From Bradyrhizobium barranii subsp. barranii (lineage in GTDB: Bacteria; Pseudomonadota; Alphaproteobacteria; Rhizobiales; Xanthobacteraceae): DNA of 64,000 bases. The notes beneath the pieces were generated by a model. That model was not told where the DNA came from and searched no databases. It was given only the letters and a program-made list of their open reading frames with translations. The stretch covers positions 9,655,501-9,719,500 of the forward strand of contig NZ_CP086136.1 of assembly GCF_017565645.3 (NCBI RefSeq). The letters run 5' to 3'. Of the stretch, positions 1 to 64,000 are shown one piece after another (position 1 is the first letter of the stretch; each line of letters opens with the position of its first letter). The position numbers and the translations under genes were made by a program.

Positions 1-302
1 TCCTCCTCGGCCTTTTCGATCCTGTGCGTCTTTGCGATCTGCGGGATATCCCGCTGGCGCGTCTTGACGTTGTGCGCCTCGATCAGCATGGGCGTCAGGT
101 TCCAGAACTCGTCCGAGCCGCCTTGCGCGTGATAGAGCCCGTGGTCGAACCGAAACAGCGAAAGCACCTGGTCCTCGGTCATCTTCACCGCATCCTCGTG
201 CGGGATGATCTTCACCAGCTTGCCGGTGCCGTCGTCGGTCAGCATCTCGCAAAGCGTCGCAGCGAGCTTCGTCTTGAACGAGATATGGGCGCGCCGCCGC
301 AT
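1..302 (-). CDS. HNH-like phage protein, 3' end outside window
   Basis: Reading from ATG at 302 gives at least 100 residues before the window ends, starting MRRRAHISFKTKLA. Two clusters are recognisable: FDHGLYHAQGGSDEFWNLTP and a later run with H, K and DIP followed by IAKTHRIEK. This resembles the degenerate HNH-type phage proteins with an FDHD-x-G-G-x-D-x-WNLTP core that are frequent in bradyrhizobial prophages. The start overlaps the stop of the gene before it (TGATG), so it is translationally coupled in the early operon. A nuclease role is inferred from the motif only; the C-terminus cannot be seen. Confidence 0.6.
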   Translation of the reverse strand, partial: MRRRAHISFKTKLAATLCEMLTDDGTGKLVKIIPHEDAVKMTEDQVLSLFRFDHGLYHAQGGSDEFWNLTPMLIEAHNVKTRQRDIPQIAKTHRIEKAEE

Positions 303-475
303 CAATCCTCTTCGACGGGCTCTTCGGTTTCGTAATCCGGGTCGGACAGCACCTCGGGCCGGTACCGGCCGAGCTTCTCCTTCCGGCATTTGTCGCAGAC
401 GCGGCACAGCGGGATGCCGCGCGCATCGTTCTCCCACCGGGACTCCTTGCCCGAGCCGCAATAGCAGAGCGTCAT
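302..475 (-). CDS. Small zinc-ribbon phage protein
   Basis: A 57-residue protein beginning MTLCYCGSGKESRW. It has a CxC pair near the N-terminus and a CRVCDKC cluster near residues 24-30, a plausible zinc ribbon, then an acidic tail ending in EEPVEED. ATG at 475 overlaps the stop of the upstream gene (ATGA), and its own stop overlaps the next start. Small cysteine-rich proteins of this shape recur in rhizobial prophages. Function unknown; nucleic-acid binding is a guess from the zinc ribbon. Confidence 0.65.
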   Translation of the reverse strand: MTLCYCGSGKESRWENDARGIPLCRVCDKCRKEKLGRYRPEVLSDPDYETEEPVEED

Positions 476-648
476 GGCGTCTTCCCCCTGATCGGCGTTT
501 CGTAAACCGTCACCAGTTGGACCACGGCGAACTGCGCCTCGTAGCGCTGCTCGGCCGCAAGCGTATCGGCAAGCTGCACGGCGTGGTCGGCCCTGTGCAG
601 CTCGGCCAAAATCTCGCCCGTGGTCAGGTTGACGACACGGAATGTCAT
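472..648 (-). CDS. Small hypothetical phage protein
   Basis: A 58-residue protein starting MTFRVVNLTTGEIL. I use ATG at 648 because it overlaps the upstream stop (ATGA), as elsewhere in this operon; a longer reading to 774 would intrude into the upstream gene. The sequence looks like one small alpha/beta domain. No family recognised. Confidence 0.6.
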   Translation of the reverse strand: MTFRVVNLTTGEILAELHRADHAVQLADTLAAEQRYEAQFAVVQLVTVYETPIRGKTP

Positions 649-890
649 TGCAGCCTCTCTTTGATCTCGCTGGCGATCATCTGCCGCGTGTATGCTGCCC
701 ACTGGTCGAACTCGTCCAAGGCATCGAGCGGGTTGACGAAAGGGACCGTCGTGAACACCGTGACCGTCATGCAACCGATGATGTTGTAGGCGACCCCTGG
801 GCTCACACCGTTGATGAGGGCGAGCAGCACGTTGGCGGCGTCGCGCCCGATATCCGCGTCCCGCTCTGCCTGTTCCTCGTCAGAACTCAT
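645..890 (-). CDS. Hypothetical phage protein
   Basis: An 81-residue acidic protein (starts MSSDEEQAERDAD) with a hydrophobic central segment (VLLALINGVSPGVAYNIIGC) that could be a buried helix or a weak membrane segment. Its start lies inside the end of the upstream gene (11-base overlap) and its stop overlaps the next start. No family recognised; operon position supports an accessory early-phage role. Confidence 0.6.
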   Translation of the reverse strand: MSSDEEQAERDADIGRDAANVLLALINGVSPGVAYNIIGCMTVTVFTTVPFVNPLDALDEFDQWAAYTRQMIASEIKERLQ

Positions 891-1266
891 GACGTGCCGG
901 TCCCATGATCTCGCGGAAGTGCTCGTCGCAGACGTAGCTCGTCAGCGGATGCCGGATCGGCTGCGAGTCGTCGGCGAAGATGACCTCCTCGACCTTGCGC
1001 GCGGCGGGCTTCCCGCAGAAGCAGCGCTCGCCTTCGAGGCTGCCGGGATGGGCCGCCGACCGTTCGACCAGGCCGAGCAACCAGACCACCAGGTTGGCGC
1101 GGTCGGGCAGGACCAGCTCGTTGCCGGGGTTCGCCTCGCGCCAGCGGCGCACCCCCCGCATGTCGGCCTCCCACTGCAGATCAAAGATATCCTGCAGCTC
1201 GGCTGTCTCTTCCTTCGCTGCGGCCAGCGCCAACCGCAGCATCTCGAGTTCGCTCTGCTCGCTCAC
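880..1266 (-). CDS. Hypothetical phage protein with CxC motif
   Basis: A 128-residue protein. The N-terminal 30 residues form an amphipathic helix (MSEQSELEMLRLALAAAKEE). The middle has a tryptophan-rich stretch, and the C-terminal half has a CFCGKPA motif and a later YVCDEH, which may form a zinc site. It overlaps both neighbours by a few bases, consistent with translational coupling. Function unknown. Confidence 0.65.
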   Translation of the reverse strand: MSEQSELEMLRLALAAAKEETAELQDIFDLQWEADMRGVRRWREANPGNELVLPDRANLVVWLLGLVERSAAHPGSLEGERCFCGKPAARKVEEVIFADDSQPIRHPLTSYVCDEHFREIMGPARHEF

Positions 1267-1943
1267 TTCAGCACCTTCTGGATTTCGCCGAGCGACTTCT
1301 CGATCTTGTCGGCGAGTGCCAGCAGCCGCCGCAGTTCGGGCTCCAGCTTGCGTATCTCGACAAGAGCGGCCTGCGCCTCGGCGGCCTGTTCGCGGATTTC
1401 CTCATTGCCGACCTCGTCGCCGAAATTCTCTTCGCGGAGCAGCTTCACCCAGGCGCGCGGCACGCCGAGATCGGTCGCGACCTTCTCGTCGGTCCAGCCG
1501 CGCCCGTAGCCGACCTTGCCGTCGATGTAGACATCGTTCAGCTTCTCGAAAATGATACGCCGGTCCTCGCGCGTCATTGCCTTGCCGTGATCCCTTACGA
1601 TCTGCAGCGCAACCTGCGGCGGCGGTACTTCGACCTTCGGCATCGGCTTCTCCTCTGATTTACGGATTGCTGCGAACTTCGCCGCGTTGAAGCATTTGGG
1701 GCAGCGGTGCGCGCTCGCGCTCTTGCCGATACGCCAGCCCTTCTGCTCCAGCTTGCGCGCGATGAACTGCCACTCGATGTTGTCGTCCATGCCGCGCCCA
1801 TTCGCCATCAGGTTCACCGGCAGCGGGACGGCGGCCTCGCAATTGGGCGCTCCGCATCGTGCGATGATGCCCCGCACCAGCTTGCCGTCCTCGCCGTAAG
1901 GCACTCTGGTATGCTCGAATGCGGTCGAGACGGCGTTAGTCAT
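1263..1943 (-). CDS. Hypothetical phage protein, zinc motif and coiled-coil C-terminus
   Basis: A 226-residue protein. Residues about 25-85 hold a possible split zinc site (ARCGAPNC and HRCPKC). A basic middle region follows, containing a helix-turn-helix-like stretch (WTDEKVATDLGVPRAWVKLL, about residues 150-170). A long C-terminal coiled coil of about 50 residues ends in GEIQKVLK. This architecture suggests a DNA-binding oligomer, but no family is identified. It overlaps the start of the next gene by ATGA. Confidence 0.65.
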   Translation of the reverse strand: MTNAVSTAFEHTRVPYGEDGKLVRGIIARCGAPNCEAAVPLPVNLMANGRGMDDNIEWQFIARKLEQKGWRIGKSASAHRCPKCFNAAKFAAIRKSEEKPMPKVEVPPPQVALQIVRDHGKAMTREDRRIIFEKLNDVYIDGKVGYGRGWTDEKVATDLGVPRAWVKLLREENFGDEVGNEEIREQAAEAQAALVEIRKLEPELRRLLALADKIEKSLGEIQKVLK

Positions 1944-2265
1944 TCGTTGCCCTCGCTGCCGGAAGGAGTCGGTCGATCACCGCGCCGATGATCGTGGACG
2001 GCTGGCCCTGGCCGTCGCGAGTGATCGCGCTCGCCATGTTCTCGATCTGCGCGCCGTATTGCAGCGCGAGCGAAAGCAGGACCGCGCCGTCACGCGCGAT
2101 AGCCTCGACGGCTTCGCCGCTCTTGCCGCCCGAGATGAAGACCTCGCCGCGCGCGCCGTCCTCGTAGAAGCCCAGGCTGACGGCATAGCAACGGTTGACG
2201 CCGCCGAAACTCATCTCGAACGTCTCGGCCTGGCGGCGCAGCGGCAAAGTCCGACGCTCGGTCAT
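1936..2265 (-). CDS. TSCPD domain protein
   Basis: A 109-residue protein from ATG at 2265, which overlaps the upstream stop. The sequence from about residue 15 on (YAVSLGFYEDGARGEVFI, then GEAVEAIARDG and LSLALQYGA) matches the TSCPD domain found at the C-terminus of class II ribonucleotide reductases (NrdJ) and as short stand-alone proteins in phages. In reductases the domain lies near the nucleotide-binding machinery; the role of stand-alone copies is not established. No reductase catalytic gene is seen in the window, so it may act on a host enzyme. Confidence 0.75.
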   Translation of the reverse strand: MTERRTLPLRRQAETFEMSFGGVNRCYAVSLGFYEDGARGEVFISGGKSGEAVEAIARDGAVLLSLALQYGAQIENMASAITRDGQGQPSTIIGAVIDRLLPAARATND

Positions 2266-2471
2266 CGCATGTATTCCCGGTGCTGCTCGTTCGTTTGCAG
2301 ATCGACGACATCGACCCAGCCGATGTCCGCGCGCTGGCGAAAGGCCGCCAGCTCGACCATCATGCTGGGCTCGGTGGCGTGTACCGTCGTAATCGCGCAC
2401 ATGCCGCGCCGCTTCCCGTTGTCGGGGTCCTCGACGCCATAGAACGCCGATACACGCCACCGCCAGGCCAT
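2262..2471 (-). CDS. Small hypothetical phage protein
   Basis: A 69-residue protein starting MAWRWRVSAFYGVED. ATG at 2471 is chosen; a GTG one codon earlier (2474) is also possible. The start forms TGATG with the upstream stop, and the stop overlaps the start of the TSCPD gene. It looks like a compact beta-rich domain. No family recognised. Confidence 0.6.
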   Translation of the reverse strand: MAWRWRVSAFYGVEDPDNGKRRGMCAITTVHATEPSMMVELAAFRQRADIGWVDVVDLQTNEQHREYMR

Positions 2472-2659
2472 CACGCCGCCTCGGCGATCTTCGGCTTGCG
2501 GCGGCTGCGGCGCTCGCTCTCCAGCGCACCGGAAACCTGGCGGATGCAGGAGATCAGGTCGTTCGCCTGCGCCTTGGTGGTGATCGCTGCGGTGACGTGC
2601 AATTCGAGCGCGTCGTTCTCCGTCTTCAACTGGATGTCGGCCCCCTTGGGAATGCGCAT
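2471..2659 (-). CDS. Small hypothetical phage protein
   Basis: A 62-residue protein starting MRIPKGADIQLKTENDALEL with a basic C-terminus (RRSRRKPK). An AAGGAGAGAAG-type ribosome binding site lies just upstream of ATG at 2659. It belongs to the early minus-strand operon, with a 40-base gap to the gene before it. Function unknown. Confidence 0.6.
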   Translation of the reverse strand: MRIPKGADIQLKTENDALELHVTAAITTKAQANDLISCIRQVSGALESERRSRRKPKIAEAA

Positions 2660-2699
2660 AGACTTCTCTCCTTGTTTGCCAGGACGCCCTGGCGTTGCT

Positions 2700-2894
2700 T
2701 CAAGACGCTTCGTTGAGGATGATGTGCATGACTTCGGTCAGCCGCGCCTGGTACGCGATGCCGATCACGCCAAGGCTGTCCGCGAACTGCTTGTCGTTCT
2801 TCAGCTCCATCAGGAACGCCGTGATGGCGACGCGAACCGACATGCTCTGGCCTTCGGTCAGCTTGTGCCCGTCGATGGTGATCGTCGGCTCCAT
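2700..2894 (-). CDS. Small hypothetical phage protein
   Basis: A 64-residue helical protein (starts MEPTITIDGHKLTEGQ). ATG at 2894 overlaps the upstream stop; GTG at 2897 is an alternative. The sequence alternates an N-terminal strand-rich part with two predicted amphipathic helices. No family recognised. Confidence 0.6.
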   Translation of the reverse strand: MEPTITIDGHKLTEGQSMSVRVAITAFLMELKNDKQFADSLGVIGIAYQARLTEVMHIILNEAS

Positions 2895-3106
2895 CACGAC
2901 CGCTCCTTTTCGGTGAACAGCGTGCCCTGCGGCTCTTCGGCGACTATCATCGCGCGGTAGTCGAGGGCAATCGCCTCCATCAGCTCGACTTCGCGCTTCG
3001 CCTGGGCCTCGGTCATGAAGCCGTCGGCGACGCGCCGCCGATAGACGTGCTTGCGGTAGCCGATTTCGCGGAGCACGCAGCGCAGCTTGTCGATGGTGGT
3101 GATCAT
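2894..3106 (-). CDS. Small hypothetical phage protein
   Basis: A 70-residue, strongly helical, charged protein starting MITTIDKLRCVLREIGYRKH. The region AKREVELMEAIALDYR resembles a helical hairpin seen in several rhizobial phage proteins of unknown function. It is coupled by overlapping start/stop to both neighbours in the early operon. Confidence 0.6.
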   Translation of the reverse strand: MITTIDKLRCVLREIGYRKHVYRRRVADGFMTEAQAKREVELMEAIALDYRAMIVAEEPQGTLFTEKERS

Positions 3107-3342
3107 CAGGTCCGCTCCAGCTCGCGCGCCCTGACCCAGGCCTGCGCGCTCTCCACGGAGATCAGCACCCGGCGACCGACCCGCATTTCCCTCGGGGCCT
3201 TACCCTCGTCGCGCAGGTTGAAGTAGTGCCGCTCCGAGATGCGGAAGGCGCGGCAGAATTCCGGGACCGTGTAGGCAAGCTGCGTCATGGGGACCTCCGG
3301 CTTCTTCCGTGATTTGGCCTTCGTCTTTGCAGCGGACATCAT
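3106..3342 (-). CDS. Helix-turn-helix (AlpA/excisionase-like) DNA-binding protein
   Basis: A 78-residue protein. After a basic leader (KTKAKSRKKPE), residues about 20-70 fit the small MerR/AlpA-like fold: YTVPEFCRAFRISERHYFNL, then a wing-like VGRRVLISVESAQAWVRAR. Such proteins act as excisionases or phage regulators that bind DNA as a winged helix. No integrase is in the window to pair it with, so regulator and excisionase are both possible. ATG at 3342 or 3339. Confidence 0.7.
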   Translation of the reverse strand: MMSAAKTKAKSRKKPEVPMTQLAYTVPEFCRAFRISERHYFNLRDEGKAPREMRVGRRVLISVESAQAWVRARELERT

Positions 3343-3584
3343 CAGTGCGCCCCTTTCCGACGATGCAGGTATGCGTTGATCTGCTTGATTTCGTCAGCGA
3401 CGCACCGGTCGAACAGCCCGTGCATCTCCTGCTGATGCGCGGGCGCGAAGCAGGCGACGTATTCGGCGACCAGATAGGCCAGGGCCGCGCCCTCGCTGTC
3501 GCAATCCATGTGGGCGCTGGCCGTATGGAATACGTCGATCAGCTTCGTGACGTTGTCGGCGATCTTGTCTTCATCAACCGGCAC
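3342..3584 (-). CDS. Hypothetical phage protein (GTG start)
   Basis: An 80-residue protein. The reading frame is open further upstream into the tRNA gene, but a clean ribosome binding site (GGAGG, 7 bases upstream) decides for GTG at 3584, giving MPVDEDKIADNVTKL. The protein is helical with several His and Cys residues (CFAPAHQQEMHGLFDRC). No family recognised. It lies directly downstream of the tRNA-Phe on the same strand. Confidence 0.55.
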   Translation of the reverse strand: MPVDEDKIADNVTKLIDVFHTASAHMDCDSEGAALAYLVAEYVACFAPAHQQEMHGLFDRCVADEIKQINAYLHRRKGAH

Positions 3585-3882
3585 GGCGGCACCTCCAGGA
3601 CAAACGACGACCGATGTGGAAATAGCGGCGACCGCGCTTGCCGCAGACCGGATCACGGGCGACATGGCGATTGGTGCCGGGGGATGGGTTCGAACCACCG
3701 CCGCGCGGATTTTCGATCCGCCGCTCTACCGACTGAGCTACCCCGGCGCGCGGCCCGTCCTGGTCGAAAGGGTCGCGCCCGATGCGGCGCGTCCACATTG
3801 CATCGAAGTCGTCGTCGGCGGCGAGGACCGGCGACGCCAGGGCAACCGCGAGGCACTGCAGGACGGCGCGTCGCGCGATCAT
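3574..3882 (-). CDS. Signal-peptide ORF that runs into the tRNA gene
   Basis: From ATG at 3882 (ATGA overlap with the upstream stop) the frame begins MIARRAVLQCLAVALASPVLA, a convincing export signal, then ADDDFDAMW. The remainder is translated straight through the tRNA-Phe (giving the tell-tale GVAQSVERR and GGGSNPSPG peptides) before a stop at 3574. I infer that a small periplasmic protein lost its own 3' end when the tRNA sequence was acquired, or that only the first 45 residues ever mattered. Real expression is uncertain. Confidence 0.35.
   Translation of the reverse strand: MIARRAVLQCLAVALASPVLAADDDFDAMWTRRIGRDPFDQDGPRAGVAQSVERRIENPRGGGSNPSPGTNRHVARDPVCGKRGRRYFHIGRRLSWRCRRAG
3672..3747 (-). 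tRNA. tRNA-Phe (anticodon GAA)
   Basis: The minus strand folds as a complete 76-base tRNA. The acceptor stem GCCGGGG pairs with CCCCGGC, followed by an encoded ACCA. The D arm is AGCTCAGTCGGTAGAGC. The anticodon stem GCGGA/TCCGC encloses loop TCGAAAA with anticodon GAA, and the T arm is GGTGG-TTCGAAC-CCATC. It lies inside the early operon and in the same direction, so it would be processed from the phage transcript. It is probably phage-borne and not an attachment site, because clear phage genes lie on both sides. Confidence 0.93.
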
Positions 3883-4130
3883 GCCCGAGCCCTCCGCTTG
3901 CGCTTGGTCTGGGGCGCGGGTCGTTGGCTCATATCCTCACCGCGCGACGGCGTTGTGCGAGACGCCGCCTCCGTAGCTCCACCGGACCCAAGGGCGTGGC
4001 GATCCAGCAACTTGCGAACGCGATAGGCCTCGGCGAAGTGATCGCCCGCATGGCAATGCGAGGTCTCGCTGCGGCAGTGCTCGCCGCAACAGATCGCCTG
4101 CGCAATTTCGAGGTCGCTGGGTCGCGTCAT
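3879..4130 (-). CDS. Small Cys/His-rich phage protein
   Basis: An 83-residue protein starting MTRPSDLEIAQAICCGEHC. The N-terminal 35 residues contain CC, C, H, C and H residues (ICCGEHCRSETSHCHAGDH) that could bind a metal, and the C-terminus is very basic (KRKRRARA). It lies between the coiled-coil gene and the signal-peptide ORF in the early operon. Function unknown. Confidence 0.6.
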   Translation of the reverse strand: MTRPSDLEIAQAICCGEHCRSETSHCHAGDHFAEAYRVRKLLDRHALGSGGATEAASRTTPSRGEDMSQRPAPQTKRKRRARA

Positions 4131-4132
4131 GA

Positions 4133-4483
4133 TCAGTGCTCGGTCTTGTCTGCCTCGGCGTGGCCGTTGCCACGCGACTGCGCCACGAACATCGGCATCT
4201 CTCCGGTCTCGGCAGTCAGCCTCGCGGCTTCGATGTCGCGCTCGTTATCGTGGAATTTGCGAAGGCCGAGCATCAGGCTGCCGCCGATCTGATCGAGCAG
4301 GCTCTTGATCGCCTCGCCGCGCCGCATCAGGTTGTCGCGCTCGGCGTTGACCTTGGAGACCTGGCGGTGCAAGCTTTCGTTCTCGAACTCGATGATTGCC
4401 TTGTTGCTCTTGAGCACCTCGTTTTCGGTGCGAAGTGACTGCAGCTCGCTCTCAAGCGCGGAAATTTCATTGGCGAGGTTCAT
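4133..4483 (-). CDS. Coiled-coil phage protein
   Basis: A 116-residue protein whose first 70 residues form a clear heptad-repeat coiled coil (LESELQSLRTENEVLKS and onward), followed by a helical region and a polar tail. ATG at 4483 has a GGGAGAGACC ribosome binding site. It probably forms dimers. No specific family assigned. Confidence 0.65.
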   Translation of the reverse strand: MNLANEISALESELQSLRTENEVLKSNKAIIEFENESLHRQVSKVNAERDNLMRRGEAIKSLLDQIGGSLMLGLRKFHDNERDIEAARLTAETGEMPMFVAQSRGNGHAEADKTEH

Positions 4484-4503
4484 GGTCTCTCCCTTTCAGT
4501 TTT

Positions 4504-4599
4504 TCAGTGTGTCCAGGCCAGCGCGGCGACGTAGATCAGCACTACCCAGAAGGCGAGTTTTGCGAACAGGATCAGCAGGCGAAGACGGCCAATGCTCAT
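4504..4599 (-). CDS. 31-residue single-pass membrane microprotein
   Basis: ATG at 4599 overlaps the stop of the gene at 4596-4805 (ATGA) and opens a 31-codon frame ending TGA at 4504. The protein has a short basic N-terminus (MSIGRLR) and then about 22 hydrophobic residues (LLILFAKLAFWVVLIYVAAL), a textbook transmembrane helix. A downstream ribosome binding site for the coiled-coil gene follows. Position and coupling make it a likely real gene; a membrane-acting role is inferred only from the helix. Confidence 0.55.
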   Translation of the reverse strand: MSIGRLRLLILFAKLAFWVVLIYVAALAWTH

Positions 4600-4805
4600 T
4601 TCGAGAGCTTCCTTCGGATTTGAGATCGGACCTGCGTCGGAAACCAACGGCTGACGACGCTGCCGCGATGGAGCAGCACGAGAGATCGTTTCCCATCCGG
4701 CCCGGTGAAGTGGATGCGCGTGTGCTTGCCGCCTTCCGAGACCCGGACGTTCGAGCCGCCAGCGTCGTGGACGGCGGCAATCGCATCGCGCACCACCTTG
4801 CGCAT
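4596..4805 (-). CDS. Small basic protein with HicA-like fold
   Basis: A 69-residue basic protein starting MRKVVRDAIAAVHDAGG. The pattern GGKHTRIHF-TGPDGKRSLVLLHRGS followed by RSQIRRKL recalls the short alpha-beta-beta-beta-alpha RNA-binding fold of HicA-type proteins. No HicB partner lies beside it, so a toxin-antitoxin role is not supported. It overlaps both neighbours by single-codon overlaps. Confidence 0.6.
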   Translation of the reverse strand: MRKVVRDAIAAVHDAGGSNVRVSEGGKHTRIHFTGPDGKRSLVLLHRGSVVSRWFPTQVRSQIRRKLSK

Positions 4806-5227
4806 CAGACGGCCTTCTCGGCGAGGAACAGGCGGACCGTGACTTCGTACCGCTCGCAGGCGCGGATCACCGCGCTGTGGTCGATACCGAAGGTGCGCGC
4901 GATCTGATGATAGCTCGCGCCGGTCACGACCTTGGTGAAGGCCATGATCTTCTGGCGCGTAGCGAGTGCGTCGCGGTTAGGTTTTGTCCGGAGGTCCTGG
5001 ATCGAGGTGCCGAACGCCTGCGCGCCGACCGAGCACGCGATGGTGCAATGGTTCAGGTACGGGCGCGCCGCGCTGATCGCCTTGAAGTCGTCGCGCATCT
5101 TGCGATAGCGATGGCCCTCAGTCGCTGCGAGCGACGCAACCGATGAGGTGCCCTGGCGCTCGGGGAGAGGCGGCCAGGGCATCTGCAGGTCCACGTCGTA
5201 GATGATCAACGGGAAACAACGGTCCAT
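4805..5227 (-). CDS. DnaA domain IV-like DNA-binding protein
   Basis: A 140-residue protein from ATG at 5227 (MDRCFPLIIYDVDLQ). The C-terminal 55 residues (RQKIMAFTKVVTGASYHQIA then RTFGIDHSAVIRACERYE) reproduce the DnaA domain IV signature, including the DHSAVIRAC helix that reads the DnaA box in host DnaA. There is no AAA+ domain. Such phage proteins may mimic, compete with or redirect DnaA binding; that role is inference. It lies directly downstream of recT, one base apart. Confidence 0.7.
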   Translation of the reverse strand: MDRCFPLIIYDVDLQMPWPPLPERQGTSSVASLAATEGHRYRKMRDDFKAISAARPYLNHCTIACSVGAQAFGTSIQDLRTKPNRDALATRQKIMAFTKVVTGASYHQIARTFGIDHSAVIRACERYEVTVRLFLAEKAV

Positions 5228-5228
5228 C

Positions 5229-6188
5229 TCACTTCCCCCCTTTCGCATCACTCGATTGACGATCACCCGCAGCGTCGCTCGCGGGCGCAGTCGAAGGTGC
5301 TTCGGCTTCGGATTTCGGTTTGGTCTTCGGCACATGCGCAGCGGCGTGCGCGTCGATGGCAGCGATGGCCGCTTGGCCAATGGCGGGAGCGTTGCCGGTC
5401 AGGCGTTGTGCCAGGCGCGGCGACACGTCCTTGGCGGCGTCGGATGCGACGGTGAAGCCCGCATCCTCCATCTCATCGCGACCGTACATGCCAGCAATGA
5501 TGTCGGGGCAGTACATGCGAGCCCAATCGCGGCTCATGTTGTAGAAAAGCTGCAGATCGGGCTTCTTGTCCCAGAGCGGCGAGCCCTTCACCTTGCCCTT
5601 GTCGTTGTGGCCAGGGTGCAGCTTGCCGAGCGTGAACTGATCGGGATCAGCGTCGAGCGGCGGGAAATAGCGCGGCTCCTTCTCGCCCTTGAAGGTGGCC
5701 CACACGCGGCAGCGGCGTTTGTCGCCTTCGCCTTCATAGTCAACCTGCAAGCGGGTCGTGATCGGGGCGCGCTGCTCGATGATGGCGTGGAAGAACTGGG
5801 ACTCGTAGGCGACCCGCTCGACCTTCTGGCCGTTGACGTACTGCTCGACGGTGTACGTCCAGCTCGCGAGCGACAGCGGCGAGATGTCCAGCTCCTGCGC
5901 CTTCATGCAGATGCCGAACATGCCGCCGACATTGCCCTGCAGCCACGGCGGAATCATCGGGCCTGCGGTCGACAGCAGCTTGGCCGCATCGACCATATCG
6001 CGCAGGTTCGCGTAATCGACGCCGCCGCCCTTGAACAGCGTCACGGCTTCCGTGCGTTCACTGACCACCTTTTCGGCATTGCCTTCCGCGAGATTGCGGC
6101 GGGTCACGCGCTCGGGCTGCGCCTGCTGCTGGGGCGGCAGGCGGTCGGCTTTCATCGGGCGGTCGCCAGGAAATGAAGTGTCGGTCAT
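5229..6188 (-). CDS. recT: RecT-family single-strand annealing protein
   Basis: A 319-residue protein; ATG at 6188 (MTDTSFPGD) is chosen since it follows the upstream stop by 19 bases, although the frame is open to 6368. Core features of RecT are present: an alternating basic/hydrophobic region around PPWLQGNVGGMFGICMKAQE, the WTYTVEQYVNGQKVERVAYES strand segment and a conserved NMSRDWARMYCPDII near the C-terminus. The last 80 residues are low complexity. It promotes annealing and strand invasion on 3' overhangs. It sits two genes below an exonuclease VIII-like gene, forming a RecET-type module. Confidence 0.85.
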   Translation of the reverse strand: MTDTSFPGDRPMKADRLPPQQQAQPERVTRRNLAEGNAEKVVSERTEAVTLFKGGGVDYANLRDMVDAAKLLSTAGPMIPPWLQGNVGGMFGICMKAQELDISPLSLASWTYTVEQYVNGQKVERVAYESQFFHAIIEQRAPITTRLQVDYEGEGDKRRCRVWATFKGEKEPRYFPPLDADPDQFTLGKLHPGHNDKGKVKGSPLWDKKPDLQLFYNMSRDWARMYCPDIIAGMYGRDEMEDAGFTVASDAAKDVSPRLAQRLTGNAPAIGQAAIAAIDAHAAAHVPKTKPKSEAEAPSTAPASDAAGDRQSSDAKGGK

Positions 6189-6207
6189 TAGGCTGCCTCG
6201 CGCAGGT

Positions 6208-7101
6208 TCAACGGGATTCGACGTTGCGATCCTTGATGATGATGCCCTTTCGAGCGTCACCGCGTTCGTGGTCGGCGATCCAGGCCATCCAGCCCAGCAA
6301 CCGCCGCTCGTTCGGGGCATATTCGCGCCAGTGACCGGCGACCGTGTGCCAGCGCACGCCAGGGCCACGCGTGTAATGCGTTGCGGAGCTGTGATGCGGG
6401 CTGGCGGGCAATTTCAGCGTAACCAAATTGTAGCTGTCGATTGCGCCCATAGCGCGCGGGTTGCCGCGCTTCCGTGCGATGCGGCCCTCCCGCGTGATCC
6501 GCTTCGACGTAGAGACCGTCGAGCCGCCGAGCGACAGGAAGGTCGAAAGGGCCGCAACCAGATTGATCGTTGCGTCCATTGCTTCCGGCCACAGCAGTTT
6601 GCTCGTGTTTTCAAGTCCGGGCACCGGGTACGAGTAGAACACCCGGTCCACGACAGGGTCGTCGCGCTCGACAAGGAGATCGAAATCGACGTGCCGCAAG
6701 GTCATTGTGAGCAGCGGCTCATCCGGCATGCCATTGAGCGTATCGATGCGGCTGATCAGGCAGTCGTTCCGGTCTCCCTCGACGAAGATGCCGGTGCGCG
6801 TGGGCGGGGTCTCATACTCGAAGAACGTTCGCCGGAACGGCAGCCGAACTCCTTGCAGGACGTTGCGGATGCGGCGGCGCGTATTCATCATGGCCCAAGC
6901 GATGTCGGTCGTATGCTTGTCGAAGCAATAGACCTCTGCGCGCTCGCGCGCCTCGCTGGCGACGATATTTGCGATTACCGGATGGCGCGGCGCATGGTTA
7001 GGGTCGATGGGGTTGACCAGCGCACGCGCGATATAGTCGTAGTCGGCCAGCACGCTACGCGAATGACCTTCAAGGATCAGATTGGGGAGCAAGCTGCGCA
7101 T
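6208..7101 (-). CDS. Hypothetical phage protein between exonuclease and RecT
   Basis: A 297-residue protein (starts MRSLLPNLILEGHSRSVLADY). No domain is recognised with confidence; it has a mixed alpha/beta pattern, an FEYETPPTRTGIFVEG segment and a C-terminal WMAWIADHERG. Its fixed place between the exonuclease and RecT genes suggests a link to recombination or early metabolism, but this is only positional. It overlaps neither neighbour: gaps are 2 and 19 bases. Confidence 0.65.
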   Translation of the reverse strand: MRSLLPNLILEGHSRSVLADYDYIARALVNPIDPNHAPRHPVIANIVASEARERAEVYCFDKHTTDIAWAMMNTRRRIRNVLQGVRLPFRRTFFEYETPPTRTGIFVEGDRNDCLISRIDTLNGMPDEPLLTMTLRHVDFDLLVERDDPVVDRVFYSYPVPGLENTSKLLWPEAMDATINLVAALSTFLSLGGSTVSTSKRITREGRIARKRGNPRAMGAIDSYNLVTLKLPASPHHSSATHYTRGPGVRWHTVAGHWREYAPNERRLLGWMAWIADHERGDARKGIIIKDRNVESR

Positions 7102-7103
7102 GG

Positions 7104-8033
7104 TTAGGCCGCCTCACGCAGCTCGAACTTCACCCGGTCATCGACCGACTTGCGCCACCAATCCGGCAAATCGACAAATTCGGCATCCTCGCGATCATCG
7201 CCGGGACCGGGCCAGTGCTTGGTCTGGTAGCACTCCCAGAAAATCTTGCAGGCAAGCTCGTTGAGCGCGTGGCCGCGCGCCAGGTCTTCGTCCTTCAGCG
7301 TCTGAGCGCGCACACAATAGGGCGCGGTGCTCTCAACCCAGAGCAGCGTGAACGACGATGCAGAGAGGCCCAGCGCTCGCGCGCCCTCCAGCACCATCGC
7401 ACCCTGCTGGCAGAGGCCGTAATTGATGATCGCGCTCTGCGTCTCGCGGTAGGTCACGCCCCTGGCCGTCTTCAGGTCGATATAGTCGCCGCTGTCGTTG
7501 GGGATTTGATCCGGCCGCGCCTTCTTCCAGAAGCCGCGCGGATCGCGCCAGATCAGCGAGCGTTCCGGCGCGCCATTCAAAATGCCCTGGCGAACCAGCG
7601 GAAACTCGCCGAGCGCGAGGATCATGCCCTTCGCGCGCTCGACCATTTCGGGCGTCAGGATGTACTTGCCCGCCGCGATCTGCGCCGCCTTCCAGTCGCG
7701 CCACTCCTTGCGGTTGCCCTGATAGGCCACGCCGCCGACAGTTGCGGGTCGCAGCACGCAGTCATGCTCAAAGGGCTCGCCAGCGACGGCGCTGTGGAGG
7801 AAGCGACCCAGCGCCATCGCCTCGCTCTGCTCGGCATCAGCGGCATAAGCCGGATTGAACCGAGAACGCTGGAAGGCGTGCTTGGCCGACTTCAGGATGA
7901 TGTCGCGGAGGAAGGACGACGAGATCGAGGGCTCGACGCAAAGGTTCGGATGATCGTGATAGTCCCACGACGGGATGTCGGCATAACAATTCGGCGTCGA
8001 TACCTGCTTGTGGTCCCAGGGAATAGACTGCAT
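7104..8033 (-). CDS. Exonuclease VIII-like PD-(D/E)XK nuclease
   Basis: A 309-residue protein and first gene of the early operon. Residues about 36-85 contain the SSSFLRDI and GRFLHSAVAG elements, and residues about 165-190 hold the nuclease core (KKARPDQIPN then DYIDLKTA), matching the D...DxK of the RecE/exonuclease VIII family (DUF3799-like). It would resect double-stranded ends to give the 3' strands used by RecT. The E. coli RecE N-terminal extension is absent, as is normal for phage versions. Confidence 0.8.
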   Translation of the reverse strand: MQSIPWDHKQVSTPNCYADIPSWDYHDHPNLCVEPSISSSFLRDIILKSAKHAFQRSRFNPAYAADAEQSEAMALGRFLHSAVAGEPFEHDCVLRPATVGGVAYQGNRKEWRDWKAAQIAAGKYILTPEMVERAKGMILALGEFPLVRQGILNGAPERSLIWRDPRGFWKKARPDQIPNDSGDYIDLKTARGVTYRETQSAIINYGLCQQGAMVLEGARALGLSASSFTLLWVESTAPYCVRAQTLKDEDLARGHALNELACKIFWECYQTKHWPGPGDDREDAEFVDLPDWWRKSVDDRVKFELREAA

Positions 8034-8208
8034 GACGACACGAACCTCCGGCGCAAAGCAGAGACGGCTTCGACCAGAGGTCGAAGGCGCTGAGTGCGAT
8101 GATTTGGGACCGGGTCGCCTGCTACCAGGGCAGTCGATGACACCGTGGTTTCGAGATCATGAGGGGCGATGTTGATTTGGTGCTGTTGGTGCCCGCCTGA
8201 TGTTTTCG

Positions 8209-8237
8209 ATTGTCAATCTCGCACTTCGGACTGTCAA
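8209..8237 (-). promoter_or_regulatory. Putative promoter of the early minus-strand operon
   Basis: On the minus strand a TTGACA box (8232-8237) is followed after 17 bases by GACAAT (8209-8214), a fair sigma-70 pair, about 175 bases upstream of the exonuclease start. TTGACA occurs again at 8211-8216, so the two boxes form a direct repeat 21 bases apart that could also be an operator. The 8034-8415 stretch separates divergent operons and holds no gene. Confidence 0.5.
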
Positions 8238-8415
8238 TAATGCAACGAGCTGCAGACCCGGAAAATTTGCTGCACGCTGTCTCAGCTCGTAACAGCGCAC
8301 CACTGAGTCATCATCGCTCATCGCCGCGTCTCGCAAGTTGAGCCAGACCCGCTAATTTACGATGCGCGCGAATTTCCTCGTGACAACGGGTCGGCTCAGT
8401 GATCATGAATTGCCG

Positions 8416-8823
8416 ATGCGCGTGTCTGTCTGGGACGACCCCAACTCTGAGCAGGTTCTTCGGACGATGTGGACGCAAGGTGCTTCAGCAGCGCTGATCG
8501 CAGACGCCCTGCAGACATCGCGCAATTCTGTCATCGGCAAGGTGCATCGGCTCGGGCTGTCGCGCACGCAGCGCAAGCCGAAGCTCGCGAAGCAGCCGAC
8601 CAGGTCCAACGTTGTGCCGATGCGGCGCAAGACGGCCAGGCCGATCAAGCGTCCCGGCGAGCCGGTGCCGTTCCTCAAGGCGAAGTGGTTTCACTGTCGC
8701 GCCGTGCTCGATCAGCGCGGCAAGGACGGACTCGTGCTGTTCTGCGGCGAGACCAAAGTCTTCGGCTCGCCCTGGTGCGCCAAGCATCGGCGCGCATACA
8801 CCGCTTCGAGGGTGCCCTCATGA
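8416..8823 (+). CDS. GcrA-family cell-cycle regulator homologue
   Basis: About 135 residues from ATG at 8416; a longer start at 8362 is possible. The N-terminus (VWDDPNSEQVLRTMWTQGAS, then RNSVIGKVHRLGLSR) matches the sigma70-associated DNA-binding helices of GcrA, including the hallmark RN-x-VIGK-x-HRLGL. The C-terminal part has the usual cysteine pattern (FHCRAVL, LFCGE, SPWCAKH). GcrA in Caulobacter-type bacteria acts with methylated GANTC sites. As first gene of the rightward operon, this copy could redirect host transcription after infection. Confidence 0.82.
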   Translation: MRVSVWDDPNSEQVLRTMWTQGASAALIADALQTSRNSVIGKVHRLGLSRTQRKPKLAKQPTRSNVVPMRRKTARPIKRPGEPVPFLKAKWFHCRAVLDQRGKDGLVLFCGETKVFGSPWCAKHRRAYTASRVPS

Positions 8824-8887
8824 CAATGAGCGCGGCCCGGTGATCCTCCCGCTTCACCGTGGCCCCGCAAAAATCAAAGGGACACCA

Positions 8888-9256
8888 ATGGCGAAAGCAG
8901 CGAACACGATCAACGATTTCGAACCCGAAGTCGTGCAGGAACTCCTGGGGAAGATCGACGGCTACCACGCCGACCTGGCGAGCGAGCGCGGTACGTTCAT
9001 GAAGACGTGCCGCAGCATCCGCGAGAGCATCAGCAACGTCTACACCGAGGCCAAGGCGCGCGGCATCCCGGAGAAGGAGCTGCGCTCGCTGGTCAAGATC
9101 AGGCTCAACGAGGCAAAGAACCGCAAGATTTACGAGGAGCTTGAGGCCGACCAGCAGCTGACGTTGTCGATGCTGGCGACGGCCGAAGGCGTCAAGGACC
9201 TGCCGCTCTGGCGGGCTGCCGCCATGATGGGTGATGCCAGCGCCACCGCTCACTAG
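8888..9256 (+). CDS. GapR/DUF2312-like DNA-binding protein
   Basis: A 122-residue protein from ATG at 8888, with an AAAGGGACACC leader. Helical throughout, it has a KTCRSIRESISNVYTEAKAR segment followed by GIPEKELRSLVKIR. This resembles the GapR (UPF0335/DUF2312) core, where a helix ending in VYxEAK-x-x-GFD is followed by a basic helix. GapR binds overtwisted AT-rich DNA in alphaproteobacteria. The match is by eye and somewhat diverged; a plain coiled-coil phage protein remains possible. Confidence 0.6.
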   Translation: MAKAANTINDFEPEVVQELLGKIDGYHADLASERGTFMKTCRSIRESISNVYTEAKARGIPEKELRSLVKIRLNEAKNRKIYEELEADQQLTLSMLATAEGVKDLPLWRAAAMMGDASATAH

Positions 9257-9267
9257 CGGAGGCGCGC

Positions 9268-9873
9268 ATGACCGCTGCGGTTCTCGCCAAGTACGACGCG
9301 ATGTGCCACGCCATCGATGCAGCCTTTCGCGTCGATGAAGCGAAGGATATTCGCGACAAGGCCGTCGCACTCGAAACCTATGCGCGACAGGCTCACAACG
9401 TCGAGGCCGAGCGCCAGGCCTGCGAGATCAGGCTGCGCGCGGAGCGCAAGGCGGGCGAGTTGTCTCGCGACCTCGAAAAGTCGAAGGGCGGGCGACCGCC
9501 GGAAACTCGGGCCACGATGGACCGAGTTTCGACCAAGGCCGAACAGTTGCTCGCCGCTGGCGTCACGCCTCGCCAAGCGAAGCAGTGGGAAAAGCTCGCC
9601 GCCGTGCCCGACGAGCAATTCGAGACCGCGCTCGCCGACAGGACCCAGATGCCGACGACGGCGGGCATCATTCGCGCCGCCGAAGAACCGAAGGTGCAGC
9701 CTGTCGCATCGGAGGCGCTGTGGCTTTGGGGTCGCTTGCGCGATTTTGAACGCGATCTGCTCGGCAAGGCCCCCAGCGACGTTCTCGAAACTCTCACCCC
9801 GGAAATGAAGGACGACGTTCACGCGCTCGCGCCCCGTGTCGCGGCGTGGCTCAAGCGCATTGGAGAACACTGA
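9268..9873 (+). CDS. Hypothetical phage protein with long helical N-terminus
   Basis: A 201-residue protein. The N-terminal 90 residues (starting MTAAVLAKYDAMCHAIDAA, with VDEAKDIRDKAVALETYARQ) are typical of a widespread phage family encoded near replication genes, in which long helices are followed by a GRPPET-like linker and an HTH-like region (TKAEQLLAAGVTPRQAKQWE). It may bind DNA like a ParB-type adaptor, but no function is established. ATG at 9268 follows the previous stop by 11 bases. Confidence 0.65.
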   Translation: MTAAVLAKYDAMCHAIDAAFRVDEAKDIRDKAVALETYARQAHNVEAERQACEIRLRAERKAGELSRDLEKSKGGRPPETRATMDRVSTKAEQLLAAGVTPRQAKQWEKLAAVPDEQFETALADRTQMPTTAGIIRAAEEPKVQPVASEALWLWGRLRDFERDLLGKAPSDVLETLTPEMKDDVHALAPRVAAWLKRIGEH

Positions 9874-10319
9874 TGACCAACGAAGCAGGCGACCTGGTCG
9901 CCATTGTCAGCCGCATCATCGATACCCGCCGTTCGCAATCGCGCATCTCGCCGTCTTGGGTTGCCAACGAGGCGATGATCGAGCTTGATGGCGGTCACAT
10001 TGCGCCGCCGCTTGTCTATCTCGGATGCCATCTCGAATTGCGCCAGATCGCGCGGAGCGTCTTGCGCACCCGTTTCGATGATCGGGCCGAAAGCGACGAT
10101 GGCGAACCTCGGCAGCACGAGCTTTTCCCCGACTTGCAGTGGCGTTACCCGACAGCGCGATCTGCGAGAAGCGCCGAGCCCGAGTACGTTCTGCTCGACG
10201 ATATGAGCGACGAGGACGCTGCGTACAACGTTGCCCGCCTGCGCCGCGAGGGACGCGCGAAGCTGGCTCACGCAGACGCCTTGGAAGCGTGGAAGCGGCG
10301 GCGGCGGCGGGTGGCATGA
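9873..10319 (+). CDS. Hypothetical phage protein
   Basis: A 148-residue protein from ATG at 9873, overlapping the upstream stop (TGATG). The first half (MTNEAGDLVAIVSRIID and onward) is helical and the C-terminus highly basic (EAWKRRRRRVA). This pattern is common in alphaproteobacterial phage replication regions. No function known. Its end overlaps the start of the RuvC-like gene. Confidence 0.65.
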   Translation: MTNEAGDLVAIVSRIIDTRRSQSRISPSWVANEAMIELDGGHIAPPLVYLGCHLELRQIARSVLRTRFDDRAESDDGEPRQHELFPDLQWRYPTARSARSAEPEYVLLDDMSDEDAAYNVARLRREGRAKLAHADALEAWKRRRRRVA

Positions 10320-10882
10320 TGCTGCGCCCTCGCATCCTGGCACTTGATCTGGCCTCGCGAACCGGCTGGGCCTGCGGCGATTGCAGCGATGCAGTGCCGC
10401 GATCCGGCTCCGTGCGCTTCGCCCGCGAGGGCGCGAGCATGGGCGCGCTGTTCGCGGGCTGCAGGCAATGGCTGTCCGATTTCCTCGCCACCGACCCCAA
10501 CATCAAGCTGGTCGTCTTCGAAGCCCCGATGACGCCGCAGCAGATGGCTGGCCGTACCACTGCCGACATCATGCGGCGGCTCAGCGGCCTCTGCGCGGTG
10601 GTCGAGGAGCTGACCTCGACGCTCGGCGGCTATGACGTGCGGGAGGCGCGCGTTGCCGACGTGCGCGTCCACTTCATCGGTTCGAACCGCCACAAGCGCG
10701 ACCAGGCCAAGGCGCTGACGATCAGCGCCTGCCACCGGCTCGGTTGGGCTCCATCCGATGACAACGCCGCCGACGCGCTCGCGCTTTGGCACTACCAGGC
10801 CTCGATCCTCGTCCCGCAGCTCGCAGTGCAGACCTCGCCGCTGTTTCGGCGACGGGTCGCCTCGCCACCGATGGGAGCATGA
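10316..10882 (+). CDS. RuvC-like Holliday junction resolvase
   Basis: A 188-residue protein. It begins with the RNase H-fold strand ILALDLASRTGWA, which supplies the first catalytic Asp, followed by KLVVFEAPMTP with the first Glu, and near the C-terminus DDNAADALALW with the last Asp pair. This is the arrangement of RuvC-type phage resolvases. It would cut four-way junctions formed during RecET-type recombination or replication before packaging. ATG at 10316 overlaps the previous stop. Confidence 0.8.
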   Translation: MMLRPRILALDLASRTGWACGDCSDAVPRSGSVRFAREGASMGALFAGCRQWLSDFLATDPNIKLVVFEAPMTPQQMAGRTTADIMRRLSGLCAVVEELTSTLGGYDVREARVADVRVHFIGSNRHKRDQAKALTISACHRLGWAPSDDNAADALALWHYQASILVPQLAVQTSPLFRRRVASPPMGA

Positions 10883-10883
10883 C

Positions 10884-11603
10884 ATGCCGCGCATCCGCAC
10901 CATCAAACCGGAATTCCCGCAGTCCGAAACCATCGGGAAGCTGTCGCGGGATGCGCGCCTGCTGTTCGTCCAGCTCTGGACCCTTTGCGATGACGAAGGG
11001 AGGACTCGCGCAGCCTCGCGAATGCTCGCGAGCCTTCTCTACCCCTACGACGAAGACGCTCCGAGCCTGATCGACGGCTGGCTGGACGAGCTTGAGCGCG
11101 AGGGTTGCGTCGTCCGGTACGTGGTTGAGGGCTCGACTTATCTGCAGGTGAATAACTGGTTGAAGCATCAGAAGATTGACCGGCCAACGAAGTCTCGTTT
11201 GCCGGTTGTCAGCGAGGGCTCGCGACTGCTCGCGAATACTCGCGAGGATGCATCGACGGACCTAGGACCTAGGACCATGGACCAGGACCTAGGACCTAGG
11301 ACCAATGCCGCGCCTGTCGGCGCGCCGCGCGATGCGCGCCCTGGCGAGCTTGATCTCGGTCATGCGGAAGCAGCGAAGCCGCAGCGACCCGATCCCGAAA
11401 CCGAGCTATTCCGCCGAGGCCGGGAGGTCCTCGGCAAGAGCGCAGGCGGTGTCATCTCGCAGCTGCTCAAGGCGAAAGGCAAACCCGAGCTGGCACGGGC
11501 GGCGGTGGAGGTCGCCGCGACCAAGGAAAATCCCCGCGAGTACATCGGCGCAATCATTCGCGGCAACGTTGAAGAGGACAGACCGAGAGGAGCGATCCTG
11601 TGA
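10884..11603 (+). CDS. Phage replication protein, winged-helix N-terminus
   Basis: A 239-residue protein starting MPRIRTIKPEFPQSETIG, the characteristic opening of a family of phage replication/helicase-loader proteins. Residues about 20-90 fit a winged helix (LSRDARLLFVQLWTLCDDEG to VNNWLKHQ). A low-complexity linker follows, containing a twofold repeat (DLGPRTMDQ then DLGPRTN). The last 70 residues may be a loader-like helical domain. It likely recruits the primase-helicase encoded next. It ends 4 bases past the start of the zinc-finger gene. Confidence 0.7.
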   Translation: MPRIRTIKPEFPQSETIGKLSRDARLLFVQLWTLCDDEGRTRAASRMLASLLYPYDEDAPSLIDGWLDELEREGCVVRYVVEGSTYLQVNNWLKHQKIDRPTKSRLPVVSEGSRLLANTREDASTDLGPRTMDQDLGPRTNAAPVGAPRDARPGELDLGHAEAAKPQRPDPETELFRRGREVLGKSAGGVISQLLKAKGKPELARAAVEVAATKENPREYIGAIIRGNVEEDRPRGAIL

Positions 11604-11917
11604 ACCAGCACCTGCGTCTCGAAGAGGTTCTTCGCATGCTGGCGAGCGTCGGCTGCGATCCGCGATCCTTCACGGGGTCGAAGGCATTCCGCTGCCCTGC
11701 GTGCTCGCACCAGCGCCGCAAGAAGTTCTACCGCTGCCTGTCCATCCGCTCCGAGCCGGATGGTTTTTTCTTCCGCTGTTTCCACTGCGACGACTTCAAG
11801 GGGAGCTACCGCTATGAACACGCTCGCGCCAGCGACCGCCGCGTTCTTCGAAGCAAGGGGGATATCGCCCGAAACAGCTACGCGGTTCGAAGTTTATACG
11901 GGAGCCCTCGTCGGTGA
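11600..11917 (+). CDS. Stand-alone primase zinc-finger protein
   Basis: A 105-residue protein. Residues about 30-65 form a zinc ribbon: FRCPACSHQRRKKFYRCLS then FFFRCFHCDDFKG, i.e. CxxC and CxxC as in CHC2/T7 gp4-type primases that read the template trinucleotide. The last 35 residues are out of frame with, and overlap, the following primase-helicase gene (104 bases). The domain that T7 gp4A carries in cis is therefore encoded in a separate overlapping frame here. Confidence 0.7.
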   Translation: MNQHLRLEEVLRMLASVGCDPRSFTGSKAFRCPACSHQRRKKFYRCLSIRSEPDGFFFRCFHCDDFKGSYRYEHARASDRRVLRSKGDIARNSYAVRSLYGSPRR

Positions 11918-13337
11918 GAAGCCCGACCGGCGCGTCGTCCCGAACCCGCGCGGCAACATCGTCGTCTACCCGTTCCTTGAGCACGGCGTAGTCGTGAACG
12001 AGAAATACCGCGCCGAGCGCAACGGCGAGAAGGTCTTCTGGCACCGCAAGGGTGGCAAGCGGACGTTCTGGAATGCCGATGTCCTCGACGATCCGGCGCT
12101 CGACAACGGCACGCAACCGCTCGTCATCACCGAGGGCATCGAGGACGGCATGGTCGCCATCGAGAGCGGCTGGCCGCTCACAGTGTCGGTGCCCGATGGC
12201 GCGCCGCCTGTTCCGAAGGATGCTCGGCTGCCGCCGCTCGATCCGCAGACCGAGCCGAACGGCAAGTTCGAATTCCTGTGGCTCAATCGCGACCGCCTCG
12301 GTCGCGTGAAGCGCATCATCCTGGCGGTTGATAACGACGGGCCGGGGCAGCGCCTCGCCGCCGAGCTGGTGCGGCGCGTCGGCGCTGGGCGCTGTCTGTT
12401 CGTCAGCTATCCGCCTGGCTGCAAGGACCTGAACGAGGTGCGGCAAAAGCTGGGGCCGGATGCCGTGAGCACTTTGCTGCGGGAAGCCAAGCCGTACCCG
12501 GTGCGGGGCCTCTACCGCCTGTCCGAATACCCCAACCTGCCGACGCTGGTGCCGGTCTCGTGCGGCTGGCCGATCTTCGACGGCTTACCTGGCAATGGCT
12601 GGATGAAGCTTTTCCCTGGCGAGTTCATGGTCGTGACCGGCATCCCGAGCCACGGCAAGTCGACCTGGATCATGAACCTGCTGGTCAAGCTGGCGCTGCT
12701 CCACGGCTGGCGTGCCGCGATCTTCTCGCCCGAAATGCCGACCGTGCCGTACCTGCGCGACAAGCTCCGCAAGATCGTTTCAGGCAGCGACGCAGCTGAT
12801 CCGGTGACCGACGCCTTCATCGAGCACAATTTCGTGTTCCTCGACAACGACCCCAACGACGAGGACGAGGACGACATCACGCTGGAGTGGATCGTCGAAA
12901 AGGCGCGCGACGCGGTCCTGCGCGACGGCATCCGGGTGCTGGTTATCGATCCCTGGAACGAGATCGAGCACGCGCGGAAGCGCGAGGAGTCGACGCACGA
13001 GTACATCGGCCGCGCCATCCGCATGCTGAAGCGGTTCGGTCGTCGGTACGAGGTCGCGGTGATCGTGCTCGCCCACCCGACGAAGGATGTCTACGAGCGC
13101 GGCAAGCTGCGGACGGCGACGCTGTATGACATCGACGGCTCGGCGCACTGGTTCAATAAGCCCGACCACGGGCTGGTGATCGAGCGTGATCCCGTCAAGG
13201 CTGAAACCACCGTGCACATCTCGAAGGTCCGCTTCGAGCAGACCGGCTATCGGGGTGCGATCCGCATGCGGTTCGACCCCAAGACACAGCAGTTTGACCA
13301 ACTTCAGGAAATTCAGGGGGAGCTGACCTATGAGTGA
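11814..13337 (+). CDS. TOPRIM primase-DnaB-type helicase
   Basis: A 507-residue protein from ATG at 11814. Residues about 105-115 (ITEGIEDGMVA) and 171-178 (AVDNDGPG) are the Glu and DxD motifs of a TOPRIM domain. Residues about 276-284 (GIPSHGKST) are the Walker A of a RecA-like helicase, and VLVIDPWNEIE is the Walker B. This is the T7 gp4 layout without the zinc finger, which is encoded by the overlapping preceding gene. It would unwind the fork and prime lagging strands. Confidence 0.88.
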   Translation: MNTLAPATAAFFEARGISPETATRFEVYTGALVGEKPDRRVVPNPRGNIVVYPFLEHGVVVNEKYRAERNGEKVFWHRKGGKRTFWNADVLDDPALDNGTQPLVITEGIEDGMVAIESGWPLTVSVPDGAPPVPKDARLPPLDPQTEPNGKFEFLWLNRDRLGRVKRIILAVDNDGPGQRLAAELVRRVGAGRCLFVSYPPGCKDLNEVRQKLGPDAVSTLLREAKPYPVRGLYRLSEYPNLPTLVPVSCGWPIFDGLPGNGWMKLFPGEFMVVTGIPSHGKSTWIMNLLVKLALLHGWRAAIFSPEMPTVPYLRDKLRKIVSGSDAADPVTDAFIEHNFVFLDNDPNDEDEDDITLEWIVEKARDAVLRDGIRVLVIDPWNEIEHARKREESTHEYIGRAIRMLKRFGRRYEVAVIVLAHPTKDVYERGKLRTATLYDIDGSAHWFNKPDHGLVIERDPVKAETTVHISKVRFEQTGYRGAIRMRFDPKTQQFDQLQEIQGELTYE

Positions 13338-13851
13338 CATGCTGCTGATCCGGCGCGAGCCGATGAACTTCAATCCCCTGGAAGACGTGGTGATGGATGA
13401 CGAGGCTCCCTCGATCTGGGGCGGGCCCCACGTTGGCAAGCGGCTGTCCGAGGCGATGCAGACCCTGCGCCTGCTGCCGATGCCTGGCGTCTGCGGCTAC
13501 CGGCCTGGCTGGCCTCCCTACGTCTACGAGTTCGACGACCTGGTCGAGCAGCACAAGCAGGGTGAGTTGGAGCGGACCCAGCAGATGCAGAACCGCACCA
13601 GGCTGCTGCCGTCCCTTCGTGATGTGACGCGCATGGAAGCGGCGATCTGCTGGCCTGCCCACTACCTGGGGCGGCTCGCGCATCTCGTCCTCGCCGTGAA
13701 TGCCGTGGCGCTGGCGCACGCCCTGGAGCGCGATGCCGGATGGGTGGCGGCGAAGCGCGGCGGCTATGCCGACACCTGGCGGCAGCGCCACGACCAGGGT
13801 TGCGAGATCATCGCTCGCGGCCTGCGCAACGAGCTGGTGCCGGTGTTCTGA
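13330..13851 (+). CDS. Hypothetical phage protein
   Basis: A 173-residue protein (starts MSDMLLIRREPMNFNPLEDV) overlapping the helicase end by 8 bases. The C-terminal half is helical with a hydrophobic stretch (LAHLVLAVNAVALAHAL) that is probably a buried helix. No family recognised; position suggests an accessory of the replication module. Confidence 0.6.
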   Translation: MSDMLLIRREPMNFNPLEDVVMDDEAPSIWGGPHVGKRLSEAMQTLRLLPMPGVCGYRPGWPPYVYEFDDLVEQHKQGELERTQQMQNRTRLLPSLRDVTRMEAAICWPAHYLGRLAHLVLAVNAVALAHALERDAGWVAAKRGGYADTWRQRHDQGCEIIARGLRNELVPVF

Positions 13852-13860
13852 GGGTGTTGA

Positions 13861-14499
13861 ATGGAATTTGAAATCCCTCACGGTGCGGAGCGCGAGTATC
13901 TGATCATCTTCGGCGTGGCTGCGGTCTATATCGGCAGCAGCCCGATTGGAGAGCCGTGCATCGTCGGCGCAACGCGCGATCTCAATCTGACCTTGCACGC
14001 AATGCAGCGGAAATGGCTACGGTCGGAAATCGCGTGCGCCTACTGGGTCAAGGACCGCGCCGCCGCCGAGGCAATCGCGGCCGAGGTTGACAGCGTGCTG
14101 CCGCACGACCAGGACGGTCGGCTCGCTGTGCGTGCCGAAGTCGCAGCGCAGCAGATCGAGGCAGTCGCTAGCTCCTGGCATATACCGCTGACCAATCACG
14201 ACGCAGCGATGGCTCGCGTCAAATCAGCGGTCAGGCACGTCCAGGAGGTGATCGATGCGGCGAACGCGACCGGCGAGCTTGCCTGGTTCAACACTGCCTA
14301 TCGGGCGTGGCGTCTCGATGCGAAAAAATTCGGGGCTAGAATGAGTTACGCTGAAGCGCGAGCACGGCTGCGCAAGGTGGTCACCAAACAACTGATTACG
14401 TTAGACCTTCTCGATTGCAGCGAACGCCTGTTGCCGGACATCTTCCCGCTGCTTGGAAGCGTCGGGCAAGAACCAGCCGAAAAATCTCCGACGCGCTGA
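13861..14499 (+). CDS. Hypothetical protein, possible degenerate GIY-YIG/T5orf172-like N-terminus
   Basis: A 212-residue protein. The first 80 residues (YLIIFGVAAVYIGSSPIGEP then CIVGATRDLNLTLHAMQRKW) recall the strand-strand-helix of T5orf172/GIY-YIG-like domains, where a GIT-like strand and an LQ/W helix recur, but the catalytic Tyr-Arg-Glu set is not evident. The rest is helical. Treat the family as tentative. GC and codon use match the phage genes. Confidence 0.5.
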   Translation: MEFEIPHGAEREYLIIFGVAAVYIGSSPIGEPCIVGATRDLNLTLHAMQRKWLRSEIACAYWVKDRAAAEAIAAEVDSVLPHDQDGRLAVRAEVAAQQIEAVASSWHIPLTNHDAAMARVKSAVRHVQEVIDAANATGELAWFNTAYRAWRLDAKKFGARMSYAEARARLRKVVTKQLITLDLLDCSERLLPDIFPLLGSVGQEPAEKSPTR

Positions 14500-14579
14500 T
14501 GAAGATTTACGTTGACGCCGCAAAAAATCCCGCCCATCTATCGCGCGACGGCGAGCGGGCCTATCGGTTGCCCGAATGA
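14499..14579 (+). CDS. 26-residue coupled micro-ORF
   Basis: ATG at 14499 overlaps the previous stop (TGATG) and its TGA at 14577-14579 overlaps the next start (ATGA). The 26-residue product begins MKIYVDAAKNPAHLSRD. Overlap with both neighbours in the style of the whole operon is the only evidence that it is translated. It may act as a coupling leader for the downstream gene; no function is known. Confidence 0.45.
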   Translation: MKIYVDAAKNPAHLSRDGERAYRLPE

Positions 14580-14872
14580 CAATCACCCAGCAACAGAAGC
14601 GCAAAGAGCTGGAGAAGCAGGCGACTGTGCTCCTGCAGGGAGAGCGGCTTGCACCCGCTGGGCCGATTGGATTGATCGGAAAGCTGAAGCGTCGCGAGGC
14701 GGATAGCAATCTCGTCAAGCGTAACCGCCGCGAGACCGTCGTCGAGCTTCGCTTCCTCTATCAGCAGCTCTCGAAAGCAGCGCGCCAGGCGCTGGCCAGC
14801 CGCTTCAAGCAGCAGCGCATCGATGATCCGACGCTCGACTGGAATGATTGGCTCGCCGAAAATTTACGTTGA
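14576..14872 (+). CDS. Small basic phage protein
   Basis: A 98-residue, very basic, helical protein (starts MTITQQQKRKELEKQATVLL), last gene before the terminator near 15.0 kb. The C-terminal third ends DWNDWLAENLR. A 13-base sequence at the start of the preceding micro-ORF (14505-14517) recurs at the end of this gene (14862-14874). No family recognised. Confidence 0.55.
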   Translation: MTITQQQKRKELEKQATVLLQGERLAPAGPIGLIGKLKRREADSNLVKRNRRETVVELRFLYQQLSKAARQALASRFKQQRIDDPTLDWNDWLAENLR

Positions 14873-14974
14873 CGGCTGAGTCCGGGCCTGCGCTTGATTG
14901 CGGCACAGCTCGATGCCGGAGCCGAGCGCTCTCGGGTCGAGTCCGTGGTTTCATCATGCACAGAGACTTGGATC

Positions 14975-15008
14975 AACCGGCTCCGGTTAAGGACGCCGGT
15001 TGTTTTTT
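14975..15008 (+). terminator. Rho-independent terminator after replication module
   Basis: AACCGGC (14975-14981) pairs with GCCGGTT (14995-15001) around a 13-base loop and is followed by a run of Ts to 15008. It closes the rightward early operon about 100 bases after its last gene and marks the border with the AT-richer cargo segment. Confidence 0.8.
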
Positions 15009-15258
15009 CGTACCGAGGTTTTGACTCCCCCTTGTACTAGATGCCGTAATGGGCCCTGCTCCGAGCGAGGGGCGATGATGGTGGTTGTCCCCGGATAGAT
15101 GATGAAACAGGGTCACGGCGTTGAGTCGGCGCGTACTCGTAATCCTTCGTCCGCTTCGCTCCGATACCGACCGTTTTTGTGACCAGCAGCAAATTACGCG
15201 AAGGGCCAGAAGGCGACATTTAGGGTTGAGGGTGAAAGGGTGGCGAAGCGCTCCGGCT
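15009..15258. other. Non-coding junction between phage and cargo segment
   Basis: About 250 bases with no convincing gene. Base composition begins to change here from the GC-rich phage pattern to the lower-GC cargo genes. The short open frames present lack ribosome binding sites. No integrase site or inverted repeat was identified. Confidence 0.5.
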
Positions 15259-16359
15259 TTATTCAAAAAGCATGAGTTCTTTTTTCTGACCTGGACCTAC
15301 CTCAACATCAGCTTTTCGGCATTGTTCATCGCCGGTTTTGCATCGTAGCACGGCGACCTTGATTCCACCTTTTTGACGATAGAGCGCGCCTTCTAGACCG
15401 GGTATCCCCACAACAACATCATTGAGATAGAGATACAGTTCATACCTGCGAGCTGAAAAGGTAATCATAGGATCATCCCTCCCGATCCCAACCGGGATGG
15501 GCACAGCATATCTTTCCTGACCGGTCTGGGCTAAGACGGAAAAAAAACTCTGCGACCACACTCGTTTAAACGGAAGCGCGATCATCATTGCTATTAAGTT
15601 GTACTTTGGAAGGATCGAATTTTTATCCAATTTCGATACGTTCGATTGCCACGCTTTTTCTGCGTCACTGAGGATATCGGTGGGTTCGTCAGCGAATGGA
15701 TCGTCATCCACTAGGAAAATCGAATAGCGCTCTCCTGGCTTCAGTACGAACACAGCCGGCTGGCAGACAGAAGAGAACTCCAGAAAGACTATTCTGACTT
15801 CGCCCTTCTGGAGGGAATGATGGCCGCTATCCGAGTGCGGATAAGTGCATACTTGACCAATATCGTTCATGAAGTTGAATGAGACTCGATTGAGCAGGCC
15901 GACTGAAATAAACACGACGAGCGCGGCGAACCCAGCCGGAATTAGCTTACCCGTCATCCACAAGTAACACTTCACCAGCCATGTTGAACGTCTCAGTTTA
16001 TTTGAAAAGCTAAGCGCTAGCCCGCGAAGCTCCTTACTCGGCCTTTCAGAAGCTACGTTTTTCGAGACTGGCTTTTCAGTGATTGGCCCTATCAAGTGTT
16101 CGGATTTCTCAGGCGACAGTTGTTCAGAATTCGTCCTTTTAGATCCGCGCCGTTTTATCAGTCGGAACACCGTGGTGATCGATAATGCTGAAAATCCAAG
16201 AAACCCTACGAGCATCGCCGCAACTACGGCAGCTGCGGTCGTTTTGAGTTCACATAAGGACGCATCCTTTTGGCAGAACGTCTCCAAATAGCGATTCAAG
16301 AACGCAGTCTGATCGGCATCCGAAACCGAGGTCCCAAAGACGTTGTATAGAACGATCAA
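15259..16359 (-). CDS. Membrane protein partner of the DUF2235 hydrolase
   Basis: A 366-residue protein. Hydrophobic segments lie at about residues 44-68 (AAVVAAMLVGFLGFSALSIT) and 141-160 (LIPAGFAALVVFISVGLL); between them is a polar linker and after them a beta-rich domain of about 200 residues, probably extracytoplasmic. Cysteines occur in pairs (CTYPH..., CQPAV, CKTGDEQC). Its ATG overlaps the stop of the DUF2235 gene, so the two form an operon. Base use is clearly more AT-rich than in the phage genes. It could anchor, regulate or protect against the hydrolase; none of this is proven. Confidence 0.7.
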   Translation of the reverse strand: MIVLYNVFGTSVSDADQTAFLNRYLETFCQKDASLCELKTTAAAVVAAMLVGFLGFSALSITTVFRLIKRRGSKRTNSEQLSPEKSEHLIGPITEKPVSKNVASERPSKELRGLALSFSNKLRRSTWLVKCYLWMTGKLIPAGFAALVVFISVGLLNRVSFNFMNDIGQVCTYPHSDSGHHSLQKGEVRIVFLEFSSVCQPAVFVLKPGERYSIFLVDDDPFADEPTDILSDAEKAWQSNVSKLDKNSILPKYNLIAMMIALPFKRVWSQSFFSVLAQTGQERYAVPIPVGIGRDDPMITFSARRYELYLYLNDVVVGIPGLEGALYRQKGGIKVAVLRCKTGDEQCRKADVEVGPGQKKELMLFE

Positions 16360-18209
16360 AAGTAAGGTGGTAGACGCGGCCGCAGACCACGGGCGCCTCT
16401 TCGCCGCAACCTGAGACTGGTCTCAAACCACGGCCCGCGACCCTCACGCCAGTGGGTGTTGTAATATGCGAACGAACGGTCAGCGATGCGACGATCGATC
16501 AGCTTGCCCCACAAAATGCATGCAACAAGCAATGCCGACAATATAAGAAAATTACTCGGGTCCTCTCTCAACGCTTTTAACCAAGGAGACAACCCGCTTG
16601 GAAGAGCGGAACTTAGAGCGTCCGACAGCAAGCTGACGAATGGTCGCAAAAACCATTGAGCCACGAGCGTGGCAACGATAAAGAAAAACCCGAAAGCCGC
16701 AACAAGCATCTCAAAAACATGCCAACTCGTCAGCACCGAGTACACTGGGGAGACAACAAGCGCGATAGAGATAACCAATGTCGCAAAATAGGAAACGCGA
16801 CGCCACCAAACGGTATCCCAAGTCAATTCTTGAAAGTGAAGATCCGGGCATCTGATGTTTTCTATTACATCAGCTCCTTCCGATACCGTACCGATCTTTA
16901 GATATGCCTTTCCGAAATCGTTCAATCCCGCGTAGGCATCCAATGAAAAGATGTTCTGTTCAACTCCCGAATATGCTCGAACATCTTCCCAATGCTCTTC
17001 GACAACGATGCGGGCCGGGTCGCAACCTGCCGGAAGCGTAACAGGCGCATAAGCATCTGTACCCGTCGCTATTCGAACGAGCACGCTTTCGTGAATTTTC
17101 GGAAATGGGATGTACGCTGACTGCTTGTCACGTGGTGGCGCGAAATGACGTGGCTCGTACCTGTAGTAGCTGGCAAACCCGGCTCTAGAGTCGTAGAGCC
17201 GCCCACACGGTTGCGCTTTCTGTTGTATCTCCTGTATTGCGGATTGGCTGAATGCTAGGCCAGCCTTTGTTGCCTCTTTCAACATCCAGTTCAAAGGAAC
17301 TAAACTCATCGCATCATCGGGATAACCACCACCAACGTTGGCGTGCACCCCTGCAAAGAACACCTGCGTTAGCTTTTCGTCGTCAGTGCTCGTAGGGAGT
17401 TGTTCAAGGCTATTCCAACTTTGTTCACTCTCGTCCCATAGCAAGGGATGGAAAGTCGTTCGCTTATCATCGATTCCAATAGCGTGACACGCTTTATCTA
17501 TGCGGTCGGCTTGGAACTGCGAGTCCTCAAGTGCCAAGGGCCATATGTAGCGGTCGATGCCCTGTTTGAGTTCGTCGATTGGTATTCCGTATGCATCGAC
17601 CGTATCCCATACACCCACGAACTTAATTTTGATGTTTGGATGTACATCAAAGCTTTTTCTTCTAATGAAGAAGTCACGGAACGCGCGTCCTAACGTTGCC
17701 AAGCCAAAGCGAGTTCTACGCTCTCTCCTGAAGTCTCGATAAAGTTGCCTGGCCTTCCGCCTAAGATCATCGCTTGAGTCGAAGTCCTTCACTAGGCCCT
17801 GCGACAAAATGAATTTAAGCAAAATTCGGACAGTGAATGCTCCGCGACTGAAACCGAATGCATAGATTTCGTCGGCGGGTCTTTTTTTGTTGGCCGGTTG
17901 ATAGTTGCGGCAAATGAACACGTAGAGGTCCAGAACGTTGCGCTTCAATCCCCATCCAACGGCGCCGCCTAGCATTGCGAGGAGCTTGTAGTTCGATGAT
18001 CCTACACCATCATCGTATCGAGCAACTTGTCTGCTTTCTCCAGAAAGATCTAAAGCTTGGTAAAGTCGCCAGACGTTCGTCTTGAATATCTTGGCGGCGC
18101 TGTTGCCTGTCCCGTCTGACAGGACAATGATTTTCCTGACCTTCAAGGCGCGCCTCCCTTCCCATGGTAAAGCCACTACAGCCCGGGCAAGATCGTCATA
18201 CGAGCCCAC
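16356..18209 (-). CDS. DUF2235 (T6SS Tle1-like) alpha/beta hydrolase with membrane C-terminus
   Basis: A 617-residue protein. KIIVLSDGTGNSAAKIFKTN (about residues 26-45), the nucleophile elbow GFSRGA (119-124), FVGVWDTVDAYG and HANVGGGYPDD are the signature blocks of DUF2235, related to Tle1-type phospholipases with Ser-Asp-His catalysis. About residues 480-530 and 555-575 contain three hydrophobic segments, so the protein is membrane-tethered. ATG at 18209 is the only clear start. It is cargo within the phage: AT-richer, opposite in strand to flanking phage genes, and coupled to a second membrane protein. A phospholipase activity is inferred, not shown. Confidence 0.85.
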   Translation of the reverse strand: MGSYDDLARAVVALPWEGRRALKVRKIIVLSDGTGNSAAKIFKTNVWRLYQALDLSGESRQVARYDDGVGSSNYKLLAMLGGAVGWGLKRNVLDLYVFICRNYQPANKKRPADEIYAFGFSRGAFTVRILLKFILSQGLVKDFDSSDDLRRKARQLYRDFRRERRTRFGLATLGRAFRDFFIRRKSFDVHPNIKIKFVGVWDTVDAYGIPIDELKQGIDRYIWPLALEDSQFQADRIDKACHAIGIDDKRTTFHPLLWDESEQSWNSLEQLPTSTDDEKLTQVFFAGVHANVGGGYPDDAMSLVPLNWMLKEATKAGLAFSQSAIQEIQQKAQPCGRLYDSRAGFASYYRYEPRHFAPPRDKQSAYIPFPKIHESVLVRIATGTDAYAPVTLPAGCDPARIVVEEHWEDVRAYSGVEQNIFSLDAYAGLNDFGKAYLKIGTVSEGADVIENIRCPDLHFQELTWDTVWWRRVSYFATLVISIALVVSPVYSVLTSWHVFEMLVAAFGFFFIVATLVAQWFLRPFVSLLSDALSSALPSGLSPWLKALREDPSNFLILSALLVACILWGKLIDRRIADRSFAYYNTHWREGRGPWFETSLRLRRRGARGLRPRLPPYF

Positions 18210-18315
18210 CTGAGCACGACTCGAATAGCGGTCACCGATGAGGTTTTGTTCCTCGACAAAGCCGCCAGCTCAACTCGCCTGGAATGCTCGAAAGTAACGG
18301 TGCGTCTTGAGCGTC

Positions 18316-18429
18316 TCAACCGGACGAGCGGGTGAGACTATCACTACGCTTCTTCGCTTGTTGCGCTCGTGCGGCGACTGCCCATGCCGTCGCAGCACTG
18401 ACCCCGCCATTAACATCGCGCCGTCGCAT
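18316..18429 (-). pseudogene. Remnant of ABC-transporter substrate-binding protein N-terminus
   Basis: From ATG at 18429 the frame reads MRRRDVNGGVSAATAWAVAARAQ and ends 15 residues later. MRRR[DE]F...GGAAAAWPLAARAQQ is the highly characteristic signal peptide of a large bradyrhizobial substrate-binding family, so this is the truncated start of such a gene, together with part of its usual leader upstream. It shows that chromosomal sequence was captured in the cargo segment. The rest of 18210-18684 holds no gene I can support. Confidence 0.6.
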
Positions 18430-18684
18430 GCGGCCTCTCCCTGCAAGGACCACGCCTGTAGGCGGACGAGAGCTTAGCACTTTCCTACTACGGCCGCTCC
18501 GGGTCATTCGCGACGGGGGCGCGCCGCCAGCAAGCCCGGCCATGTCCGCTATGCCCGGATGGCGACCAACTTTCGCAGCGCAGCGAGATGACGCGAATGG
18601 GATGGACCGGCCGCGCTCCCGCCCGGCTCGACCGTGCAATGGAAGCGGGCATCGAGGCGCTTTAATAGCGCGGTGCTCATGTGA

Positions 18685-19053
18685 TCAGTCATCATTCCAT
18701 ATGCATACCGTAATGCTGTCACCATCAGCGACCTCGTACTGGCCGAATTCTTCTTTGTCGGCAAATACTTCAATAAAGATCGTTTCGGTTGTCGTAAGAG
18801 TCCGAAAGTTGAAGTGAGCCTCACCCTCGTCGTCGGTATAGCCAGTGCCGCTGTCACCGAAAATACCAGAAGACACGTAGACCTTGATACCGGACACGGT
18901 ATTATCATTGCCATCCACGACTCTAATGGTGAAGTGATGGTCCGTCAGCCCTGTATCTTCTGACTCCTCTTCTTCCTCTTCTTCTGACTCCTCTTCTTCT
19001 GCCTCTTCTTCTGATTCTGACTCTTCTGCCTCGTCTGACTTTATCTCAGTCAT
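18685..19053 (-). CDS. Acidic Ser/Glu-tract protein with beta-sandwich domain
   Basis: A 122-residue protein. Residues 5-35 are almost entirely Glu and Ser (encoded by an imperfect GAA/GAG/TCA repeat). Residues about 38-122 look like one carboxypeptidase-regulatory/Ig-like beta-sandwich (FTIRVVDGNDNTVSGIKVYV, then TDDEGEAHFNF and a DGDSITVCIW end). There is no signal peptide. The lower GC matches the DUF2235 operon rather than the phage. Its function is unknown. Confidence 0.7.
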   Translation of the reverse strand: MTEIKSDEAEESESEEEAEEEESEEEEEEESEDTGLTDHHFTIRVVDGNDNTVSGIKVYVSSGIFGDSGTGYTDDEGEAHFNFRTLTTTETIFIEVFADKEEFGQYEVADGDSITVCIWNDD

Positions 19054-19134
19054 TCCTTATCTCCGAGTAGGTGCCGTCCGGGATGTGGTTGGAATCTGGA
19101 GTGGCGCAATCTTCGACATCGTGAGGCTATCTGG

Positions 19135-19260
19135 TTACGCGGCGAGGTCAATTGGCTGATCGATGGGCTTTGTGGCGAGGGTTTTCCAGCCATCGACCTT
19201 GCGCATGTTGATCTGGCCGGAAGCGAGCAAGGCCCAGAACAACATTACTGCAGTGTCGGC
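19135..19260 (-). pseudogene. Transposase C-terminal remnant
   Basis: On the minus strand the frame ending at TAA 19135-19137 reads WALLASGQINMRKVDGWKTL and continues ATKPIDQPIDLAA. I recognise this as the C-terminal end of transposases common in Rhizobiales, where a KVDGWQTLA...DQPIDLAA ending recurs. Upstream the similarity stops abruptly, so the body of the element is gone. It marks the right edge of the cargo segment. Confidence 0.5.
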
Positions 19261-19303
19261 TGATGGCAGCACCGTTCTTCGGGCGGGATGTCGGGCAGTT
19301 TGG

Positions 19304-19497
19304 TCACAGCAGCTCCTGCGCCCGCTTGAATGCAGCTTCCTTGCTCAGCCGTCCGTTGATGGCGCGTCGCCCGACGTTCTTGCAGCGATGTGTTCGTCGG
19401 TCATGGGCCGACCGCCAAGATAGGCTTCGACTGCTGATCGTAGCGCGCCGCTGGTCTCGTGCATCCAATAGCCGGGGATCATCGCCTGCATCTCCAT
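19304..19497 (-). pseudogene. Frameshifted or fused small phage gene
   Basis: ATG at 19497 starts a frame beginning MEMQAMIPGYWMHETSGALR with GGRPMTDEHIA, the style of a small phage protein normally followed by MRAYLRQWI. Here it runs off into a short unrelated tail, while an adjacent frame ends with a natural-looking GRLSKEAAFKRAQELL. I infer a deletion or frameshift that joined the start of one gene to the end of another. Confidence 0.45.
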
Positions 19498-19817
19498 GAT
19501 CTGCCGCCGCGCGTGACCACCTTGTGCATGCCGTGGCGTGTGCAGATGTTACGTTCCGCGTGGCGGCGGGCACTTACAATCGCCCCGACAGTTTGATGCA
19601 CGTCAGTTCGTGCAGCCGCCACTTGCACCGGAGCCTCGACCGGCTCTGGAATGGTCACCGCCGCCGCAGCGAGCGGCAGCCGGTCGGCTTTCGGTGCCGC
19701 TGCCGCTTCCGGTAGCCAGCGCTCCGCAACCACATCAGGGGCCGGCGCTGCCGGGTGGGGCGGGTCGCGCTGCGAGGCCGGCGCATCGATGGCCTTGTCG
19801 CGACCGCGCTCGAACAA
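19479..19817 (-). CDS. Hypothetical phage protein
   Basis: A 112-residue protein: an Ala/Pro-rich N-terminal 70 residues and a conserved-looking C-terminus (AERNICTRHGMHKVVTRGGR then SWRCRR) with Cys and His residues. It overlaps the next minus-strand start by 19 bases. The C-terminal motif is familiar from rhizobial phage proteins of unknown function. It lies just below a terminator and so must have its own promoter or depend on read-through. Confidence 0.5.
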   Translation of the reverse strand: MFERGRDKAIDAPASQRDPPHPAAPAPDVVAERWLPEAAAAPKADRLPLAAAAVTIPEPVEAPVQVAAARTDVHQTVGAIVSARRHAERNICTRHGMHKVVTRGGRSWRCRR

Positions 19818-19840
19818 AAAAAACCGGCACTGCTGCCGGG
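19816..19840 (-). terminator. Rho-independent terminator (minus strand)
   Basis: On the minus strand CCGGCA and TGCCGG (19834-19839 and 19824-19829) form a perfect 6-bp stem with a 4-base loop, followed by eight Ts (19816-19823). It ends the 22.6-19.9 kb leftward unit just after the decayed secreted-protein gene. Confidence 0.8.
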
Positions 19841-19874
19841 GTTTATCAGGCGATTAGAACTTGTGAACGCTGCC

Positions 19875-20291
19875 TCAGCGCACGATCATCTTGTAGGCGA
19901 GCAAGTTCGGATAGATGATCAGCACCTTGAAGCTGTCCGGGCCGACATAGCCGTCGCTTGATTTGTAGAAGAGCGAAGTGCCGGACATCTGCTTGTCGTT
20001 GCACTTGGCGAATTTGCTGTCCGGCTTGTAGGTCGGGAAGCCCCCACAAGTTCCGGTTTCAAATGCCCCGTGCTCCGGTGCTTCCACGGTTCGCACAATG
20101 GCGTTGCCCAAGGATGTGCAATCCGGGTTGGACGCATATGCGAAGAACACCTTCAGCTTGGTGCCGGATGCAACGTCGGCTCTGCTCTTCCTTCTTCAGG
20201 CTCCAGCAACGAGTTCTTCCTTGGTCCAGTCGCCCGCATAGGCAGATGTCGTAAGCAGCGCGAGCGCTGCCGCAGTCAGTAGTCGTTTCAT
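19875..20291 (-). pseudogene. Secreted small protein interrupted by an in-frame stop
   Basis: ATG at 20291 starts a signal peptide (MKRLLTAAALALLTTSAYAG) followed by DWTKEELVAGA and then TGA. The same frame resumes at once and stays open for over 100 codons to 19875 (TKLKVFFAYASNPDCTSLGN through SSDGYVGPDSFKVLII). The whole would be a periplasmic protein of about 138 residues ending in a cadherin-like strand. Either a nonsense mutation or a local indel has broken it; translation could restart at GTG 20150. Confidence 0.55.
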
Positions 20292-20326
20292 TTGCTTGGT
20301 CAACTTTCAGGTTTACCGGGCGACAC

Positions 20327-20398
20327 CATTGCCGCCCGTACTGGCTCAAGCCCGGTAGGCAAAGCCGCCGGGCAAGAGCGCGCCGTTGATGGAGATCG
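20327..20398 (-). repeat. Intergenic hairpin element, copy E
   Basis: This spacer closely resembles the one at 21230-21303: both contain GCCGCCC, ACTGGCTCA, GCCCGGTA, GCCGGGCAAGAGCG and GCCGTTGATGGAGATC in the same order. On the minus strand the GCCCGG and CCGGGC blocks can pair. It lies just after the stop of the DUF4314 gene and before the next start. One of five related spacers in this cluster. Confidence 0.6.
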
Positions 20399-20605
20399 TC
20401 AGGGGATTTTCACCGCACGATCTGGTGGCACCACCATCGACAGCGTGCGGCCATTGTCCCATCGCACCGGGACATTCCAGCTGTCTTCGAAGAAGGTCGG
20501 CTCTCCATTGACCGTGCCCTCGGTCCCAGGCGGGATCGGAGCCGGATCGTCGATCATGGCGATCAGGCGAATGCGGTCGCCTGATCGAAATGGACCAGAC
20601 TTCAT
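20399..20605 (-). CDS. DUF4314 domain protein
   Basis: A 68-residue protein from ATG at 20605. GDRIRLIAMIDDPAPIPPGT then EGTVNG and WNVPVRWDNGRTLSMV match DUF4314, a small SH3-like barrel found in phage and plasmid proteins of unknown function. Short and complete. Preceded (minus strand) by a secreted-protein gene 8 bases away. Confidence 0.8.
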   Translation of the reverse strand: MKSGPFRSGDRIRLIAMIDDPAPIPPGTEGTVNGEPTFFEDSWNVPVRWDNGRTLSMVVPPDRAVKIP

Positions 20606-20613
20606 CGCAGCTC

Positions 20614-21066
20614 TCACTTTGTTGCCCGCAACGCCGCAACCTTCTGAGTGAAGTTTGCGGCCATGGAGACGGCGGTGCCGTAAGACACCGGCTCGCCTGG
20701 GTGGCCCTCCGCAAGCGGTCCCATGTCGCACATGATCCCGTCGAGCACAGTTGCCATCTCAGTGGTCGAGCTTTTGTTCACGTAGGGATCGAGCTTGTGC
20801 AGCACTTCGGCGATGGCTGGCAGCACTTCCTTCTCGTCGTCGGAGAGCGAGAGGCTGTCGACCGTCCACCCCTTCACGCTGTCTTTGTGACCCCGGCAAG
20901 GGACGCGCATCGCGTCCAATCGCGCGAGGGACAGATCGGGCCGATGATTGGCCTTCGGCGCGGCGCTCTCTTTCGCTGCGGTCTGAGTAGGCTTGTTGTC
21001 GTGGCTCGTCGCAAAACCGGCCAGCAGCACGACACCGGCAAAGGCGATCAATCTTCCAACTTTCAT
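20614..21066 (-). CDS. Secreted hypothetical protein
   Basis: A 150-residue protein with an N-terminal signal (MKVGRLIAFAGVVLLAGFAT), a short low-complexity linker rich in Lys/Ala/Pro, and a 100-residue domain with two cysteines (VPCRGH and IMCDMG). Such small periplasmic proteins are frequent prophage cargo. Function unknown. A second signal-peptide fragment immediately upstream overlaps its start region. Confidence 0.6.
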   Translation of the reverse strand: MKVGRLIAFAGVVLLAGFATSHDNKPTQTAAKESAAPKANHRPDLSLARLDAMRVPCRGHKDSVKGWTVDSLSLSDDEKEVLPAIAEVLHKLDPYVNKSSTTEMATVLDGIMCDMGPLAEGHPGEPVSYGTAVSMAANFTQKVAALRATK

Positions 21067-21205
21067 AATTTGGACCTTTGGTCGCTGCGACCATCGGGCC
21101 TGAGCAGGTCAGGATTTGCGTGCCGTCTGTCACGGCACCGTCTGCGTGCGCTGCCAGCGTCGAAACGGCCAGCGCCGCCGCTGCGAGTAGAGTTTTCAGT
21201 TTCAT
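21061..21205 (-). pseudogene. Truncated secreted-protein fragment
   Basis: ATG at 21205 opens with MKLKTLLAAAALAVSTLAAH, a signal peptide, then DGAVTDGTQILTCSGPMVAA. By about residue 48 the sequence turns into the out-of-frame shadow of the next gene. I infer that the front of one secreted protein has been fused by deletion to the start of another. The open frame continues to 20759 only by chance of high GC. Confidence 0.45.
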
Positions 21206-21225
21206 TTGCGTGCTCCATGTTGATT

Positions 21226-21303
21226 GACAGCGAATGCCGCCCTCACTGGCTCAGGCCCGGTAAGCTTTCGCTGCCGGGCAAGAGCGTGCCGTTGATGGAG
21301 ATC
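21226..21303 (-). repeat. Intergenic hairpin element, copy D
   Basis: It shares most of its length with the spacer at 20327-20398. On the minus strand it follows the stop of the DUF3489 gene and precedes the next start, with GCCCGG/CCGGGC pairing blocks. No T-run follows the stem, so it is not a standard terminator. Confidence 0.6.
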
Positions 21304-21323
21304 AAGGCTGGGTGGGCGGCCGA

Positions 21324-21635
21324 TCAGGCCAGCTTGTAGGAAGTGACGCCGTCCTCGCGGGTGCGCTCGGCTTTCGCGCCGTTCGGCAGCCGGGTGAGCG
21401 CGGCGCGCAGCGTGTGCGCCTGCCAGCCCAGGGCTTCGCACATCTTCTCGACCGTCGAGCCCTTGCCGCCAAGCAGATCGAGCAGCATCGCCGTCTTCGA
21501 TCCAGCGCGCGGGCCCTTCGCCTGGTCGGCGTTGGCCGCAGTCTTGGAGCCGGCCTTCCTCTTGGCGACCGCCGTCTTGGCGACGCGCTTCTTCGCGGGA
21601 GCCTTCTTCGCGGCGGGTTTCTTCTTGGTAGCCAT
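21324..21635 (-). CDS. DUF3489 winged-helix protein with basic tail
   Basis: A 103-residue protein from ATG at 21635. The first 45 residues are a histone-like Lys/Ala-rich tail (KKKPAAKKAPAKKRVAKTAV). The rest (SKTAMLLDLLGGKGSTVEKM then LGWQAHTLRAALTRL, ending DGVTSYKLA) matches DUF3489, a winged helix-like domain. It probably binds DNA non-specifically or as a regulator. Complete length for the family. Confidence 0.8.
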   Translation of the reverse strand: MATKKKPAAKKAPAKKRVAKTAVAKRKAGSKTAANADQAKGPRAGSKTAMLLDLLGGKGSTVEKMCEALGWQAHTLRAALTRLPNGAKAERTREDGVTSYKLA

Positions 21636-21676
21636 GTCAATTCTCCTGTTTACGCGGCGACCGGAAGGTCCCGCTG

Positions 21677-21740
21677 TACTGCCCCGAGCCCAGAAACCCT
21701 TTCGGGTGCTGGGCAACGGGCAGCCAGGAGGCTGCGGTTA
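21677..21740 (-). repeat. Intergenic hairpin element, copy B
   Basis: Directly after the stop of the 21738-21962 gene (minus strand) come two hairpins: GCAGCC/GGCTGC (21730-21735 with 21720-21725), then GCCCAG/CTGGGC (21709-21714 with 21688-21693). The same two-hairpin design recurs after the 22050 and, in variant form, the 22375 gene. Confidence 0.65.
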
Positions 21741-21962
21741 GGCGATGATGTTATTGGCGACGTGCCACTCGCCGTTTTCGCGCTTCTTGAGCACCGCCAC
21801 TCGAAAGGTGGTGACGCGCTGGCCGGTGATGACCGAGTCCATCATGTGGACGTATTGGGCGATGACCGCTTCGCCATGCAGGTTGGTGGACCACACTTCG
21901 GTCTCGCCTGCCGTATGGCTCGCCTTGATCAGCGCCGCGATGGCGGCTTTGGTCGGGGACAT
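21738..21962 (-). CDS. Small hypothetical protein
   Basis: A 74-residue protein from ATG at 21962, with a GTAGGAGCT ribosome binding site. Sequence MSPTKAAIAALIKASHTAGE then a beta-rich half (TTFRVAVLKKRENGEWHVAN). It may be a small cone-shaped or KH-like fold, but no family is assigned. The upstream spacer carries hairpin element A. Confidence 0.6.
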   Translation of the reverse strand: MSPTKAAIAALIKASHTAGETEVWSTNLHGEAVIAQYVHMMDSVITGQRVTTFRVAVLKKRENGEWHVANNIIA

Positions 21963-21990
21963 TCGATAGCTCCTACTTGTTGATCTTCTC

Positions 21991-22052
21991 ACTGCCCCGA
22001 GCCCAGAACCCTTTCGGGGCTGGGCGTTTCGGGCAGCCAGGAGGCTGCGTTA
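21991..22052 (-). repeat. Intergenic hairpin element, copy A
   Basis: It begins at the stop codon of the 22050-22295 gene and carries the GCAGCC/GGCTGC and GCCCAG/CTGGGC hairpins seen in copy B, with nearly identical sequence over 50 bases. The next gene's ribosome binding site follows about 25 bases later. Confidence 0.65.
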
Positions 22053-22295
22053 GTCCTTGCGTCTTTCCTTCGCGGCCCGCTCGTTGAGGGCCTGGCGCGC
22101 CTTCGCCTTGCGGGCGAACGCGCGGGCTGCGTAGTCCATGTCGACCCAGAGGCCGCCGCGCTCGGTAAAGAAGAACCCCTGCTCATCGAGCGTGGGAGTG
22201 TTCGGACCGAAGACCTCGTAGGCTTCCACGTTGCTGTAGGCATGCGTCTCGGTGTAGTTGCCGCTGCCGAAAAACATGAAGTGGCGGGTCGTCAT
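22050..22295 (-). CDS. Small hypothetical phage protein
   Basis: An 81-residue protein starting MTTRHFMFFGSGNYTETHAY with a GGAGCT ribosome binding site. The N-terminal half has beta character, while the C-terminal 30 residues are a basic helix (ARAFARKAKARQALNERAAK). No family recognised. Confidence 0.65.
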   Translation of the reverse strand: MTTRHFMFFGSGNYTETHAYSNVEAYEVFGPNTPTLDEQGFFFTERGGLWVDMDYAARAFARKAKARQALNERAAKERRKD

Positions 22296-22317
22296 TCGTT
22301 AGCTCCTGCTGTTGTTT

Positions 22318-22377
22318 CGTACTGCCCTAAGCCCGGAAGCCGAAGCGCCGGGCGGTTAGGGTTGCAGGAGTTGGCTA
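22318..22377 (-). repeat. Intergenic hairpin element, copy C
   Basis: It follows the stop of the 22375-22584 gene on the minus strand. CCCTAAC/TTAGGG outer arms enclose GCCCGG/CCGGGC inner arms, a variant of the nested design in copies A and B. It ends 20 bases before the next start. Confidence 0.55.
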
Positions 22378-22584
22378 TCGCGCGAGCTTCACGCCCTTGG
22401 CCCAATCGTTCAGCGCCTTGATCCAGGCGTCGTATTGGACCTGCGTAGCCTTGCCGGAAAGCAGCGCGTTGTCGGCGCGATCCATCAGGCGTTCGATGAT
22501 GCGCTCCAGCCGGTCTTCGGTCGGCTTGTCGATATCGCAAGCCGGAAAGATCGGAAGTTGCATGCCGTAAGGCGAGTCGAGCAT
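22375..22584 (-). CDS. Small helical phage protein
   Basis: A 69-residue protein from ATG at 22584 (MLDSPYGMQLPIFPACDIDK), mostly one or two long helices (EDRLERIIERLMDRADNALL). A GAAAAGGAAAA stretch just upstream may be the ribosome binding site. First gene of the leftward cluster, downstream of the GGAACC-rich control region. Confidence 0.6.
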   Translation of the reverse strand: MLDSPYGMQLPIFPACDIDKPTEDRLERIIERLMDRADNALLSGKATQVQYDAWIKALNDWAKGVKLAR

Positions 22585-22589
22585 TCGGT

Positions 22590-23432
22590 TTTCCTTTTCG
22601 TGGTTTCGCGCCTGCCGTTGTTCGCCGCGCCGTTTCGTTGCCCCGTACATCGCTCTGGTGCGCCCCAGCATCCAGTCCAATCGCAGCCATGCCATTGCGA
22701 AGGTGCTGCAGAAGCAGCAATGGAAGTGCTGCCAGCGTTTTCCGTATTCCCGAAGGGATTGCCTGCCTGGCGCGGATGCCCTTGGACAAAGGGCCCGACC
22801 GGTTAGCCTTGCCCTGGGCCACAGGCGGCCCGTGTGGCGCTTGGCGATAAGGACGCCCCAATCCCCGGCAAGGCGGAAAGAACGCGCGTGTGGCCAAGCG
22901 TGCGGCTCGGCCGAGTCGTTGGAACCAGGAGCCTCCCTGGTTCCGGATCGATAGACGAACATTCCCCATTCGGAAGGTCCGGTTCCGAACAGCTCGCGCT
23001 GCGCGTGACGCGGCACGGATCGCGAACGCCCTGGTTCGGAAAACGAGTACCGATAGAGCAGCGCAGTTCGCGCCAACCCATTGAAGTCTGCGGGGAATAT
23101 CTTTCTCCGGGCCGGGGGGCGGTACCGGAAATCCTAAAGGAACCCATTTCCGAGCGCGGCGGCGCTTCGATTTTAGCGCCCGCTCTTCCTGAATTCGGGA
23201 AAGAAAGACATTTTATTCGGCCAAAAAACTTCGATTTCTCAATGGCATATCCGCAGTTCAGCAAATCCGCGGAACCCACTTAACGGGTTCCCATCCCGGC
23301 TAAGTGGGTTCCAAAAAATCAGGTCTTGCAGCGGTATTTTGCTGCCTTTTTCAGAACTGGAATGGCATTCCCCCTGGCAGCCCCAAATACCGGCGCTGGG
23401 GAATGTTCGTCTAGGCCCAGGCGGAACGCTGG
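22590..23432. promoter_or_regulatory. Gene-free control region with GGAACC sites and long inverted repeat
   Basis: About 840 bases with no credible gene. Between 22921 and 23312 the hexamer GGAACC or its complement occurs seven times (22921, 22939, 22981, 23139, 23271, within 23285-23292, and 23307). Two pairs form perfect palindromes: GGAACCAGG/CCTGGTTCC (22921-22929, 22936-22944) and GGAACCCACTTA/TAAGTGGGTTCC (23271-23282, 23301-23312). A 17-base inverted repeat, TAGACGAACATTCCCCA, bounds the block at 22952-22968 and 23397-23413. I infer repressor operators or a small non-coding element. Confidence 0.5.
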
Positions 23433-23669
23433 TCAGGCGTATTGTTTCGCCTCGCCGGGCCGCAAACCGAAGTCTTTAATCTCGCGATCTTCAAGCACGC
23501 GATGCGCTGTAACCGTGGCCTCGGCGAGAGCCTTGGGGTGGTCCTTTACGGCGGCCACTGCACTAGCCTCGTCGGGAAATCCGGCCATGAACCATTGTTC
23601 TCTGGGTTCACCCGCAACGCGGGCGAAGACCCTGACCATCCAACCGTACTTCGCGAGTTCTTCTGTCAT
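23433..23669 (-). CDS. Small hypothetical phage protein
   Basis: A 78-residue protein from ATG at 23669 (MTEELAKYGWMVRVFARV); the frame is open to 23729. It has a beta-alpha-beta pattern (WMVRVFARVAG then FPDEASAVAAVKDHP) suggestive of a small ferredoxin-like fold. It is divergent from the methyltransferase gene, with starts about 70 bases apart. Confidence 0.55.
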   Translation of the reverse strand: MTEELAKYGWMVRVFARVAGEPREQWFMAGFPDEASAVAAVKDHPKALAEATVTAHRVLEDREIKDFGLRPGEAKQYA

Positions 23670-23739
23670 CTCCCCTCTATGCCCGCGAAAGCGAAGCATT
23701 CCTAGGGGGACAATAAAACTGATCCACACCGAGGTGTTG

Positions 23740-25071
23740 ATGCTGCTGGAAGGCGCGAATTGGGCTGCCTGGACGACCGAAAGGCGTCCGCTGGCTGCCC
23801 TGGTCCCCTATGCCCGCAACGCCAGAACGCATTCCGATGCGCAGGTACGCCAGATTGCGGCTTCGATCCGGGAATGGGGTTGGACCAGTCCGGTCCTCGT
23901 CGATGAAGCCGGGATGGTGATCGCTGGCCACGGGAGGCTGCTGGCTGCCGAGAGTTTAGGGATCGGTGAGGTCCCGGTCATCGTCGCTCGCGGCTGGTCG
24001 GAAGCGCAAAAGCGCGCTTACGTCATCGCCGATAACAAGCTCGCCGAGAACGCGGGCTGGGATGACGCGCTGCTCAAGATTGAGGTCGCCGATCTTACGG
24101 CGATGGGCTTCGACCTTCCGCTGATCGGCTTCTCCGACCGCGAGATCGCGCGGCTGACGAATTCCAACCCTGGGCTCACCGATCCCGATGCCGTGCCAGA
24201 TCTACCGGCCGAGCCGGTGGCGCGGCGCGGCGATGTTTGGCGGCTTGGCCGTCACCGCCTGGTCTGCGGCGATGCGACGGACAAAGCCGACGTTGGTCGC
24301 GCGCTCGCGGGCGTGACGCCACATCTGATGGTGACCGATCCACCCTATGGCGCGAATTACGATCCGAACTGGCGCGAGCGCGTCTATCGCAGCGACGGCA
24401 CCAAGGTCGGCGCAGGCGCTCGCGGGCTCGTGCTCAACGACGACCGCGATGACTGGACCGAGGCCTGGCAGCTCTTTCCTGGCGACGTTGCCTACGTTTG
24501 GCACGGTGCGCTGCATGTTGGCGTGGTCGAGGCGAGCCTGATCGCGAGCGGCTTCCAGATGCGAGCTCAGATCATCTGGGCCAAGAGCAACTTCGCCATC
24601 GGGCGCGGCGACTATCACTGGCAGCACGAGCCGTGCTGGTACGCGGTGCGCAAGCACAAGACCGGACACTTCAACGGGGCCCGCGATCAATCGACGATCT
24701 GGGAAATTCCCAAGCAGCAGTCGTCCGAGACCGGCCACAGCACGCAGAAGCCGGTCGAGTGCATGAAGCGGCCCATCGAAAACAATTCGTCCGAAGGCCA
24801 GGCGGTCTACGACCCATTTTCTGGCTCGGGCACCACGATCATTGCCGCCGAGATGTCGGCGCGGGCCTGCCACGGCATCGAGATCAATCCGGCATACGTC
24901 GATGTCGCGGTGCTGCGTTGGCAGGCATTTACCGGCGAGCAGGCGCATCGCGAAAGCGACGACCGCCGCTTCAACGACCTGAAGGAGTCTACCGACGATG
25001 CCTGCGCACACGATCCCGACGCAGCTGAAACTGCTGCGCGGCAATCCCGGCAAGCGACCGCTGCGCACTGA
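23740..25071 (+). CDS. ParB-domain DNA adenine methyltransferase
   Basis: A 443-residue protein. Residues about 15-100 form a ParB/Srx-like domain (LVPYARNARTHSDAQVRQIA, then VIAGHGRLLAA). The methyltransferase has catalytic motif TDPPYG (about 199-204) before the AdoMet motif FSGSGTT (360-366), the beta-class order also used by CcrM. ATG at 23740 is preceded by GAGG; GTG at 23734 is an alternative. It lies directly before the terminase, as is common in phages, and could protect phage DNA or alter packaging and host regulation. The end overlaps the small terminase by 74 bases. Confidence 0.88.
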   Translation: MLLEGANWAAWTTERRPLAALVPYARNARTHSDAQVRQIAASIREWGWTSPVLVDEAGMVIAGHGRLLAAESLGIGEVPVIVARGWSEAQKRAYVIADNKLAENAGWDDALLKIEVADLTAMGFDLPLIGFSDREIARLTNSNPGLTDPDAVPDLPAEPVARRGDVWRLGRHRLVCGDATDKADVGRALAGVTPHLMVTDPPYGANYDPNWRERVYRSDGTKVGAGARGLVLNDDRDDWTEAWQLFPGDVAYVWHGALHVGVVEASLIASGFQMRAQIIWAKSNFAIGRGDYHWQHEPCWYAVRKHKTGHFNGARDQSTIWEIPKQQSSETGHSTQKPVECMKRPIENNSSEGQAVYDPFSGSGTTIIAAEMSARACHGIEINPAYVDVAVLRWQAFTGEQAHRESDDRRFNDLKESTDDACAHDPDAAETAARQSRQATAAH

Positions 25072-25486
25072 CGAGCCGAAGCCCGAGATCGCGGCCAACC
25101 TGCCTGACCCGCCTCCGTTCATCACCGGTTATGCAGCCGACGAATGGTGGACGGTCGGCGCAGAGCTGCACCGGCTCGGCCTCCTGACCATCGTCGATGT
25201 CGCGCCGCTTGCCGCTTATTGCCACGCCTATGGCCAATGGCGGATGGCCGCCGAGGCGCTGGCGCGGATGCAGAACAACGATCCGTTGATGAACGGCATG
25301 ATCATCAAGACCAAGTACGGCGATGCCGCGCAGAACCCGCTGGTCTATGTCGTGCGCAAGGCAGCAGCGGACATGGTGCGCTACGCCGCCGAATTCGGCC
25401 TGACCCCGGCCGCCCGCACCCGCATCAACGCAGGCGTCCAGGGCGAGCAGTCGCAGAGCAAGTTTGCCGGACTCCTCGCCGGTTAA
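24998..25486 (+). CDS. Terminase small subunit, P27 family
   Basis: A 162-residue protein. It opens with PTQLKLLRGNPGKRPLRTDE, the LKxLxGNPGKRPL signature of P27-type small terminases, followed by a helical core (EWWTVGAELHRLGLLTIVDV) and a C-terminal FGLTPAARTRI motif. It recognises the packaging site and loads the large subunit. It overlaps the methyltransferase gene before it and the large subunit after it. Confidence 0.9.
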   Translation: MPAHTIPTQLKLLRGNPGKRPLRTDEPKPEIAANLPDPPPFITGYAADEWWTVGAELHRLGLLTIVDVAPLAAYCHAYGQWRMAAEALARMQNNDPLMNGMIIKTKYGDAAQNPLVYVVRKAAADMVRYAAEFGLTPAARTRINAGVQGEQSQSKFAGLLAG

Positions 25487-27047
25487 GCGCACGCCGCAGG
25501 GCAAGGCCCGCGCTAAGGCGGTTATCGACTTTATCGAGCGATTGACGGTGCCCAGCGGCACCGGCCAGGGGAGACCGTTCAAGCTCGACGCGTTCCAGAA
25601 GCTTTTCATCCGCGCGATTTACGAACCGCACATCGGTGCCAATCGCGCGGTGCGGCGAGCGATCCTGTCGATTGCGCGCAAGAACGGCAAGACGGCGCTC
25701 ATCGCTGCAATCGTGCTCGCGCACCTGGTCGGGCCCGAGGCTATCGTCCACGGCGAGATTTACTCGGCCGCGAATGATCGCGACCAGGCGGGCATCGTCT
25801 TCAAGTTCGCGCGCCAGATCGTGGACCTGGAGCCCGAGCTGGCAGCCGAGATCGAGGTCATTCCCTCGACGAAGACGATGATCGGCAGGCGCACCGGCTC
25901 AGTCTATCGCGCGGTCAGCGCCGAGGCTGGCACCAAGCATGGCTATCTGCCGAGCCTGGTGATTTATGACGAGCTGGCCCAGGCCAAGAACCGCGAGCTT
26001 TACGACGTGCTGGACACCTCGTTCGGCGCTCGGCAAGAGCCGCTGTTCATCATCATCAGCACGCAGAGCAACGATCCCGAGCACGTCCTATCGAAATTGA
26101 TCGACGACGGTTTGAGCGGCGTCGATCCGTCCATCGTCTGCCATCTCTACGCAGCCGACGAGGATTGCGACCTGGACGACGAGAGCCAATGGGAAAAAGC
26201 CAACCCGGCGCTCGGCAAATTTCGCGACCGCGAGGACCTGGCGACCGCGATCCGCAAGGCGCAGCGTATGCCCGCCGAGGAGCCGAAGGTCCGCAACCTG
26301 TTCCTGAACCAGCGCGTCGCGCCAGTCGCCTCGCTGATCAGCCGCGCCGAGTGGATGGCGTGCAACGACGATGCGGCCCTGCAGGACGGCGAAGAGGTTT
26401 ACCTGGCGCTCGACCTTTCCAGCGTCGTGGACTTGACCGCGCTGCTGGTCGGATCGGTCAGCGATCCCTGCCGCATCGCGCCGTACTTCTGGAAGCCGCG
26501 CGAGCACCTGAACGAGCATTCTAACCGAGACTTCGGCGCATCGAGCCGTCGCTACCAGGAATGGGCCGAGGCCGGACACCTGCTGATCAGCCCAGGCAGG
26601 ACCATCGATCCCGAGGCGATTGCGCTGTTCATTGCCGGGTTGACGCAGCGCTATCGCGTGAAGGGCCTGGCGTATGACCGCTGGCGCATCAACGACCTGC
26701 TGCGCGAGTTCGACCGCATCGGCCTGCAAGCCTACCAGGACGGCGACAAAGGCGACGGGCTGCGGCTCGTCCCCTGGGGCCAAGGCTTCAAGGACATGGG
26801 GCCAGCCATCGACGCTGTCGAGCTGGCGATCATCGAGCGCAAGCTGCTGCACCCGAACAATCCGATCCTGAACTGGAACATGGCGAATGCCGTGGCCACG
26901 ATGGACCCGGCTGGCAATCGCAAGCTCGACAAGGATAAGGCCCGGTTTCGCATCGACGGCGCGGTGGCGCTCGCCATGCTGCTCGGCCTGCGCTCGCGCG
27001 ACCGCACCACGACCAAGCCGGTCGATATTGAAGCGTTGATAGGCTAG
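25464..27047 (+). CDS. terL: Terminase large subunit
   Basis: A 527-residue protein. The ATPase has SIARKNGKTA (about residues 69-78, Walker A variant) and LVIYDELAQ (about 165-173, Walker B with catalytic Glu). The C-terminal RNase H-like nuclease begins at LALDLSSVVDLTAL, with further acidic residues in YDRWRIND and in KDKARFRIDGAVAL. It is the HK97/Terminase_1 type, cutting and translocating DNA into the prohead. It starts inside the end of the small subunit. Confidence 0.93.
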   Translation: MPDSSPVKRTPQGKARAKAVIDFIERLTVPSGTGQGRPFKLDAFQKLFIRAIYEPHIGANRAVRRAILSIARKNGKTALIAAIVLAHLVGPEAIVHGEIYSAANDRDQAGIVFKFARQIVDLEPELAAEIEVIPSTKTMIGRRTGSVYRAVSAEAGTKHGYLPSLVIYDELAQAKNRELYDVLDTSFGARQEPLFIIISTQSNDPEHVLSKLIDDGLSGVDPSIVCHLYAADEDCDLDDESQWEKANPALGKFRDREDLATAIRKAQRMPAEEPKVRNLFLNQRVAPVASLISRAEWMACNDDAALQDGEEVYLALDLSSVVDLTALLVGSVSDPCRIAPYFWKPREHLNEHSNRDFGASSRRYQEWAEAGHLLISPGRTIDPEAIALFIAGLTQRYRVKGLAYDRWRINDLLREFDRIGLQAYQDGDKGDGLRLVPWGQGFKDMGPAIDAVELAIIERKLLHPNNPILNWNMANAVATMDPAGNRKLDKDKARFRIDGAVALAMLLGLRSRDRTTTKPVDIEALIG

Positions 27048-27053
27048 GTGTTC

Positions 27054-27560
27054 ATGCCAGCGACGATCGATCTCACAGGCCAGCGGTTTGGGCGACTGGT
27101 GGTTCGGCTCGAGGTCGGTAGAACACGCGGAGGCATCTGTTGGCGCTGCGAGTGCGATTGCGGGGAGCAGATCGAAGCGATCAGCGGTCATCTCCGACAC
27201 GGCACGCGCTCATGCGGTTGCTTGAAACGGGATCAAGCCGCGCAGGTCGGACGCCGGAAACGTCCCCGTCATGGACATGCTGGCCGCGGTCAAAAGACGC
27301 GGGTCTATCATAGCTGGGAGGCGATGATCCAACGGTGCACGAACCCGCACACGAAGGCCTTCAAAAACTACGGCGGGCGCGGCATCACAATCTGTGACCG
27401 CTGGCGTCGGAGCTTCGAAGCCTTCCTGGCCGACATGGGCGAGCCGCCCGATGGCCATACGCTCGACAGGAAGAACAATGACGGCTGCTACGAGCCTGAC
27501 AATTGCCGTTGGGCAACGCGAGCCGAGCAGAAGTTAAATCAGCGGCCGCGAGGGCGCTGA
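27054..27560 (+). CDS. HNH/AP2-type homing endonuclease-like protein
   Basis: A 168-residue protein. The N-terminus (GQRFGRLVV, then WRCECDCGEQI and HGTRSCGCLK) is a zinc-bearing DNA-binding part. The rest carries YHSWEAMIQRCTNPHTKAFK, YGGRGITICDRW and LDRKNNDGCYEPDNCRWAT, the pattern of the widespread phage HNH/AP2 family with an H-N-N-type catalytic fold. It is inserted directly after the large terminase, a typical home for free-standing homing endonucleases. GTG at 27048 is an alternative start. Confidence 0.8.
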   Translation: MPATIDLTGQRFGRLVVRLEVGRTRGGICWRCECDCGEQIEAISGHLRHGTRSCGCLKRDQAAQVGRRKRPRHGHAGRGQKTRVYHSWEAMIQRCTNPHTKAFKNYGGRGITICDRWRRSFEAFLADMGEPPDGHTLDRKNNDGCYEPDNCRWATRAEQKLNQRPRGR

Positions 27561-27564
27561 TCGG

Positions 27565-27882
27565 ATGAGCACGCCCAGCAGCGAGTGGAAGAACTTCTAC
27601 GACACCGGCTTCTGGCAGCGCCGTCGCAAGCTGCAGCTTACGGCGCATCCGCTCTGCAAGTTCTGCCTGGATCGCGGCGTCGTCGCCATCGCGACCGTTG
27701 CCGACCACGTCGAGCCTCACAAGGGCGACTGGAACAAGTTTGCGCTCGGTCTGCTGCAGTCGCTTTGTGCCCAGTGTCATAACCAATTCAAGCGCGTCAT
27801 CGAGTTGCGCGGTTACAACCTTGAGATCGATGACGATGGTCTCCCGACGGACCCAAATCACCCTTTCAATCGACCCCGATGA
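27565..27882 (+). CDS. HNH endonuclease (packaging-associated)
   Basis: A 105-residue protein. FWQRRRKLQLTAHPLCKFCL gives the first CxxC, ADHVEPHKGD the first catalytic His block and LCAQCHNQFK the second CxxC with the HN pair. This is the HK97 gp74 type of HNH protein that works with terminase to cut cos ends. Complete length and beside terL, so probably functional. Confidence 0.85.
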   Translation: MSTPSSEWKNFYDTGFWQRRRKLQLTAHPLCKFCLDRGVVAIATVADHVEPHKGDWNKFALGLLQSLCAQCHNQFKRVIELRGYNLEIDDDGLPTDPNHPFNRPR

Positions 27883-28068
27883 CGACTTGCGAAGTTGATG
27901 GATGCGAGTTGACGGCTAGGAGCCGCATTAGCGGCATCTGTGCCTGCAACAAGCATTATCTGCGCTTGTATAATCACGGGTCAGTTGACCTGTTGCCACC
28001 GCGTCCGAAACCTCCCCTCCCGAAGTGCTCAATAGTTGGGTGTGAAAATCCCTCTCGCGGCAGGAAGG

Positions 28069-29497
28069 GGGGATGTCCCGGGTTCTGTTGAATTTCTGAA
28101 GAGGTCGGCGTTGCCCACCTTGAGCCGGTAGGCTCGGGGTGCTGATTCCACAAAGGAGAGCAACGCCATGACGAGAGATATCACACCGGCTGGTTCGCCG
28201 GCGACCGGGGCTGTGGACGAAGCGTTTGCAGAAGTGCGGGCGAGCTTTGATCGGTTCTGCCTTGCGGCGGGGATCGAAGCGCTCGGCACGATGATGGAGG
28301 CGGATGTCACGGCGGCCTGCGGGCCACGCCACGGTCGCGACGCGGCACGGCGGGCGCACCGTTGGGGCCGAACGCGGGGACGGATCGGCTTCCACGGCGG
28401 CAAGATCGAGGTCGAGCGCCCGCGGGTCCGGGGCGTGGACGGCCGCGAGGTCACGATCCCGAGCTGGGAAACGGCGGCGGCGGAGGATTGGCTCGGTCGC
28501 TGGGCGATGAACCTGATGCTGATCAATGTGTCGACGCGCCGGTTCGGCCGCGCTGTCCGGCTGCCCGAAGGTGACGTGCCGGCACCGCCCGGATCGGGGA
28601 TTTCGAAGTCGGCGGCCTCGCGGAGGTTCGTAGCGCTGTCGGCGGCGCGGCTGGCCGACTTCATGGCTGCCGATCTGTCCGCGCTCGACCTTCTGGTGGT
28701 CCAAATCGACGGGCTGCATCTCGGCGACGATCTCGTGCTGGTCGCCGCGATCGGGGTTGACGGCGAAGGCAACAAGCATCCGCTGGCTCTGGTGGAAGGG
28801 GCGACCGAGAATGCCACAACGGTTCAGGCCCTGCTGGATAACCTGGTCTCGCGCGGGCTCGACCCGACGGTGCCAAGACTGTTCATTGCCGACGGCGCGA
28901 AGGCGTTGTCGAAGGCGATCCGCCGCACCTTCGGTTCGGCCGCTGCGATCCAGCGCTGCCAGATCCACAAGGCGCGCAACATCATGGAACGCCTGCCGAA
29001 AGAGCATCATGCGGCCACCCGTCGGGTGCTGCGCCAGGCCTGGGAGCTCGATGACGCCGACAAGGCCGAAAAATTGATCCGCAATCTCGCGCGTCGACTC
29101 GACCAGCAATGGCCCGGCGTAGCGGCAAGCATCCTCGAAGGCCTCGACGAAATCCTGACTGTCGTCCGATTGAAGTTGCCGAAGGAGCTTCGTCGATCAC
29201 TCGCCTGTACCAACATCGCCGAGAACATGATGGGCACCATTCGCCGCGTCACGCGCAACGTCAAACGCTGGCGGGATGCCAGTATGGCCTTGCGATGGGT
29301 CGCGGCCGGCATGATCGAGGCCAACAAGGGCTTCCGACGATTGAAGGCGTATAAGCAATTGTCGGTTCTGCGTGCGGCCCTTCAAGCTCACCACGATCGC
29401 ATGACGATCAACCCCGTTGCCAACGTCACGAGGGCCGCGTAACATTCATTCCGGCAACGTAGGCCCGACCTAGTTCAACAACGATCGGGACATCCCC
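28069..29497 (+). mobile_element. IS256-family insertion sequence
   Basis: A 1429-bp element. Its ends start GGGGATGTCCCG and match as an imperfect inverted repeat of about 26 bases (left from 28069, right ending 29497). The 8-bp target duplication CAGGAAGG flanks it at 28061-28068 and 29498-29505. One transposase gene fills it. The intact duplication and open transposase frame argue for a recent insertion. Confidence 0.95.
28168..29442 (+). CDS. IS256-family (mutator-type) transposase
   Basis: A 424-residue DDE transposase. Characteristic parts are the N-terminal EALGTMMEADVTAACG, the first Asp in LLVVQIDGLHLGDDLVLVAA, the second Asp in LFIADGAKALSKA followed by RCQIHKARNIMERLP, and the C-terminal Glu region SLACTNIAENMMGTIRRVTR. 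No frameshift is needed and the length is normal. A GGAGAGCAACGCC ribosome binding site precedes ATG. Confidence 0.93.
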   Translation: MTRDITPAGSPATGAVDEAFAEVRASFDRFCLAAGIEALGTMMEADVTAACGPRHGRDAARRAHRWGRTRGRIGFHGGKIEVERPRVRGVDGREVTIPSWETAAAEDWLGRWAMNLMLINVSTRRFGRAVRLPEGDVPAPPGSGISKSAASRRFVALSAARLADFMAADLSALDLLVVQIDGLHLGDDLVLVAAIGVDGEGNKHPLALVEGATENATTVQALLDNLVSRGLDPTVPRLFIADGAKALSKAIRRTFGSAAAIQRCQIHKARNIMERLPKEHHAATRRVLRQAWELDDADKAEKLIRNLARRLDQQWPGVAASILEGLDEILTVVRLKLPKELRRSLACTNIAENMMGTIRRVTRNVKRWRDASMALRWVAAGMIEANKGFRRLKAYKQLSVLRAALQAHHDRMTINPVANVTRAA

Positions 29498-29925
29498 CAG
29501 GAAGGCGCGCCTTTGTGAAAAGCATTACACGAGGCGTCGCCGTGGCAGGCCGATGGATGATCCTGTCTACGGCAAGTTGTGGATTACTACACAGGGGTAT
29601 GCGGCCCTTGCTCAAATCTCACATCCTACAGCCGGCTCAAATGGCCATACCTACCTGCATCGCAAGGTTCTCTATGATGCGATTGGTCCGGGAGATCAGC
29701 CCTGTAATTGGTGCGGGACCATCGTTGAATGGTTCGCGAAAGGTGAACGTAAGCTAGTCGTCGACCATCTCGATAACGACAAGCTCAACAACGAGCGATC
29801 CAACCTCGTGGCTTCATGCCATAGGTGCAACGCCACGCGCGGCCTGTTTATGAGCTGGGTTCTGAAGCATCGGGATGATCCTTTCTTGCTGACCCTGCTT
29901 AAGGCCAACGTAAACAGGAAATGAC

Positions 29926-30363
29926 ATGCCGCTTCTGCGATGGCGTGCGGAGCACGGTGAGGCTCCAATTGTCACGCTGGCTTGCGCGCGGACCGTCGAA
30001 CTCTCGCCAGCCGACGGCAGCGTCGGGTCGAACACCGTCTACATCAAAGGCGAAGGCACCATCGAGTCCTTCGGCAATGCCCCTCCTGGCGACATCGACC
30101 CGCAGGGAAGAAAGTGGGGCCTCGCCATCACCAAGACGGTGTTCTTCGACGCCGGGATCATCCTGAAACGGTCGGACCGCATCGCGACCTTAAGCGAGCG
30201 AGATCGCGTGATGCTGACGCCTTCGGTCGGCATCTATCGCTGCAACGGCGGCAGCAACTGGGGCGAGGTCTTTTTCGCCGCCTCCGGTGCTGCGGAAGTC
30301 TCGCGTCGCCTCGACGCAATCGATGAGCGGCTCGCCGAGATCGAACGGCAGCTCAAGAAATAA
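29926..30363 (+). CDS. Hypothetical virion-region protein
   Basis: A 145-residue protein (starts MPLLRWRAEHGEAPIVTLAC): a beta-rich domain (VYIKGEGTIESFGNAPPGDI, then GIILKRSDRIATLSERDRVM) ending in a C-terminal coiled coil (RRLDAIDERLAEIERQLKK). Lying just before the capsid genes, it may be a decoration or head-associated protein; that is positional inference. Confidence 0.6.
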   Translation: MPLLRWRAEHGEAPIVTLACARTVELSPADGSVGSNTVYIKGEGTIESFGNAPPGDIDPQGRKWGLAITKTVFFDAGIILKRSDRIATLSERDRVMLTPSVGIYRCNGGSNWGEVFFAASGAAEVSRRLDAIDERLAEIERQLKK

Positions 30364-30461
30364 ACCCCGGGATGGGCGGCGATTGACTGCTCTGGCGCGA
30401 CCGCGCGCCGGACGCCGCCCGCGCGGGCTTTCAGCACCTTCTCCGAAAAGGGAGAGACCCG

Positions 30462-31520
30462 ATGAAGCACGAGAGCCAGAGCGCGTTTCGCCGCGAACCG
30501 CGCGAGCCGGTCGTGGGCGGCAATCTGTTCACGCGCTCGCTCACGGCGAGGACGCTTGCGAGCCTGCGGCGCAGCAAGGCCGCCGATGTTGCAGCCGAGC
30601 TGTGGCCGAACGACCGCTCCCTGGAGCATTTGCTGACGCGCGCTGCATCCAACCCGGCGATGACGAGCGTCGCGGGCTGGGCCGCCGAACTGGCGCGGCG
30701 TTACGTCAGCGACGTGATCGAGGCGCTGGGGCCTGCTTCGGCTGCGGCGCAAATTCTCCGAAGGTGCCTGGTTCTCACCTTCGACGGCTACGGCAGCATC
30801 AGCGCGCCGGGATTTGTCGCCGAATACGGCAACGGCGGCTTTGTCGCGGAGGGCCAGCCGATCCCTGTGCGTCAGCTCGCGGCGACCCCCGCCGTGATGA
30901 ACCCGGACAAGCTCGCCGCCATTGCCGTGCTTACCCGCGAGATGATGGAGTCATCGAACGCCGAAGCCTGCATTTCCGACGCGCTCGTGAAAGCGGCGGG
31001 CCGCATGATGGACGAGGTGCTGTTCGACGCCAATCCCGCCGACAATACGCGGCCAGCCGGTTTGCGCCATGGCGTCGCCGCGCTTCCCGCCAGTGTCTCC
31101 GGCGACGGGTACGAAGCCTCATTTGAAGACGTTGCAGCGCTCATCAATTCGCTGGCCCCGGTCGGCGGCAACGGTCCGTACATCCTCGTCGGGGCTCCCG
31201 GTCGCGCCGTGATGTTGGGCGCGCGTTTCATCGAGCGAAGCGACGTGGATCTTTCCATTTTCGGTTCGAGCGCGGTGATCAACGACCTGCTGGCGATTGC
31301 GCCTGCGGCGCTCGTTGCCGCGATCAGCGCAGAACCCGAGATCGAGACCGTCAACGCGGCAACATTGGTGATGGATACCGTGCCTGGAGCTGCTGGCACG
31401 ATGGGGCCCGAGCGCGGGCTGTTCCAGACCGACAGCGTCGCCATCAAGGTGCGATGGCCGGTGTCGTGGGCTTTGCGCGATCCGCGCGGCTTCGCGTGGA
31501 TGACGCCCACGTGGAAGTGA
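30462..31520 (+). CDS. Second HK97-fold major capsid-like protein
   Basis: A 352-residue protein clearly paralogous to the capsid part of the next gene. Shared blocks include TRAASNPAMTSVAGWAAELA, GQPIPVRQLA, NPDKLAAIAVLTREMMESS, LFDANPADNTRPAGLRHGVA and the C-terminal GLFQTDSVAIKVRWPVSW. It has no protease domain and a short N-terminus instead of the scaffolding coiled coil. It may form part of the shell, a minor vertex form, or be a displaced duplicate. An AAGGGAGAGACCCG site precedes ATG 30462. Confidence 0.8.
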   Translation: MKHESQSAFRREPREPVVGGNLFTRSLTARTLASLRRSKAADVAAELWPNDRSLEHLLTRAASNPAMTSVAGWAAELARRYVSDVIEALGPASAAAQILRRCLVLTFDGYGSISAPGFVAEYGNGGFVAEGQPIPVRQLAATPAVMNPDKLAAIAVLTREMMESSNAEACISDALVKAAGRMMDEVLFDANPADNTRPAGLRHGVAALPASVSGDGYEASFEDVAALINSLAPVGGNGPYILVGAPGRAVMLGARFIERSDVDLSIFGSSAVINDLLAIAPAALVAAISAEPEIETVNAATLVMDTVPGAAGTMGPERGLFQTDSVAIKVRWPVSWALRDPRGFAWMTPTWK

Positions 31521-31609
31521 GCTGAGCGCGGCAGCCGAACCACTTTCCAGAAAACCAGCAAATGCAGGGTCAACCGAACATCGCATGCGATGGGACGGAG
31601 GGATTGTTT

Positions 31610-33730
31610 ATGCGCGCTAAGCAGGACGATGACCTTCAGCCTGACGATGACGAGTCCTACGACGATTTCATGGATCGTTGCATGGACGAACTCGGCGACG
31701 AGGACGCCTGTCAGCTGATCTGGGACAACGACGGCGACGAGGACCGCGCCGCGACCGGCATCAAGCACAAGACGCATGCGGGCCAGTTTACCGGCCTCGA
31801 GTTCGTGCTGTCGGACGAGACGCCCGACCGCATGGACGATGTCATTCTCAGCGACGGCTGGGACTTGAAGAACTTCAAGCGCAACCCGATTGCGCTGTTC
31901 AATCACAAGAGCGACTTCCCGATTGGCAAGTGGAGCGACCTGCGCGTCGAGAACAGGCAGCTCCGTGGCCAGCTGGAGTTGGCTCCGTTCGGCACGTCCG
32001 AGCGCATCGATGAAATCAGGAAGCTGATCGACGCGGGCATCCTGCGCGCCGTCAGCGTCGGCTTCAAACCGCTCGAAACCAAGCAGCGCGAAGGCAGCGA
32101 TTGGGGCGTGACCTTCGTTCGCAGCGAGCTGGTCGAGACTTCGCTGGTCTCAGTGCCAGCCAATCCAAACGCCTTGGCGGTCGCCAAGTCGCTGAACATC
32201 TCCCCGCAGACGATGGACCTCCTGTTCGCCAAGCACGGCAGCATGGACGCGAGGACCAGGCGTCGCGGGATCACTGGCGAGCAAGCCAATACATCTCGCA
32301 ATCGAAAGGGCAGCGCCATGTCTGGCCTGGCTCAACGTATTACCGACTTGGAGGCGCAGATCGTCGCCAAGCGGGACCTCCTCGAAGCCCATCTCGCCGA
32401 GATGGACGACAGCAACGTCAGCGACGCCGATCTGGAAACGACCGGCAAGTTCAACTTCGAAATCGCCCAGCTCGAAAAGACCCGGTCCGCCCTGGTCGAC
32501 TCCGAGAAGCTGCTGGCGAAGTCCTCGGCCGATGGCAACGGCGCAGGCCGCAGCCGCGCGCTTTCGACGACCGTCATCACGGGCGCGGATCGCGAGCGCG
32601 TCGCCGCTCCCGCGATCAGCGTCAATCGCAAGAAGGACCTCGACCTGCTCGACTACGTCGTTCGCGCAGCGACCGTGACCTACATCGCCAGGGCGTCCGG
32701 CAAGTCGATCGATGAGACGCGGCAGCGGATTTATGGCGAAGACGACGGCACCAAGGCGTTCTGCGAGATCGTCACGCGCGCAGCCTCTGCTCCTGCCATG
32801 ACCACGGTCACCGGCTGGGCGCAGGAACTGGCGCAGACGACCTATGCCGATCTGATGCCGCTCCTGATGCCGAAGGCGATCCTGACCCGGCTTGCGCCGA
32901 AAGGCCTGACGCTGAGCTTCGGGACCTCCGGGCGCATCGTCATCCCGACGCGCTCGCGCACGCCTACCCTTGCTGGCTCGTTCGTCGGCGAAGGCATGCC
33001 CATCCCCGTTCGGCAGGGAGCGTTCACCTCGCAGACGCTCACTCCGAAGAAGATGGCTGTCATCAGCACCTGGACGCGGGAAATGGGCGACCATTCCGTC
33101 CCCGCGATTGAGGGGCTGATCCGGCAGGCCATCCAGGATGACACCACCGTGGCCATCGACAGCGTGTTGATCGATGCCAACCCGGCGACCACGATCCGGC
33201 CGCCTGGTCTGCTCAACGGCGTGGCGGCGACCGCTGCGACCGCTGGCGGCGGCATCGCGGCGCTGGTCGGCGACATCACTGCGCTGATCAACACCATCTC
33301 GGTGCAGACCATGGGCAACACGCGCAACCTCGTCTGGCTTGCCAACCAGACCGACATGCTGCGCGCGTCGATGCTGACGGCGGCTAACACCGGCATCTTC
33401 CCGTTCCGCGACGAGATCAGGGCCGGGATGCTCAACAACATCCCGATCATCGACTCGGCGACTGTGCCTGCCAGGGCGCTGATCCTGGTCGACGCAGCCG
33501 ACTTCGTCGTGGTCGGCGGCGAGGCCCCGCGCATGGAGATGAGCGATCAGGCCACGCTGCACATGGAGGACACTGCTCCTGCAGAGCTGGTCGATGGTGC
33601 GGGAGCAGCGGCTGCGCCGCAGCGCTCGCTGTTCCAGACCGACTCGCTCGCGCTGCGGATGATCATGCCGCTCAACTGGGTCCAGCGTCGTGCTGGCACG
33701 GTTGCCTGGACGCAGAACGTGACTTGGTAA
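31610..33730 (+). CDS. Prohead protease-major capsid fusion
   Basis: A 706-residue protein. ATG at 31610 is chosen since GGAGG lies 8 bases upstream. Residues about 45-200 are an HK97-type prohead serine protease (NPIALFNHKSDFPIGKW with the His, GILRAVSVGFKP with the Ser). A coiled-coil scaffold follows at about 240-310, then the HK97-fold capsid (about 330-706: VGEGMPIPVRQGAFTSQTLT, ending SLFQTDSLALRMIMPLNW). The fusion lets the protease be incorporated and then cut itself off during maturation. Confidence 0.9.
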   Translation: MRAKQDDDLQPDDDESYDDFMDRCMDELGDEDACQLIWDNDGDEDRAATGIKHKTHAGQFTGLEFVLSDETPDRMDDVILSDGWDLKNFKRNPIALFNHKSDFPIGKWSDLRVENRQLRGQLELAPFGTSERIDEIRKLIDAGILRAVSVGFKPLETKQREGSDWGVTFVRSELVETSLVSVPANPNALAVAKSLNISPQTMDLLFAKHGSMDARTRRRGITGEQANTSRNRKGSAMSGLAQRITDLEAQIVAKRDLLEAHLAEMDDSNVSDADLETTGKFNFEIAQLEKTRSALVDSEKLLAKSSADGNGAGRSRALSTTVITGADRERVAAPAISVNRKKDLDLLDYVVRAATVTYIARASGKSIDETRQRIYGEDDGTKAFCEIVTRAASAPAMTTVTGWAQELAQTTYADLMPLLMPKAILTRLAPKGLTLSFGTSGRIVIPTRSRTPTLAGSFVGEGMPIPVRQGAFTSQTLTPKKMAVISTWTREMGDHSVPAIEGLIRQAIQDDTTVAIDSVLIDANPATTIRPPGLLNGVAATAATAGGGIAALVGDITALINTISVQTMGNTRNLVWLANQTDMLRASMLTAANTGIFPFRDEIRAGMLNNIPIIDSATVPARALILVDAADFVVVGGEAPRMEMSDQATLHMEDTAPAELVDGAGAAAAPQRSLFQTDSLALRMIMPLNWVQRRAGTVAWTQNVTW

Positions 33731-33740
33731 GGAGGGGATC

Positions 33741-34184
33741 ATGGCGGGCGTTCAACCCACGCCGACGCAGAGCGAGAATGATCGCGCTGCAGAAGGCGAG
33801 CATGTCGTCATCAAGGAGTGGGATGGCTCGCCAGTCGATCCGAACTCGCCCGACCCGACCCAGCCTCCCGGCGGGCCGGGCGTGCCGGAGCCGGAAATCG
33901 GCACCTTTGCGCCGAACTCCGGGCCATTGCCTGACGTCGATCTGGTCGTCAACGGCGGCAACTTCACCGACAAATCGGTGATCGTTTTCGACGGCGTGCC
34001 GCAAGCGACCACGATGACGATTGCGGGCAGCGAGCTGCGCGCCTCGATTGTCGGGTTCGCGGGACCGGCAGGCGACTACGAGCTGTTCGTCCGTGACCCC
34101 GCAGGCGACAGCCGCGTCGTGACGTTCACCTTCGTCAACTTCGCGACGACCGAGGAGCCCCCGAAACCAAGGAGCCGCAAATGA
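33741..34184 (+). CDS. Ig/IPT-like head decoration candidate
   Basis: A 147-residue protein: a Pro-rich first third with PTPTQSENDRAAEGEHVVIK, and then an IPT/TIG-like beta-sandwich of about 85 residues (GPLPDVDLVVNGGNFTDKSV through GDYELFVRDPAGDSRVVTFT). Ig-like domains behind capsid genes often decorate the shell. The N-terminal PTPTQ...EN motif recurs in the next gene, so they may bind the same capsid site. Function inferred from location and fold. Confidence 0.6.
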   Translation: MAGVQPTPTQSENDRAAEGEHVVIKEWDGSPVDPNSPDPTQPPGGPGVPEPEIGTFAPNSGPLPDVDLVVNGGNFTDKSVIVFDGVPQATTMTIAGSELRASIVGFAGPAGDYELFVRDPAGDSRVVTFTFVNFATTEEPPKPRSRK

Positions 34185-34459
34185 CCAAACTGGCTGACGA
34201 TCCGGCGACCGAGGCTGCCAAGAAGGCGGTCGCCGAGGACAAGAAGGCCGCTGATAAGTCGCGTGCCGAATATGCTGCGCGGACGAAGGGCAAGCCGACG
34301 CCGACGCAGGAGGAGAACGACATCGCGCTGAGCGGTGGCCATATCCTCCAGCACGAGGACGACGGCAGCGCGCCCGATCCGCACAACAAGGCGCTCGACG
34401 CCGACAAGCCGCACGCCAGGCCGCAGACCTATTCGACCCGCGCGCAGCGTGCTGAATAG
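34181..34459 (+). CDS. Small acidic head-region protein with repeated motif
   Basis: A 92-residue protein: Lys/Ala-rich helix first (ATEAAKKAVAEDKKAADKSR), then GKPTPTQEENDIALSGGHIL followed by EDDGSAPDPHNK, which parallels the motif at the start of the preceding gene. Probably unstructured and virion-associated. It overlaps the previous gene by ATGA. Confidence 0.6.
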   Translation: MTKLADDPATEAAKKAVAEDKKAADKSRAEYAARTKGKPTPTQEENDIALSGGHILQHEDDGSAPDPHNKALDADKPHARPQTYSTRAQRAE

Positions 34460-34473
34460 GCGTTGGCAGGTCG

Positions 34474-35874
34474 ATGGCGAACTGGCTTGCCCGTCTCAAC
34501 CGCCTGATTTCGAGGTCGGTCGAGGGCGGGTACCGTCCTGGTCCGTATCACCTGCCGATCACGGGCGGCTGGCTTCCTGCTGGCGTGGGCGAATATCTGA
34601 ACTGGTGGCAGATGGGTTACGACCCTATCGGGCCGTCAGCGCAGTCGCCGATGGTGGAGGCCTGCGTCTCGGCCTATGCGCAAACCGTCGCCATGTGTCC
34701 TGGCGATCACTGGCGGCTGAACAGCAAGGGCGGGCGTGACCGGGTCAAGAACTCGGCGCTCGCCCGTTTGCTGCGTCATCCTAACGACTATCAGTCGATC
34801 AGCGACTTCCTGCTGAACGCGACCCGGTCACTGTATCTCGACGGCAACTGCTATGCGTTGGCGTTGAGGAACGACCGCTACGAGATCGACGAGCTGCACC
34901 TGATGAAACCGGAGCAGTCGTTTCCTCGCATCGCCATCGGCGGCGAAATCTTCTACCAGCTGCACGGCAACGACGTGATCTCGGCGAGGCTCGGCGAGTC
35001 CACCGTGCTGGTGCCGATGCGGGACGTGCTGCATATCCGGCTGCACACGCAGAGGCAGCGTTACCCGGTCCCGTTGATCGGCGAGAGCCCCATCGTTGCT
35101 GCCTATGGCGACATCGGGATCGGCAACGCTATCGCTCGCCAGCAGGCAGCGTTCTACATGAACGAGGCGCGGCCCTCGGCGGTGCTGTCTACCGACCTGG
35201 TCCTCGACAAGGATCAGGTCCAGGCGCTGCGCGACCGCTGGAACGACCAAGCCAAGGCTTTGCACCAGGGCGGCACGCCGATCCTGACGGCGGGGCTGAA
35301 GGTGCAGCCCTGGTCGGTCGGCGGCAGGGACGCGGCGACGGCCGATATGCTCAAGCTGTCGAACGAGCACATCGCGCTTGCCTTTCGCATTCCGCTGCAA
35401 ATCCTCGGCCTCGGCGGTGCAGCCTACGGTTCGACCGAGCTGCTGATGCAAAGCTGGATCGCTTCGGGTCTGGGCTTCTGCCTCAACCACATCGAGGAAG
35501 CCTTCGGCGTGTTGTTCGCGCTGAAAGGCCAGCCCGACGAATATGTCGAGTTCGACACGGCGGCACTGCTTCGGTCGGCGATGAAGGACCGTATCGAAGC
35601 GCTGGCGCGCGGCGTCCAGGGCGGCATCTTCGCGCCCAACGAGGCTCGTCAGCAAGAGGGCCTCGACGCCGTCGCGTTCGGCGACGAGCCGCGCGTGCAG
35701 CAGCAAGTCGTTCCGTTGAGCGCAGCGGGAAAAATCCCGCCCACGCCTGCGCCGCCATCGGCACCACCGGCACCGCTCCCGCCCGAAAAAGGCAACCGCG
35801 ATGACATTCAACGGGAAGTCAGAAACCTATTTAGGCTCACCGAACACATCGGACGGCGGCGACTTACTCCTTGA
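34474..35874 (+). CDS. Portal protein, HK97 type
   Basis: A 466-residue protein. Blocks of the phage_portal family are visible: SPMVEACVSAYAQTVAMCPG, LLRHPNDYQSISDFLLNATR, LDGNCYALALRN, VLHIRLHTQRQ, IGNAIARQQAAFYMNEARPS and LAFRIPLQILGLGGAAYGST. The C-terminal 60 residues are Pro-rich. It forms the dodecameric ring through which DNA enters. Its end overlaps the collagen-like gene by 74 bases. Confidence 0.92.
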   Translation: MANWLARLNRLISRSVEGGYRPGPYHLPITGGWLPAGVGEYLNWWQMGYDPIGPSAQSPMVEACVSAYAQTVAMCPGDHWRLNSKGGRDRVKNSALARLLRHPNDYQSISDFLLNATRSLYLDGNCYALALRNDRYEIDELHLMKPEQSFPRIAIGGEIFYQLHGNDVISARLGESTVLVPMRDVLHIRLHTQRQRYPVPLIGESPIVAAYGDIGIGNAIARQQAAFYMNEARPSAVLSTDLVLDKDQVQALRDRWNDQAKALHQGGTPILTAGLKVQPWSVGGRDAATADMLKLSNEHIALAFRIPLQILGLGGAAYGSTELLMQSWIASGLGFCLNHIEEAFGVLFALKGQPDEYVEFDTAALLRSAMKDRIEALARGVQGGIFAPNEARQQEGLDAVAFGDEPRVQQQVVPLSAAGKIPPTPAPPSAPPAPLPPEKGNRDDIQREVRNLFRLTEHIGRRRLTP

Positions 35875-37225
35875 CGCCTGGCGCGAGGCCCTGGCCGAAG
35901 TACTGGCCACCCAGCAGCGGCATTGGCAGCGCGAGCGCGCTCTGATCGAGGCCCAGGCCGCAGCGACCGTTTCAGATCTCAGGGTCCACGTCACCGAGCT
36001 GAAAACTCAGATCGCAACGCTGCACGGTGAGTTCGCCGAGCAGATCAACGCGCGCCTGGCCGAGCTGCGGAACGGCGCGGATGGCGCACCTGGCGAGCCG
36101 GGTCCTCCGGGTCCGCAAGGCCAGCCTGGGGAGCGCGGCGATCCCGGCGAGCGCGGGCCCCAGGGCGAACGCGGACTTGACGGTGCGCCTGGCGAGCGGG
36201 GCGCGAGCGGCGAGCCTGGGCCGCGCGGGGAGCCCGGTGAAAAGGGCGAGCGCGGGGCCCAGGGCGAACGCGGGCTTGACGGTGCGCCCGGCGAGCGGGG
36301 CGCGAGCGGCGAGCCTGGGCCGCGCGGCGAGCCCGGAGAAAAGGGCGAGCGCGGGGCCCAGGGCGAACGCGGACTTGATGGTGCGCCTGGCGAGCGGGGC
36401 GCGAGCGGCGAGCCGGGCCCGCGCGGCGAGCCCGGTGAAAAGGGCGAGCGCGGGGCCCAGGGCGAACGCGGACTTGATGCTGCGCCTGGCGAACGCGGCG
36501 TGCCTGGCGAGCCGGGCCCGCGCGGCGAGCCCGGAGAAAAGGGCGAACGCGGCGAGCGCGGCGAAAGTGGCGCGCAAGGCGAGAAAGGCGATCCGGGCGA
36601 AAAGGGCCAGCCTGGCGGCGAAGGGCCGCAGGGCCAACCCGGTTCGCGCGGCGAGCAAGGCGAGCGCGGTCCGCAGGGCGAGCCCGGTCAAGACGGCAAG
36701 GACGGCGCGCCGGGGCAGTTGAAGGCCGCGAGCCCATTCGCCGAGGGCTCCGTCAACTACGAGGGCGATATCGTCACGCACCACGGCTCGACCTATCAGG
36801 CCCGGTGCGACACGGCGCGCCCGCCGCCGCATGGCGACTGGGCCTGCGTCGCGGCTGCTGGGCGCAACGCCAGCATGCCGTTGGTCTGCGGCACCTATCG
36901 CGAAGGCGAAGCGTACAAGTTCTTGAACATCGTCGCGCTCAACGGCTCCGCGTTCGCCGCGCGCTGCGACGATCCGGGGCCCTGCCCAGGCGACGGCTGG
37001 CAGTTGATCGCGTCGGCGGGGCGCGCGGGCAAGCCGGGGCCGAAAGGCGAGCGCGGCGAGCCGGGACCGCGCGGACTGCCCGGAGCGAATGCTGCGGCCA
37101 TCGTCCGTTGGGAAGTCAACCGCGCGGCCTACACCATCACGCCGATCATGGCGGACGGCAGCCAGGCCCCGTCGATCAACGTCCGCGAGCTGTTCGAGCA
37201 GTATCACGAGGAAAGCGATGGCTGA
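35801..37225 (+). CDS. Collagen-like virion protein with carbohydrate-binding modules
   Basis: A 474-residue protein. An N-terminal helical region (about residues 20-85) leads into about 220 residues of uninterrupted Gly-X-Y triplets (GEPGPPGPQGQPGERG style), then two short modules of the chitin-binding type 3 style (YEGDIVTHHGSTYQARCDTA; YREGEAYKFLNIVALNGSAF), a second short collagen run and a C-terminal tail. It resembles phage head fibres that trimerise through collagen. Encoded between portal and connector genes and thus likely head- or neck-attached. It starts inside the portal gene. Confidence 0.75.
   Translation: MTFNGKSETYLGSPNTSDGGDLLLDAWREALAEVLATQQRHWQRERALIEAQAAATVSDLRVHVTELKTQIATLHGEFAEQINARLAELRNGADGAPGEPGPPGPQGQPGERGDPGERGPQGERGLDGAPGERGASGEPGPRGEPGEKGERGAQGERGLDGAPGERGASGEPGPRGEPGEKGERGAQGERGLDGAPGERGASGEPGPRGEPGEKGERGAQGERGLDAAPGERGVPGEPGPRGEPGEKGERGERGESGAQGEKGDPGEKGQPGGEGPQGQPGSRGEQGERGPQGEPGQDGKDGAPGQLKAASPFAEGSVNYEGDIVTHHGSTYQARCDTARPPPHGDWACVAAAGRNASMPLVCGTYREGEAYKFLNIVALNGSAFAARCDDPGPCPGDGWQLIASAGRAGKPGPKGERGEPGPRGLPGANAAAIVRWEVNRAAYTITPIMADGSQAPSINVRELFEQYHEESDG
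36173..36568 (+). repeat. 99-bp tandem repeats in the collagen segment
   Basis: Four tandem 99-bp units, each 33 codons starting GLDGAPGERGASGEPGPRGE and ending GERGAQGER. The first three are nearly identical at DNA level (36173, 36272 and 36371 onwards), while the fourth is diverged. The unit keeps the Gly-X-Y phase, so its number could vary by slippage and change fibre length. Confidence 0.75.
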
Positions 37226-37871
37226 CATCAGCATTAAGGTGCTTCAGCCAGCGGACAGCTACGACCTGGCGTCGCTCGATGAGATCAAGGCGCTGATCGG
37301 CATCTCCCCGACCGATACCAGCGAGGACGAGCTGTTGCAGATGTGGATCACGACCTATTCCGACATCATCGCAACGACCTGCCGCCGCGTCTTCGCCAAG
37401 GAAACCGTCCTCGAAACCTGGCGCGGCGACACCGAGCCGTTTGATACCGACAATGGGCGGGTTTTTCTCACGCATTATCCGGTCGCTGATGGCGACATCC
37501 AGTCAGTCACCGGACCCGATGGCGCGGACCTTAGCGGCACCTACGAGCTGGAGAACGCGAGCGGCAAGCTGCAGTTCTTCAACACGTCCTGGAGCGAACC
37601 GATCCGCATCACGTACACGGGCGGCTATGAGCTGCCCGACGAAGCGCCGCCAGCCCTCAAGCAGGCACTGGCATTGCTGGTTCAGAGCGCGCGGGTGTGG
37701 CAATCGCGCTCGATGACGGCTGGCGTGCGGTCGATTTCGCATCGCGAGTCGCGCGTGCAGTTTTTCGATGTGAACCAGGCGCTGCAGAAGATGGGCGGCC
37801 CTGGACCGCTCGGCATGGCGGCTGGAATGGTCGAGCCGCTGCTGTCGGCGTACACGCGCTACTATGTTTGA
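37218..37871 (+). CDS. Head-tail connector (gp6-like)
   Basis: A 217-residue protein from ATG at 37218. The pattern SLDEIKALIGISPTDTSEDE then LLQMWITTYSDIIATTCRRV matches the helical N-terminus of gp6-like head-tail adaptors, followed by a beta domain (RITYTGGYELPDEAPPALKQ). The long 217-residue form is usual in this phage group. It plugs the portal exit. Confidence 0.75.
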   Translation: MADISIKVLQPADSYDLASLDEIKALIGISPTDTSEDELLQMWITTYSDIIATTCRRVFAKETVLETWRGDTEPFDTDNGRVFLTHYPVADGDIQSVTGPDGADLSGTYELENASGKLQFFNTSWSEPIRITYTGGYELPDEAPPALKQALALLVQSARVWQSRSMTAGVRSISHRESRVQFFDVNQALQKMGGPGPLGMAAGMVEPLLSAYTRYYV

Positions 37872-38256
37872 GATCAAGGTCGAAGGCGCGGACGAACTCC
37901 TGAAGAAGTTCGGCACCTTCGGCAAGCAGCTCGACGAACTCCACAAGCAGATGCCCGAGGAGCTGGTCGAGTGGCAGCGCGCCGACATGCGCCGCAAGTA
38001 TCCGAACATCAAGGTCAGCGAAGAGAAGGACGAGACGACGGCCGAGACCGACATCTGGCCGCGCTCGCGCAATGAGCAGGCCGGAAGCGGCTTCACCAGG
38101 CCGAAGCGGCCCGTTGTCGCTGCGCCGAAACGCTATCGCGCGAAAGGCGCGGGCCGCCCGCCGCCCTCGACGCGACCGATCCTGCGCACCGAGCTGTTCA
38201 CTAAGCTGGTTGACCGGATGACCAAGCTTCTCGCCGAGGCGATGAAATGGCCATAA
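37864..38256 (+). CDS. Head-tail joining / gp10-like protein
   Basis: A 130-residue protein (starts MFEIKVEGADELLKKFGTFG), the opening typical of HK97 gp10 and related minor structural proteins, in which a strand is followed by a long helix. The middle is basic and disordered. It overlaps both neighbours by 8 to 10 bases. Assignment rests on the N-terminal pattern and gene order. Confidence 0.65.
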   Translation: MFEIKVEGADELLKKFGTFGKQLDELHKQMPEELVEWQRADMRRKYPNIKVSEEKDETTAETDIWPRSRNEQAGSGFTRPKRPVVAAPKRYRAKGAGRPPPSTRPILRTELFTKLVDRMTKLLAEAMKWP

Positions 38257-38603
38257 ACCTGGACGTGCTGCTGCAATCGCCGATCTTCGATTTCTGGGCG
38301 GTCGATTGCACGTTCGTTCCGCTGAAGTCGCAGCCGTCTGCGAGCAGCTATCCGGGGCGCGGCATCCTCAACACCTATTCGACCGACGTGACCGCGCTCG
38401 ACGGCTCGCTCTATTCCGACCAGCGCACCATCCTCGATATCCGCGAGAGCGAGTTCGCCGTGCTGCCGATGCAGAACGATCACGTCATCATCCCGGTCGA
38501 CTGCAACAACGTGCCGAAAGGTGAATACCAGATCGTCGATGCGGTCAGCGACGGCGGCGGCCAGACCATGCTGACCATCCGCAAGTACGAAACGGTCATA
38601 TGA
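38247..38603 (+). CDS. Head-completion/neck protein
   Basis: A 118-residue beta-rich protein (starts MAINLDVLLQSPIFDFWAVD). Gene position (connector, gp10-like, this, terminator) and size match head-closure proteins that stack below the connector. No distinctive motif; no membrane or signal segment. Confidence 0.6.
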   Translation: MAINLDVLLQSPIFDFWAVDCTFVPLKSQPSASSYPGRGILNTYSTDVTALDGSLYSDQRTILDIRESEFAVLPMQNDHVIIPVDCNNVPKGEYQIVDAVSDGGGQTMLTIRKYETVI

Positions 38604-39289
38604 TGGGCGTTACCGACACGCAGAGCTACTCGCATGTGATCCGGAACGTGTTTTTCGATGCGGTGTCAGCCGACCCTTTCTTTGCGAGCTATACCTGCCG
38701 CAAGAACAAGATGCTGGTCGCCAGGCCCGAGTACCTGCCTTATCTCGGCGTCTACATCATCGACGAGACGATGTTGCCCGATGGCGACGGCAATGCGGGC
38801 GAAGTGCGCTTCATTCACTCCACGCGCATCGGCTTTTCCGCCCTGGCGGCGAACAACGACCAGAACGCGCTGGAGGCGCAGCTCGACGCTGCTTACTGGC
38901 GGATCATGAACCGGTTGTGGCCAGACGAGTACATCATGAACCTGCTCGACACCACCGATCCGAGCACCGGCCTCCAGAACCCCGACAACACCAGGATTGA
39001 AAGCATCGAGCGCGGCGTGCGCCGCTACGTCTGGGGCAACGCCGCGTTCAACAACGAAACGCCAGTCGGCGAGGTGCAGTACGACATCACCTGCCGCCAT
39101 CGCACCTATTGGTCGCCCGTCATCCCCGACGACCTGCTGACCATCGATCTCAAGACCGGCATCAAACCTGGCGACACGCAGGCCGAGATGGACCAGCGCC
39201 AGCAGCTGCACGCCACCTATCAGTTCGACCCGTCGAGCTTCCAAGCGAAGCGGGACTTCAAGCAAAGGAGCAAGGGCAATGGCCGTTAG
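38600..39289 (+). CDS. Tail terminator/completion candidate
   Basis: A 229-residue protein starting MMGVTDTQSYSHVIRNVFFD. The order strand (YLGVYIIDETM), FIHSTRIGFSALAANNDQNA, then helix and GEVQYDITCRHRTYW is like tail-terminator or tail-completion proteins of contractile-tail phages. It ends in a basic tail. Assignment depends mainly on order. Confidence 0.6.
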   Translation: MMGVTDTQSYSHVIRNVFFDAVSADPFFASYTCRKNKMLVARPEYLPYLGVYIIDETMLPDGDGNAGEVRFIHSTRIGFSALAANNDQNALEAQLDAAYWRIMNRLWPDEYIMNLLDTTDPSTGLQNPDNTRIESIERGVRRYVWGNAAFNNETPVGEVQYDITCRHRTYWSPVIPDDLLTIDLKTGIKPGDTQAEMDQRQQLHATYQFDPSSFQAKRDFKQRSKGNGR

Positions 39290-39572
39290 CAACGCATCGC
39301 TGCGCGGGCTGCGCATGAACGAGCGGATGGAAAAGATGCGGGAGGCCAACAGGGCTGCGCAGAAAACCGTGCGCGTCACTCCTGCGAACGACACCATGCG
39401 AAGGCTGCTGAAGCATCCTCACGCTGGCGGCTTCCCGAAGAGCGGCAGCGCGGAATGGCCGGATGACCGGTTCACGAAGCGCCGGATCGCGGATGGCGAC
39501 ATCACGCGGGAGGAGGACGGACACCGCGACAAGGGTCGATCCCACCGGAAGCAAGAAGACACCGCCGCCTAA
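39279..39572 (+). CDS. Small hypothetical tail-region protein
   Basis: A 97-residue highly charged protein (MAVSNASLRGLRMNERMEKM and MRRLLKHPHAGGFP), overlapping the previous gene by 11 bases. Probably an unstructured virion accessory or assembly factor. No family recognised. Confidence 0.6.
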   Translation: MAVSNASLRGLRMNERMEKMREANRAAQKTVRVTPANDTMRRLLKHPHAGGFPKSGSAEWPDDRFTKRRIADGDITREEDGHRDKGRSHRKQEDTAA

Positions 39573-39607
39573 CCAGGGCGGCGTTTTCATTTTGAGGAGA
39601 GCCAGTC

Positions 39608-41173
39608 ATGCCGATCAGCTTTGCCAACATACCTGCCAACATCAAGGTGCCGCTCTACTGGGTCGAGGTCGATCCCAGCATGGCAGGGCTGCCGACGATC
39701 AATCTGCGCGCTCTGCTGACTGGGGTCATGGTCGGCGGCACCGCCGAGCCTGACATCGCCGTGCCCATCGGCAGCCAGGCGCAAGCCGACGCGCAATTCG
39801 GCGAAGGGAGCGAGCTGTCGCGGATGTTCCGGGCCTTCTTCGCGAACAACTTCGCCAACGAGGTCTGGGGCCTTCCCCTGGCCGAGCCGACCGGCGCAGC
39901 GGCGGCCTCGGCCGATATCACCATCACGAACGCACCGACCGAAGCTGGCACCATCCATCTTTACGTCTCGGGCGACTATGTGCCGGTCAACGTGCTCACC
40001 ACCGACACGCCGACCAGCATTGCCGCTGCCATCGCCGATGCCGTCAACGGCAACACCACGTTGCCGGTCATGGCAACGGCCGCAGCCGCGACGGTGACGC
40101 TGACCTCGACCTTCAAGAGCGTCAACGCCAACGAGATCAACGTCTCGCTGAACTATTACGGCTCGACGGGCGGCCAGCAGACGCCGGTCGGACTCGGCAT
40201 CACCTTGCCCGCGACCGGCTTCCTGACCGGAGGCACCGGCACGCCCTCGTTCACCACCGCGATCACCAACCTGGGTGACGAGCCGTTCGAATATGTCGCA
40301 ATGCCCTATACCGACAGCAATTCGCTGTTCGAGTGGGACCAGGAATACGGCTTCACTGACCAGGGCCGCTGGGGCTGGCAGCGTGAGCTCTTCGGTCATG
40401 TGATCTCGGCCAAGCGCGGCACCTATAGCGCGCTGCTCGTCTTCGGCGACACGTTGAACAGCGGCGTGGAGTCCATCATGGGGTTTGAGGTTGCGAGCCC
40501 GTCTCCGTCCTTCGAATGGGCGTCGGCCTATACGGCCAAGACGCAGCGCGCCTTCATCAACGACCCGGCACGGCCGCTCCAGGCGCTGTCGCTGAACCAG
40601 ATCAAGGCGGCTCCGATCCATCAGCGCTTCGACTTCGTCGAGTTGAACTCGCTGGCGTCGAACGGCATCGCCATCCAGAAGATCGGATCGGACGGCCAGC
40701 CGATGATCGCCCGAGAGCAGACGACCTACCAGATGAACCTCTACGGTCAGCCGGACGATGCCTATGAGCTGATGACGACGCTGGCGACGCTGGCCAAGCT
40801 TCTGCGCAATCAGAAGCACGCGATTACCTCGAAATTCCCAAGGCACAAGCTGGCCAACGACGGGACCAAGTTCGGTCCCGGCCAGGCCATCGTCACTCCC
40901 GGCATTATCAAGGCCGAGCTGATCAACCAGTACCAGCAGGATATGTACGACGGCCTGGTCGAGGACCTGGTCAACTTCAAGCGCAACCTGCAAGTCGAGC
41001 GCGATCCGAACGACCCGAACCGGGTCAACGTGCTGTACCCGCCCGACCTCATCAACCAGCTCCGCATCTTCGCGGTGCTCGCGCAGTTCAGGCTGCAGTA
41101 CGACCGGGGCATCGACACCCAGATCATTGGCAACAGCACGGGCCCGTACAACGCGGCTTCGGGCGCGGCCTAA
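39608..41173 (+). CDS. Contractile tail sheath protein, Mu gpL-like
   Basis: A 521-residue protein with a strong GAGGAGAG ribosome binding site. It opens ISFANIPANIKVPLYWVEVD, the SF--IP--IRVP style of Mu gpL-type sheaths, with the conserved FRAFFANNFANEVWGLPLAE and a C-terminal VERDPNDPNRVNVLYPPDLI. It polymerises around the tube and contracts at infection. A long opposite-strand frame over it is a GC artefact. Confidence 0.9.
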   Translation: MPISFANIPANIKVPLYWVEVDPSMAGLPTINLRALLTGVMVGGTAEPDIAVPIGSQAQADAQFGEGSELSRMFRAFFANNFANEVWGLPLAEPTGAAAASADITITNAPTEAGTIHLYVSGDYVPVNVLTTDTPTSIAAAIADAVNGNTTLPVMATAAAATVTLTSTFKSVNANEINVSLNYYGSTGGQQTPVGLGITLPATGFLTGGTGTPSFTTAITNLGDEPFEYVAMPYTDSNSLFEWDQEYGFTDQGRWGWQRELFGHVISAKRGTYSALLVFGDTLNSGVESIMGFEVASPSPSFEWASAYTAKTQRAFINDPARPLQALSLNQIKAAPIHQRFDFVELNSLASNGIAIQKIGSDGQPMIAREQTTYQMNLYGQPDDAYELMTTLATLAKLLRNQKHAITSKFPRHKLANDGTKFGPGQAIVTPGIIKAELINQYQQDMYDGLVEDLVNFKRNLQVERDPNDPNRVNVLYPPDLINQLRIFAVLAQFRLQYDRGIDTQIIGNSTGPYNAASGAA

Positions 41174-41257
41174 CCGTCCCATCACATTTCAGGCCTGCAC
41201 AACCGCGCCATTCCTGTCGCGGCGTTCGGTGCTGGCCGACCGAAAGGAGACTGATCA

Positions 41258-41626
41258 ATGGCCCAGAGAATTGCAGGCATTGCCTTTCTGACGGTGGATG
41301 GCACGCAGCTTGCGCTGCGCGGCAACTTCACCGTCAGCCCGTCGCCGGTCGAGCGCACGATGATCGCAGGCCAGGACGGCGTGCACGGTTATCAGGAGCT
41401 GCCGCGCGTGCCGTACATCGAGGGCGATCTCTCGACGCTTCCGGGCTTTTATCTGGAGGACCTGCTCGCCGAGACCGACGTGACCGTCGTCGCACAGCTC
41501 GCCAACAACATGCAGTACATCCTCACGGGCGGGACCTGCAAAGGCGGCTTCGAGAACAACACGCGCGATGGTCAGGTGCGCGTGCGCTGGGAGGGCGTGA
41601 CCTGCCAGGAGGTTAGCCTCGCATGA
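41258..41626 (+). CDS. Tail tube protein, Mu gpM-like
   Basis: A 122-residue protein (MAQRIAGIAFLTVDGTQLAL, then GQDGVHGYQELPRVPYIEGD and GGTCKGGFENNTRDGQVRVR). These are the blocks of the phage tail tube family of Mu-type myoviruses. It forms the inner tube inside the sheath. Its gene follows the sheath by 84 bases, with an AAAGGAGACTG site. Confidence 0.9.
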   Translation: MAQRIAGIAFLTVDGTQLALRGNFTVSPSPVERTMIAGQDGVHGYQELPRVPYIEGDLSTLPGFYLEDLLAETDVTVVAQLANNMQYILTGGTCKGGFENNTRDGQVRVRWEGVTCQEVSLA

Positions 41627-42078
41627 ACGTCGCGCCGAAACGAGAAGGCTTCATCGACGACAAGCCGACGCCGAAGATCATCGACGCCGAGGCGCTGCCC
41701 CAGGCGGACGCAAAGCCGTCGCGTTCCATGCCGCCGCCCGAGGTCGAAGCGTCGCCAGCCGAGCTGCCGCCGATGTGGCAGGACGAATGGCCGCTCGTGG
41801 TGAAGCTGATCAACAAGCCGATTCACAACAATAAGGGCAAGAAGATTACGGAGATCAGCCTGCGCGAGCCCCGCGCGGGCGACATCAACCGCTACGGCAA
41901 TCCGGTCCGCATCAACCAGGACGGCGACGTGGTCTGGGACGAGCGCAAGATGACCTACATGATTGCGGCGCTCTCCGACATCCTCGCGCCGTTCATCGAG
42001 GACATGCATCCACGCGACTGGAATACCGTGGCGATGAAGCTCCGAAATTTTTTTCTGCCCGATCCACGGGCCTGGTAG
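41623..42078 (+). CDS. Tail assembly chaperone, unshifted form
   Basis: A 151-residue protein ending LRNFFLPDPRAW. The central segment (GKKITEISLREPRAGDINRY, then IAALSDILAPFIEDMHPRDW) is that of Mu/P2-type tail assembly chaperones (gpE-like), which coat the tape measure during tail assembly. The gene overlaps the tube gene by ATGA. Near its end lies the slippery run described under the frameshift product. Confidence 0.85.
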   Translation: MNVAPKREGFIDDKPTPKIIDAEALPQADAKPSRSMPPPEVEASPAELPPMWQDEWPLVVKLINKPIHNNKGKKITEISLREPRAGDINRYGNPVRINQDGDVVWDERKMTYMIAALSDILAPFIEDMHPRDWNTVAMKLRNFFLPDPRAW

Positions 42079-42239
42079 GCGACGAGGACGAGATCATCCT
42101 CGACTGCTACCGCCTGGCGCGCTGGTACCACGTCAGCCCGGAAACGTTCTTGTCGATGCCGTTCAGCGAGGTGCGCATTCACCTTGAGCGCACCGCGACG
42201 CTGGACCGCAGACAGCAGCCCCCGAAAGACGACGACTGA
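41623..42239 (+). CDS. Tail assembly chaperone, -1 frameshift product
   Basis: A run AAATTTTTTT (42045-42054) is read in frame as AAT TTT TTT. A -1 slip at the last TTT (join 41623..42054, 42054..42239) adds 61 residues, including ILDCYRLARWYHVSPETFLS and a MPFSEVRIHLER helix, to give about 205 residues. The added segment is typical of the E' or T domain that binds tape measure and tube. The extended frame ends exactly at the tape measure start (TGATG). No stem-loop was checked. Confidence 0.8.
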
Positions 42240-44725
42240 TGCCCAACGAGCAGGAGGAGCTAAAGCTTGTCGTCTCGCTGGTCGACAATGCGTCGGCTGG
42301 CCTCGACAAGATCGTCGAGAAAACGAAGGAGATGGGCGGCCCGCAGGTCAAGGAAGCCCACGAGAAGATGCGGCGTGGGACCGAGGAGCTGAACAAGGTC
42401 TTCAAGGAGGCCTCCGGCGGCTTCGGGGACGCGTTCAAGGCCCTCGGCACTTTCCGCGGCGGTCTGGTCGCGGGCGCAGGCGGCTTGGCGCTGTTCGGCG
42501 TCGAGATGACGCGGCAAATCGGCGAATTGAAAAAGTGGGCCGAGGAGCTGCGCGGCATCAGCCAGGCGGCGCGTCAGATCGGCGTCGATCCAGCGGCGAT
42601 GAAAAACATCATCAGCCAGTTCGAGGCCGTTGGCGTCAGCGCGGACCAGACGAAAGCCAATCTCGGCAAGATGTCGGAGGCGGTTGCCGACCTCAACCGC
42701 CAGGGCAGCGCGCTGCGCCGCGAGCTGCTCCACATGGCGGGACCGACGCCGCAGGCGCAGGCGAGCATGCGCGAATTCCTCGACAAGATCGTCCACGCGA
42801 GGTCCGAGGAAGAGCGATATAACGCTGTTGCCGAGGCCCGCAACAACGTCCTGAAGAACGCGCTCGCCAACGGCTACACGCTGCAAGAAGCGACCAACCG
42901 TGCGAACGCCTTTACCTCGCACTTTTGGGACAAGACGATGGAGGCGAAGGAACGCCTCAACCAGCTGTCGGCGGAAGATCAGCGCATCCAGAATGAGCGG
43001 ATCGCCAAGGCGCGCGAGTTCGCCAACCTCACTGGCGAGATCAGTGGCGAATGGTCCGACATCATCGAGGAGCTGAAGGCCCCGTTCCTCGACCCCGCGA
43101 TCAAGGCGGCGAAGACCTTCCTGGAAATCAGCAAGGAAATCCACGAGTGGCTGAAGAAGAATTACGAACTGGCCAAGCCTGACGAGGCGAAAAAGTCGAT
43201 CCAGGACACGTTCGGCAAATTCCGGGGGCCGCTCCAGCTCGGCACGCCGCAGGCCGAAGACCAGAAGAAAGCGACCGAAGAGAACACCGACGCCGCGAAG
43301 CGCCTGAAAGACTCGTTCGATCTGTTCAGACAAGATGCTGCGCGCGGCGGCTATTCGCCGATGAGCTTCACGGGCGGCGGCAGTGGTCGCAGTCCACTGC
43401 TGCAGAATGCCTCGTTCACCACGGGCGGCCCGCAGGGCTTCAGCTACGGCGGCAGCGGCGGCGGTGGCATGGGTCCGTTCGGCGGCGGGCACGGCTTCGG
43501 CGGCGGCGGTGGTTCGCCCTATGGCAGCGACACGGGCGGCTCGACAGGCGGCCCGCAGAGCGGCCCCGCAGGCGATCCCAGCGTGCCGTCCGACATCCTG
43601 GCCAAGGCGCGCTCGGTCGCGTTGCACGGCGGCCCTGGAGCCGTCGACAGCTTCATGCGCTCGCAGGGCTACCCCAAGGCGGGCAGCTGGTGCGGTGAGT
43701 TCGCAGCATCTGTCGTGAAGTCGGTCGGCGGTACGCCCCCGAAAGGCGCGGCCGTTGCATCGAATTGGCGCAACTGGGGCACGCCGGTCGCACCGGGAGA
43801 CGTGCAGCCTGGCGACATCGCGGTCGCCGACCGAGGCGTGCGCACCGGACAAACCGGAAGCCATGTCACCATCGTTGAAGACATCAACCGGAAAGCGGGG
43901 ACGTTCACCGGGCTTGGCGGCAACCAGGGACGCGGGTTCGAGTCGCAGTTTGCGCTGAAGGGCTACTCATTCCGTCGCGGCGGCTCGCCGAACGGACAAG
44001 TCGCTGGCCCCGGCACAGGCGCGGGAGCTGGCGACACGCCAGCGGCGGCAGACGGCGCGCATGGAGGCGGTGGCAGCAACGAACGCGCCGCGATGATGGC
44101 GGAAGTCAACAAGGACCCCGCCAGCAAAGAGCTGCTCTACAGGATGATGAAATCGGAGGGCGGTGGCACTCCGACAGTCGAAGCATTGATGAACCGCGTC
44201 CAGATGGTGCGGCAGAAGGTGCCGGGCTATTCGATTGGCCGGGAATTGCGCAGCGGCTTCTACGGCCCAATCAATAAAGGGATCACGCGCCCCGTCAGCG
44301 AAAACGAGCGGGCGCAATTCGACAAGAACCTGGCCGAAGCGGTCGGCGGCAGCGACTACATCCAGGGCCGCACCAATCAGGGCATGGCGTCCGATCCAGG
44401 CGCGAGGCTGCCGGGTCGCGTTCCGGGCTACAAAGAGGTTTACAATTATTGGGAAGGTCGACGTGGCGGCGTCTATTGGGAAGGTCGACGTGGCGGCGTC
44501 GACTTCTCAGTCGCCGACAGCGCGCGGTTTGCGCGCGAACAGCTCGACCGGAAGATGGCCGCTGGCAACAAGGTCGAGGGCTCCGGCAAGATCAGCGTCG
44601 ATGTGAACGCGCCCAAGGGCACCAAGGTCGGTGCCCAAGGCGGCGGCATCTTCAAGGATGTTGAGATCAATCGTCAGACCCAGATGGAGCCCGCACGTAA
44701 GGGACCGGAGACGCTGTCGATATGA
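42239..44725 (+). CDS. Tape measure protein with cell-wall hydrolase domain
   Basis: An 828-residue protein. Residues 1-340 are long helices (ELKLVVSLVDNASAGLDKIV opening). A Gly/Ser-rich linker occupies about 375-460. Residues about 470-580 contain YPKAGSWCGEFAASVVKS and a later GSHVTIVED, the Cys and His of a CHAP/NlpC-type peptidase (TIGR02594-like). The C-terminal 200 residues include a second domain starting KELLYRMMKSEGGGTPTVEA. It sets tail length and may open peptidoglycan during DNA entry. A 27-bp tandem duplication lies near its end. Confidence 0.85.
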   Translation: MPNEQEELKLVVSLVDNASAGLDKIVEKTKEMGGPQVKEAHEKMRRGTEELNKVFKEASGGFGDAFKALGTFRGGLVAGAGGLALFGVEMTRQIGELKKWAEELRGISQAARQIGVDPAAMKNIISQFEAVGVSADQTKANLGKMSEAVADLNRQGSALRRELLHMAGPTPQAQASMREFLDKIVHARSEEERYNAVAEARNNVLKNALANGYTLQEATNRANAFTSHFWDKTMEAKERLNQLSAEDQRIQNERIAKAREFANLTGEISGEWSDIIEELKAPFLDPAIKAAKTFLEISKEIHEWLKKNYELAKPDEAKKSIQDTFGKFRGPLQLGTPQAEDQKKATEENTDAAKRLKDSFDLFRQDAARGGYSPMSFTGGGSGRSPLLQNASFTTGGPQGFSYGGSGGGGMGPFGGGHGFGGGGGSPYGSDTGGSTGGPQSGPAGDPSVPSDILAKARSVALHGGPGAVDSFMRSQGYPKAGSWCGEFAASVVKSVGGTPPKGAAVASNWRNWGTPVAPGDVQPGDIAVADRGVRTGQTGSHVTIVEDINRKAGTFTGLGGNQGRGFESQFALKGYSFRRGGSPNGQVAGPGTGAGAGDTPAAADGAHGGGGSNERAAMMAEVNKDPASKELLYRMMKSEGGGTPTVEALMNRVQMVRQKVPGYSIGRELRSGFYGPINKGITRPVSENERAQFDKNLAEAVGGSDYIQGRTNQGMASDPGARLPGRVPGYKEVYNYWEGRRGGVYWEGRRGGVDFSVADSARFAREQLDRKMAAGNKVEGSGKISVDVNAPKGTKVGAQGGGIFKDVEINRQTQMEPARKGPETLSI
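44447..44500 (+). repeat. 27-bp tandem duplication in the tape measure gene
   Basis: The 27 bases at 44447-44473, encoding YWEGRRGGV, are repeated exactly at 44474-44500. The frame is kept, so the protein carries YWEGRRGGV twice. Perfect identity indicates a recent slippage event. Confidence 0.9.
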
Positions 44726-45282
44726 CCACGATCTTCGAAATCACGCCGAACAAGCCGAGCTGGCGCGATGACTGGGTGCGGGCGACCTACAATAACGCGC
44801 CGTTCCATTGCGAGGCCAACACCCGCGAAGGCGGGCGTCGCATCGTCGAGCATCAGTTTCCGAAGAAAGAATATCCCTACGCGGAAGATATGGGCCGTGC
44901 AGCGCGCGAGTTCTCGATCCGCGCCTATTGCATCGTCTACTCCCGCGACGACGACGACCTGTACCGCACTGACTATCGCAAGGTGCGCGACCGGCTGATC
45001 GATGCGCTGGAGACCGAAGGTCCTGGCATCCTGCAGCTTTCGACGCAGCCGCCGCAAACCGTGGTGGTGACGAAATACCGGATGACGGAAGAGGAGCGCT
45101 TCGGCGGCTTCTGCACCTTCGACATCACCTTCGTGGAATACGGCATCGACCCGCTGTTCGATCCCGGCCAAGAGGACACCCAGGCGACGCTGGCGAAGGC
45201 ATCGCAGAACGTTCGCGACCAGGTGCAGCGCTCGCTTGCGCCGCCGTCGCCCTCCATCGGCACAGCAACGGTTGACGCATGA
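44722..45282 (+). CDS. Mu gp43-like DNA circularisation protein, N-terminal part
   Basis: A 186-residue protein. WRDDWVRATYNNAPFHCEAN then GGRRIVEHQFPKKEYPYAED and MGRAAREFSIRAYC are hallmark blocks of the DNA_circ_N family (Mu gpN/gp43-like), a baseplate component despite its name. It overlaps the tape measure stop by ATGA. The C-terminal domain seems to be encoded by the next gene. Confidence 0.88.
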   Translation: MTTIFEITPNKPSWRDDWVRATYNNAPFHCEANTREGGRRIVEHQFPKKEYPYAEDMGRAAREFSIRAYCIVYSRDDDDLYRTDYRKVRDRLIDALETEGPGILQLSTQPPQTVVVTKYRMTEEERFGGFCTFDITFVEYGIDPLFDPGQEDTQATLAKASQNVRDQVQRSLAPPSPSIGTATVDA

Positions 45283-45947
45283 AGCGCACAGATGCGAACG
45301 AGGCCGCTCCGCTCGTTGACCGGATGCTGGCGCTCTTGCTGTCGTTCGTCCCGGCGAAAGGCCATGCAGGCCTCGACGCCAGGACGGCCATCGGCGACAC
45401 GCGGGTCAATGCGTACAAGCTGCTGATCGAGGACGCGATAGGGCCGCCCCTCGACAACTGCTTCGACCAGGCGCGCCAAGCGGGCATCACCTGGCAACAG
45501 CTCGTAACGGTGCGCGGCCATATCGAGCGGGAGAAACCCGTCTCGCTCGGCGCGGTGCTGCTCCAGAACGCGGGCATCCGGCTTTGCCTGGCGACCGAGG
45601 GCTACATTCTGGCGGGAATGACGTTCGTCAGCCGCCAGCAGGTCGATGCGATCAAGGCCGCGCTGTTCCAGCCGTTCCAGGACGCCGAGGAGATCGCCGC
45701 CGACGATATGGATCAGATGACGTTTCAGTCGCTGATCACGCTGCATGGGGCAATCACCAATCACCTGGTGCAGACCGCGCTGCCGCTACCGCGCATGCTG
45801 AAATATCAATTCTTCAAACCGCTGCCGAGCCTAGTCATGGCGTACAAGCTCTACGATGACGCCTCCCGCGCCGAGGAGCTGCGCGACGAGAACAAGGTCG
45901 TGCATCCCGCTTTCTGCCCGATGCTCGGCGAAGCACTGTCGGCGTGA
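45279..45947 (+). CDS. Partner of DNA circularisation protein (second half of gp43-like)
   Basis: A 222-residue helical protein (starts MKRTDANEAAPLVDRMLALL, with a FQSLITLHGAITNHLVQTAL block). In many Mu-like phages the region after DNA_circ_N is part of the same protein; here it is a separate gene overlapping by 4 bases. No catalytic motif. Baseplate role inferred from order. Confidence 0.7.
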   Translation: MKRTDANEAAPLVDRMLALLLSFVPAKGHAGLDARTAIGDTRVNAYKLLIEDAIGPPLDNCFDQARQAGITWQQLVTVRGHIEREKPVSLGAVLLQNAGIRLCLATEGYILAGMTFVSRQQVDAIKAALFQPFQDAEEIAADDMDQMTFQSLITLHGAITNHLVQTALPLPRMLKYQFFKPLPSLVMAYKLYDDASRAEELRDENKVVHPAFCPMLGEALSA

Positions 45948-45950
45948 CCG

Positions 45951-47027
45951 ATGCCGAAACCGCAGGAAGTCGCCGTCCTGGTCGTCAATGGCCGGAAGTT
46001 CGAGGACTGGGAATTCGTCATGGTCCGTCGCAACTGGGGCGACTCCTACGCCTATTTCCAGTTCAGCGCGGCAGAGCGCGACCCGGTCTTTAAACAGGGC
46101 GGCCCGTTTCCCGATTGGCAGAAGCTGCAGTTCAAGCCGGGTGACCTTTGCAGCGTCTATCTGGCTGGCTTTCTCGCCATCACCGGTTTCATCGAGGTGC
46201 GCCAGGTTGCCTATGACGCCTTCAGCCACGGCGTGATGCTCATCGGCAAGAGCTATACCGCGCTGGGTGCCAAATCGAGCGTCGATACCAAGACCGGCAG
46301 CTTCGATAACAAAAACATCGTCCAGATCGCGCAGGAGGTCTGGGCCCCCTACGGCGCGGGCGTCAAGGTGGTCGGCCAGGTCGATATGACCCCGTTCGAC
46401 AAGCTGCAGAACAATACTGGCGAGCCGGTCTGGGATTTCATGGAGCGCATCGCGCGGGACCGCTGCGCTAGGCTGGCCTGCGATGCCTTTGGCAACTTCC
46501 TGCTGATCGGCGAGCACAGCTTCGCGCCCGTCGCTGGATTGATCGAGGGCAAGAACATTCTGTCCTGCCAGTGCATCATCGACTCGACGATGGTGTTCGA
46601 GACCTACGATGTTCGCGGCAGCTCGCAGGGCAGCGACGATCACAACATGACCGACGCCAGCGAGCAGCAGGCTGTCCAGAACACCAGCCTCGCGAACGTC
46701 CTCCATAGCAAGCTGATCACGCCGATTGAGGAGTCGGTGAAGTCGCAGGGCGAGATGAAGCTCCGGGCGGACTTCGAACAGCGCATCCACGACGGCCAGC
46801 AAATCCAGGCCACCATCACCGTGCAGGGCTGGCTGCGCGAAGGCGTCGCGCTCTGGAGCGAGGGCGAGCACGTTCACGTCTATTCGCCAATGGCGATGCT
46901 CGATGAAGAACTCGCGATCCAGCAGGTCATCTTCACCCAGGACGACAAGCGCGGGAGCATAACCGTGCTCACGTGCGTCAATCCAGAGTTTCTGAACGCG
47001 CATCCAACCTACAACGTGGGAAAATAG
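45951..47027 (+). CDS. Baseplate hub, Mu gpP (gp44)-like
   Basis: A 358-residue protein. The strand-rich opening (VAVLVVNGRKFEDWEFVMVR) with PGDLCSVYLAGFLAITGFIE, then FMERIARDRCARLACDAFGN matches the gpP/late control D hub proteins that form the trimeric centre of the baseplate. Length as expected. It follows the previous gene by 3 bases. Confidence 0.88.
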   Translation: MPKPQEVAVLVVNGRKFEDWEFVMVRRNWGDSYAYFQFSAAERDPVFKQGGPFPDWQKLQFKPGDLCSVYLAGFLAITGFIEVRQVAYDAFSHGVMLIGKSYTALGAKSSVDTKTGSFDNKNIVQIAQEVWAPYGAGVKVVGQVDMTPFDKLQNNTGEPVWDFMERIARDRCARLACDAFGNFLLIGEHSFAPVAGLIEGKNILSCQCIIDSTMVFETYDVRGSSQGSDDHNMTDASEQQAVQNTSLANVLHSKLITPIEESVKSQGEMKLRADFEQRIHDGQQIQATITVQGWLREGVALWSEGEHVHVYSPMAMLDEELAIQQVIFTQDDKRGSITVLTCVNPEFLNAHPTYNVGK

Positions 47028-47030
47028 GCA

Positions 47031-47843
47031 ATGCACCGGGCCACGCCGCTCAACAGCTCCCTGCGGAGCTACTCCGCTGGCGGCGCACGCGGCGTCGTCG
47101 ATCAGGTCGATGACAGCAAGTTTCTGCAGGAGATGGCTGGAAACTTCATGCACAACGAGACGCGCAAGGGATGCGAGGCTCCCCAGAACTACGGCTTCAC
47201 GTCGGTGGTTTTCGACGCCGAGAAGGACGCCCAGGGCAAAATCAAGTCCGCCGCCGAGCATTTCACCAGCTTCATGGGCGGCAGCCGCTCGTTCCCCATC
47301 GCAATGATGGATGATCGCCGCCACCGGCTCTTTAAGCTGGATAAAGGCGACACCGCGATGTTTCGCGGGCGCGGCGACAAGCAGCAATTCCACCTGACGA
47401 AGGACGGAGGCTTCTGGACCGCGCCGCAGGACAAGACCGTGCGCATGCATCTGGTCCAGCAGGACAGCGAGAGCAACTCGACGATGGACCAGGGCGGCGG
47501 CTCGTCGGGCGGCGGCTCGGCGGGCGGCCAGGCGGCGACGCGCGATGCGGGCGGCAGTTCGAGCGGTGGCTCTGCCCAGCAAGGTGGCCAGCAGCAGCAG
47601 AAGCGCGGCCAGCAATCGCTCTACAAGGACGGCCAGAAGTCGCCGCTGTTTGTCGAGGTCACCAAAGACAAGACGCGAATGGGCGGCAACCAGTGCCATC
47701 TCGCGCTGGCCGATGGCAACACGTACCTGCACTGCCACACCGACAAGAAAGTTTATGTCGGCGCGGAGGCTGGCAAAGCATCATTCGATTACCTGGTGAC
47801 GCTGTCAGGCCCGTGCGTGAACTCGCTCGGCAAAATCGGGTGA
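47031..47843 (+). CDS. Baseplate spike, Mu gp45-like
   Basis: A 270-residue protein. MADDRRH-like MMDDRRHRLFKLDKGDTAMF, with an OB-fold N-terminus (DGQ-type strands at RGDKQQFHLTKDGGFWTAP), is the gp45 spike pattern. A Ser/Gly/Gln-rich linker (about residues 150-200) precedes the C-terminal beta stretch (HLALADGNTYLHCHTDKKVY) likely to carry the membrane-piercing tip. It caps the hub. Confidence 0.82.
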   Translation: MHRATPLNSSLRSYSAGGARGVVDQVDDSKFLQEMAGNFMHNETRKGCEAPQNYGFTSVVFDAEKDAQGKIKSAAEHFTSFMGGSRSFPIAMMDDRRHRLFKLDKGDTAMFRGRGDKQQFHLTKDGGFWTAPQDKTVRMHLVQQDSESNSTMDQGGGSSGGGSAGGQAATRDAGGSSSGGSAQQGGQQQQKRGQQSLYKDGQKSPLFVEVTKDKTRMGGNQCHLALADGNTYLHCHTDKKVYVGAEAGKASFDYLVTLSGPCVNSLGKIG

Positions 47844-47847
47844 ACCG

Positions 47848-48369
47848 ATGCCAGCGGGATACAACGTCCCCGACATCCGGCTGGTCCAGAACAACGTCTT
47901 TCCGCAGTATTCCGTCACGGTCGACTGGTCGTTGCTGCCGGATGGCACGCTGGACGACACCCAGGCGCTCGCCACCGCGATCATCGTCGCGCTCGGCACC
48001 AACGCGCTCGCAGGCCCGAACGATATCCTGCCCGACCCGGACTCCAATGATCGGATGGGCTGGTGGGGCGATATGGATGCCCAGGCCATCTGGGGCGGCT
48101 GGGACATCGGCTCCAAGCTGTGGCTGCTGCGCCGCTCCAAGATCACACCGGCCCAGGCGCGCCAGGGTTCGACGCTGGTGATGGTCGAGAACTACATCGC
48201 GGCAGCGATCCAGCCGTTCGTCGACCGCAAGATTTGCTCGGGCTTCGATGTGTGGGTCACTCGAGTTGACCCACAGCGGGTCGATGCCCTGCTGCGCATC
48301 TATCGCGGGCCCCTTCCCGAAATCGAGCTTCGCTACGCCGTCCTCTGGGACGCAATGCAGAACGCATGA
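47848..48369 (+). CDS. Baseplate wedge, Mu gp46-like
   Basis: A 173-residue protein (starts MPAGYNVPDIRLVQNNVFPQ) with TLDDTQALATAIIVALGTNA, DRMGWWGDMD and GSKLWLLRRSK, the conserved blocks of the gp46 / GPW-like protein of Mu-type phages. It joins the wedge to the hub. Its stop overlaps the following HNH gene by ATGA. Confidence 0.88.
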   Translation: MPAGYNVPDIRLVQNNVFPQYSVTVDWSLLPDGTLDDTQALATAIIVALGTNALAGPNDILPDPDSNDRMGWWGDMDAQAIWGGWDIGSKLWLLRRSKITPAQARQGSTLVMVENYIAAAIQPFVDRKICSGFDVWVTRVDPQRVDALLRIYRGPLPEIELRYAVLWDAMQNA

Positions 48370-48644
48370 ACCGAGAAAAGCGCGGGCGAGATGGCGACGT
48401 TTCCGCCGAAGGCATCCCGAAAAGCGCCGCGAGTATGAGACGCAACGGCGACGAACTGAGACGCCACATCGCCTCGCAATTCCTACCCGGAATGTCGTGG
48501 GCCAATTACGGTGAATGGCACCTAGACCATATAAAGCCGAGAAGCACGTTTCGCCTGCCTGATGAAGTGTTGGAATGCTTTGCGCTCTCCAACCTGCGCC
48601 CGCTCTGGGCAATCGATAACATAAGCCAACGCCAGAGGAAGTAG
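48366..48644 (+). CDS. HNH endonuclease fragment or small homing enzyme
   Basis: A 92-residue protein. MRRNGDELRRHIASQFLPGM then YGEWHLDHIKPRSTF, and a LSNLRPLWAIDNISQRQRK ending, is the C-terminal HNH core (DH, N and N) of phage HNH endonucleases. The usual zinc-finger N-terminus is missing, so it may be a truncated copy. It sits between gp46 and gp47, 1 base before gp47, as a free-standing insertion in the tail cluster. Confidence 0.75.
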   Translation: MNREKRGRDGDVSAEGIPKSAASMRRNGDELRRHIASQFLPGMSWANYGEWHLDHIKPRSTFRLPDEVLECFALSNLRPLWAIDNISQRQRK

Positions 48645-48645
48645 G

Positions 48646-49761
48646 ATGCCGTGGAGCACGCCGACATTGCGCGCGGTGCGCGAGCTCGTGCGCGATGCGG
48701 TCAACGCTTCTTTGCCTGGAGCGGATGCCAACGTCCCGAACAGCGTGCTGCGGGTCCTTTCGGATAACCAGGGCGCGCTCTGCCATCTGACGCTGCAATA
48801 TGTCGATTGGCTGTCGCTGCAGCTCTTGCCCGACACGGCCGAGACCGAGTGGCTCGATAGGCACGGGCAAATCTGGCTGGTCAACGCGGACGGCTCGACC
48901 GGCCGCAAGATGGCCACGCTTTCGACTGGCACGGCGCAATTCCAGGGCATCGTCGATGGCACGGTGATCCCGACCGGGACGCAGCTGCCGAGCGCGGTTG
49001 GCCTGCCGCTCGATTACAGCTCGCCGAACACCGTGGTGACCTTCGAGACGCTGGAGGACATCACGACCTCGGCCGGTGCGCCAGTGACCGGCAACATCCG
49101 CGCGGTCGATGCAGGATCATTCGGCAATCTGCCGGACGGCTCGGCGCTGACGATCACGCCCACGATCCCTGGCGTCAGCTCGGTAGCGTACGGCCACGGC
49201 ATCACGGGCGGCACCGACACCGAGACCGACGACGAGCTGCGGGCCCGCATCCTGCAGCGCATCCGCAACCCGCCGATGGGTGGCGCGCAAGCCGACTATG
49301 TTTCGTGGGCCTTGGCGGTCCCTGGCGTTACGCGGGCCTGGGCCAATGTCGAGCAAGGCATTGGCACCATGACCGTCCGCTTCATGATGGACGACCTGCG
49401 TGCCGATAACGATGGTTTCCCGCTGCCGCTCGACGTTGCGGCAGTCGGTGCCTATATCGACAAGATGAGGCCCGTCACGGTGAAGGACTGCTTCGTCGCC
49501 GCGCCGATCAAGAACTTCCTCGACCTGACGATAGCCGACCTCAACCCGAACACCACCGAGTGCCAGGCCGAGATCGAGGCGCAGCTCAAGGACATGCTGT
49601 TCCGGATGGCCGCGCCTGGTCAGACGATCTATTCGGCCTGGATCAGCGCCGCGATCATGCAGGCCCCGAGCGTGATCTCGTTCGATCTCGTCACCAATAA
49701 CGACTTTGTCATGCCCAACATCGGCAGCATGGCTGTCTTGGGAACGGTGCTGTACGAATGA
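48646..49761 (+). CDS. Baseplate J-like protein, Mu gp47-like
   Basis: A 371-residue protein. The N-terminus (WSTPTLRAVRELVRDAVNAS) and later blocks VTGNIRAVDAGSFGNLPDGS, TDTETDDELRARILQRIRNP and GAQADYVSWALAVPGVTRAW are the signature of baseplate J-like wedge proteins. It connects the baseplate to fibres. An AGAGGAAGTAGG ribosome site precedes ATG. Confidence 0.93.
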   Translation: MPWSTPTLRAVRELVRDAVNASLPGADANVPNSVLRVLSDNQGALCHLTLQYVDWLSLQLLPDTAETEWLDRHGQIWLVNADGSTGRKMATLSTGTAQFQGIVDGTVIPTGTQLPSAVGLPLDYSSPNTVVTFETLEDITTSAGAPVTGNIRAVDAGSFGNLPDGSALTITPTIPGVSSVAYGHGITGGTDTETDDELRARILQRIRNPPMGGAQADYVSWALAVPGVTRAWANVEQGIGTMTVRFMMDDLRADNDGFPLPLDVAAVGAYIDKMRPVTVKDCFVAAPIKNFLDLTIADLNPNTTECQAEIEAQLKDMLFRMAAPGQTIYSAWISAAIMQAPSVISFDLVTNNDFVMPNIGSMAVLGTVLYE

Positions 49762-50519
49762 GTGACCGGCACATCCGCAGGGCGGGCAGCGACTATCGCG
49801 ACGCCTTCCTGGAGCTGCTGCCGCAGGGCCAGGCGTGGCCGAAGCATTCCATCGACAGCACGCTGTGGCAGGCCTGCGATGGCCTGAACAACTATTGGGG
49901 CTACGTCGACGGACGCGCCGCCGATCTGCTGGAGACCGAGAGCGATCCGCGCAAGACGGTCGAGCTGCTGCCCGACTGGGAGCGCAACTGGGGTCTGCCC
50001 GATCCCTGCTATACCGCCCCGCAGACCATCGCCCAGCGCCAAGCTGCCCTGGTCGCGCGCATGACGCTGTACGGCTCGCAATCGCGCGAGTTCTACATCA
50101 ACTTCGCTGCCTTCCTCGGGTACACCATCACCATCACCGAATATCGGCCGTTCATGGTCGGCATCGATTGCTGCGGTGATGGTCGCGTCTATGGCGATGG
50201 CACCTTCATGCAGGATGCCTGGGGCCGCCCGATCATGGACCCGAACGGCGAGCCCGTCGCGAACGGCGAATTGAGCGAGTGGCCGAACTACGGCCTTGGG
50301 CCTCCAGAGAACCGCTATTACTGGACCGTGCACGTCCATCAAGCGGACCTGCAGTGGTTTCGCTGCGCATCGGGACAGTGCGGCGTTGATCCGCATCTGC
50401 GCATCGGACACGCGCAAGACCTCGAATGCATCCTCGCGCGCTGGAAGCCCGCGCATACCCAGATTGTCTACGACTATTCCGGCCTGACGCCAGGCGACCC
50501 GATGGCGGGCACGCCGTAG
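49758..50519 (+). CDS. Baseplate protein, Mu gp48-like (DUF2313)
   Basis: A 253-residue protein (starts MSDRHIRRAGSDYRDAFLEL, with LPQGQAWP and ETESDPRKTVELLPDWERNW), matching the gp48/DUF2313 tail proteins that follow gp47 in Mu-like order. The C-terminal half contains DPHLRIGHAQDLECILARWK. It is the last baseplate gene before fibres. Confidence 0.88.
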   Translation: MSDRHIRRAGSDYRDAFLELLPQGQAWPKHSIDSTLWQACDGLNNYWGYVDGRAADLLETESDPRKTVELLPDWERNWGLPDPCYTAPQTIAQRQAALVARMTLYGSQSREFYINFAAFLGYTITITEYRPFMVGIDCCGDGRVYGDGTFMQDAWGRPIMDPNGEPVANGELSEWPNYGLGPPENRYYWTVHVHQADLQWFRCASGQCGVDPHLRIGHAQDLECILARWKPAHTQIVYDYSGLTPGDPMAGTP

Positions 50520-50590
50520 CAGCGGCTCAACCACCTTTCAATCTCAGCCAGCGCAGCAACCTCGCGGATGCTGCGAACGAGGACGCGCGC

Positions 50591-51859
50591 ATGAAATACA
50601 ATCAGCCCTACGGTGTGAGCGACACCAACGCGCCCTACATCAATGGCGATCCATCCACGGGGCAGATGGGCTCGATCCCGCCCGCTGCATCCATCGAGTA
50701 TCCCCAGCGCGAGATCGTCAACTTCATCAGCGACAACGGGCTGGCGACGCCGGACAACGGCGATCTGCATCAGCTATCGAAGGGCATCCAGTCGGGGTTG
50801 ACGCAATTCGGAGTCGACGGCGGCGTCGTCAACCAGATGTCGCTGAACCCGACGCCCGCCCTCACGGCCTACTACAGAGGCCTGCGCGTCTACATCTTAG
50901 CGGCAACGTCGAACACTGGCGCGACCGTGCTGTCGATCAATGGCCTGACCTTCAAGCCGGTCAAGCGGCGCGACGGCACCGACCTGAAGGCCAACGACGT
51001 CACAGCGGGTTCGATCCAGCTTTACGTTTACGACGGCACCAATTTCCAGCTGTCCGGTGCTGGTATGTCAGGCGGCGCCGGCCTGCTCACCCAGAACCTC
51101 GATATTTATGTCAACTACGCCATCGGCAACGATGCCAATGACGGCACCGCCAACGATGCGTCGCACGCGCTCAAGAACATCCAGCGGGCGATTAGCCTCG
51201 CCTATATCTATCCGCCGTCGCAGTACACCATCACGATCCACCTCGCAGACAGCGCGAGCTACACCGGTTTCTCCACGCCATACTGGTCGGGGCCGAACAT
51301 CAAAGTGACGGGCAACGTCGCCAACCCGCAGAACGTGGTCGTCACCGGGCAGAACACCCACGCATGCATCGTCTCGGGCGTCAACACGCTGACTTGCGAG
51401 GGCATCACGGTCGCGACGACGAACAATGCCGCTGGTCCCGGCGGCGGCTTTATCGCCACGAACGGCGCGACGCTCTTCACCAACAACACTCGCAGCGGTT
51501 ACTGCACGGGCGCGGTGTTCGAAGCCTATCAGGCCAACGTCAACATCGGCGTCCACACCTTCACCGGCAACTGCGGCGAGATGTACTGGTCGTTCCTCAA
51601 CGGCCTGATCTCTTGGAACGATGGCACCACGCAGACCATCGCGAACCCGATCACGGTCGGCAGCGCTTGCGCCTATGCCACGCAGGGCGGCGCGATCAGC
51701 GTGCCGCCGAGCCGGTTCACCATCAACAATCCCGGCAACGTCACTGGAGCGAAGTATTACGCTGGAATGAACGGCACCATCGGCACGTCGGGCGGCGGCG
51801 TGAACTTCTTCCCCGGCACCGTTGCCGGAACGACGCAGACCGGAGGGCAGTACGTATGA
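50591..51859 (+). CDS. Tail fibre/spike protein with beta-helix
   Basis: A 422-residue protein from ATG at 50591. The first 200 residues (MKYNQPYGVSDTNAPYINGD, a tail-attachment style) link to the tail. About residues 170-422 form short repeated strands with Asn/Thr/Gly turns (GNDANDGTANDASHALKNIQ, NTHACIVSGVNTLTCEGITV, GGGFIATNGATLFTNNTRSG), the look of a right-handed parallel beta-helix. It probably recognises a surface glycan. Confidence 0.75.
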   Translation: MKYNQPYGVSDTNAPYINGDPSTGQMGSIPPAASIEYPQREIVNFISDNGLATPDNGDLHQLSKGIQSGLTQFGVDGGVVNQMSLNPTPALTAYYRGLRVYILAATSNTGATVLSINGLTFKPVKRRDGTDLKANDVTAGSIQLYVYDGTNFQLSGAGMSGGAGLLTQNLDIYVNYAIGNDANDGTANDASHALKNIQRAISLAYIYPPSQYTITIHLADSASYTGFSTPYWSGPNIKVTGNVANPQNVVVTGQNTHACIVSGVNTLTCEGITVATTNNAAGPGGGFIATNGATLFTNNTRSGYCTGAVFEAYQANVNIGVHTFTGNCGEMYWSFLNGLISWNDGTTQTIANPITVGSACAYATQGGAISVPPSRFTINNPGNVTGAKYYAGMNGTIGTSGGGVNFFPGTVAGTTQTGGQYV

Positions 51860-52425
51860 GGCAGTTCGACATCAGGGACTGGTATTGGTTCATCGGCACG
51901 GACCAAAGCAATGTGTGGTCGAGCTTGAAAGCGGCGAGCGTGCCGATCAGCGATGAAGGCTACCAGGCATTTGTCGCGGGCGGCAACAACGCCGCGCCCA
52001 TCGAGTTCGCCGACCTGCGTTCGATGTTCGCTGAGCATTATCCTGGCGGGATGCTGGACACCTACACCGCGTCGAAGCGCTGGCTAAAGGAGCAAGCCGG
52101 GATCACGCTGGAGTCGGACATGCCGATCAAGACCGATGACCGGGCGCAGGCCAAGATTTCGGGCGCGTATTTCGCAGCTCAGGCGAGCAGCGCGGTGATT
52201 ACGCCTTGGCATGCTGCCGATGGTGCTGTGTATCAGCTCAGCGCCACGGACATCGAGCAGATGAACGTCGAGCTGCTCACCCACATCAATGCCTGCTTCT
52301 CGGTCTCGGCAGACGTGCTCAGCGGGATCGAGGCGGGCACCATCACGACCCGCGAGCAGATCGATGCGGCATTTTCCGCGCCGATGACGCAGGCCCAAAA
52401 GGACTGGCTGAAGAAGGCGGGCTAA
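51856..52425 (+). CDS. Tail fibre-associated protein with DUF4376-like C-terminus
   Basis: A 189-residue protein from ATG at 51856, overlapping the fibre stop. The N-terminal half (RDWYWFIGTDQSNVWSSLKA, then VPISDEGYQAFVAGGN) resembles fibre-assembly/tail accessory proteins. The C-terminal third (INACFSVSADVLSGIEAGTI through MTQAQKDWLKKAG) ends in a helical tail. Chaperone or fibre end-piece; not certain. Confidence 0.6.
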   Translation: MRQFDIRDWYWFIGTDQSNVWSSLKAASVPISDEGYQAFVAGGNNAAPIEFADLRSMFAEHYPGGMLDTYTASKRWLKEQAGITLESDMPIKTDDRAQAKISGAYFAAQASSAVITPWHAADGAVYQLSATDIEQMNVELLTHINACFSVSADVLSGIEAGTITTREQIDAAFSAPMTQAQKDWLKKAG

Positions 52426-52427
52426 CG

Positions 52428-52790
52428 ATGGCCATCGTCGACATCACCTGCGAGAACGATGCCGACTTCATTCGCGGCTTCGTCTATCAGACGACCGACA
52501 CGCCGCCCGTGCCGGTGGACCTGACCGGCAACACGATGCGAATGGGCATCCGCCACCGCGCCGCCGACGCGACGGAGGAGATGCTGCTGACCACCGAGAA
52601 CGGCGGGATTGCAATCACCGATGCGCCGAATGGCAAGTTCACCGTGTGGATCACGCAGGCGCAACTGCTCGATCTCACGGTCGGGGACTACGAACATTCG
52701 CTGATCCGCATCACGGGCGGCCTGCACTTGCGCGTGTGGTCGGGCACGCTGGTGAACAATCCAGGCGCGAGCCGGGGCACGAACACATGA
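52428..52790 (+). CDS. Small tail-fibre region protein
   Basis: A 120-residue beta-rich protein (starts MAIVDITCENDADFIRGFVY) with TGNTMRMGIRHRAADATEEM. Proteins of this shape commonly accompany fibre genes in alphaproteobacterial phages and resemble a baseplate-upper-protein-like beta domain. Function unknown. It overlaps the next gene by ATGA. Confidence 0.6.
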   Translation: MAIVDITCENDADFIRGFVYQTTDTPPVPVDLTGNTMRMGIRHRAADATEEMLLTTENGGIAITDAPNGKFTVWITQAQLLDLTVGDYEHSLIRITGGLHLRVWSGTLVNNPGASRGTNT

Positions 52791-54850
52791 GCTACGATGT
52801 CGTCGTCTCCACCGACTCCGATGTCATCATCCAGACCGAACCGGGTGCCGATGTCACGGTCGCCGCCGATTTCGAGGTGGTGGAGATTGATATTCCCGAA
52901 CAGGGTCCGCCAGGCCCGCCTGGGCCGCGCGGCAACTCGGTGCTCTACGGGGTCGGGCCACCGCCAGCTGGCATCGGGATCAACGGCGACTTCTACATCG
53001 ACACCGCGACGCATTTCATCTACGGGCCGAAGAGCGGCGGCGTGTGGCCAGCGGGGGTCTCACTGACCGGGCCGCAAGGCCCGCGCGGCAACTCGGTGCT
53101 GTATGGCTCGACCGACCCGACCGGCGCAAATGGCGTAGACGGTGACTTCTGGATCAACACCACCACTCATTTCATCTTCGGCCCGAAGGCTTCCGGCGCG
53201 TGGCCAGCTGGTACGTCGCTGATCGGGCCCCAGGGGCCGCAAGGTGCGCAAGGTGTGCGTGGCAGTCTCTGGTACGAGGGCGCTGGCGCACCCGGCACCA
53301 TCAGCGGCGCGCTCGCGGAGGACAATTACCTCAACACCACGAATGGCGATGTCTACACCTACAGCGGCACTTCGTGGGGCTCGCCGGTTGGCAACATCAG
53401 GGGGCCGCAGGGCGTCCCAGGCCCGCAGGGTAATCAGGGCGTCCCCGGTGCCACGGGTCAGCGCGGAAGCTTGTGGTACGAGGGCGCTGGCGCACCTGGC
53501 ACGATCAGCGGGGCGCTCGCGAACGACAACTATCTGAACGTCACGACCGGTGACGTGTACAACTATTCTGGCAGCGCGTGGGGTTCGCCGGTCGGAAACA
53601 TTCGCGGCCCTCAAGGTCCGCAAGGTCCAGTAGGCCAGGTGCCGGAAGCCCCGACTGACGGCGGCTACTATGCGCGGCGCAACAGCGCGTGGGTCGCTGC
53701 CGTCGATGTCGGCGCGGTGCGCTTCGATGCCGCGCAGGCCCTGACCGACGCGCAGGCTGAGCAGGCTCGCAAGAACGTCTATGCCGCGCCGTTCGACGCG
53801 CTCGCCTACAACGGCATGCAGATCAACGGCGCGTGCGAGGTGTCGCAGGAGCGTCCCCTCGGACAGGCGACCACAACCGGGTACTTCTGCGACGGCTGGG
53901 CGACCGTGCGCGCTGGCACCAGCGCAGGCTATGGCTTCCTCGGCGGCGGCGCAGCCCCATTGTTCTCGTGGGCCTCGTCGTACCAGACGACCGCGCAAGC
54001 CGTGATGGGCGCTGGCGACTACGTCGTGCTCTATCAGCCAATCGAAGGCTGGCGCGTGGCGCGGCTCGGATGGGGCGCCGCTGCCGCGCAGCCGATGACA
54101 ATCGGCTTCTGGTCATGCCATGCGCGACCTGGTCTCTACAGCGTTGCAATCAAGAACGGTGGCGCAACCCGGAGCTATGCCGCGACGTACAATCATGCTG
54201 CCGCGAACGTGGCGCAGTGGAACGTCATCACCATTCCGGGCGACACGACCGGCACTTGGGCGAAAGACAACACGTCAGGCGTAATCGTCGTCTTCACGCT
54301 CGCATGCGGCTCGACCTACACCGCACCAGCCGCGAATACTTGGTATGGCGGCAACTACAATGCCGTGCCGGGTCAGGTCAACGGCGTGCAGGCGACCAGC
54401 GAAAGTTTCCGCATCGGCAACTTTATCGTGCTTCCGGGCGTCGAAGCACCGCCAGCGAGCCGCTCCCAATACATCATGCGGCCCTTCGATCAGGAGCTGA
54501 CAACGTGTCAGCGATACCTGCGGCGAACCTACGACTACGGCGTGGCTGCCGGAGCGGTGACGAACACCGGCATGATGAACTTCTACGTGGACAATCTCCC
54601 CTCCGCCTCTGGTCGGGCGATGTATTTCCCGATTGTTCTTTACCCGCCGATGCGCGTTGCCCCAACAGTTCAGACTTATTCTCCGGGCACGGGCGCAGCC
54701 GGAAAGGCAAGATCGGGAAACAGCGGTGGCGACATGAGCTGCGCCGCAAACTATGGCAGCTCCACAGGCTTCAGCTTGAGCATCAATGATCCGAACACCG
54801 CCGCCGCAGTGAACGCGCAGTTTCATTGGGAAGCGAACGCGAGGCTGTGA
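52787..54850 (+). CDS. Large tail fibre with internal module duplications
   Basis: A 687-residue protein. After an N-terminal beta segment come short collagen pieces (GPPGPPGPRG) alternating with two modules that are each duplicated: one of the GNSVLYG...GDFYIDTATHFIYGPK type and one of the RGSLWYEGAGAPGTISGALA type. From about residue 340 the C-terminal domain (NGMQINGACEVSQERPLGQA to TCQRYLRRTYDYGVAAGAVT) looks like a receptor-binding domain of other phage fibres. Gene end overlaps the next start. Confidence 0.78.
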   Translation: MSYDVVVSTDSDVIIQTEPGADVTVAADFEVVEIDIPEQGPPGPPGPRGNSVLYGVGPPPAGIGINGDFYIDTATHFIYGPKSGGVWPAGVSLTGPQGPRGNSVLYGSTDPTGANGVDGDFWINTTTHFIFGPKASGAWPAGTSLIGPQGPQGAQGVRGSLWYEGAGAPGTISGALAEDNYLNTTNGDVYTYSGTSWGSPVGNIRGPQGVPGPQGNQGVPGATGQRGSLWYEGAGAPGTISGALANDNYLNVTTGDVYNYSGSAWGSPVGNIRGPQGPQGPVGQVPEAPTDGGYYARRNSAWVAAVDVGAVRFDAAQALTDAQAEQARKNVYAAPFDALAYNGMQINGACEVSQERPLGQATTTGYFCDGWATVRAGTSAGYGFLGGGAAPLFSWASSYQTTAQAVMGAGDYVVLYQPIEGWRVARLGWGAAAAQPMTIGFWSCHARPGLYSVAIKNGGATRSYAATYNHAAANVAQWNVITIPGDTTGTWAKDNTSGVIVVFTLACGSTYTAPAANTWYGGNYNAVPGQVNGVQATSESFRIGNFIVLPGVEAPPASRSQYIMRPFDQELTTCQRYLRRTYDYGVAAGAVTNTGMMNFYVDNLPSASGRAMYFPIVLYPPMRVAPTVQTYSPGTGAAGKARSGNSGGDMSCAANYGSSTGFSLSINDPNTAAAVNAQFHWEANARL

Positions 54851-55410
54851 TGGCGGAATATCAACTGACGACACCCGACACGAACGGCCCCGTGCTCCGC
54901 ATCGCTGACAGTGCCTTCATCCCTGCCGATCCCGCCAACCGCGATTGGATCGAGTATCAGGACTGGCTCGCAGCAGGCGGCGTGCCCGATCCATACGTGC
55001 CGCCGCCTGTGCCTGAGCCCCCGCCGCCGACGATGGTTGCATGGTCGGATCAGTACGAGGCCGTCAGCGGTGCCGTGAGCGGCATCTCCAGTCGCGGGCA
55101 ATTGGGCTGGGACGATGCCGACCACGCCGCCGCGACTACGGTCTACATGGCGAAGAAAAACGCTGCCGATAGCGACATCGGCACCGCCTTTGCCGTGGCG
55201 CTGCAACCAGGTCGCGTGCTGCGCATCGAGGCACGCAACGACTCAACGAGCTTCGTCAGCCACAACATCGTCGCGACCGAGAAGCGCGGCAGCGACTTCG
55301 CCATCACGGTCACGCCTCGCGACAACAGCGCGCGGGCTGCACCAGTCACGCAGACCGTGAGCATCGCCGTGTTCGACGTGCCACCGGGCGCGACGAAAAG
55401 CATCGTGTAG
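54850..55410 (+). CDS. Fibre-associated protein with Pro-rich linker
   Basis: A 186-residue protein (starts MAEYQLTTPDTNGPVLRIAD). It has an N-terminal WIEYQDWLAAGGVPDPY motif seen in many phage tail proteins, a Pro-rich linker (PPPVPEPPPPT) and a C-terminal beta-rich part. It may be a fibre tip or assembly factor. Last gene of the structural operon. Confidence 0.65.
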   Translation: MAEYQLTTPDTNGPVLRIADSAFIPADPANRDWIEYQDWLAAGGVPDPYVPPPVPEPPPPTMVAWSDQYEAVSGAVSGISSRGQLGWDDADHAAATTVYMAKKNAADSDIGTAFAVALQPGRVLRIEARNDSTSFVSHNIVATEKRGSDFAITVTPRDNSARAAPVTQTVSIAVFDVPPGATKSIV

Positions 55411-55436
55411 CAAAGGAATCGAATCCTCCCGGCCTG

Positions 55437-55462
55437 GGCCCCGCTTCGGCGGGGCCTTTTTT
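55437..55462 (+). terminator. Strong bidirectional terminator after tail genes
   Basis: GGCCCCGC (55437-55444) pairs perfectly with GCGGGGCC (55449-55456) around a 4-base TTCG loop and is followed by TTTTTT. It separates the rightward structural genes from the leftward accessory operon, whose last gene ends at 55461. Confidence 0.88.
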
Positions 55463-55886
55463 ATTTGACCACCCGCAGATGCCCACGGCGAACCTGATCG
55501 ACCGCCTCGGCGTGCATCGCCTCGGCCTCGTCCCAGGTTGAGCAACGGTTCTGGAAGTGATCGAGCGAGCCGCCGAAGATCATCGTCTCGAACAGCAGGG
55601 GCGGCCCGTTGCCGAAGTGCCGATGATCGATCCCAAGAAAGACGGTGCTGATGCGGACGGTCCCGACGAACGTTTCGGCGACGCGCCAGGGATCGAGCTC
55701 CGTCAGCTTGATGGTCGCGTGTCGCGAAGCCGACGCGTTTGCCCAGTCGTTGAGCGGCACCAATGCCGTCTCACGGTTGACCAGCACATAGCAGCGGAAG
55801 ACGCTCTTGATTACAGGCGACTCCTCGCCCTCGATACGGACGAAGGTCGGGAAGCGGATGATGTTGTCGTCGTCATCCGGGTTCAT
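55461..55886 (-). CDS. Hypothetical phage protein
   Basis: A 141-residue protein (starts MNPDDDDNIIRFPTFVRIEG) with alternating strands and helices and a C-terminal RCSTWDEAEAMHAEAVDQVR helix. No family recognised. Last gene of the leftward accessory operon; its start overlaps the upstream gene by 14 bases. Confidence 0.6.
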   Translation of the reverse strand: MNPDDDDNIIRFPTFVRIEGEESPVIKSVFRCYVLVNRETALVPLNDWANASASRHATIKLTELDPWRVAETFVGTVRISTVFLGIDHRHFGNGPPLLFETMIFGGSLDHFQNRCSTWDEAEAMHAEAVDQVRRGHLRVVK

Positions 55887-56061
55887 TCGGCGCCTCGCAG
55901 CTTTTGGTGGCCGCCTTGCACAGCATGGCGAGGATATCGGCAGCCTTGCGCCTGGCGATCTTCTGCCGCTTAATCATGTTCTGGTGGGTCTGAAAGCGGG
56001 TGAAGGCGTTCACATCGATGATGCGCGCGGCCTGCTCAATGATCTGGTCCTTGCTGGTCAT
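55873..56061 (-). CDS. Small helical phage protein
   Basis: A 62-residue basic helical protein from ATG at 56061 (MTSKDQIIEQAARIIDVNAF), overlapping the upstream stop. It contains FQTHQNMIKRQKIARRKAAD. No family recognised. Confidence 0.55.
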   Translation of the reverse strand: MTSKDQIIEQAARIIDVNAFTRFQTHQNMIKRQKIARRKAADILAMLCKAATKSCEAPNEPG

Positions 56062-56504
56062 GACGGCTCCAGCTCGACGAAATTGATGGCGACGCGACCG
56101 GGCTCGTAGTGCTCGACCCACACGCGATAGGGGCGGCTCGGAGGATACCCGGAGAAGCCGAACGCCTCCAGCACCATCCGGACGGCGTGCTCGTTCGGGG
56201 CCTTGCCGGGATTGGCCGACGAGATCGAAATGTGCCGGAACAGACCGGACGGCTGCTCCTCGAACGAGATCGCGGCAACGTAGGACCCGAGCTTCACGGG
56301 ATAGGTCGGATATTCCCTGCGGAGCGCGTCGATGCGGCCGGAGTCCGGCCGCTCGTCCAGCGTCAGCGTGTTGCTGGGATTGTCCCTGTCGTCGACAATC
56401 AGCTGCCGCATCTTTTCCCAGGGCATCGGCTTGGCCAGAGCCGACCGGATCGCTTCAGCGATGGCGGCCCTCTCGTTGTCGCCGATGATAAGCACGCCAC
56501 TCAT
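56058..56504 (-). CDS. Hypothetical phage protein
   Basis: A 148-residue protein (starts MSGVLIIGDNERAAIAEAIR) with EYPTYPVKLGSYVAAISFEE and a C-terminal YRVWVEHYEPGRVAINFVEL. Mixed alpha/beta. Operon position between other small phage genes; function unknown. Its start overlaps the stop of the IS110-split gene. Confidence 0.6.
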   Translation of the reverse strand: MSGVLIIGDNERAAIAEAIRSALAKPMPWEKMRQLIVDDRDNPSNTLTLDERPDSGRIDALRREYPTYPVKLGSYVAAISFEEQPSGLFRHISISSANPGKAPNEHAVRMVLEAFGFSGYPPSRPYRVWVEHYEPGRVAINFVELEPS

Positions 56505-56662
56505 TGCATCGACCCTCCATCGGGGCTGATCTCCATGATGTCTTCGCGGTGGGACAGCTTGACCAGCTTAATAGCCTTGCCGCTCGCCTGCGCGATCCCG
56601 CGCGCCCAGGGCAGCAACAGCTTGAGTCGCACCTCGTCGGCAGCGATCAATGGGACCAACGT

Positions 56663-57776
56663 TCCGGCAACTGTTATGTCGGCTTGACGTTCAGGTAGGG
56701 CTTCCTGTCGCGCATCATGGCGTTGAGGACCGTCAGCAGCTTCCTGGCGACGGCAATGAGGGCGAGTTTGGCTGGTTTGCCGGCCTGTCGCAATCGTACG
56801 TAAAAGACCTTGAACGGATCGGCCCGGCGGACCGCGTTGAGAGCAGCCATGTAAAGGGCATCACGGACGCGCTTTCGGCCCCCGGCGATCTTACGTTTGC
56901 CACGGTAAGCCCCGCTGTCGACGTTGAAGGGAGCCAGGCCGGCTAGCGCTGCCACCTGCTTCGGTCCCACTTTTCCGAGTTCCGGCATCTGCGCGATCAG
57001 TTGCATGCAGGTTACGGGACCCACGCCAGGAAGTGAACGTATCAACTGCGCATCGCCCGAGATCTCCGGCTCGGTCTTGATCAGCGTGCTGATGTCGGCC
57101 TCGATCTCGGCGATCTCGCCGTCGAGGACCTCGATGAGACGGCCGATACGATCGGCCATGGCACGGTCGTCGGCCTCGCTGCGCCGGTTCTTCTCCTGCG
57201 CACGCATGAGGACCAGCTGATCCCGCCGTTTTGCGAGCCTCGCCAAGGCATTGCGGGCGGGATTGGCAATTTGCTCGGTGGCTGGCTTCAGGGCCCGCGC
57301 AAAGGCCGCCAGCATCCTCGCATCGATCGGGTCGGTCTTGGCGAGCTGGCCGCTGGCGCGCGCAAAGTCGCGAGCCCGGGCCGGGTTGATCCGCGCGAAG
57401 CGGATACCGGCCTGACCCAGCGCCTCGCGAAGTTCGAGATCATAGACACCCGTTGCCTCGAAGACGACCAGCACGTCGCATCGCCAACGCGCCACGATCT
57501 GTGTGATGGCCTGCGGCGCGTTGGCGATGCGCTCCGGCACACCCAAGCCCTCATCGAAGATATCGAGATGTTGTTTGGAGACGTCGATTCCGACGTAACG
57601 AAGGGGTATGATCACGGTGCCTGTCCCTGTGATGCGAGGTCTGTTGCCGCAGCCTCGTGCAACTGTTCAGGTTGATAGATGGAACGGGCGGGAGACCGGG
57701 CCGGATCACGGCGTCAAGCGCCAAGGACCCAACGGCTTCCCGCCCACTCCATCATGACAGGCTTCCAAGACACAGG
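56663..57776 (-). mobile_element. IS110-family insertion sequence (ends approximate)
   Basis: About 1.1 kb. The boundaries are set only by where the interrupted host frame resumes (about 56661-56665 and 57773-57780). No long terminal inverted repeats or target duplication are seen, as expected for IS110. The transposase has about 160 bases of non-coding sequence upstream and only about 10 downstream, the layout of the IS110 group in which the bridge RNA lies upstream of the gene. Confidence 0.75.
56674..57615 (-). CDS. IS110-family DEDD transposase/recombinase
   Basis: A 313-residue protein with GTG start at 57615. The N-terminal RuvC-like domain has YVGIDVSKQHLDIF with the first Asp, VVFEATGVYDLELREAL with the Glu, and KTDPIDARMLAAFA with the DxxDA pair. 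The C-terminal transposase_20 domain has IRSLPGVGPVTCMQLIAQMP and LAGLAPFNVDSGAYRGKRKI with its catalytic Ser region. Normal length; apparently intact. Confidence 0.92.
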   Translation of the reverse strand: MIIPLRYVGIDVSKQHLDIFDEGLGVPERIANAPQAITQIVARWRCDVLVVFEATGVYDLELREALGQAGIRFARINPARARDFARASGQLAKTDPIDARMLAAFARALKPATEQIANPARNALARLAKRRDQLVLMRAQEKNRRSEADDRAMADRIGRLIEVLDGEIAEIEADISTLIKTEPEISGDAQLIRSLPGVGPVTCMQLIAQMPELGKVGPKQVAALAGLAPFNVDSGAYRGKRKIAGGRKRVRDALYMAALNAVRRADPFKVFYVRLRQAGKPAKLALIAVARKLLTVLNAMMRDRKPYLNVKPT

Positions 57777-57906
57777 GCCCCATCAGGGGCCCGGCGCAGA
57801 GGCCTTCGCCGCCTTCGTCCGTAGAGATGAAGGCCCACACTGCATCGATGCGCCTTTCGTTTGGCGGGGAATGCACTTCGGGATCGTCAGACATTGAACC
57901 CTCCTC

Positions 57907-58305
57907 CTAGCGCCCTTCGGCCGCCAGCGAGCGCGTCAAGGAGATGATGCTGCGCCGCACCTGTTGGCTTTCCAACCTCGACCAGGCCTCGATCAGATCG
58001 ATGCCGTCCTTGCTCGACACAAACTCACTAACCAAACTGTTCTTCAGCTCGTCCCCTGACAGGTCCCCGCCCATCAGCGCCGCCATCGTGGTCTTGAGGA
58101 ACGCGGCGATCTCGACGAGCCGTGCCGCTGCGACACGGTTCGCGCCCCTCTCGTATTTCTGGATTTGTTGAAAGGTGATGCCCAACGCGGCTCCCAGCTC
58201 GGACTGGCTGATGTGCAGCTCCAGCCTCCGCGAGCGGATGCGCATGCCGGTTTCCCGATCCTGATCGTTCACCGCTCGCGGCGATGTCTTTTGTCTACGG
58301 CGCAT
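57907..58305 (-). CDS. XRE-family transcriptional regulator (phage repressor candidate)
   Basis: A 132-residue protein. Residues about 20-75 are a Cro/CI-type helix-turn-helix (MRIRSRRLELHISQSELGAA, then GITFQQIQKYERGANRVAAA). The C-terminal half is helical, ending QQVRRSIISLTRSLAAEGR, without a LexA/CI peptidase. It resembles the short repressors common in Rhizobiales. It could hold lysogeny or regulate the leftward operon. Confidence 0.85.
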   Translation of the reverse strand: MRRRQKTSPRAVNDQDRETGMRIRSRRLELHISQSELGAALGITFQQIQKYERGANRVAAARLVEIAAFLKTTMAALMGGDLSGDELKNSLVSEFVSSKDGIDLIEAWSRLESQQVRRSIISLTRSLAAEGR

Positions 58306-58445
58306 TTGTTGCGCTCCTTCCCATGCCAGTTTTGGCTGCGCGCGGCCTTACGGGCTTTGCGCTTGCTTATTGTGATGTCCCAAGTCCGGTTTGTTTCCTG
58401 GAATTCTCCTCTCGTAGTTTTGCCTGTCTGTTAGCGATGATCGCC

Positions 58446-59192
58446 TCAAGCGGCGGGTGCCACCTCATGCAGCCCGATCCGTTGAGCGCGCTTCTTCCTC
58501 GCGGGCTGTTTCGCCTTCGCGACCTTCTTCGCCGCCTTCTTCGCGGAAGGCTTCGGCACCGCTGGCTTCAGTCTGACCTCGCCACGGTAGATCTCGATCT
58601 GGTCGTGTTGCTTGAGGTAGTGCAGCTTCAGTTTGATCTGCGTGGGCGTCAGGCCAGTGTCGCGCACCAGGGCCGAGATCGTGATCCACCTGTCGAGCGA
58701 CAGATATTCGACCAGCTTTATGCTGCGCGACGAAGGCTTCACGGCCGGGGCGGCCGGTTGCGGCTTCGGAACGTGAGTTGTGAGCACCTCCCGCATGCCG
58801 GTCGCGATCTTGGTGAGGCGCAGCACCAGCTCGGTCAGATCAGCGAGTTCTCCGCGCAGTGCCTTCATCTGGTCCGGGATCGGCACGACCGCATCCGGTT
58901 GCGGCAGCTCCAGCGCCTTCGTCAACGGTTTCGGCTTCTCCGGCTTTTCGTTCTGGGCCTTCAGCGTCACGTTGTCGGCGCGCAGCAGCTTGCGGACCTC
59001 GGCGCGGGTGTTCATGCGGGCCCGCCAATCGCTGGCCGTCTTGGCGACGAAGACGCGGCGGACTTCCTTTTCCGGCACCACTTGCCAGGCGATCTCGATG
59101 TGCCCGCCATTGGTGTCTCGGGTCTGCCCCTTGACGCCATGCAGCTTCAACTCGTTAAGCGCGATCTCGGTCAGTTCATTGCTGTACGCCAT
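58446..59192 (-). CDS. Phage protein with central coiled coil and winged-helix-like C-terminal half
   Basis: A 248-residue protein. The N-terminus (starts MAYSNELTEIALNELKLHGV, with HIEIAWQVVPEKEVRRVFVA) is a small alpha/beta domain. The middle is a coiled coil (MKALRGELADLTELVLRLTK). Residues about 170-205 (SLDRWITISALVRDTGLTPT) suggest a winged helix, then a Lys/Ala-rich basic tail. DNA binding is likely, target unknown. The 58306-58445 gap before the repressor gene holds no clear gene. Confidence 0.65.
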   Translation of the reverse strand: MAYSNELTEIALNELKLHGVKGQTRDTNGGHIEIAWQVVPEKEVRRVFVAKTASDWRARMNTRAEVRKLLRADNVTLKAQNEKPEKPKPLTKALELPQPDAVVPIPDQMKALRGELADLTELVLRLTKIATGMREVLTTHVPKPQPAAPAVKPSSRSIKLVEYLSLDRWITISALVRDTGLTPTQIKLKLHYLKQHDQIEIYRGEVRLKPAVPKPSAKKAAKKVAKAKQPARKKRAQRIGLHEVAPAA

Positions 59193-59195
59193 TCC

Positions 59196-59765
59196 CTAAA
59201 CCTGTCCGTTGCCGTCCGGCTCGATAGTCGCCGACGCTCGACCACCGAGCGCCTTCGCGATTTCCGTGAATAAGTGAGTGCGGCCCGCAGAGACGCCGCT
59301 GGCGATCTCGCGCCATTGGCCTGCCGAGTCGAACGGCGGCGCGAAGACGGCGAGAGCTTCTTTGGAATTGAAGCGGACGAGCGCTGCGATGCCCTTCTCG
59401 GCGCGGCGCATCAGCCAACGGCGCAGGGCGGGATCGCGATGAGCGTCGCGGTAATTGGGATCGACCCATATCTGGACGACCTGGATGTTCTGGGCTTCGC
59501 CGGTCACAGCATCACGAATCGTGACGAAGTCCGGCATCAAATCGAGCACGTAGTGCGATCTATCAGGTCGCGAAAGATCGTCGGCATCGTCGTTGACCAA
59601 CCACCGGCAATTCCAAAGGCCACACTCAGGCGGCATCTTCACCGTGCGATATACGGCGCAGCCCTTGTGGAATTTCTGAAAGCGACAACGTTCGCCTGCT
59701 GCCTTCTGTAAAGGCGGCACAGGCAAAAGCTTGCAGCACAACGAGCAGTCACCGCAGCGTCTCAT
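59196..59765 (-). CDS. YkgJ-like CxxCxxCC zinc/iron-cluster protein
   Basis: A 189-residue protein starting MRRCGDCSLCCKLLPVPPLQ, with further Cys in RCRF, GCAVY and CGLWNCRW. This CxxCxxCC plus CxxY/C set marks the YkgJ/UPF0153 family of putative metal-cluster proteins. The C-terminal 100 residues are variable. It is known as a phage-borne family in Rhizobiales. Role unknown; a redox or metal-handling job is inferred. Confidence 0.82.
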   Translation of the reverse strand: MRRCGDCSLCCKLLPVPPLQKAAGERCRFQKFHKGCAVYRTVKMPPECGLWNCRWLVNDDADDLSRPDRSHYVLDLMPDFVTIRDAVTGEAQNIQVVQIWVDPNYRDAHRDPALRRWLMRRAEKGIAALVRFNSKEALAVFAPPFDSAGQWREIASGVSAGRTHLFTEIAKALGGRASATIEPDGNGQV

Positions 59766-60027
59766 CGGTGGCCGTATCCATCTTGCACATTTTAACCGCG
59801 CGGCTTTTGCCGCTGCTGTTTCACATCGTGTTTCGATGTTGTGCCGAATTAGTATGAGGATTGTGGCGAAATAAATTTAGCCGCGAATGTTTCGAGGAAA
59901 TTTTGGTAACGCGCGCACTGCTGAAGTTGAAATGCGGGTTGAGTAAATTTCAGCTGCCGCCCGAGTTGACTCTAGCCAACTCGAACGACAACCTTTAGGG
60001 CATATGGACCGGCGAGGAAGACTTGCA

Positions 60028-60103
60028 CATGCCCGATTGGGAAATCGGGTCCACCTTGCCGACACTAGCTCGCCCTTCGTCATCCGAAGGGCGGGCTTTT
60101 TTC
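60028..60103 (+). ncRNA. Candidate small RNA ending at a terminator
   Basis: Two hairpins lie close together: CCCGATT/AATCGGG (about 60031-60048), and CGCCCTTCG/CGAAGGGCG (60071-60093) followed by GGCTTTTTT. With no gene ending just upstream, the terminator suggests a short independent transcript. A possible TTGAC box lies about 60 bases before but the -10 box is weak. Alternatively the terminator stops read-through toward 60261. Confidence 0.35.
60071..60103 (+). terminator. Rho-independent terminator
   Basis: CGCCCTTCG, a 5-base loop TCATC and CGAAGGGCG form a perfect 9-bp stem, followed by GGC and six Ts. Its reading direction is rightward. It is unusual in lying between divergent genes with no obvious upstream coding sequence. 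Confidence 0.75.
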
Positions 60104-60260
60104 ATCGGCAAGCGAGCGCGGTCAAGATGGCCAATTTGGCCACCCGACGAAAGTAGGCGCGCGTATAAAAATCTCGTAAGTGCCGCGTTACTGGATCGTA
60201 ACTTGCGCGCCGAGGCCGTCGCGCTAAATGCTCGGTGCAACACCAGGAAAACGCGGCACA

Positions 60261-60740
60261 ATGCACAGCGGCATCGAATTCGGCCTGTGGCACCACCAGG
60301 CCGCTATTGTCTACAACATGGTGCTCACGATCTGCGCGGCTCTGCACGCCGAGTGGGGGCGCGGAAAGCACCCCGCTGCGGTAGCCGACAGAATACTCTT
60401 GATGATGGCGATCAGGGTCAACGACGGCGCGGGCCTTCCGCCGATCTCGATCAGCGCCATTGCGAAGCGGCTCGGCATGTCGCGGACAAGCGTGCGCCGC
60501 GCGATCAATGAGATCATCGAGCACAAAAGCGCGGTCTGCAAATGCGGTGAAGGCTACATCGGCGATCCGAACTATGTGGCGATGCGCCCCGACGCTGAGG
60601 ACTACCTTCCGGAAATCCAGGAAGCAATCATCACGGCTGCCACCCAGCTCACGACATTGCGGGAGCGGGCGAAGCGCGGCGACGAGAAGCGGAAACCCAA
60701 GTCGGTGCGGAAGCCCAAACCGCCCAAAAAACCCTCATAA
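60261..60740 (+). CDS. Winged-helix/HTH phage regulator
   Basis: A 159-residue protein from ATG at 60261 (MHSGIEFGLWHHQAAIVYNM). Residues about 45-90 are helix-turn-helix (ADRILLMMAIRVNDGAGLPP, then ISISAIAKRLGMSRTSVRRA), and there is a CKCGEGYIGD patch. The C-terminus is basic (KRKPKSVRKPKPPKKPS). It resembles MarR/winged-helix regulators of phages. The IS3 element lies 26 bases after its stop. Confidence 0.75.
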   Translation: MHSGIEFGLWHHQAAIVYNMVLTICAALHAEWGRGKHPAAVADRILLMMAIRVNDGAGLPPISISAIAKRLGMSRTSVRRAINEIIEHKSAVCKCGEGYIGDPNYVAMRPDAEDYLPEIQEAIITAATQLTTLRERAKRGDEKRKPKSVRKPKPPKKPS

Positions 60741-60911
60741 GCTGAGTTGCGTTCTAACCTATGTTAGAGCTGGCCCCGGTTGTTTGGACAGCGCCCCGCT
60801 GGATTTAAGTGGATTCCTGCCGGGTTATGCTGAACGCGGGGCTTTACGATTTTGTCGTTGCGTCGGGAGGGCGTAGCCCGACCAGAGCGACGACAAAATC
60901 GTCGGCGACGG

Positions 60912-61739
60912 TCATGCGGCCATCACCATAGCTTGCGTGCCGAAGTAAGCCTCGTCGGGCGTGCGCCCGTCAAGGCTCGAGTGAGGGCGTCCCTGATTGT
61001 AGAAGGCCAGATACTTGGCAATTGTCGCTCGCGCCTCGGACACGCTGTCGTAGGCGCGGAGATAAACTTCTTCGTATTTGACCGTGCGCCAGAGCCGCTC
61101 GACAAACACGTTGTCGCGCCAGGCGCCCTTGCCGTCCATGCTGATGGCGATCTTCGCGTCCAGCAGCACATCGGTGAACTCGAGGCTGGTGAACTGGCTG
61201 CCCTGGTCCGTGTTGAAAATCTCGGGCCTGCCGTGCTTCGCCAACGCCTCCTGGACCGCTTCGACGCAGAAGGCCGCCTCCATTGTGATCGAGACGCGAT
61301 GGGCCAGGACCCGTCGGCTGAACACATCGACGACCGCCGCGAGATAGACGAAGCCACGCCGCATCGGAATGTAGGTGATGTCCATTGCCCACGCATGGTC
61401 GGGCCGCTCGATCTTCAATCCGCGCAACAGGTACGGGTAGATCTTGTGCCCCGGAGCCGGCTTGCTCGTGTTCGGGCGACGATAGACCGCCTCGATCCCC
61501 ATGCGCTTCATCAGCGTCGCGATGTGGCGGCGACCGGCGTATACGCCCTCCCGCCGCAGCAACGATCGCAGCATACGCGTTCCCGCGAAGGGATAATCGA
61601 GATGCAGCTCATCGAGCCGACGCATCAAGGCAAGGTCCTCGGCCGAAACTGGCCGAGGTTCATAGTAGACCGTGCTGCGAGCCAGCTTCAGGACCTTCGC
61701 CTGGCGCACGATAGAAAGATCATGACCGCGGTCGATCAT
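60912..61739 (-). CDS. IS3-family transposase OrfB
   Basis: A 275-residue DDE integrase-type protein. Catalytic blocks are HAWAMDITYIPMRRGFVYLA (first Asp), EIFNTDQGSQFTS (second Asp) and DNVFVERLWRTVKYEEVYLR (Glu), followed by an AFYNQGRPHSSLDGRTPDEA end. ATG at 61739 overlaps the orfA stop; upstream in the same frame reads ERKA, which fits a -1 frameshift fusion with OrfA. Confidence 0.93.
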   Translation of the reverse strand: MIDRGHDLSIVRQAKVLKLARSTVYYEPRPVSAEDLALMRRLDELHLDYPFAGTRMLRSLLRREGVYAGRRHIATLMKRMGIEAVYRRPNTSKPAPGHKIYPYLLRGLKIERPDHAWAMDITYIPMRRGFVYLAAVVDVFSRRVLAHRVSITMEAAFCVEAVQEALAKHGRPEIFNTDQGSQFTSLEFTDVLLDAKIAISMDGKGAWRDNVFVERLWRTVKYEEVYLRAYDSVSEARATIAKYLAFYNQGRPHSSLDGRTPDEAYFGTQAMVMAA

Positions 61740-62095
61740 CGCTTTGCGCTCAGCAGGCCCGCCTTGGTGAGCGCGCCGGACAAAAAATCGTTTTCCAACG
61801 CCAGCTCGCCGATCTTCGCATGTAACGCCTTCAAATCGACCGGCGTCTCGGCCGATGTCTTGTCATGCCCAAACACGCCGGCGGCGCCTTCCAGGAGCTG
61901 GTTTTTCCAGATCGTGATCTGGTTCGGATGAACATCAAACAGTTGCGCCAGCTCCGCCAGTGTCTTGTCGCCTTTGACCGCAGCCAAAGCAACCTTCGCC
62001 TTGAATGCCGGAGAATGCGTCCGGCGGCTCTTCTTCGTCATCTTCGCTCCTGATTCGCAGCAAGAATCCTCGCCGCTGTCAGGCAGAAAATCCAC
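61736..62095 (-). CDS. IS3-family transposase OrfA
   Basis: A 119-residue protein. KKSRRTHSPAFKAKVALAAV then LAELAQLFDVHPNQITIWKN is the standard IS3 OrfA helix-turn-helix, and a C-terminal leucine zipper (LALENDFLSGALTKAGLL) follows. A short N-terminal extension precedes the usual MTKKSRRTHS start. A -1 shift near GCAAAGCG at its end would fuse it to OrfB. Confidence 0.9.
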   Translation of the reverse strand: MDFLPDSGEDSCCESGAKMTKKSRRTHSPAFKAKVALAAVKGDKTLAELAQLFDVHPNQITIWKNQLLEGAAGVFGHDKTSAETPVDLKALHAKIGELALENDFLSGALTKAGLLSAKR

Positions 62096-62128
62096 TCAAG
62101 CTACTGTCCGAATTTGCGGGGCCAGCTC

Positions 62129-62356
62129 TGTTAGTGCGAGCCAGTTCGCTGGTCCGTTGGATGACGAAACCAGGATCGGTCAATGGAACATTCACGGAAA
62201 GAGGAGTTCGGACAAGAGCTGCGGGCGTTGCGTCACCGATGGATCAGCGGACGAAGAGCGACGACTCGGCCAGCAGGCCGCGAAGTTCTCCGATCAAGAA
62301 GTCAACGGCTTCTAAAGCTGTGACCGCCCGACACCGGACGTTATAAGCAAGGGGCC
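62129..62356. other. Gene-free stretch right of the IS3 element
   Basis: About 230 bases after the IS3 right end. The frames crossing it have no ribosome binding site and no recognisable protein. A prophage attachment site could lie here, but no tRNA or long direct repeat partner is visible within the window. Confidence 0.4.
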
Positions 62357-62562
62357 ATGATCACCGAAATCCTCGCACAAATCCGCGCGCACGGCCGGTG
62401 TCGTGCTGTTCGAGGACGTGGTCGTCGAGGCAGCTCCCATCGTTCGCTACATGCAACGATGGTCGCGAGACAAGGTGCGCGCAGAATGTAAATTGGGGTG
62501 CGGTGGGGCTAACGCGCGGACCGTCCTGGACGGGGCGCGCATCAGGCCCCCACTGAGCTGAC
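62357..62562 (+). pseudogene. Probable frameshifted small gene
   Basis: ATG at 62357, after an AAGGGG site, gives MITEILAQIRAHGR before the frame turns into Arg/Gly/Ser-rich nonsense. An adjacent frame then reads a natural-looking VVLFEDVVVEAAPIVRYMQR, then WSRDKVRAECKLGCGG, to TGA near 62562. One base change of phase near 62400 would join them into a protein of about 67 residues. Family not recognised. Confidence 0.4.
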
Positions 62563-63026
62563 TACTTTGCAACCTTCAGGTCTTCATCCGGGGCAACAAC
62601 CCTAAGGCTCATCAGAGGCACAAAATTCCACTGTTCAGCTACTGATCCGTTGAATTGGTATAACCAAGCGGGATTTCCGTCTTTCGCGACCCGGTTTTTG
62701 TTGTCAATGCACAAGTTATTGTCTGCGCCGCTGAGAATGAAGCCGGGGCTCTTGAGCAGTTCCCATTGCTGCTTCGGGTCGGCAGGGTTGTAGACTGCGA
62801 GCGACAGTAGGGTTTCCGGAGCGATGCGATCGCCTTGCGGTGCGATTGCGAGCTTACCAGCGCTGGAGTTCAACGTTATGGCTCCTGTGTCATAGCTGAG
62901 GTCCCACAGTGTGAAGCGATTTTGCGTACCCTTTGCGCGGAGCACTACCGCAGCGCCGGCCATTTGATCGGACGCGCCAAGTACGTAGTTTGTATCCGCT
63001 TTGTACTCGATTAGGTAGATACCCAT
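62562..63026 (-). CDS. Ricin-type beta-trefoil lectin-like protein
   Basis: A 154-residue protein from ATG at 63026, chosen because GGAGG lies 7 bases upstream. The repeats FTLWDLSYDTGAITLNSSAG, QQWELLKSPGFILSGADNNL and QWNFVPL show the QxW motifs and three-fold strand pattern of RICIN beta-trefoil domains. No signal peptide. It may bind sugars. Its context after the prophage genes leaves host or phage origin open. Confidence 0.7.
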   Translation of the reverse strand: MGIYLIEYKADTNYVLGASDQMAGAAVVLRAKGTQNRFTLWDLSYDTGAITLNSSAGKLAIAPQGDRIAPETLLSLAVYNPADPKQQWELLKSPGFILSGADNNLCIDNKNRVAKDGNPAWLYQFNGSVAEQWNFVPLMSLRVVAPDEDLKVAK

Positions 63027-63708
63027 TTTGACCTCCACGATTTCGATGCACAACTCACAGTTCTTGCACAGCAAGCGTCGTGCCACATAAGTTGGGGCCA
63101 AACGGCCAGAGTTTCCTTTGGTTGCACCTTGTGGCGCGCACACCGATCTGCGCCTGCCATGTTGCGAGCATTTTCGTACTAAAGCGGACGACTCCACCCT
63201 GCATTCCTAAAACAGGCGTTGGCGCACGGCTGGCAAGCTTGGGTGCTCGGCAGCAATAACTTGTGTGGTACCGCCTTCCAGCTACGACGGAGCAAGGCAC
63301 GTTTGCGGATATAACAGCTGCTGAGGACGCACTGGAGGCCAGCCGACACTGATGAACACGACAACAGCGACGTCACGTTCTGCGCGAGGTCTGAAAGACA
63401 ATCCGGCGACATGCGAACTATCGGGTCGAGCACCTTTCAATTGCTGCACACGGCGCTCGCATCGCATTAAGGCGCTCCAGAACCTACCGACTCCGCCGTG
63501 TGCTGCCTCCGAGTAACACCATCGATCGAGCCAGCCTGAGAATGTTGGCAATCGGGCGCAATTGTCAGCTTTGCCTCCATTGCCGTCGATTCGAAGCCCA
63601 CCATCTCTGTAGGATGAGCATTTTCGATCCGGCACGCCGGTTGCTCTGTTCTCGGCTCCATCACCCACCAGCGCATGGACTGAGCGCGGCGGCAAAGGAA
63701 GTGATCGT
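63027..63708. other. Gene-free stretch upstream of the cold shock gene
   Basis: About 680 bases with only short frames that lack ribosome binding sites or recognisable sequence. The right part will include the long 5' leader typical of cold shock genes, but I could not define a promoter or a cold-box. Confidence 0.4.
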
Positions 63709-63915
63709 ATGGCAACAGGTACTGTGAAGTGGTTTAATGGTCAAAAGGGGTACGGATTTATCGCTCCAGATGACGGTGAAAACGACATTTTTGTTCACAT
63801 TAGCGCCGTAGAACGGGCTGGTCTCTCGGGTTTGGCAGAAGGCCAAAAGATTTCATATGAAGTCAAAGTCGACCCCAAGCGTGGCAAGAGCAGCGCAGAA
63901 AACCTGCGGGCCTGA
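63709..63915 (+). CDS. Cold shock protein (CspA family)
   Basis: A 68-residue protein, [20 protein letters not shown], with RNP1 (KGYGFI) and RNP2 (DIFVHI) RNA-binding motifs and the full length of the family. It binds single-stranded RNA as a chaperone. AAGGAAG lies about 7 bases before ATG. Such genes are common host markers in Rhizobiales, so this region is probably chromosome. After its stop, 63916-64000 holds nothing recognisable. Confidence 0.95.
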
Positions 63916-64000
63916 TCACGTCCGCTGTTAATAGATCTCCGCCAAAAATTGCTAAGACGAACAGGCTGCGTTCTTTCAGAGATGACGCAGCGAATTAGGA

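Follow-up and report, generated by a model that had tools for sequence, protein, structure and literature searches.

The window, by which the whole analysed stretch of 64,000 nt from Bradyrhizobium barranii subsp. barranii is meant, carries a prophage with a contractile-tail sheath among its genes. Two capsid genes lie in tandem within the head cluster, and both of these genes, their parts, and the neighbouring g145, portal and terminase genes are on the forward (+) strand. Gene A (30462..31520) encodes a lone capsid paralogue of 352 aa, assigned to the HK97 fold by homology and prediction, with no protease and no scaffold. Its frame is intact, and a ribosome-site-like GGGAGA is located a few bases 5′ of its ATG. 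Gene B (31562..33730) follows after 41 bases and encodes a fusion of an S78 prohead protease, a scaffold and an HK97 major capsid protein. Read from 31562, the frame of B spans 722 aa; however, a GGAGG 5′ of the ATG at 31610 favours a 706-aa start. A Pfam scan places the protease domain (PF04586) at residues 108–207 (31883..32182) and also finds a Phage_capsid domain; the capsid part that aligns with A spans residues 359–722 (32636..33727; Pfam, hhalign). A coiled-coil, scaffold-like stretch at about residues 253–325 (32318..32536) is suggested by a by-eye reading of the translation and by its position between the protease and Phage_capsid matches. The left border of the slot upstream of B is formed by g145 (29926..30363), as judged by locus comparison. 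The slot to the right of g145 varies among related phages, being empty in some and occupied in others by A, a different lone capsid gene or further genes. The terminase large subunit gene (TerL; 25464..27047) and the portal gene (34474..35874), both assigned by Pfam, give the head-cluster context.

A and B share 112 identities over 326 aligned residues by BLASTP (34 %, E=7e-38), and the A family aligns with the B family in hhalign at probability 100 and E=2.7e-60, residues 16–352 of A lying on residues 359–722 of B. By both methods A corresponds to the capsid part of B plus an N-terminal arm, minus protease and scaffold. About 58 residues precede the capsid core of A, and residues 16 onward align to the post-scaffold arm of B. 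A has no Pfam family at E≤0.001 in the Pfam scan; it matches PHROG 617 (major head protein) at 4.3e-18, and PF05065 is precomputed for several of its close relatives, e.g. P0002. A profile search of solved-structure sequences with A gave weak matches only, the best being the Bxb1 capsid (E 0.0022). Structure prediction points to an HK97 fold for A; the model of B is of moderate confidence only (pLDDT 72.8). Within the whole 11.4-Mb genome, matches to A at E≤0.001 fall only at the places of A and B. An earlier note, made from the letters of this DNA, had described two tandem paralogous capsid genes of which one alone carries protease and scaffold. That description holds: Pfam gives the domains of B and the PHROG match identifies A as a capsid protein, the blocks quoted in the note (TRAAS..PAMT.V.GWA.EL, IPVRQ, DANPA..TRP.GL..GVA and LFQTDS) are all present in the alignment of A and B, and the 706-residue form given there for the fusion is backed by the GGAGG. 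Prediction of a non-HK97 fold for the protein at 30462 would have spoken against the note; the fold predicted for it is HK97.

The second half of the capsid domain contains a block that separates lone from protease-linked capsids. The distance between two anchors is 11–23 residues in all 50 of the lone capsids compared (A, island capsids and that of locus L190), with 16–23 residues in the 23 A rows, and 26–34 residues in all 30 of the B-type capsids, i.e. those fused to or beside a protease gene. In the window, the shortened block of A is at about residues 252–269 (31215..31268) and its long counterpart in B at about residues 601–631 (33362..33454). The piece missing from lone capsids takes in the residues of B that read FPF...G.L..IP; its place in the chain would put it within the A-domain, close to the axis of the capsomer. 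In T4, some of the mutations in gp23 that bypass gp24 are described in the A domain, at a within-capsomer interface (PMC9958956).

A protein search with A returned at least 452 relatives among 7,998 scored candidates. In viral contigs, a scan with A picked out 60 loci, 48 of them (L001–L048) with an A-type gene and 12 matched via B-type genes; the scan with B gave 49 loci, which in part overlap the former. A divergent second A-like gene, A2, is located beside A in L003 (and its copy L048), L038 and L085. Wherever A or A2 is accompanied by a downstream match to g92 or the portal, B is present downstream (44 of 44 loci; 37 when the seven copies L005, L047, L048, L076, L106, L115 and L120 are left out), at a distance that ranges from overlapping frames to 6.3 kb. 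A is located between TerL and B in 26 of the 28 loci with both, or 21 of 23 without copies, the exceptions being L055 and L122. Where B has at least 5 kb of upstream sequence and no TerL match, A or A2 is found in 11 of 14 loci and is absent from L108, L121 and L123. The A2 genes are at 3949-4953 in L003, 2121-3176 in L085, 4927-6297 in L038 and 2782-3885 in L098; the last of these has A2 only, within its 2.8 kb of upstream sequence, together with B. Three capsid genes (A, A2 and B) are thus present in L003 and L085, and the B of L038 lies past the end of the locus. Three prophages in a single genome (G507) each carry the pair.

In many related phages 1–6 kb separate A from B, an interval absent from the window (L004 4663-6433; L105 1585-7488; L201 10499-11668; L080 6135-7929). 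By Pfam, its genes encode a GT9-like protein below cut-off, methyltransferases (PF13578, PF05711) and large proteins without a family; they possibly modify heads or cargo. One protein of this interval, between A2 and B in L098 (4961-6340), has a below-cut-off Pfam match to an ATLF domain (E 8.8e-4) and a DEPRDESGRWTEGGG-like motif common to other proteins of this slot.

B-type capsid genes also occur without A. The prophages L221–L227 are of this kind; B directly follows g145 in L223 and L225, and L227 has neither a TerL nor a g145 match. L226 and L121 are one contig of 150,083 bases. The scan of genome contigs with A gave at least five loci: B. stylosanthis BR 446 has the same pair (94 % for A), B. 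elkanii has B but no A (L121), two loci of Sphingomonas have just one capsid gene each, a fused one, and a Rhizobium locus likewise has just one capsid gene. No close A was found in INPHARED, where 15 of 50,697 records match at 25.5–28.1 % identity, and the 14 annotated ones all match in a gene labelled as protease, as capsid or as both. PAJU2 and RHph_X2_26 resemble the prophage of the window in having a B-kind fused protease-capsid or capsid gene directly after TerL; according to their record annotation they have a single capsid gene and no A. These two phages and the A-less Bradyrhizobium prophages fit the view that a single capsid gene is the usual state.

On a quick tree of the capsid part of B, presence and absence of A is explained by one change across 63 scored rows (44 with A, 19 without), and no row without A falls inside the with-A clade (SH-aLRT 99). 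The tree has 81 rows, 18 of them of unclear A status, and the with-A rows include near-copies. The 19 rows without A include both L226 and L121, which share a contig, and L190, which has another lone capsid; two further rows, L064 and L071, have little upstream DNA and were scored by a genome search with A, from the best seven candidates. A thus looks to have been acquired once in this phage clade, and none was seen to be lost.

Genome searches with two lone capsids as queries gave matches in 23 of 391 genomes of the family and 37 of 265 of the genus, counts that include A+B and B-only prophages, and 35 loci were taken for analysis. Of the 27 lone capsids placed in the tree, just that of L190 sits in a phage head cluster. 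Around the other 26, phmmer found an integrase at 22 loci, a coiled-coil gene directly downstream at 17, a TerS-like gene at 10 and an AAA-type primase at 8. The queries were genes of six of these islands, and their own genes are counted (integrase 5, coiled-coil 6, TerS-like 3, primase 4). L211–L213 have none of the four in the phmmer set, although AAA_25 is found near the L212 capsid. Integrase, AAA_25 and Terminase_4 were confirmed in several islands by Pfam or PHROGs; the TerS-like gene of L127 has no Pfam match, and the island coiled-coil genes match no family above cut-off. For none of the 26 lone capsids (24 genomes) was a PF04860 portal or PF03354 TerL found on the same contig, or less than 7 Mb away on it, a search limited to those two families and including some contigs of only 11–12 kb; L202 has a weak TerL match of 122 aa and 34 bits. 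Islands L127 and L128 are ~10 kb each and lie between apparent host genes. Judged by their gene content, the lone-capsid loci of Bradyrhizobium appear to be mostly satellite-like. A belongs to a lone, protease-less capsid family that in Bradyrhizobium is found mostly in such islands. Beside the lone capsid of L128 is an AAA/OLD-like ATPase gene (9830-11878), with similar frames near the lone capsids of L197, L207 and L208; these are possible defence cargo.

A is under purifying selection. NG86 dN/dS between the window and B. stylosanthis is 0.089 for A, 0.161 for B, 0.077 for TerL and 0.140 for the portal, and that of A ranges from 0.03 to 0.25 across 10 pairs; the figures are rough because frames other than those of the window were taken from stop to stop.

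Given that A has neither protease nor scaffold and begins about where the scaffold of B ends, it would probably form no head alone. The lack of a scaffold of its own, the fixed partner and the missing block together make co-assembly with B at one capsomer class the preferred reading for A. The scaffold of B would serve A in trans; A would occupy one class of capsomer, probably the pentamers, with B forming the hexamers, and through that class A would set or stabilize the curvature of the head. This role as a second HK97-fold shell subunit has, in our estimate, about an even chance of being correct. Among the roles offered in the earlier note, a second shell component or vertex variant agrees best with a pair fixed in its clade, the purifying selection and the block missing from A. 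Relatives with a B-type gene and no A (PAJU2, RHph_X2_26, L221–L227) indicate that A is not required for such a head as such.

A could instead act as a switch of size or shape rather than as a constant component: the phage would ordinarily make heads of B only and, under certain conditions, heads of a different size that include A. Ccm of the satellite SaPIbov5 acts on its helper in this manner, filling pentamers and turning prolate heads isometric (PMC8569155), and the nearest kin of A are carried by small islands (L127 and L128, sizes above) that would gain from small heads. However, A is part of a phage head cluster and was never seen missing in the clade, which a constant part fits better, and a switch is judged unlikely. 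Capsid homologues are also able to block phage production, Ccm again being an example (PMC8569155, PMC6893505), and B-only phages share hosts with lone-capsid islands, as in genome G404, which has both. A could in principle be an immunity or anti-satellite factor, a decoy acting by poisoning the heads made by superinfecting phages or by outcompeting the capsid proteins of satellites. More frequent loss and regain would be expected of such a gene, and the late head cluster position, the co-retention with B and the low dN/dS fit a virion part; a decoy is considered improbable.

An 80-row tree (LG+C20 PMSF) is split at 100/99 into 23 A and 24 lone capsids on one side and 30 B-type and 3 lone capsids on the other, and A, A2 and the islands L200 and L203 group together at 100/98. 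Its 80 rows were chosen, and a 330–520 aa filter left out the short lone capsids L207 and L209. The island capsids L204, L206 and L210 have the short block yet group with B; the block may therefore have been lost more than once, or these rows may be misplaced. The earlier note had also considered a displaced duplicate, and a recent or displaced duplication of B was set aside on the co-retention, the dN/dS and AU tests with islands in the tree. Holding A together with the B of A-carrying phages is rejected in those tests (p-AU 0.0004), also when the 24 lone capsids are allowed into the group (p-AU 0.0034). Without island sequences the same grouping is not rejected (p 0.213); thus, the conclusion of a separate lineage leans on the island sequences. 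The groupings for the AU tests were defined with a tree already at hand. Earlier alignments left out 8 duplicate loci and 4 short capsid rows, then a further 19 redundant or partial rows; of 75 chosen rows the island-free test used all but five (long branches and one other outgroup). Nor do the tests reject a grouping of A with A2 that leaves L200 and L203 outside (p 0.155).

The island-free result leaves some room for A as an old, fast-diverged duplicate of B in the clade, with its grouping among islands due to long-branch attraction or to later spread into islands. The low p-values with islands in the tree, including the test in which such spread was allowed, speak against this, as does the lone capsid of L190, which is on another branch (p 1.3e-6 for its union with A), and an old duplication is accordingly considered improbable. 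In the prophage L190, TerL, g145, a portal gene and a fused B are all present, and the lone capsid of 347 aa is encoded between g145 and B, 16 bases ahead of B. In phages this slot is therefore occupied by lone capsid genes from two branches. From the tests with islands in the tree, A was probably not copied from B within this clade; rather, one island-type lone capsid gene was probably gained once at the base of the phage clade and then kept, a direction of transfer that we infer. A reading of A as a non-functional relic, or as what is left of a satellite embedded among the late genes of the phage, is very improbable: embedded satellites of this kind have been reported in helper phages (PMC10111431), but eight island genes of L127 and L128 matched nothing in L001–L124 by phmmer other than the island loci L065, L066 and L070, and the selection on A speaks against a relic. 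A broader scenario is put forward tentatively, in which phages have repeatedly taken up the capsid-hijacking proteins of satellites as fixed head parts, or satellites have taken them out of phages; the block-less lineage would shuttle between the two, would have arrived on two or more occasions in the one slot that precedes the capsid gene in phage genomes, and would turn heads of one protein into two-component heads.

Few phages are known in which the HK97 lattice is built from two paralogous proteins. T4 is the classic case, with gp23 and gp24 being, like A and B, two HK97-fold capsid paralogues of one phage (PMC9958956). Differences are that gp24 is regarded as a probable duplicate of gp23 (PMC9958956), whereas A groups with island-borne capsids, and that B is a protease-scaffold-capsid fusion. 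Among satellites, Ccm is placed in the pentamers and the helper protein in the hexamers; Ccm alone forms no capsids and is thought to derive from a phage capsid gene (PMC8569155). Ccm and the phi12 CP resemble A in that a capsid homologue of similar length (355 aa) and HK97 fold, homologous to its partner capsid, has its protease encoded elsewhere (PMC8569155). However, Ccm is satellite-encoded and has a removable 87-residue N-terminal delta domain (PMC8569155), whereas A is encoded between g145 and B in the head cluster of the prophage itself and has no such domain. The identity of Ccm to CP is 23 % (PMC6893505), compared with 34 % for A and B. Ccm is described as working only with its partner CP (PMC8569155), and gp24 as being cleaved and forming 11 vertices (PMC9958956), features that A is not known to share. 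The Gram-negative PICIs PmCI172 and EcCICFT073 have one capsid homologue each, as the Bradyrhizobium islands appear to; they belong to other hosts, the gene is in the satellite, and the available text of these sources describes no phage with that gene beside its own capsid gene (PMC6092414, PMC6893505). Two reports of ‘two major capsid proteins’ were considered as precedents and set aside, both meaning two copies of one protein in the available text (PMC11445458, PMC10635136).

Second HK97 capsid proteins and satellite capsid homologues are thus already known. No phage clade with a satellite-lineage capsid gene beside its own fused capsid gene, and no further phage with another such gene, turned up in the open-access literature (PMC) or, at the sensitivity used, among the 50,697 phage records. 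In the present case phages and satellite-like islands share one protein lineage, and the A-less sister phages are a natural control. How an HK97 lattice allots hexamer and pentamer positions to different proteins is testable in this system, as is the ability of phages to domesticate satellite tools.

A Mutator-type transposase gene (PF00872; 28168-29442) is flanked by HNH genes in the packaging region of the window; the annotation used for L120, the closely related prophage of B. stylosanthis, shows no match to it. A collagen-like Gly-X-Y protein (35801-37225) overlaps the end of the portal gene and contains 4.1 copies of a 99-base unit at 93 %; it has matches at the same place in many related contigs, some of which may be due to low complexity. 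The sole tRNA gene found in the window, a tRNA-Phe at 3672-3747, could be an attachment site.
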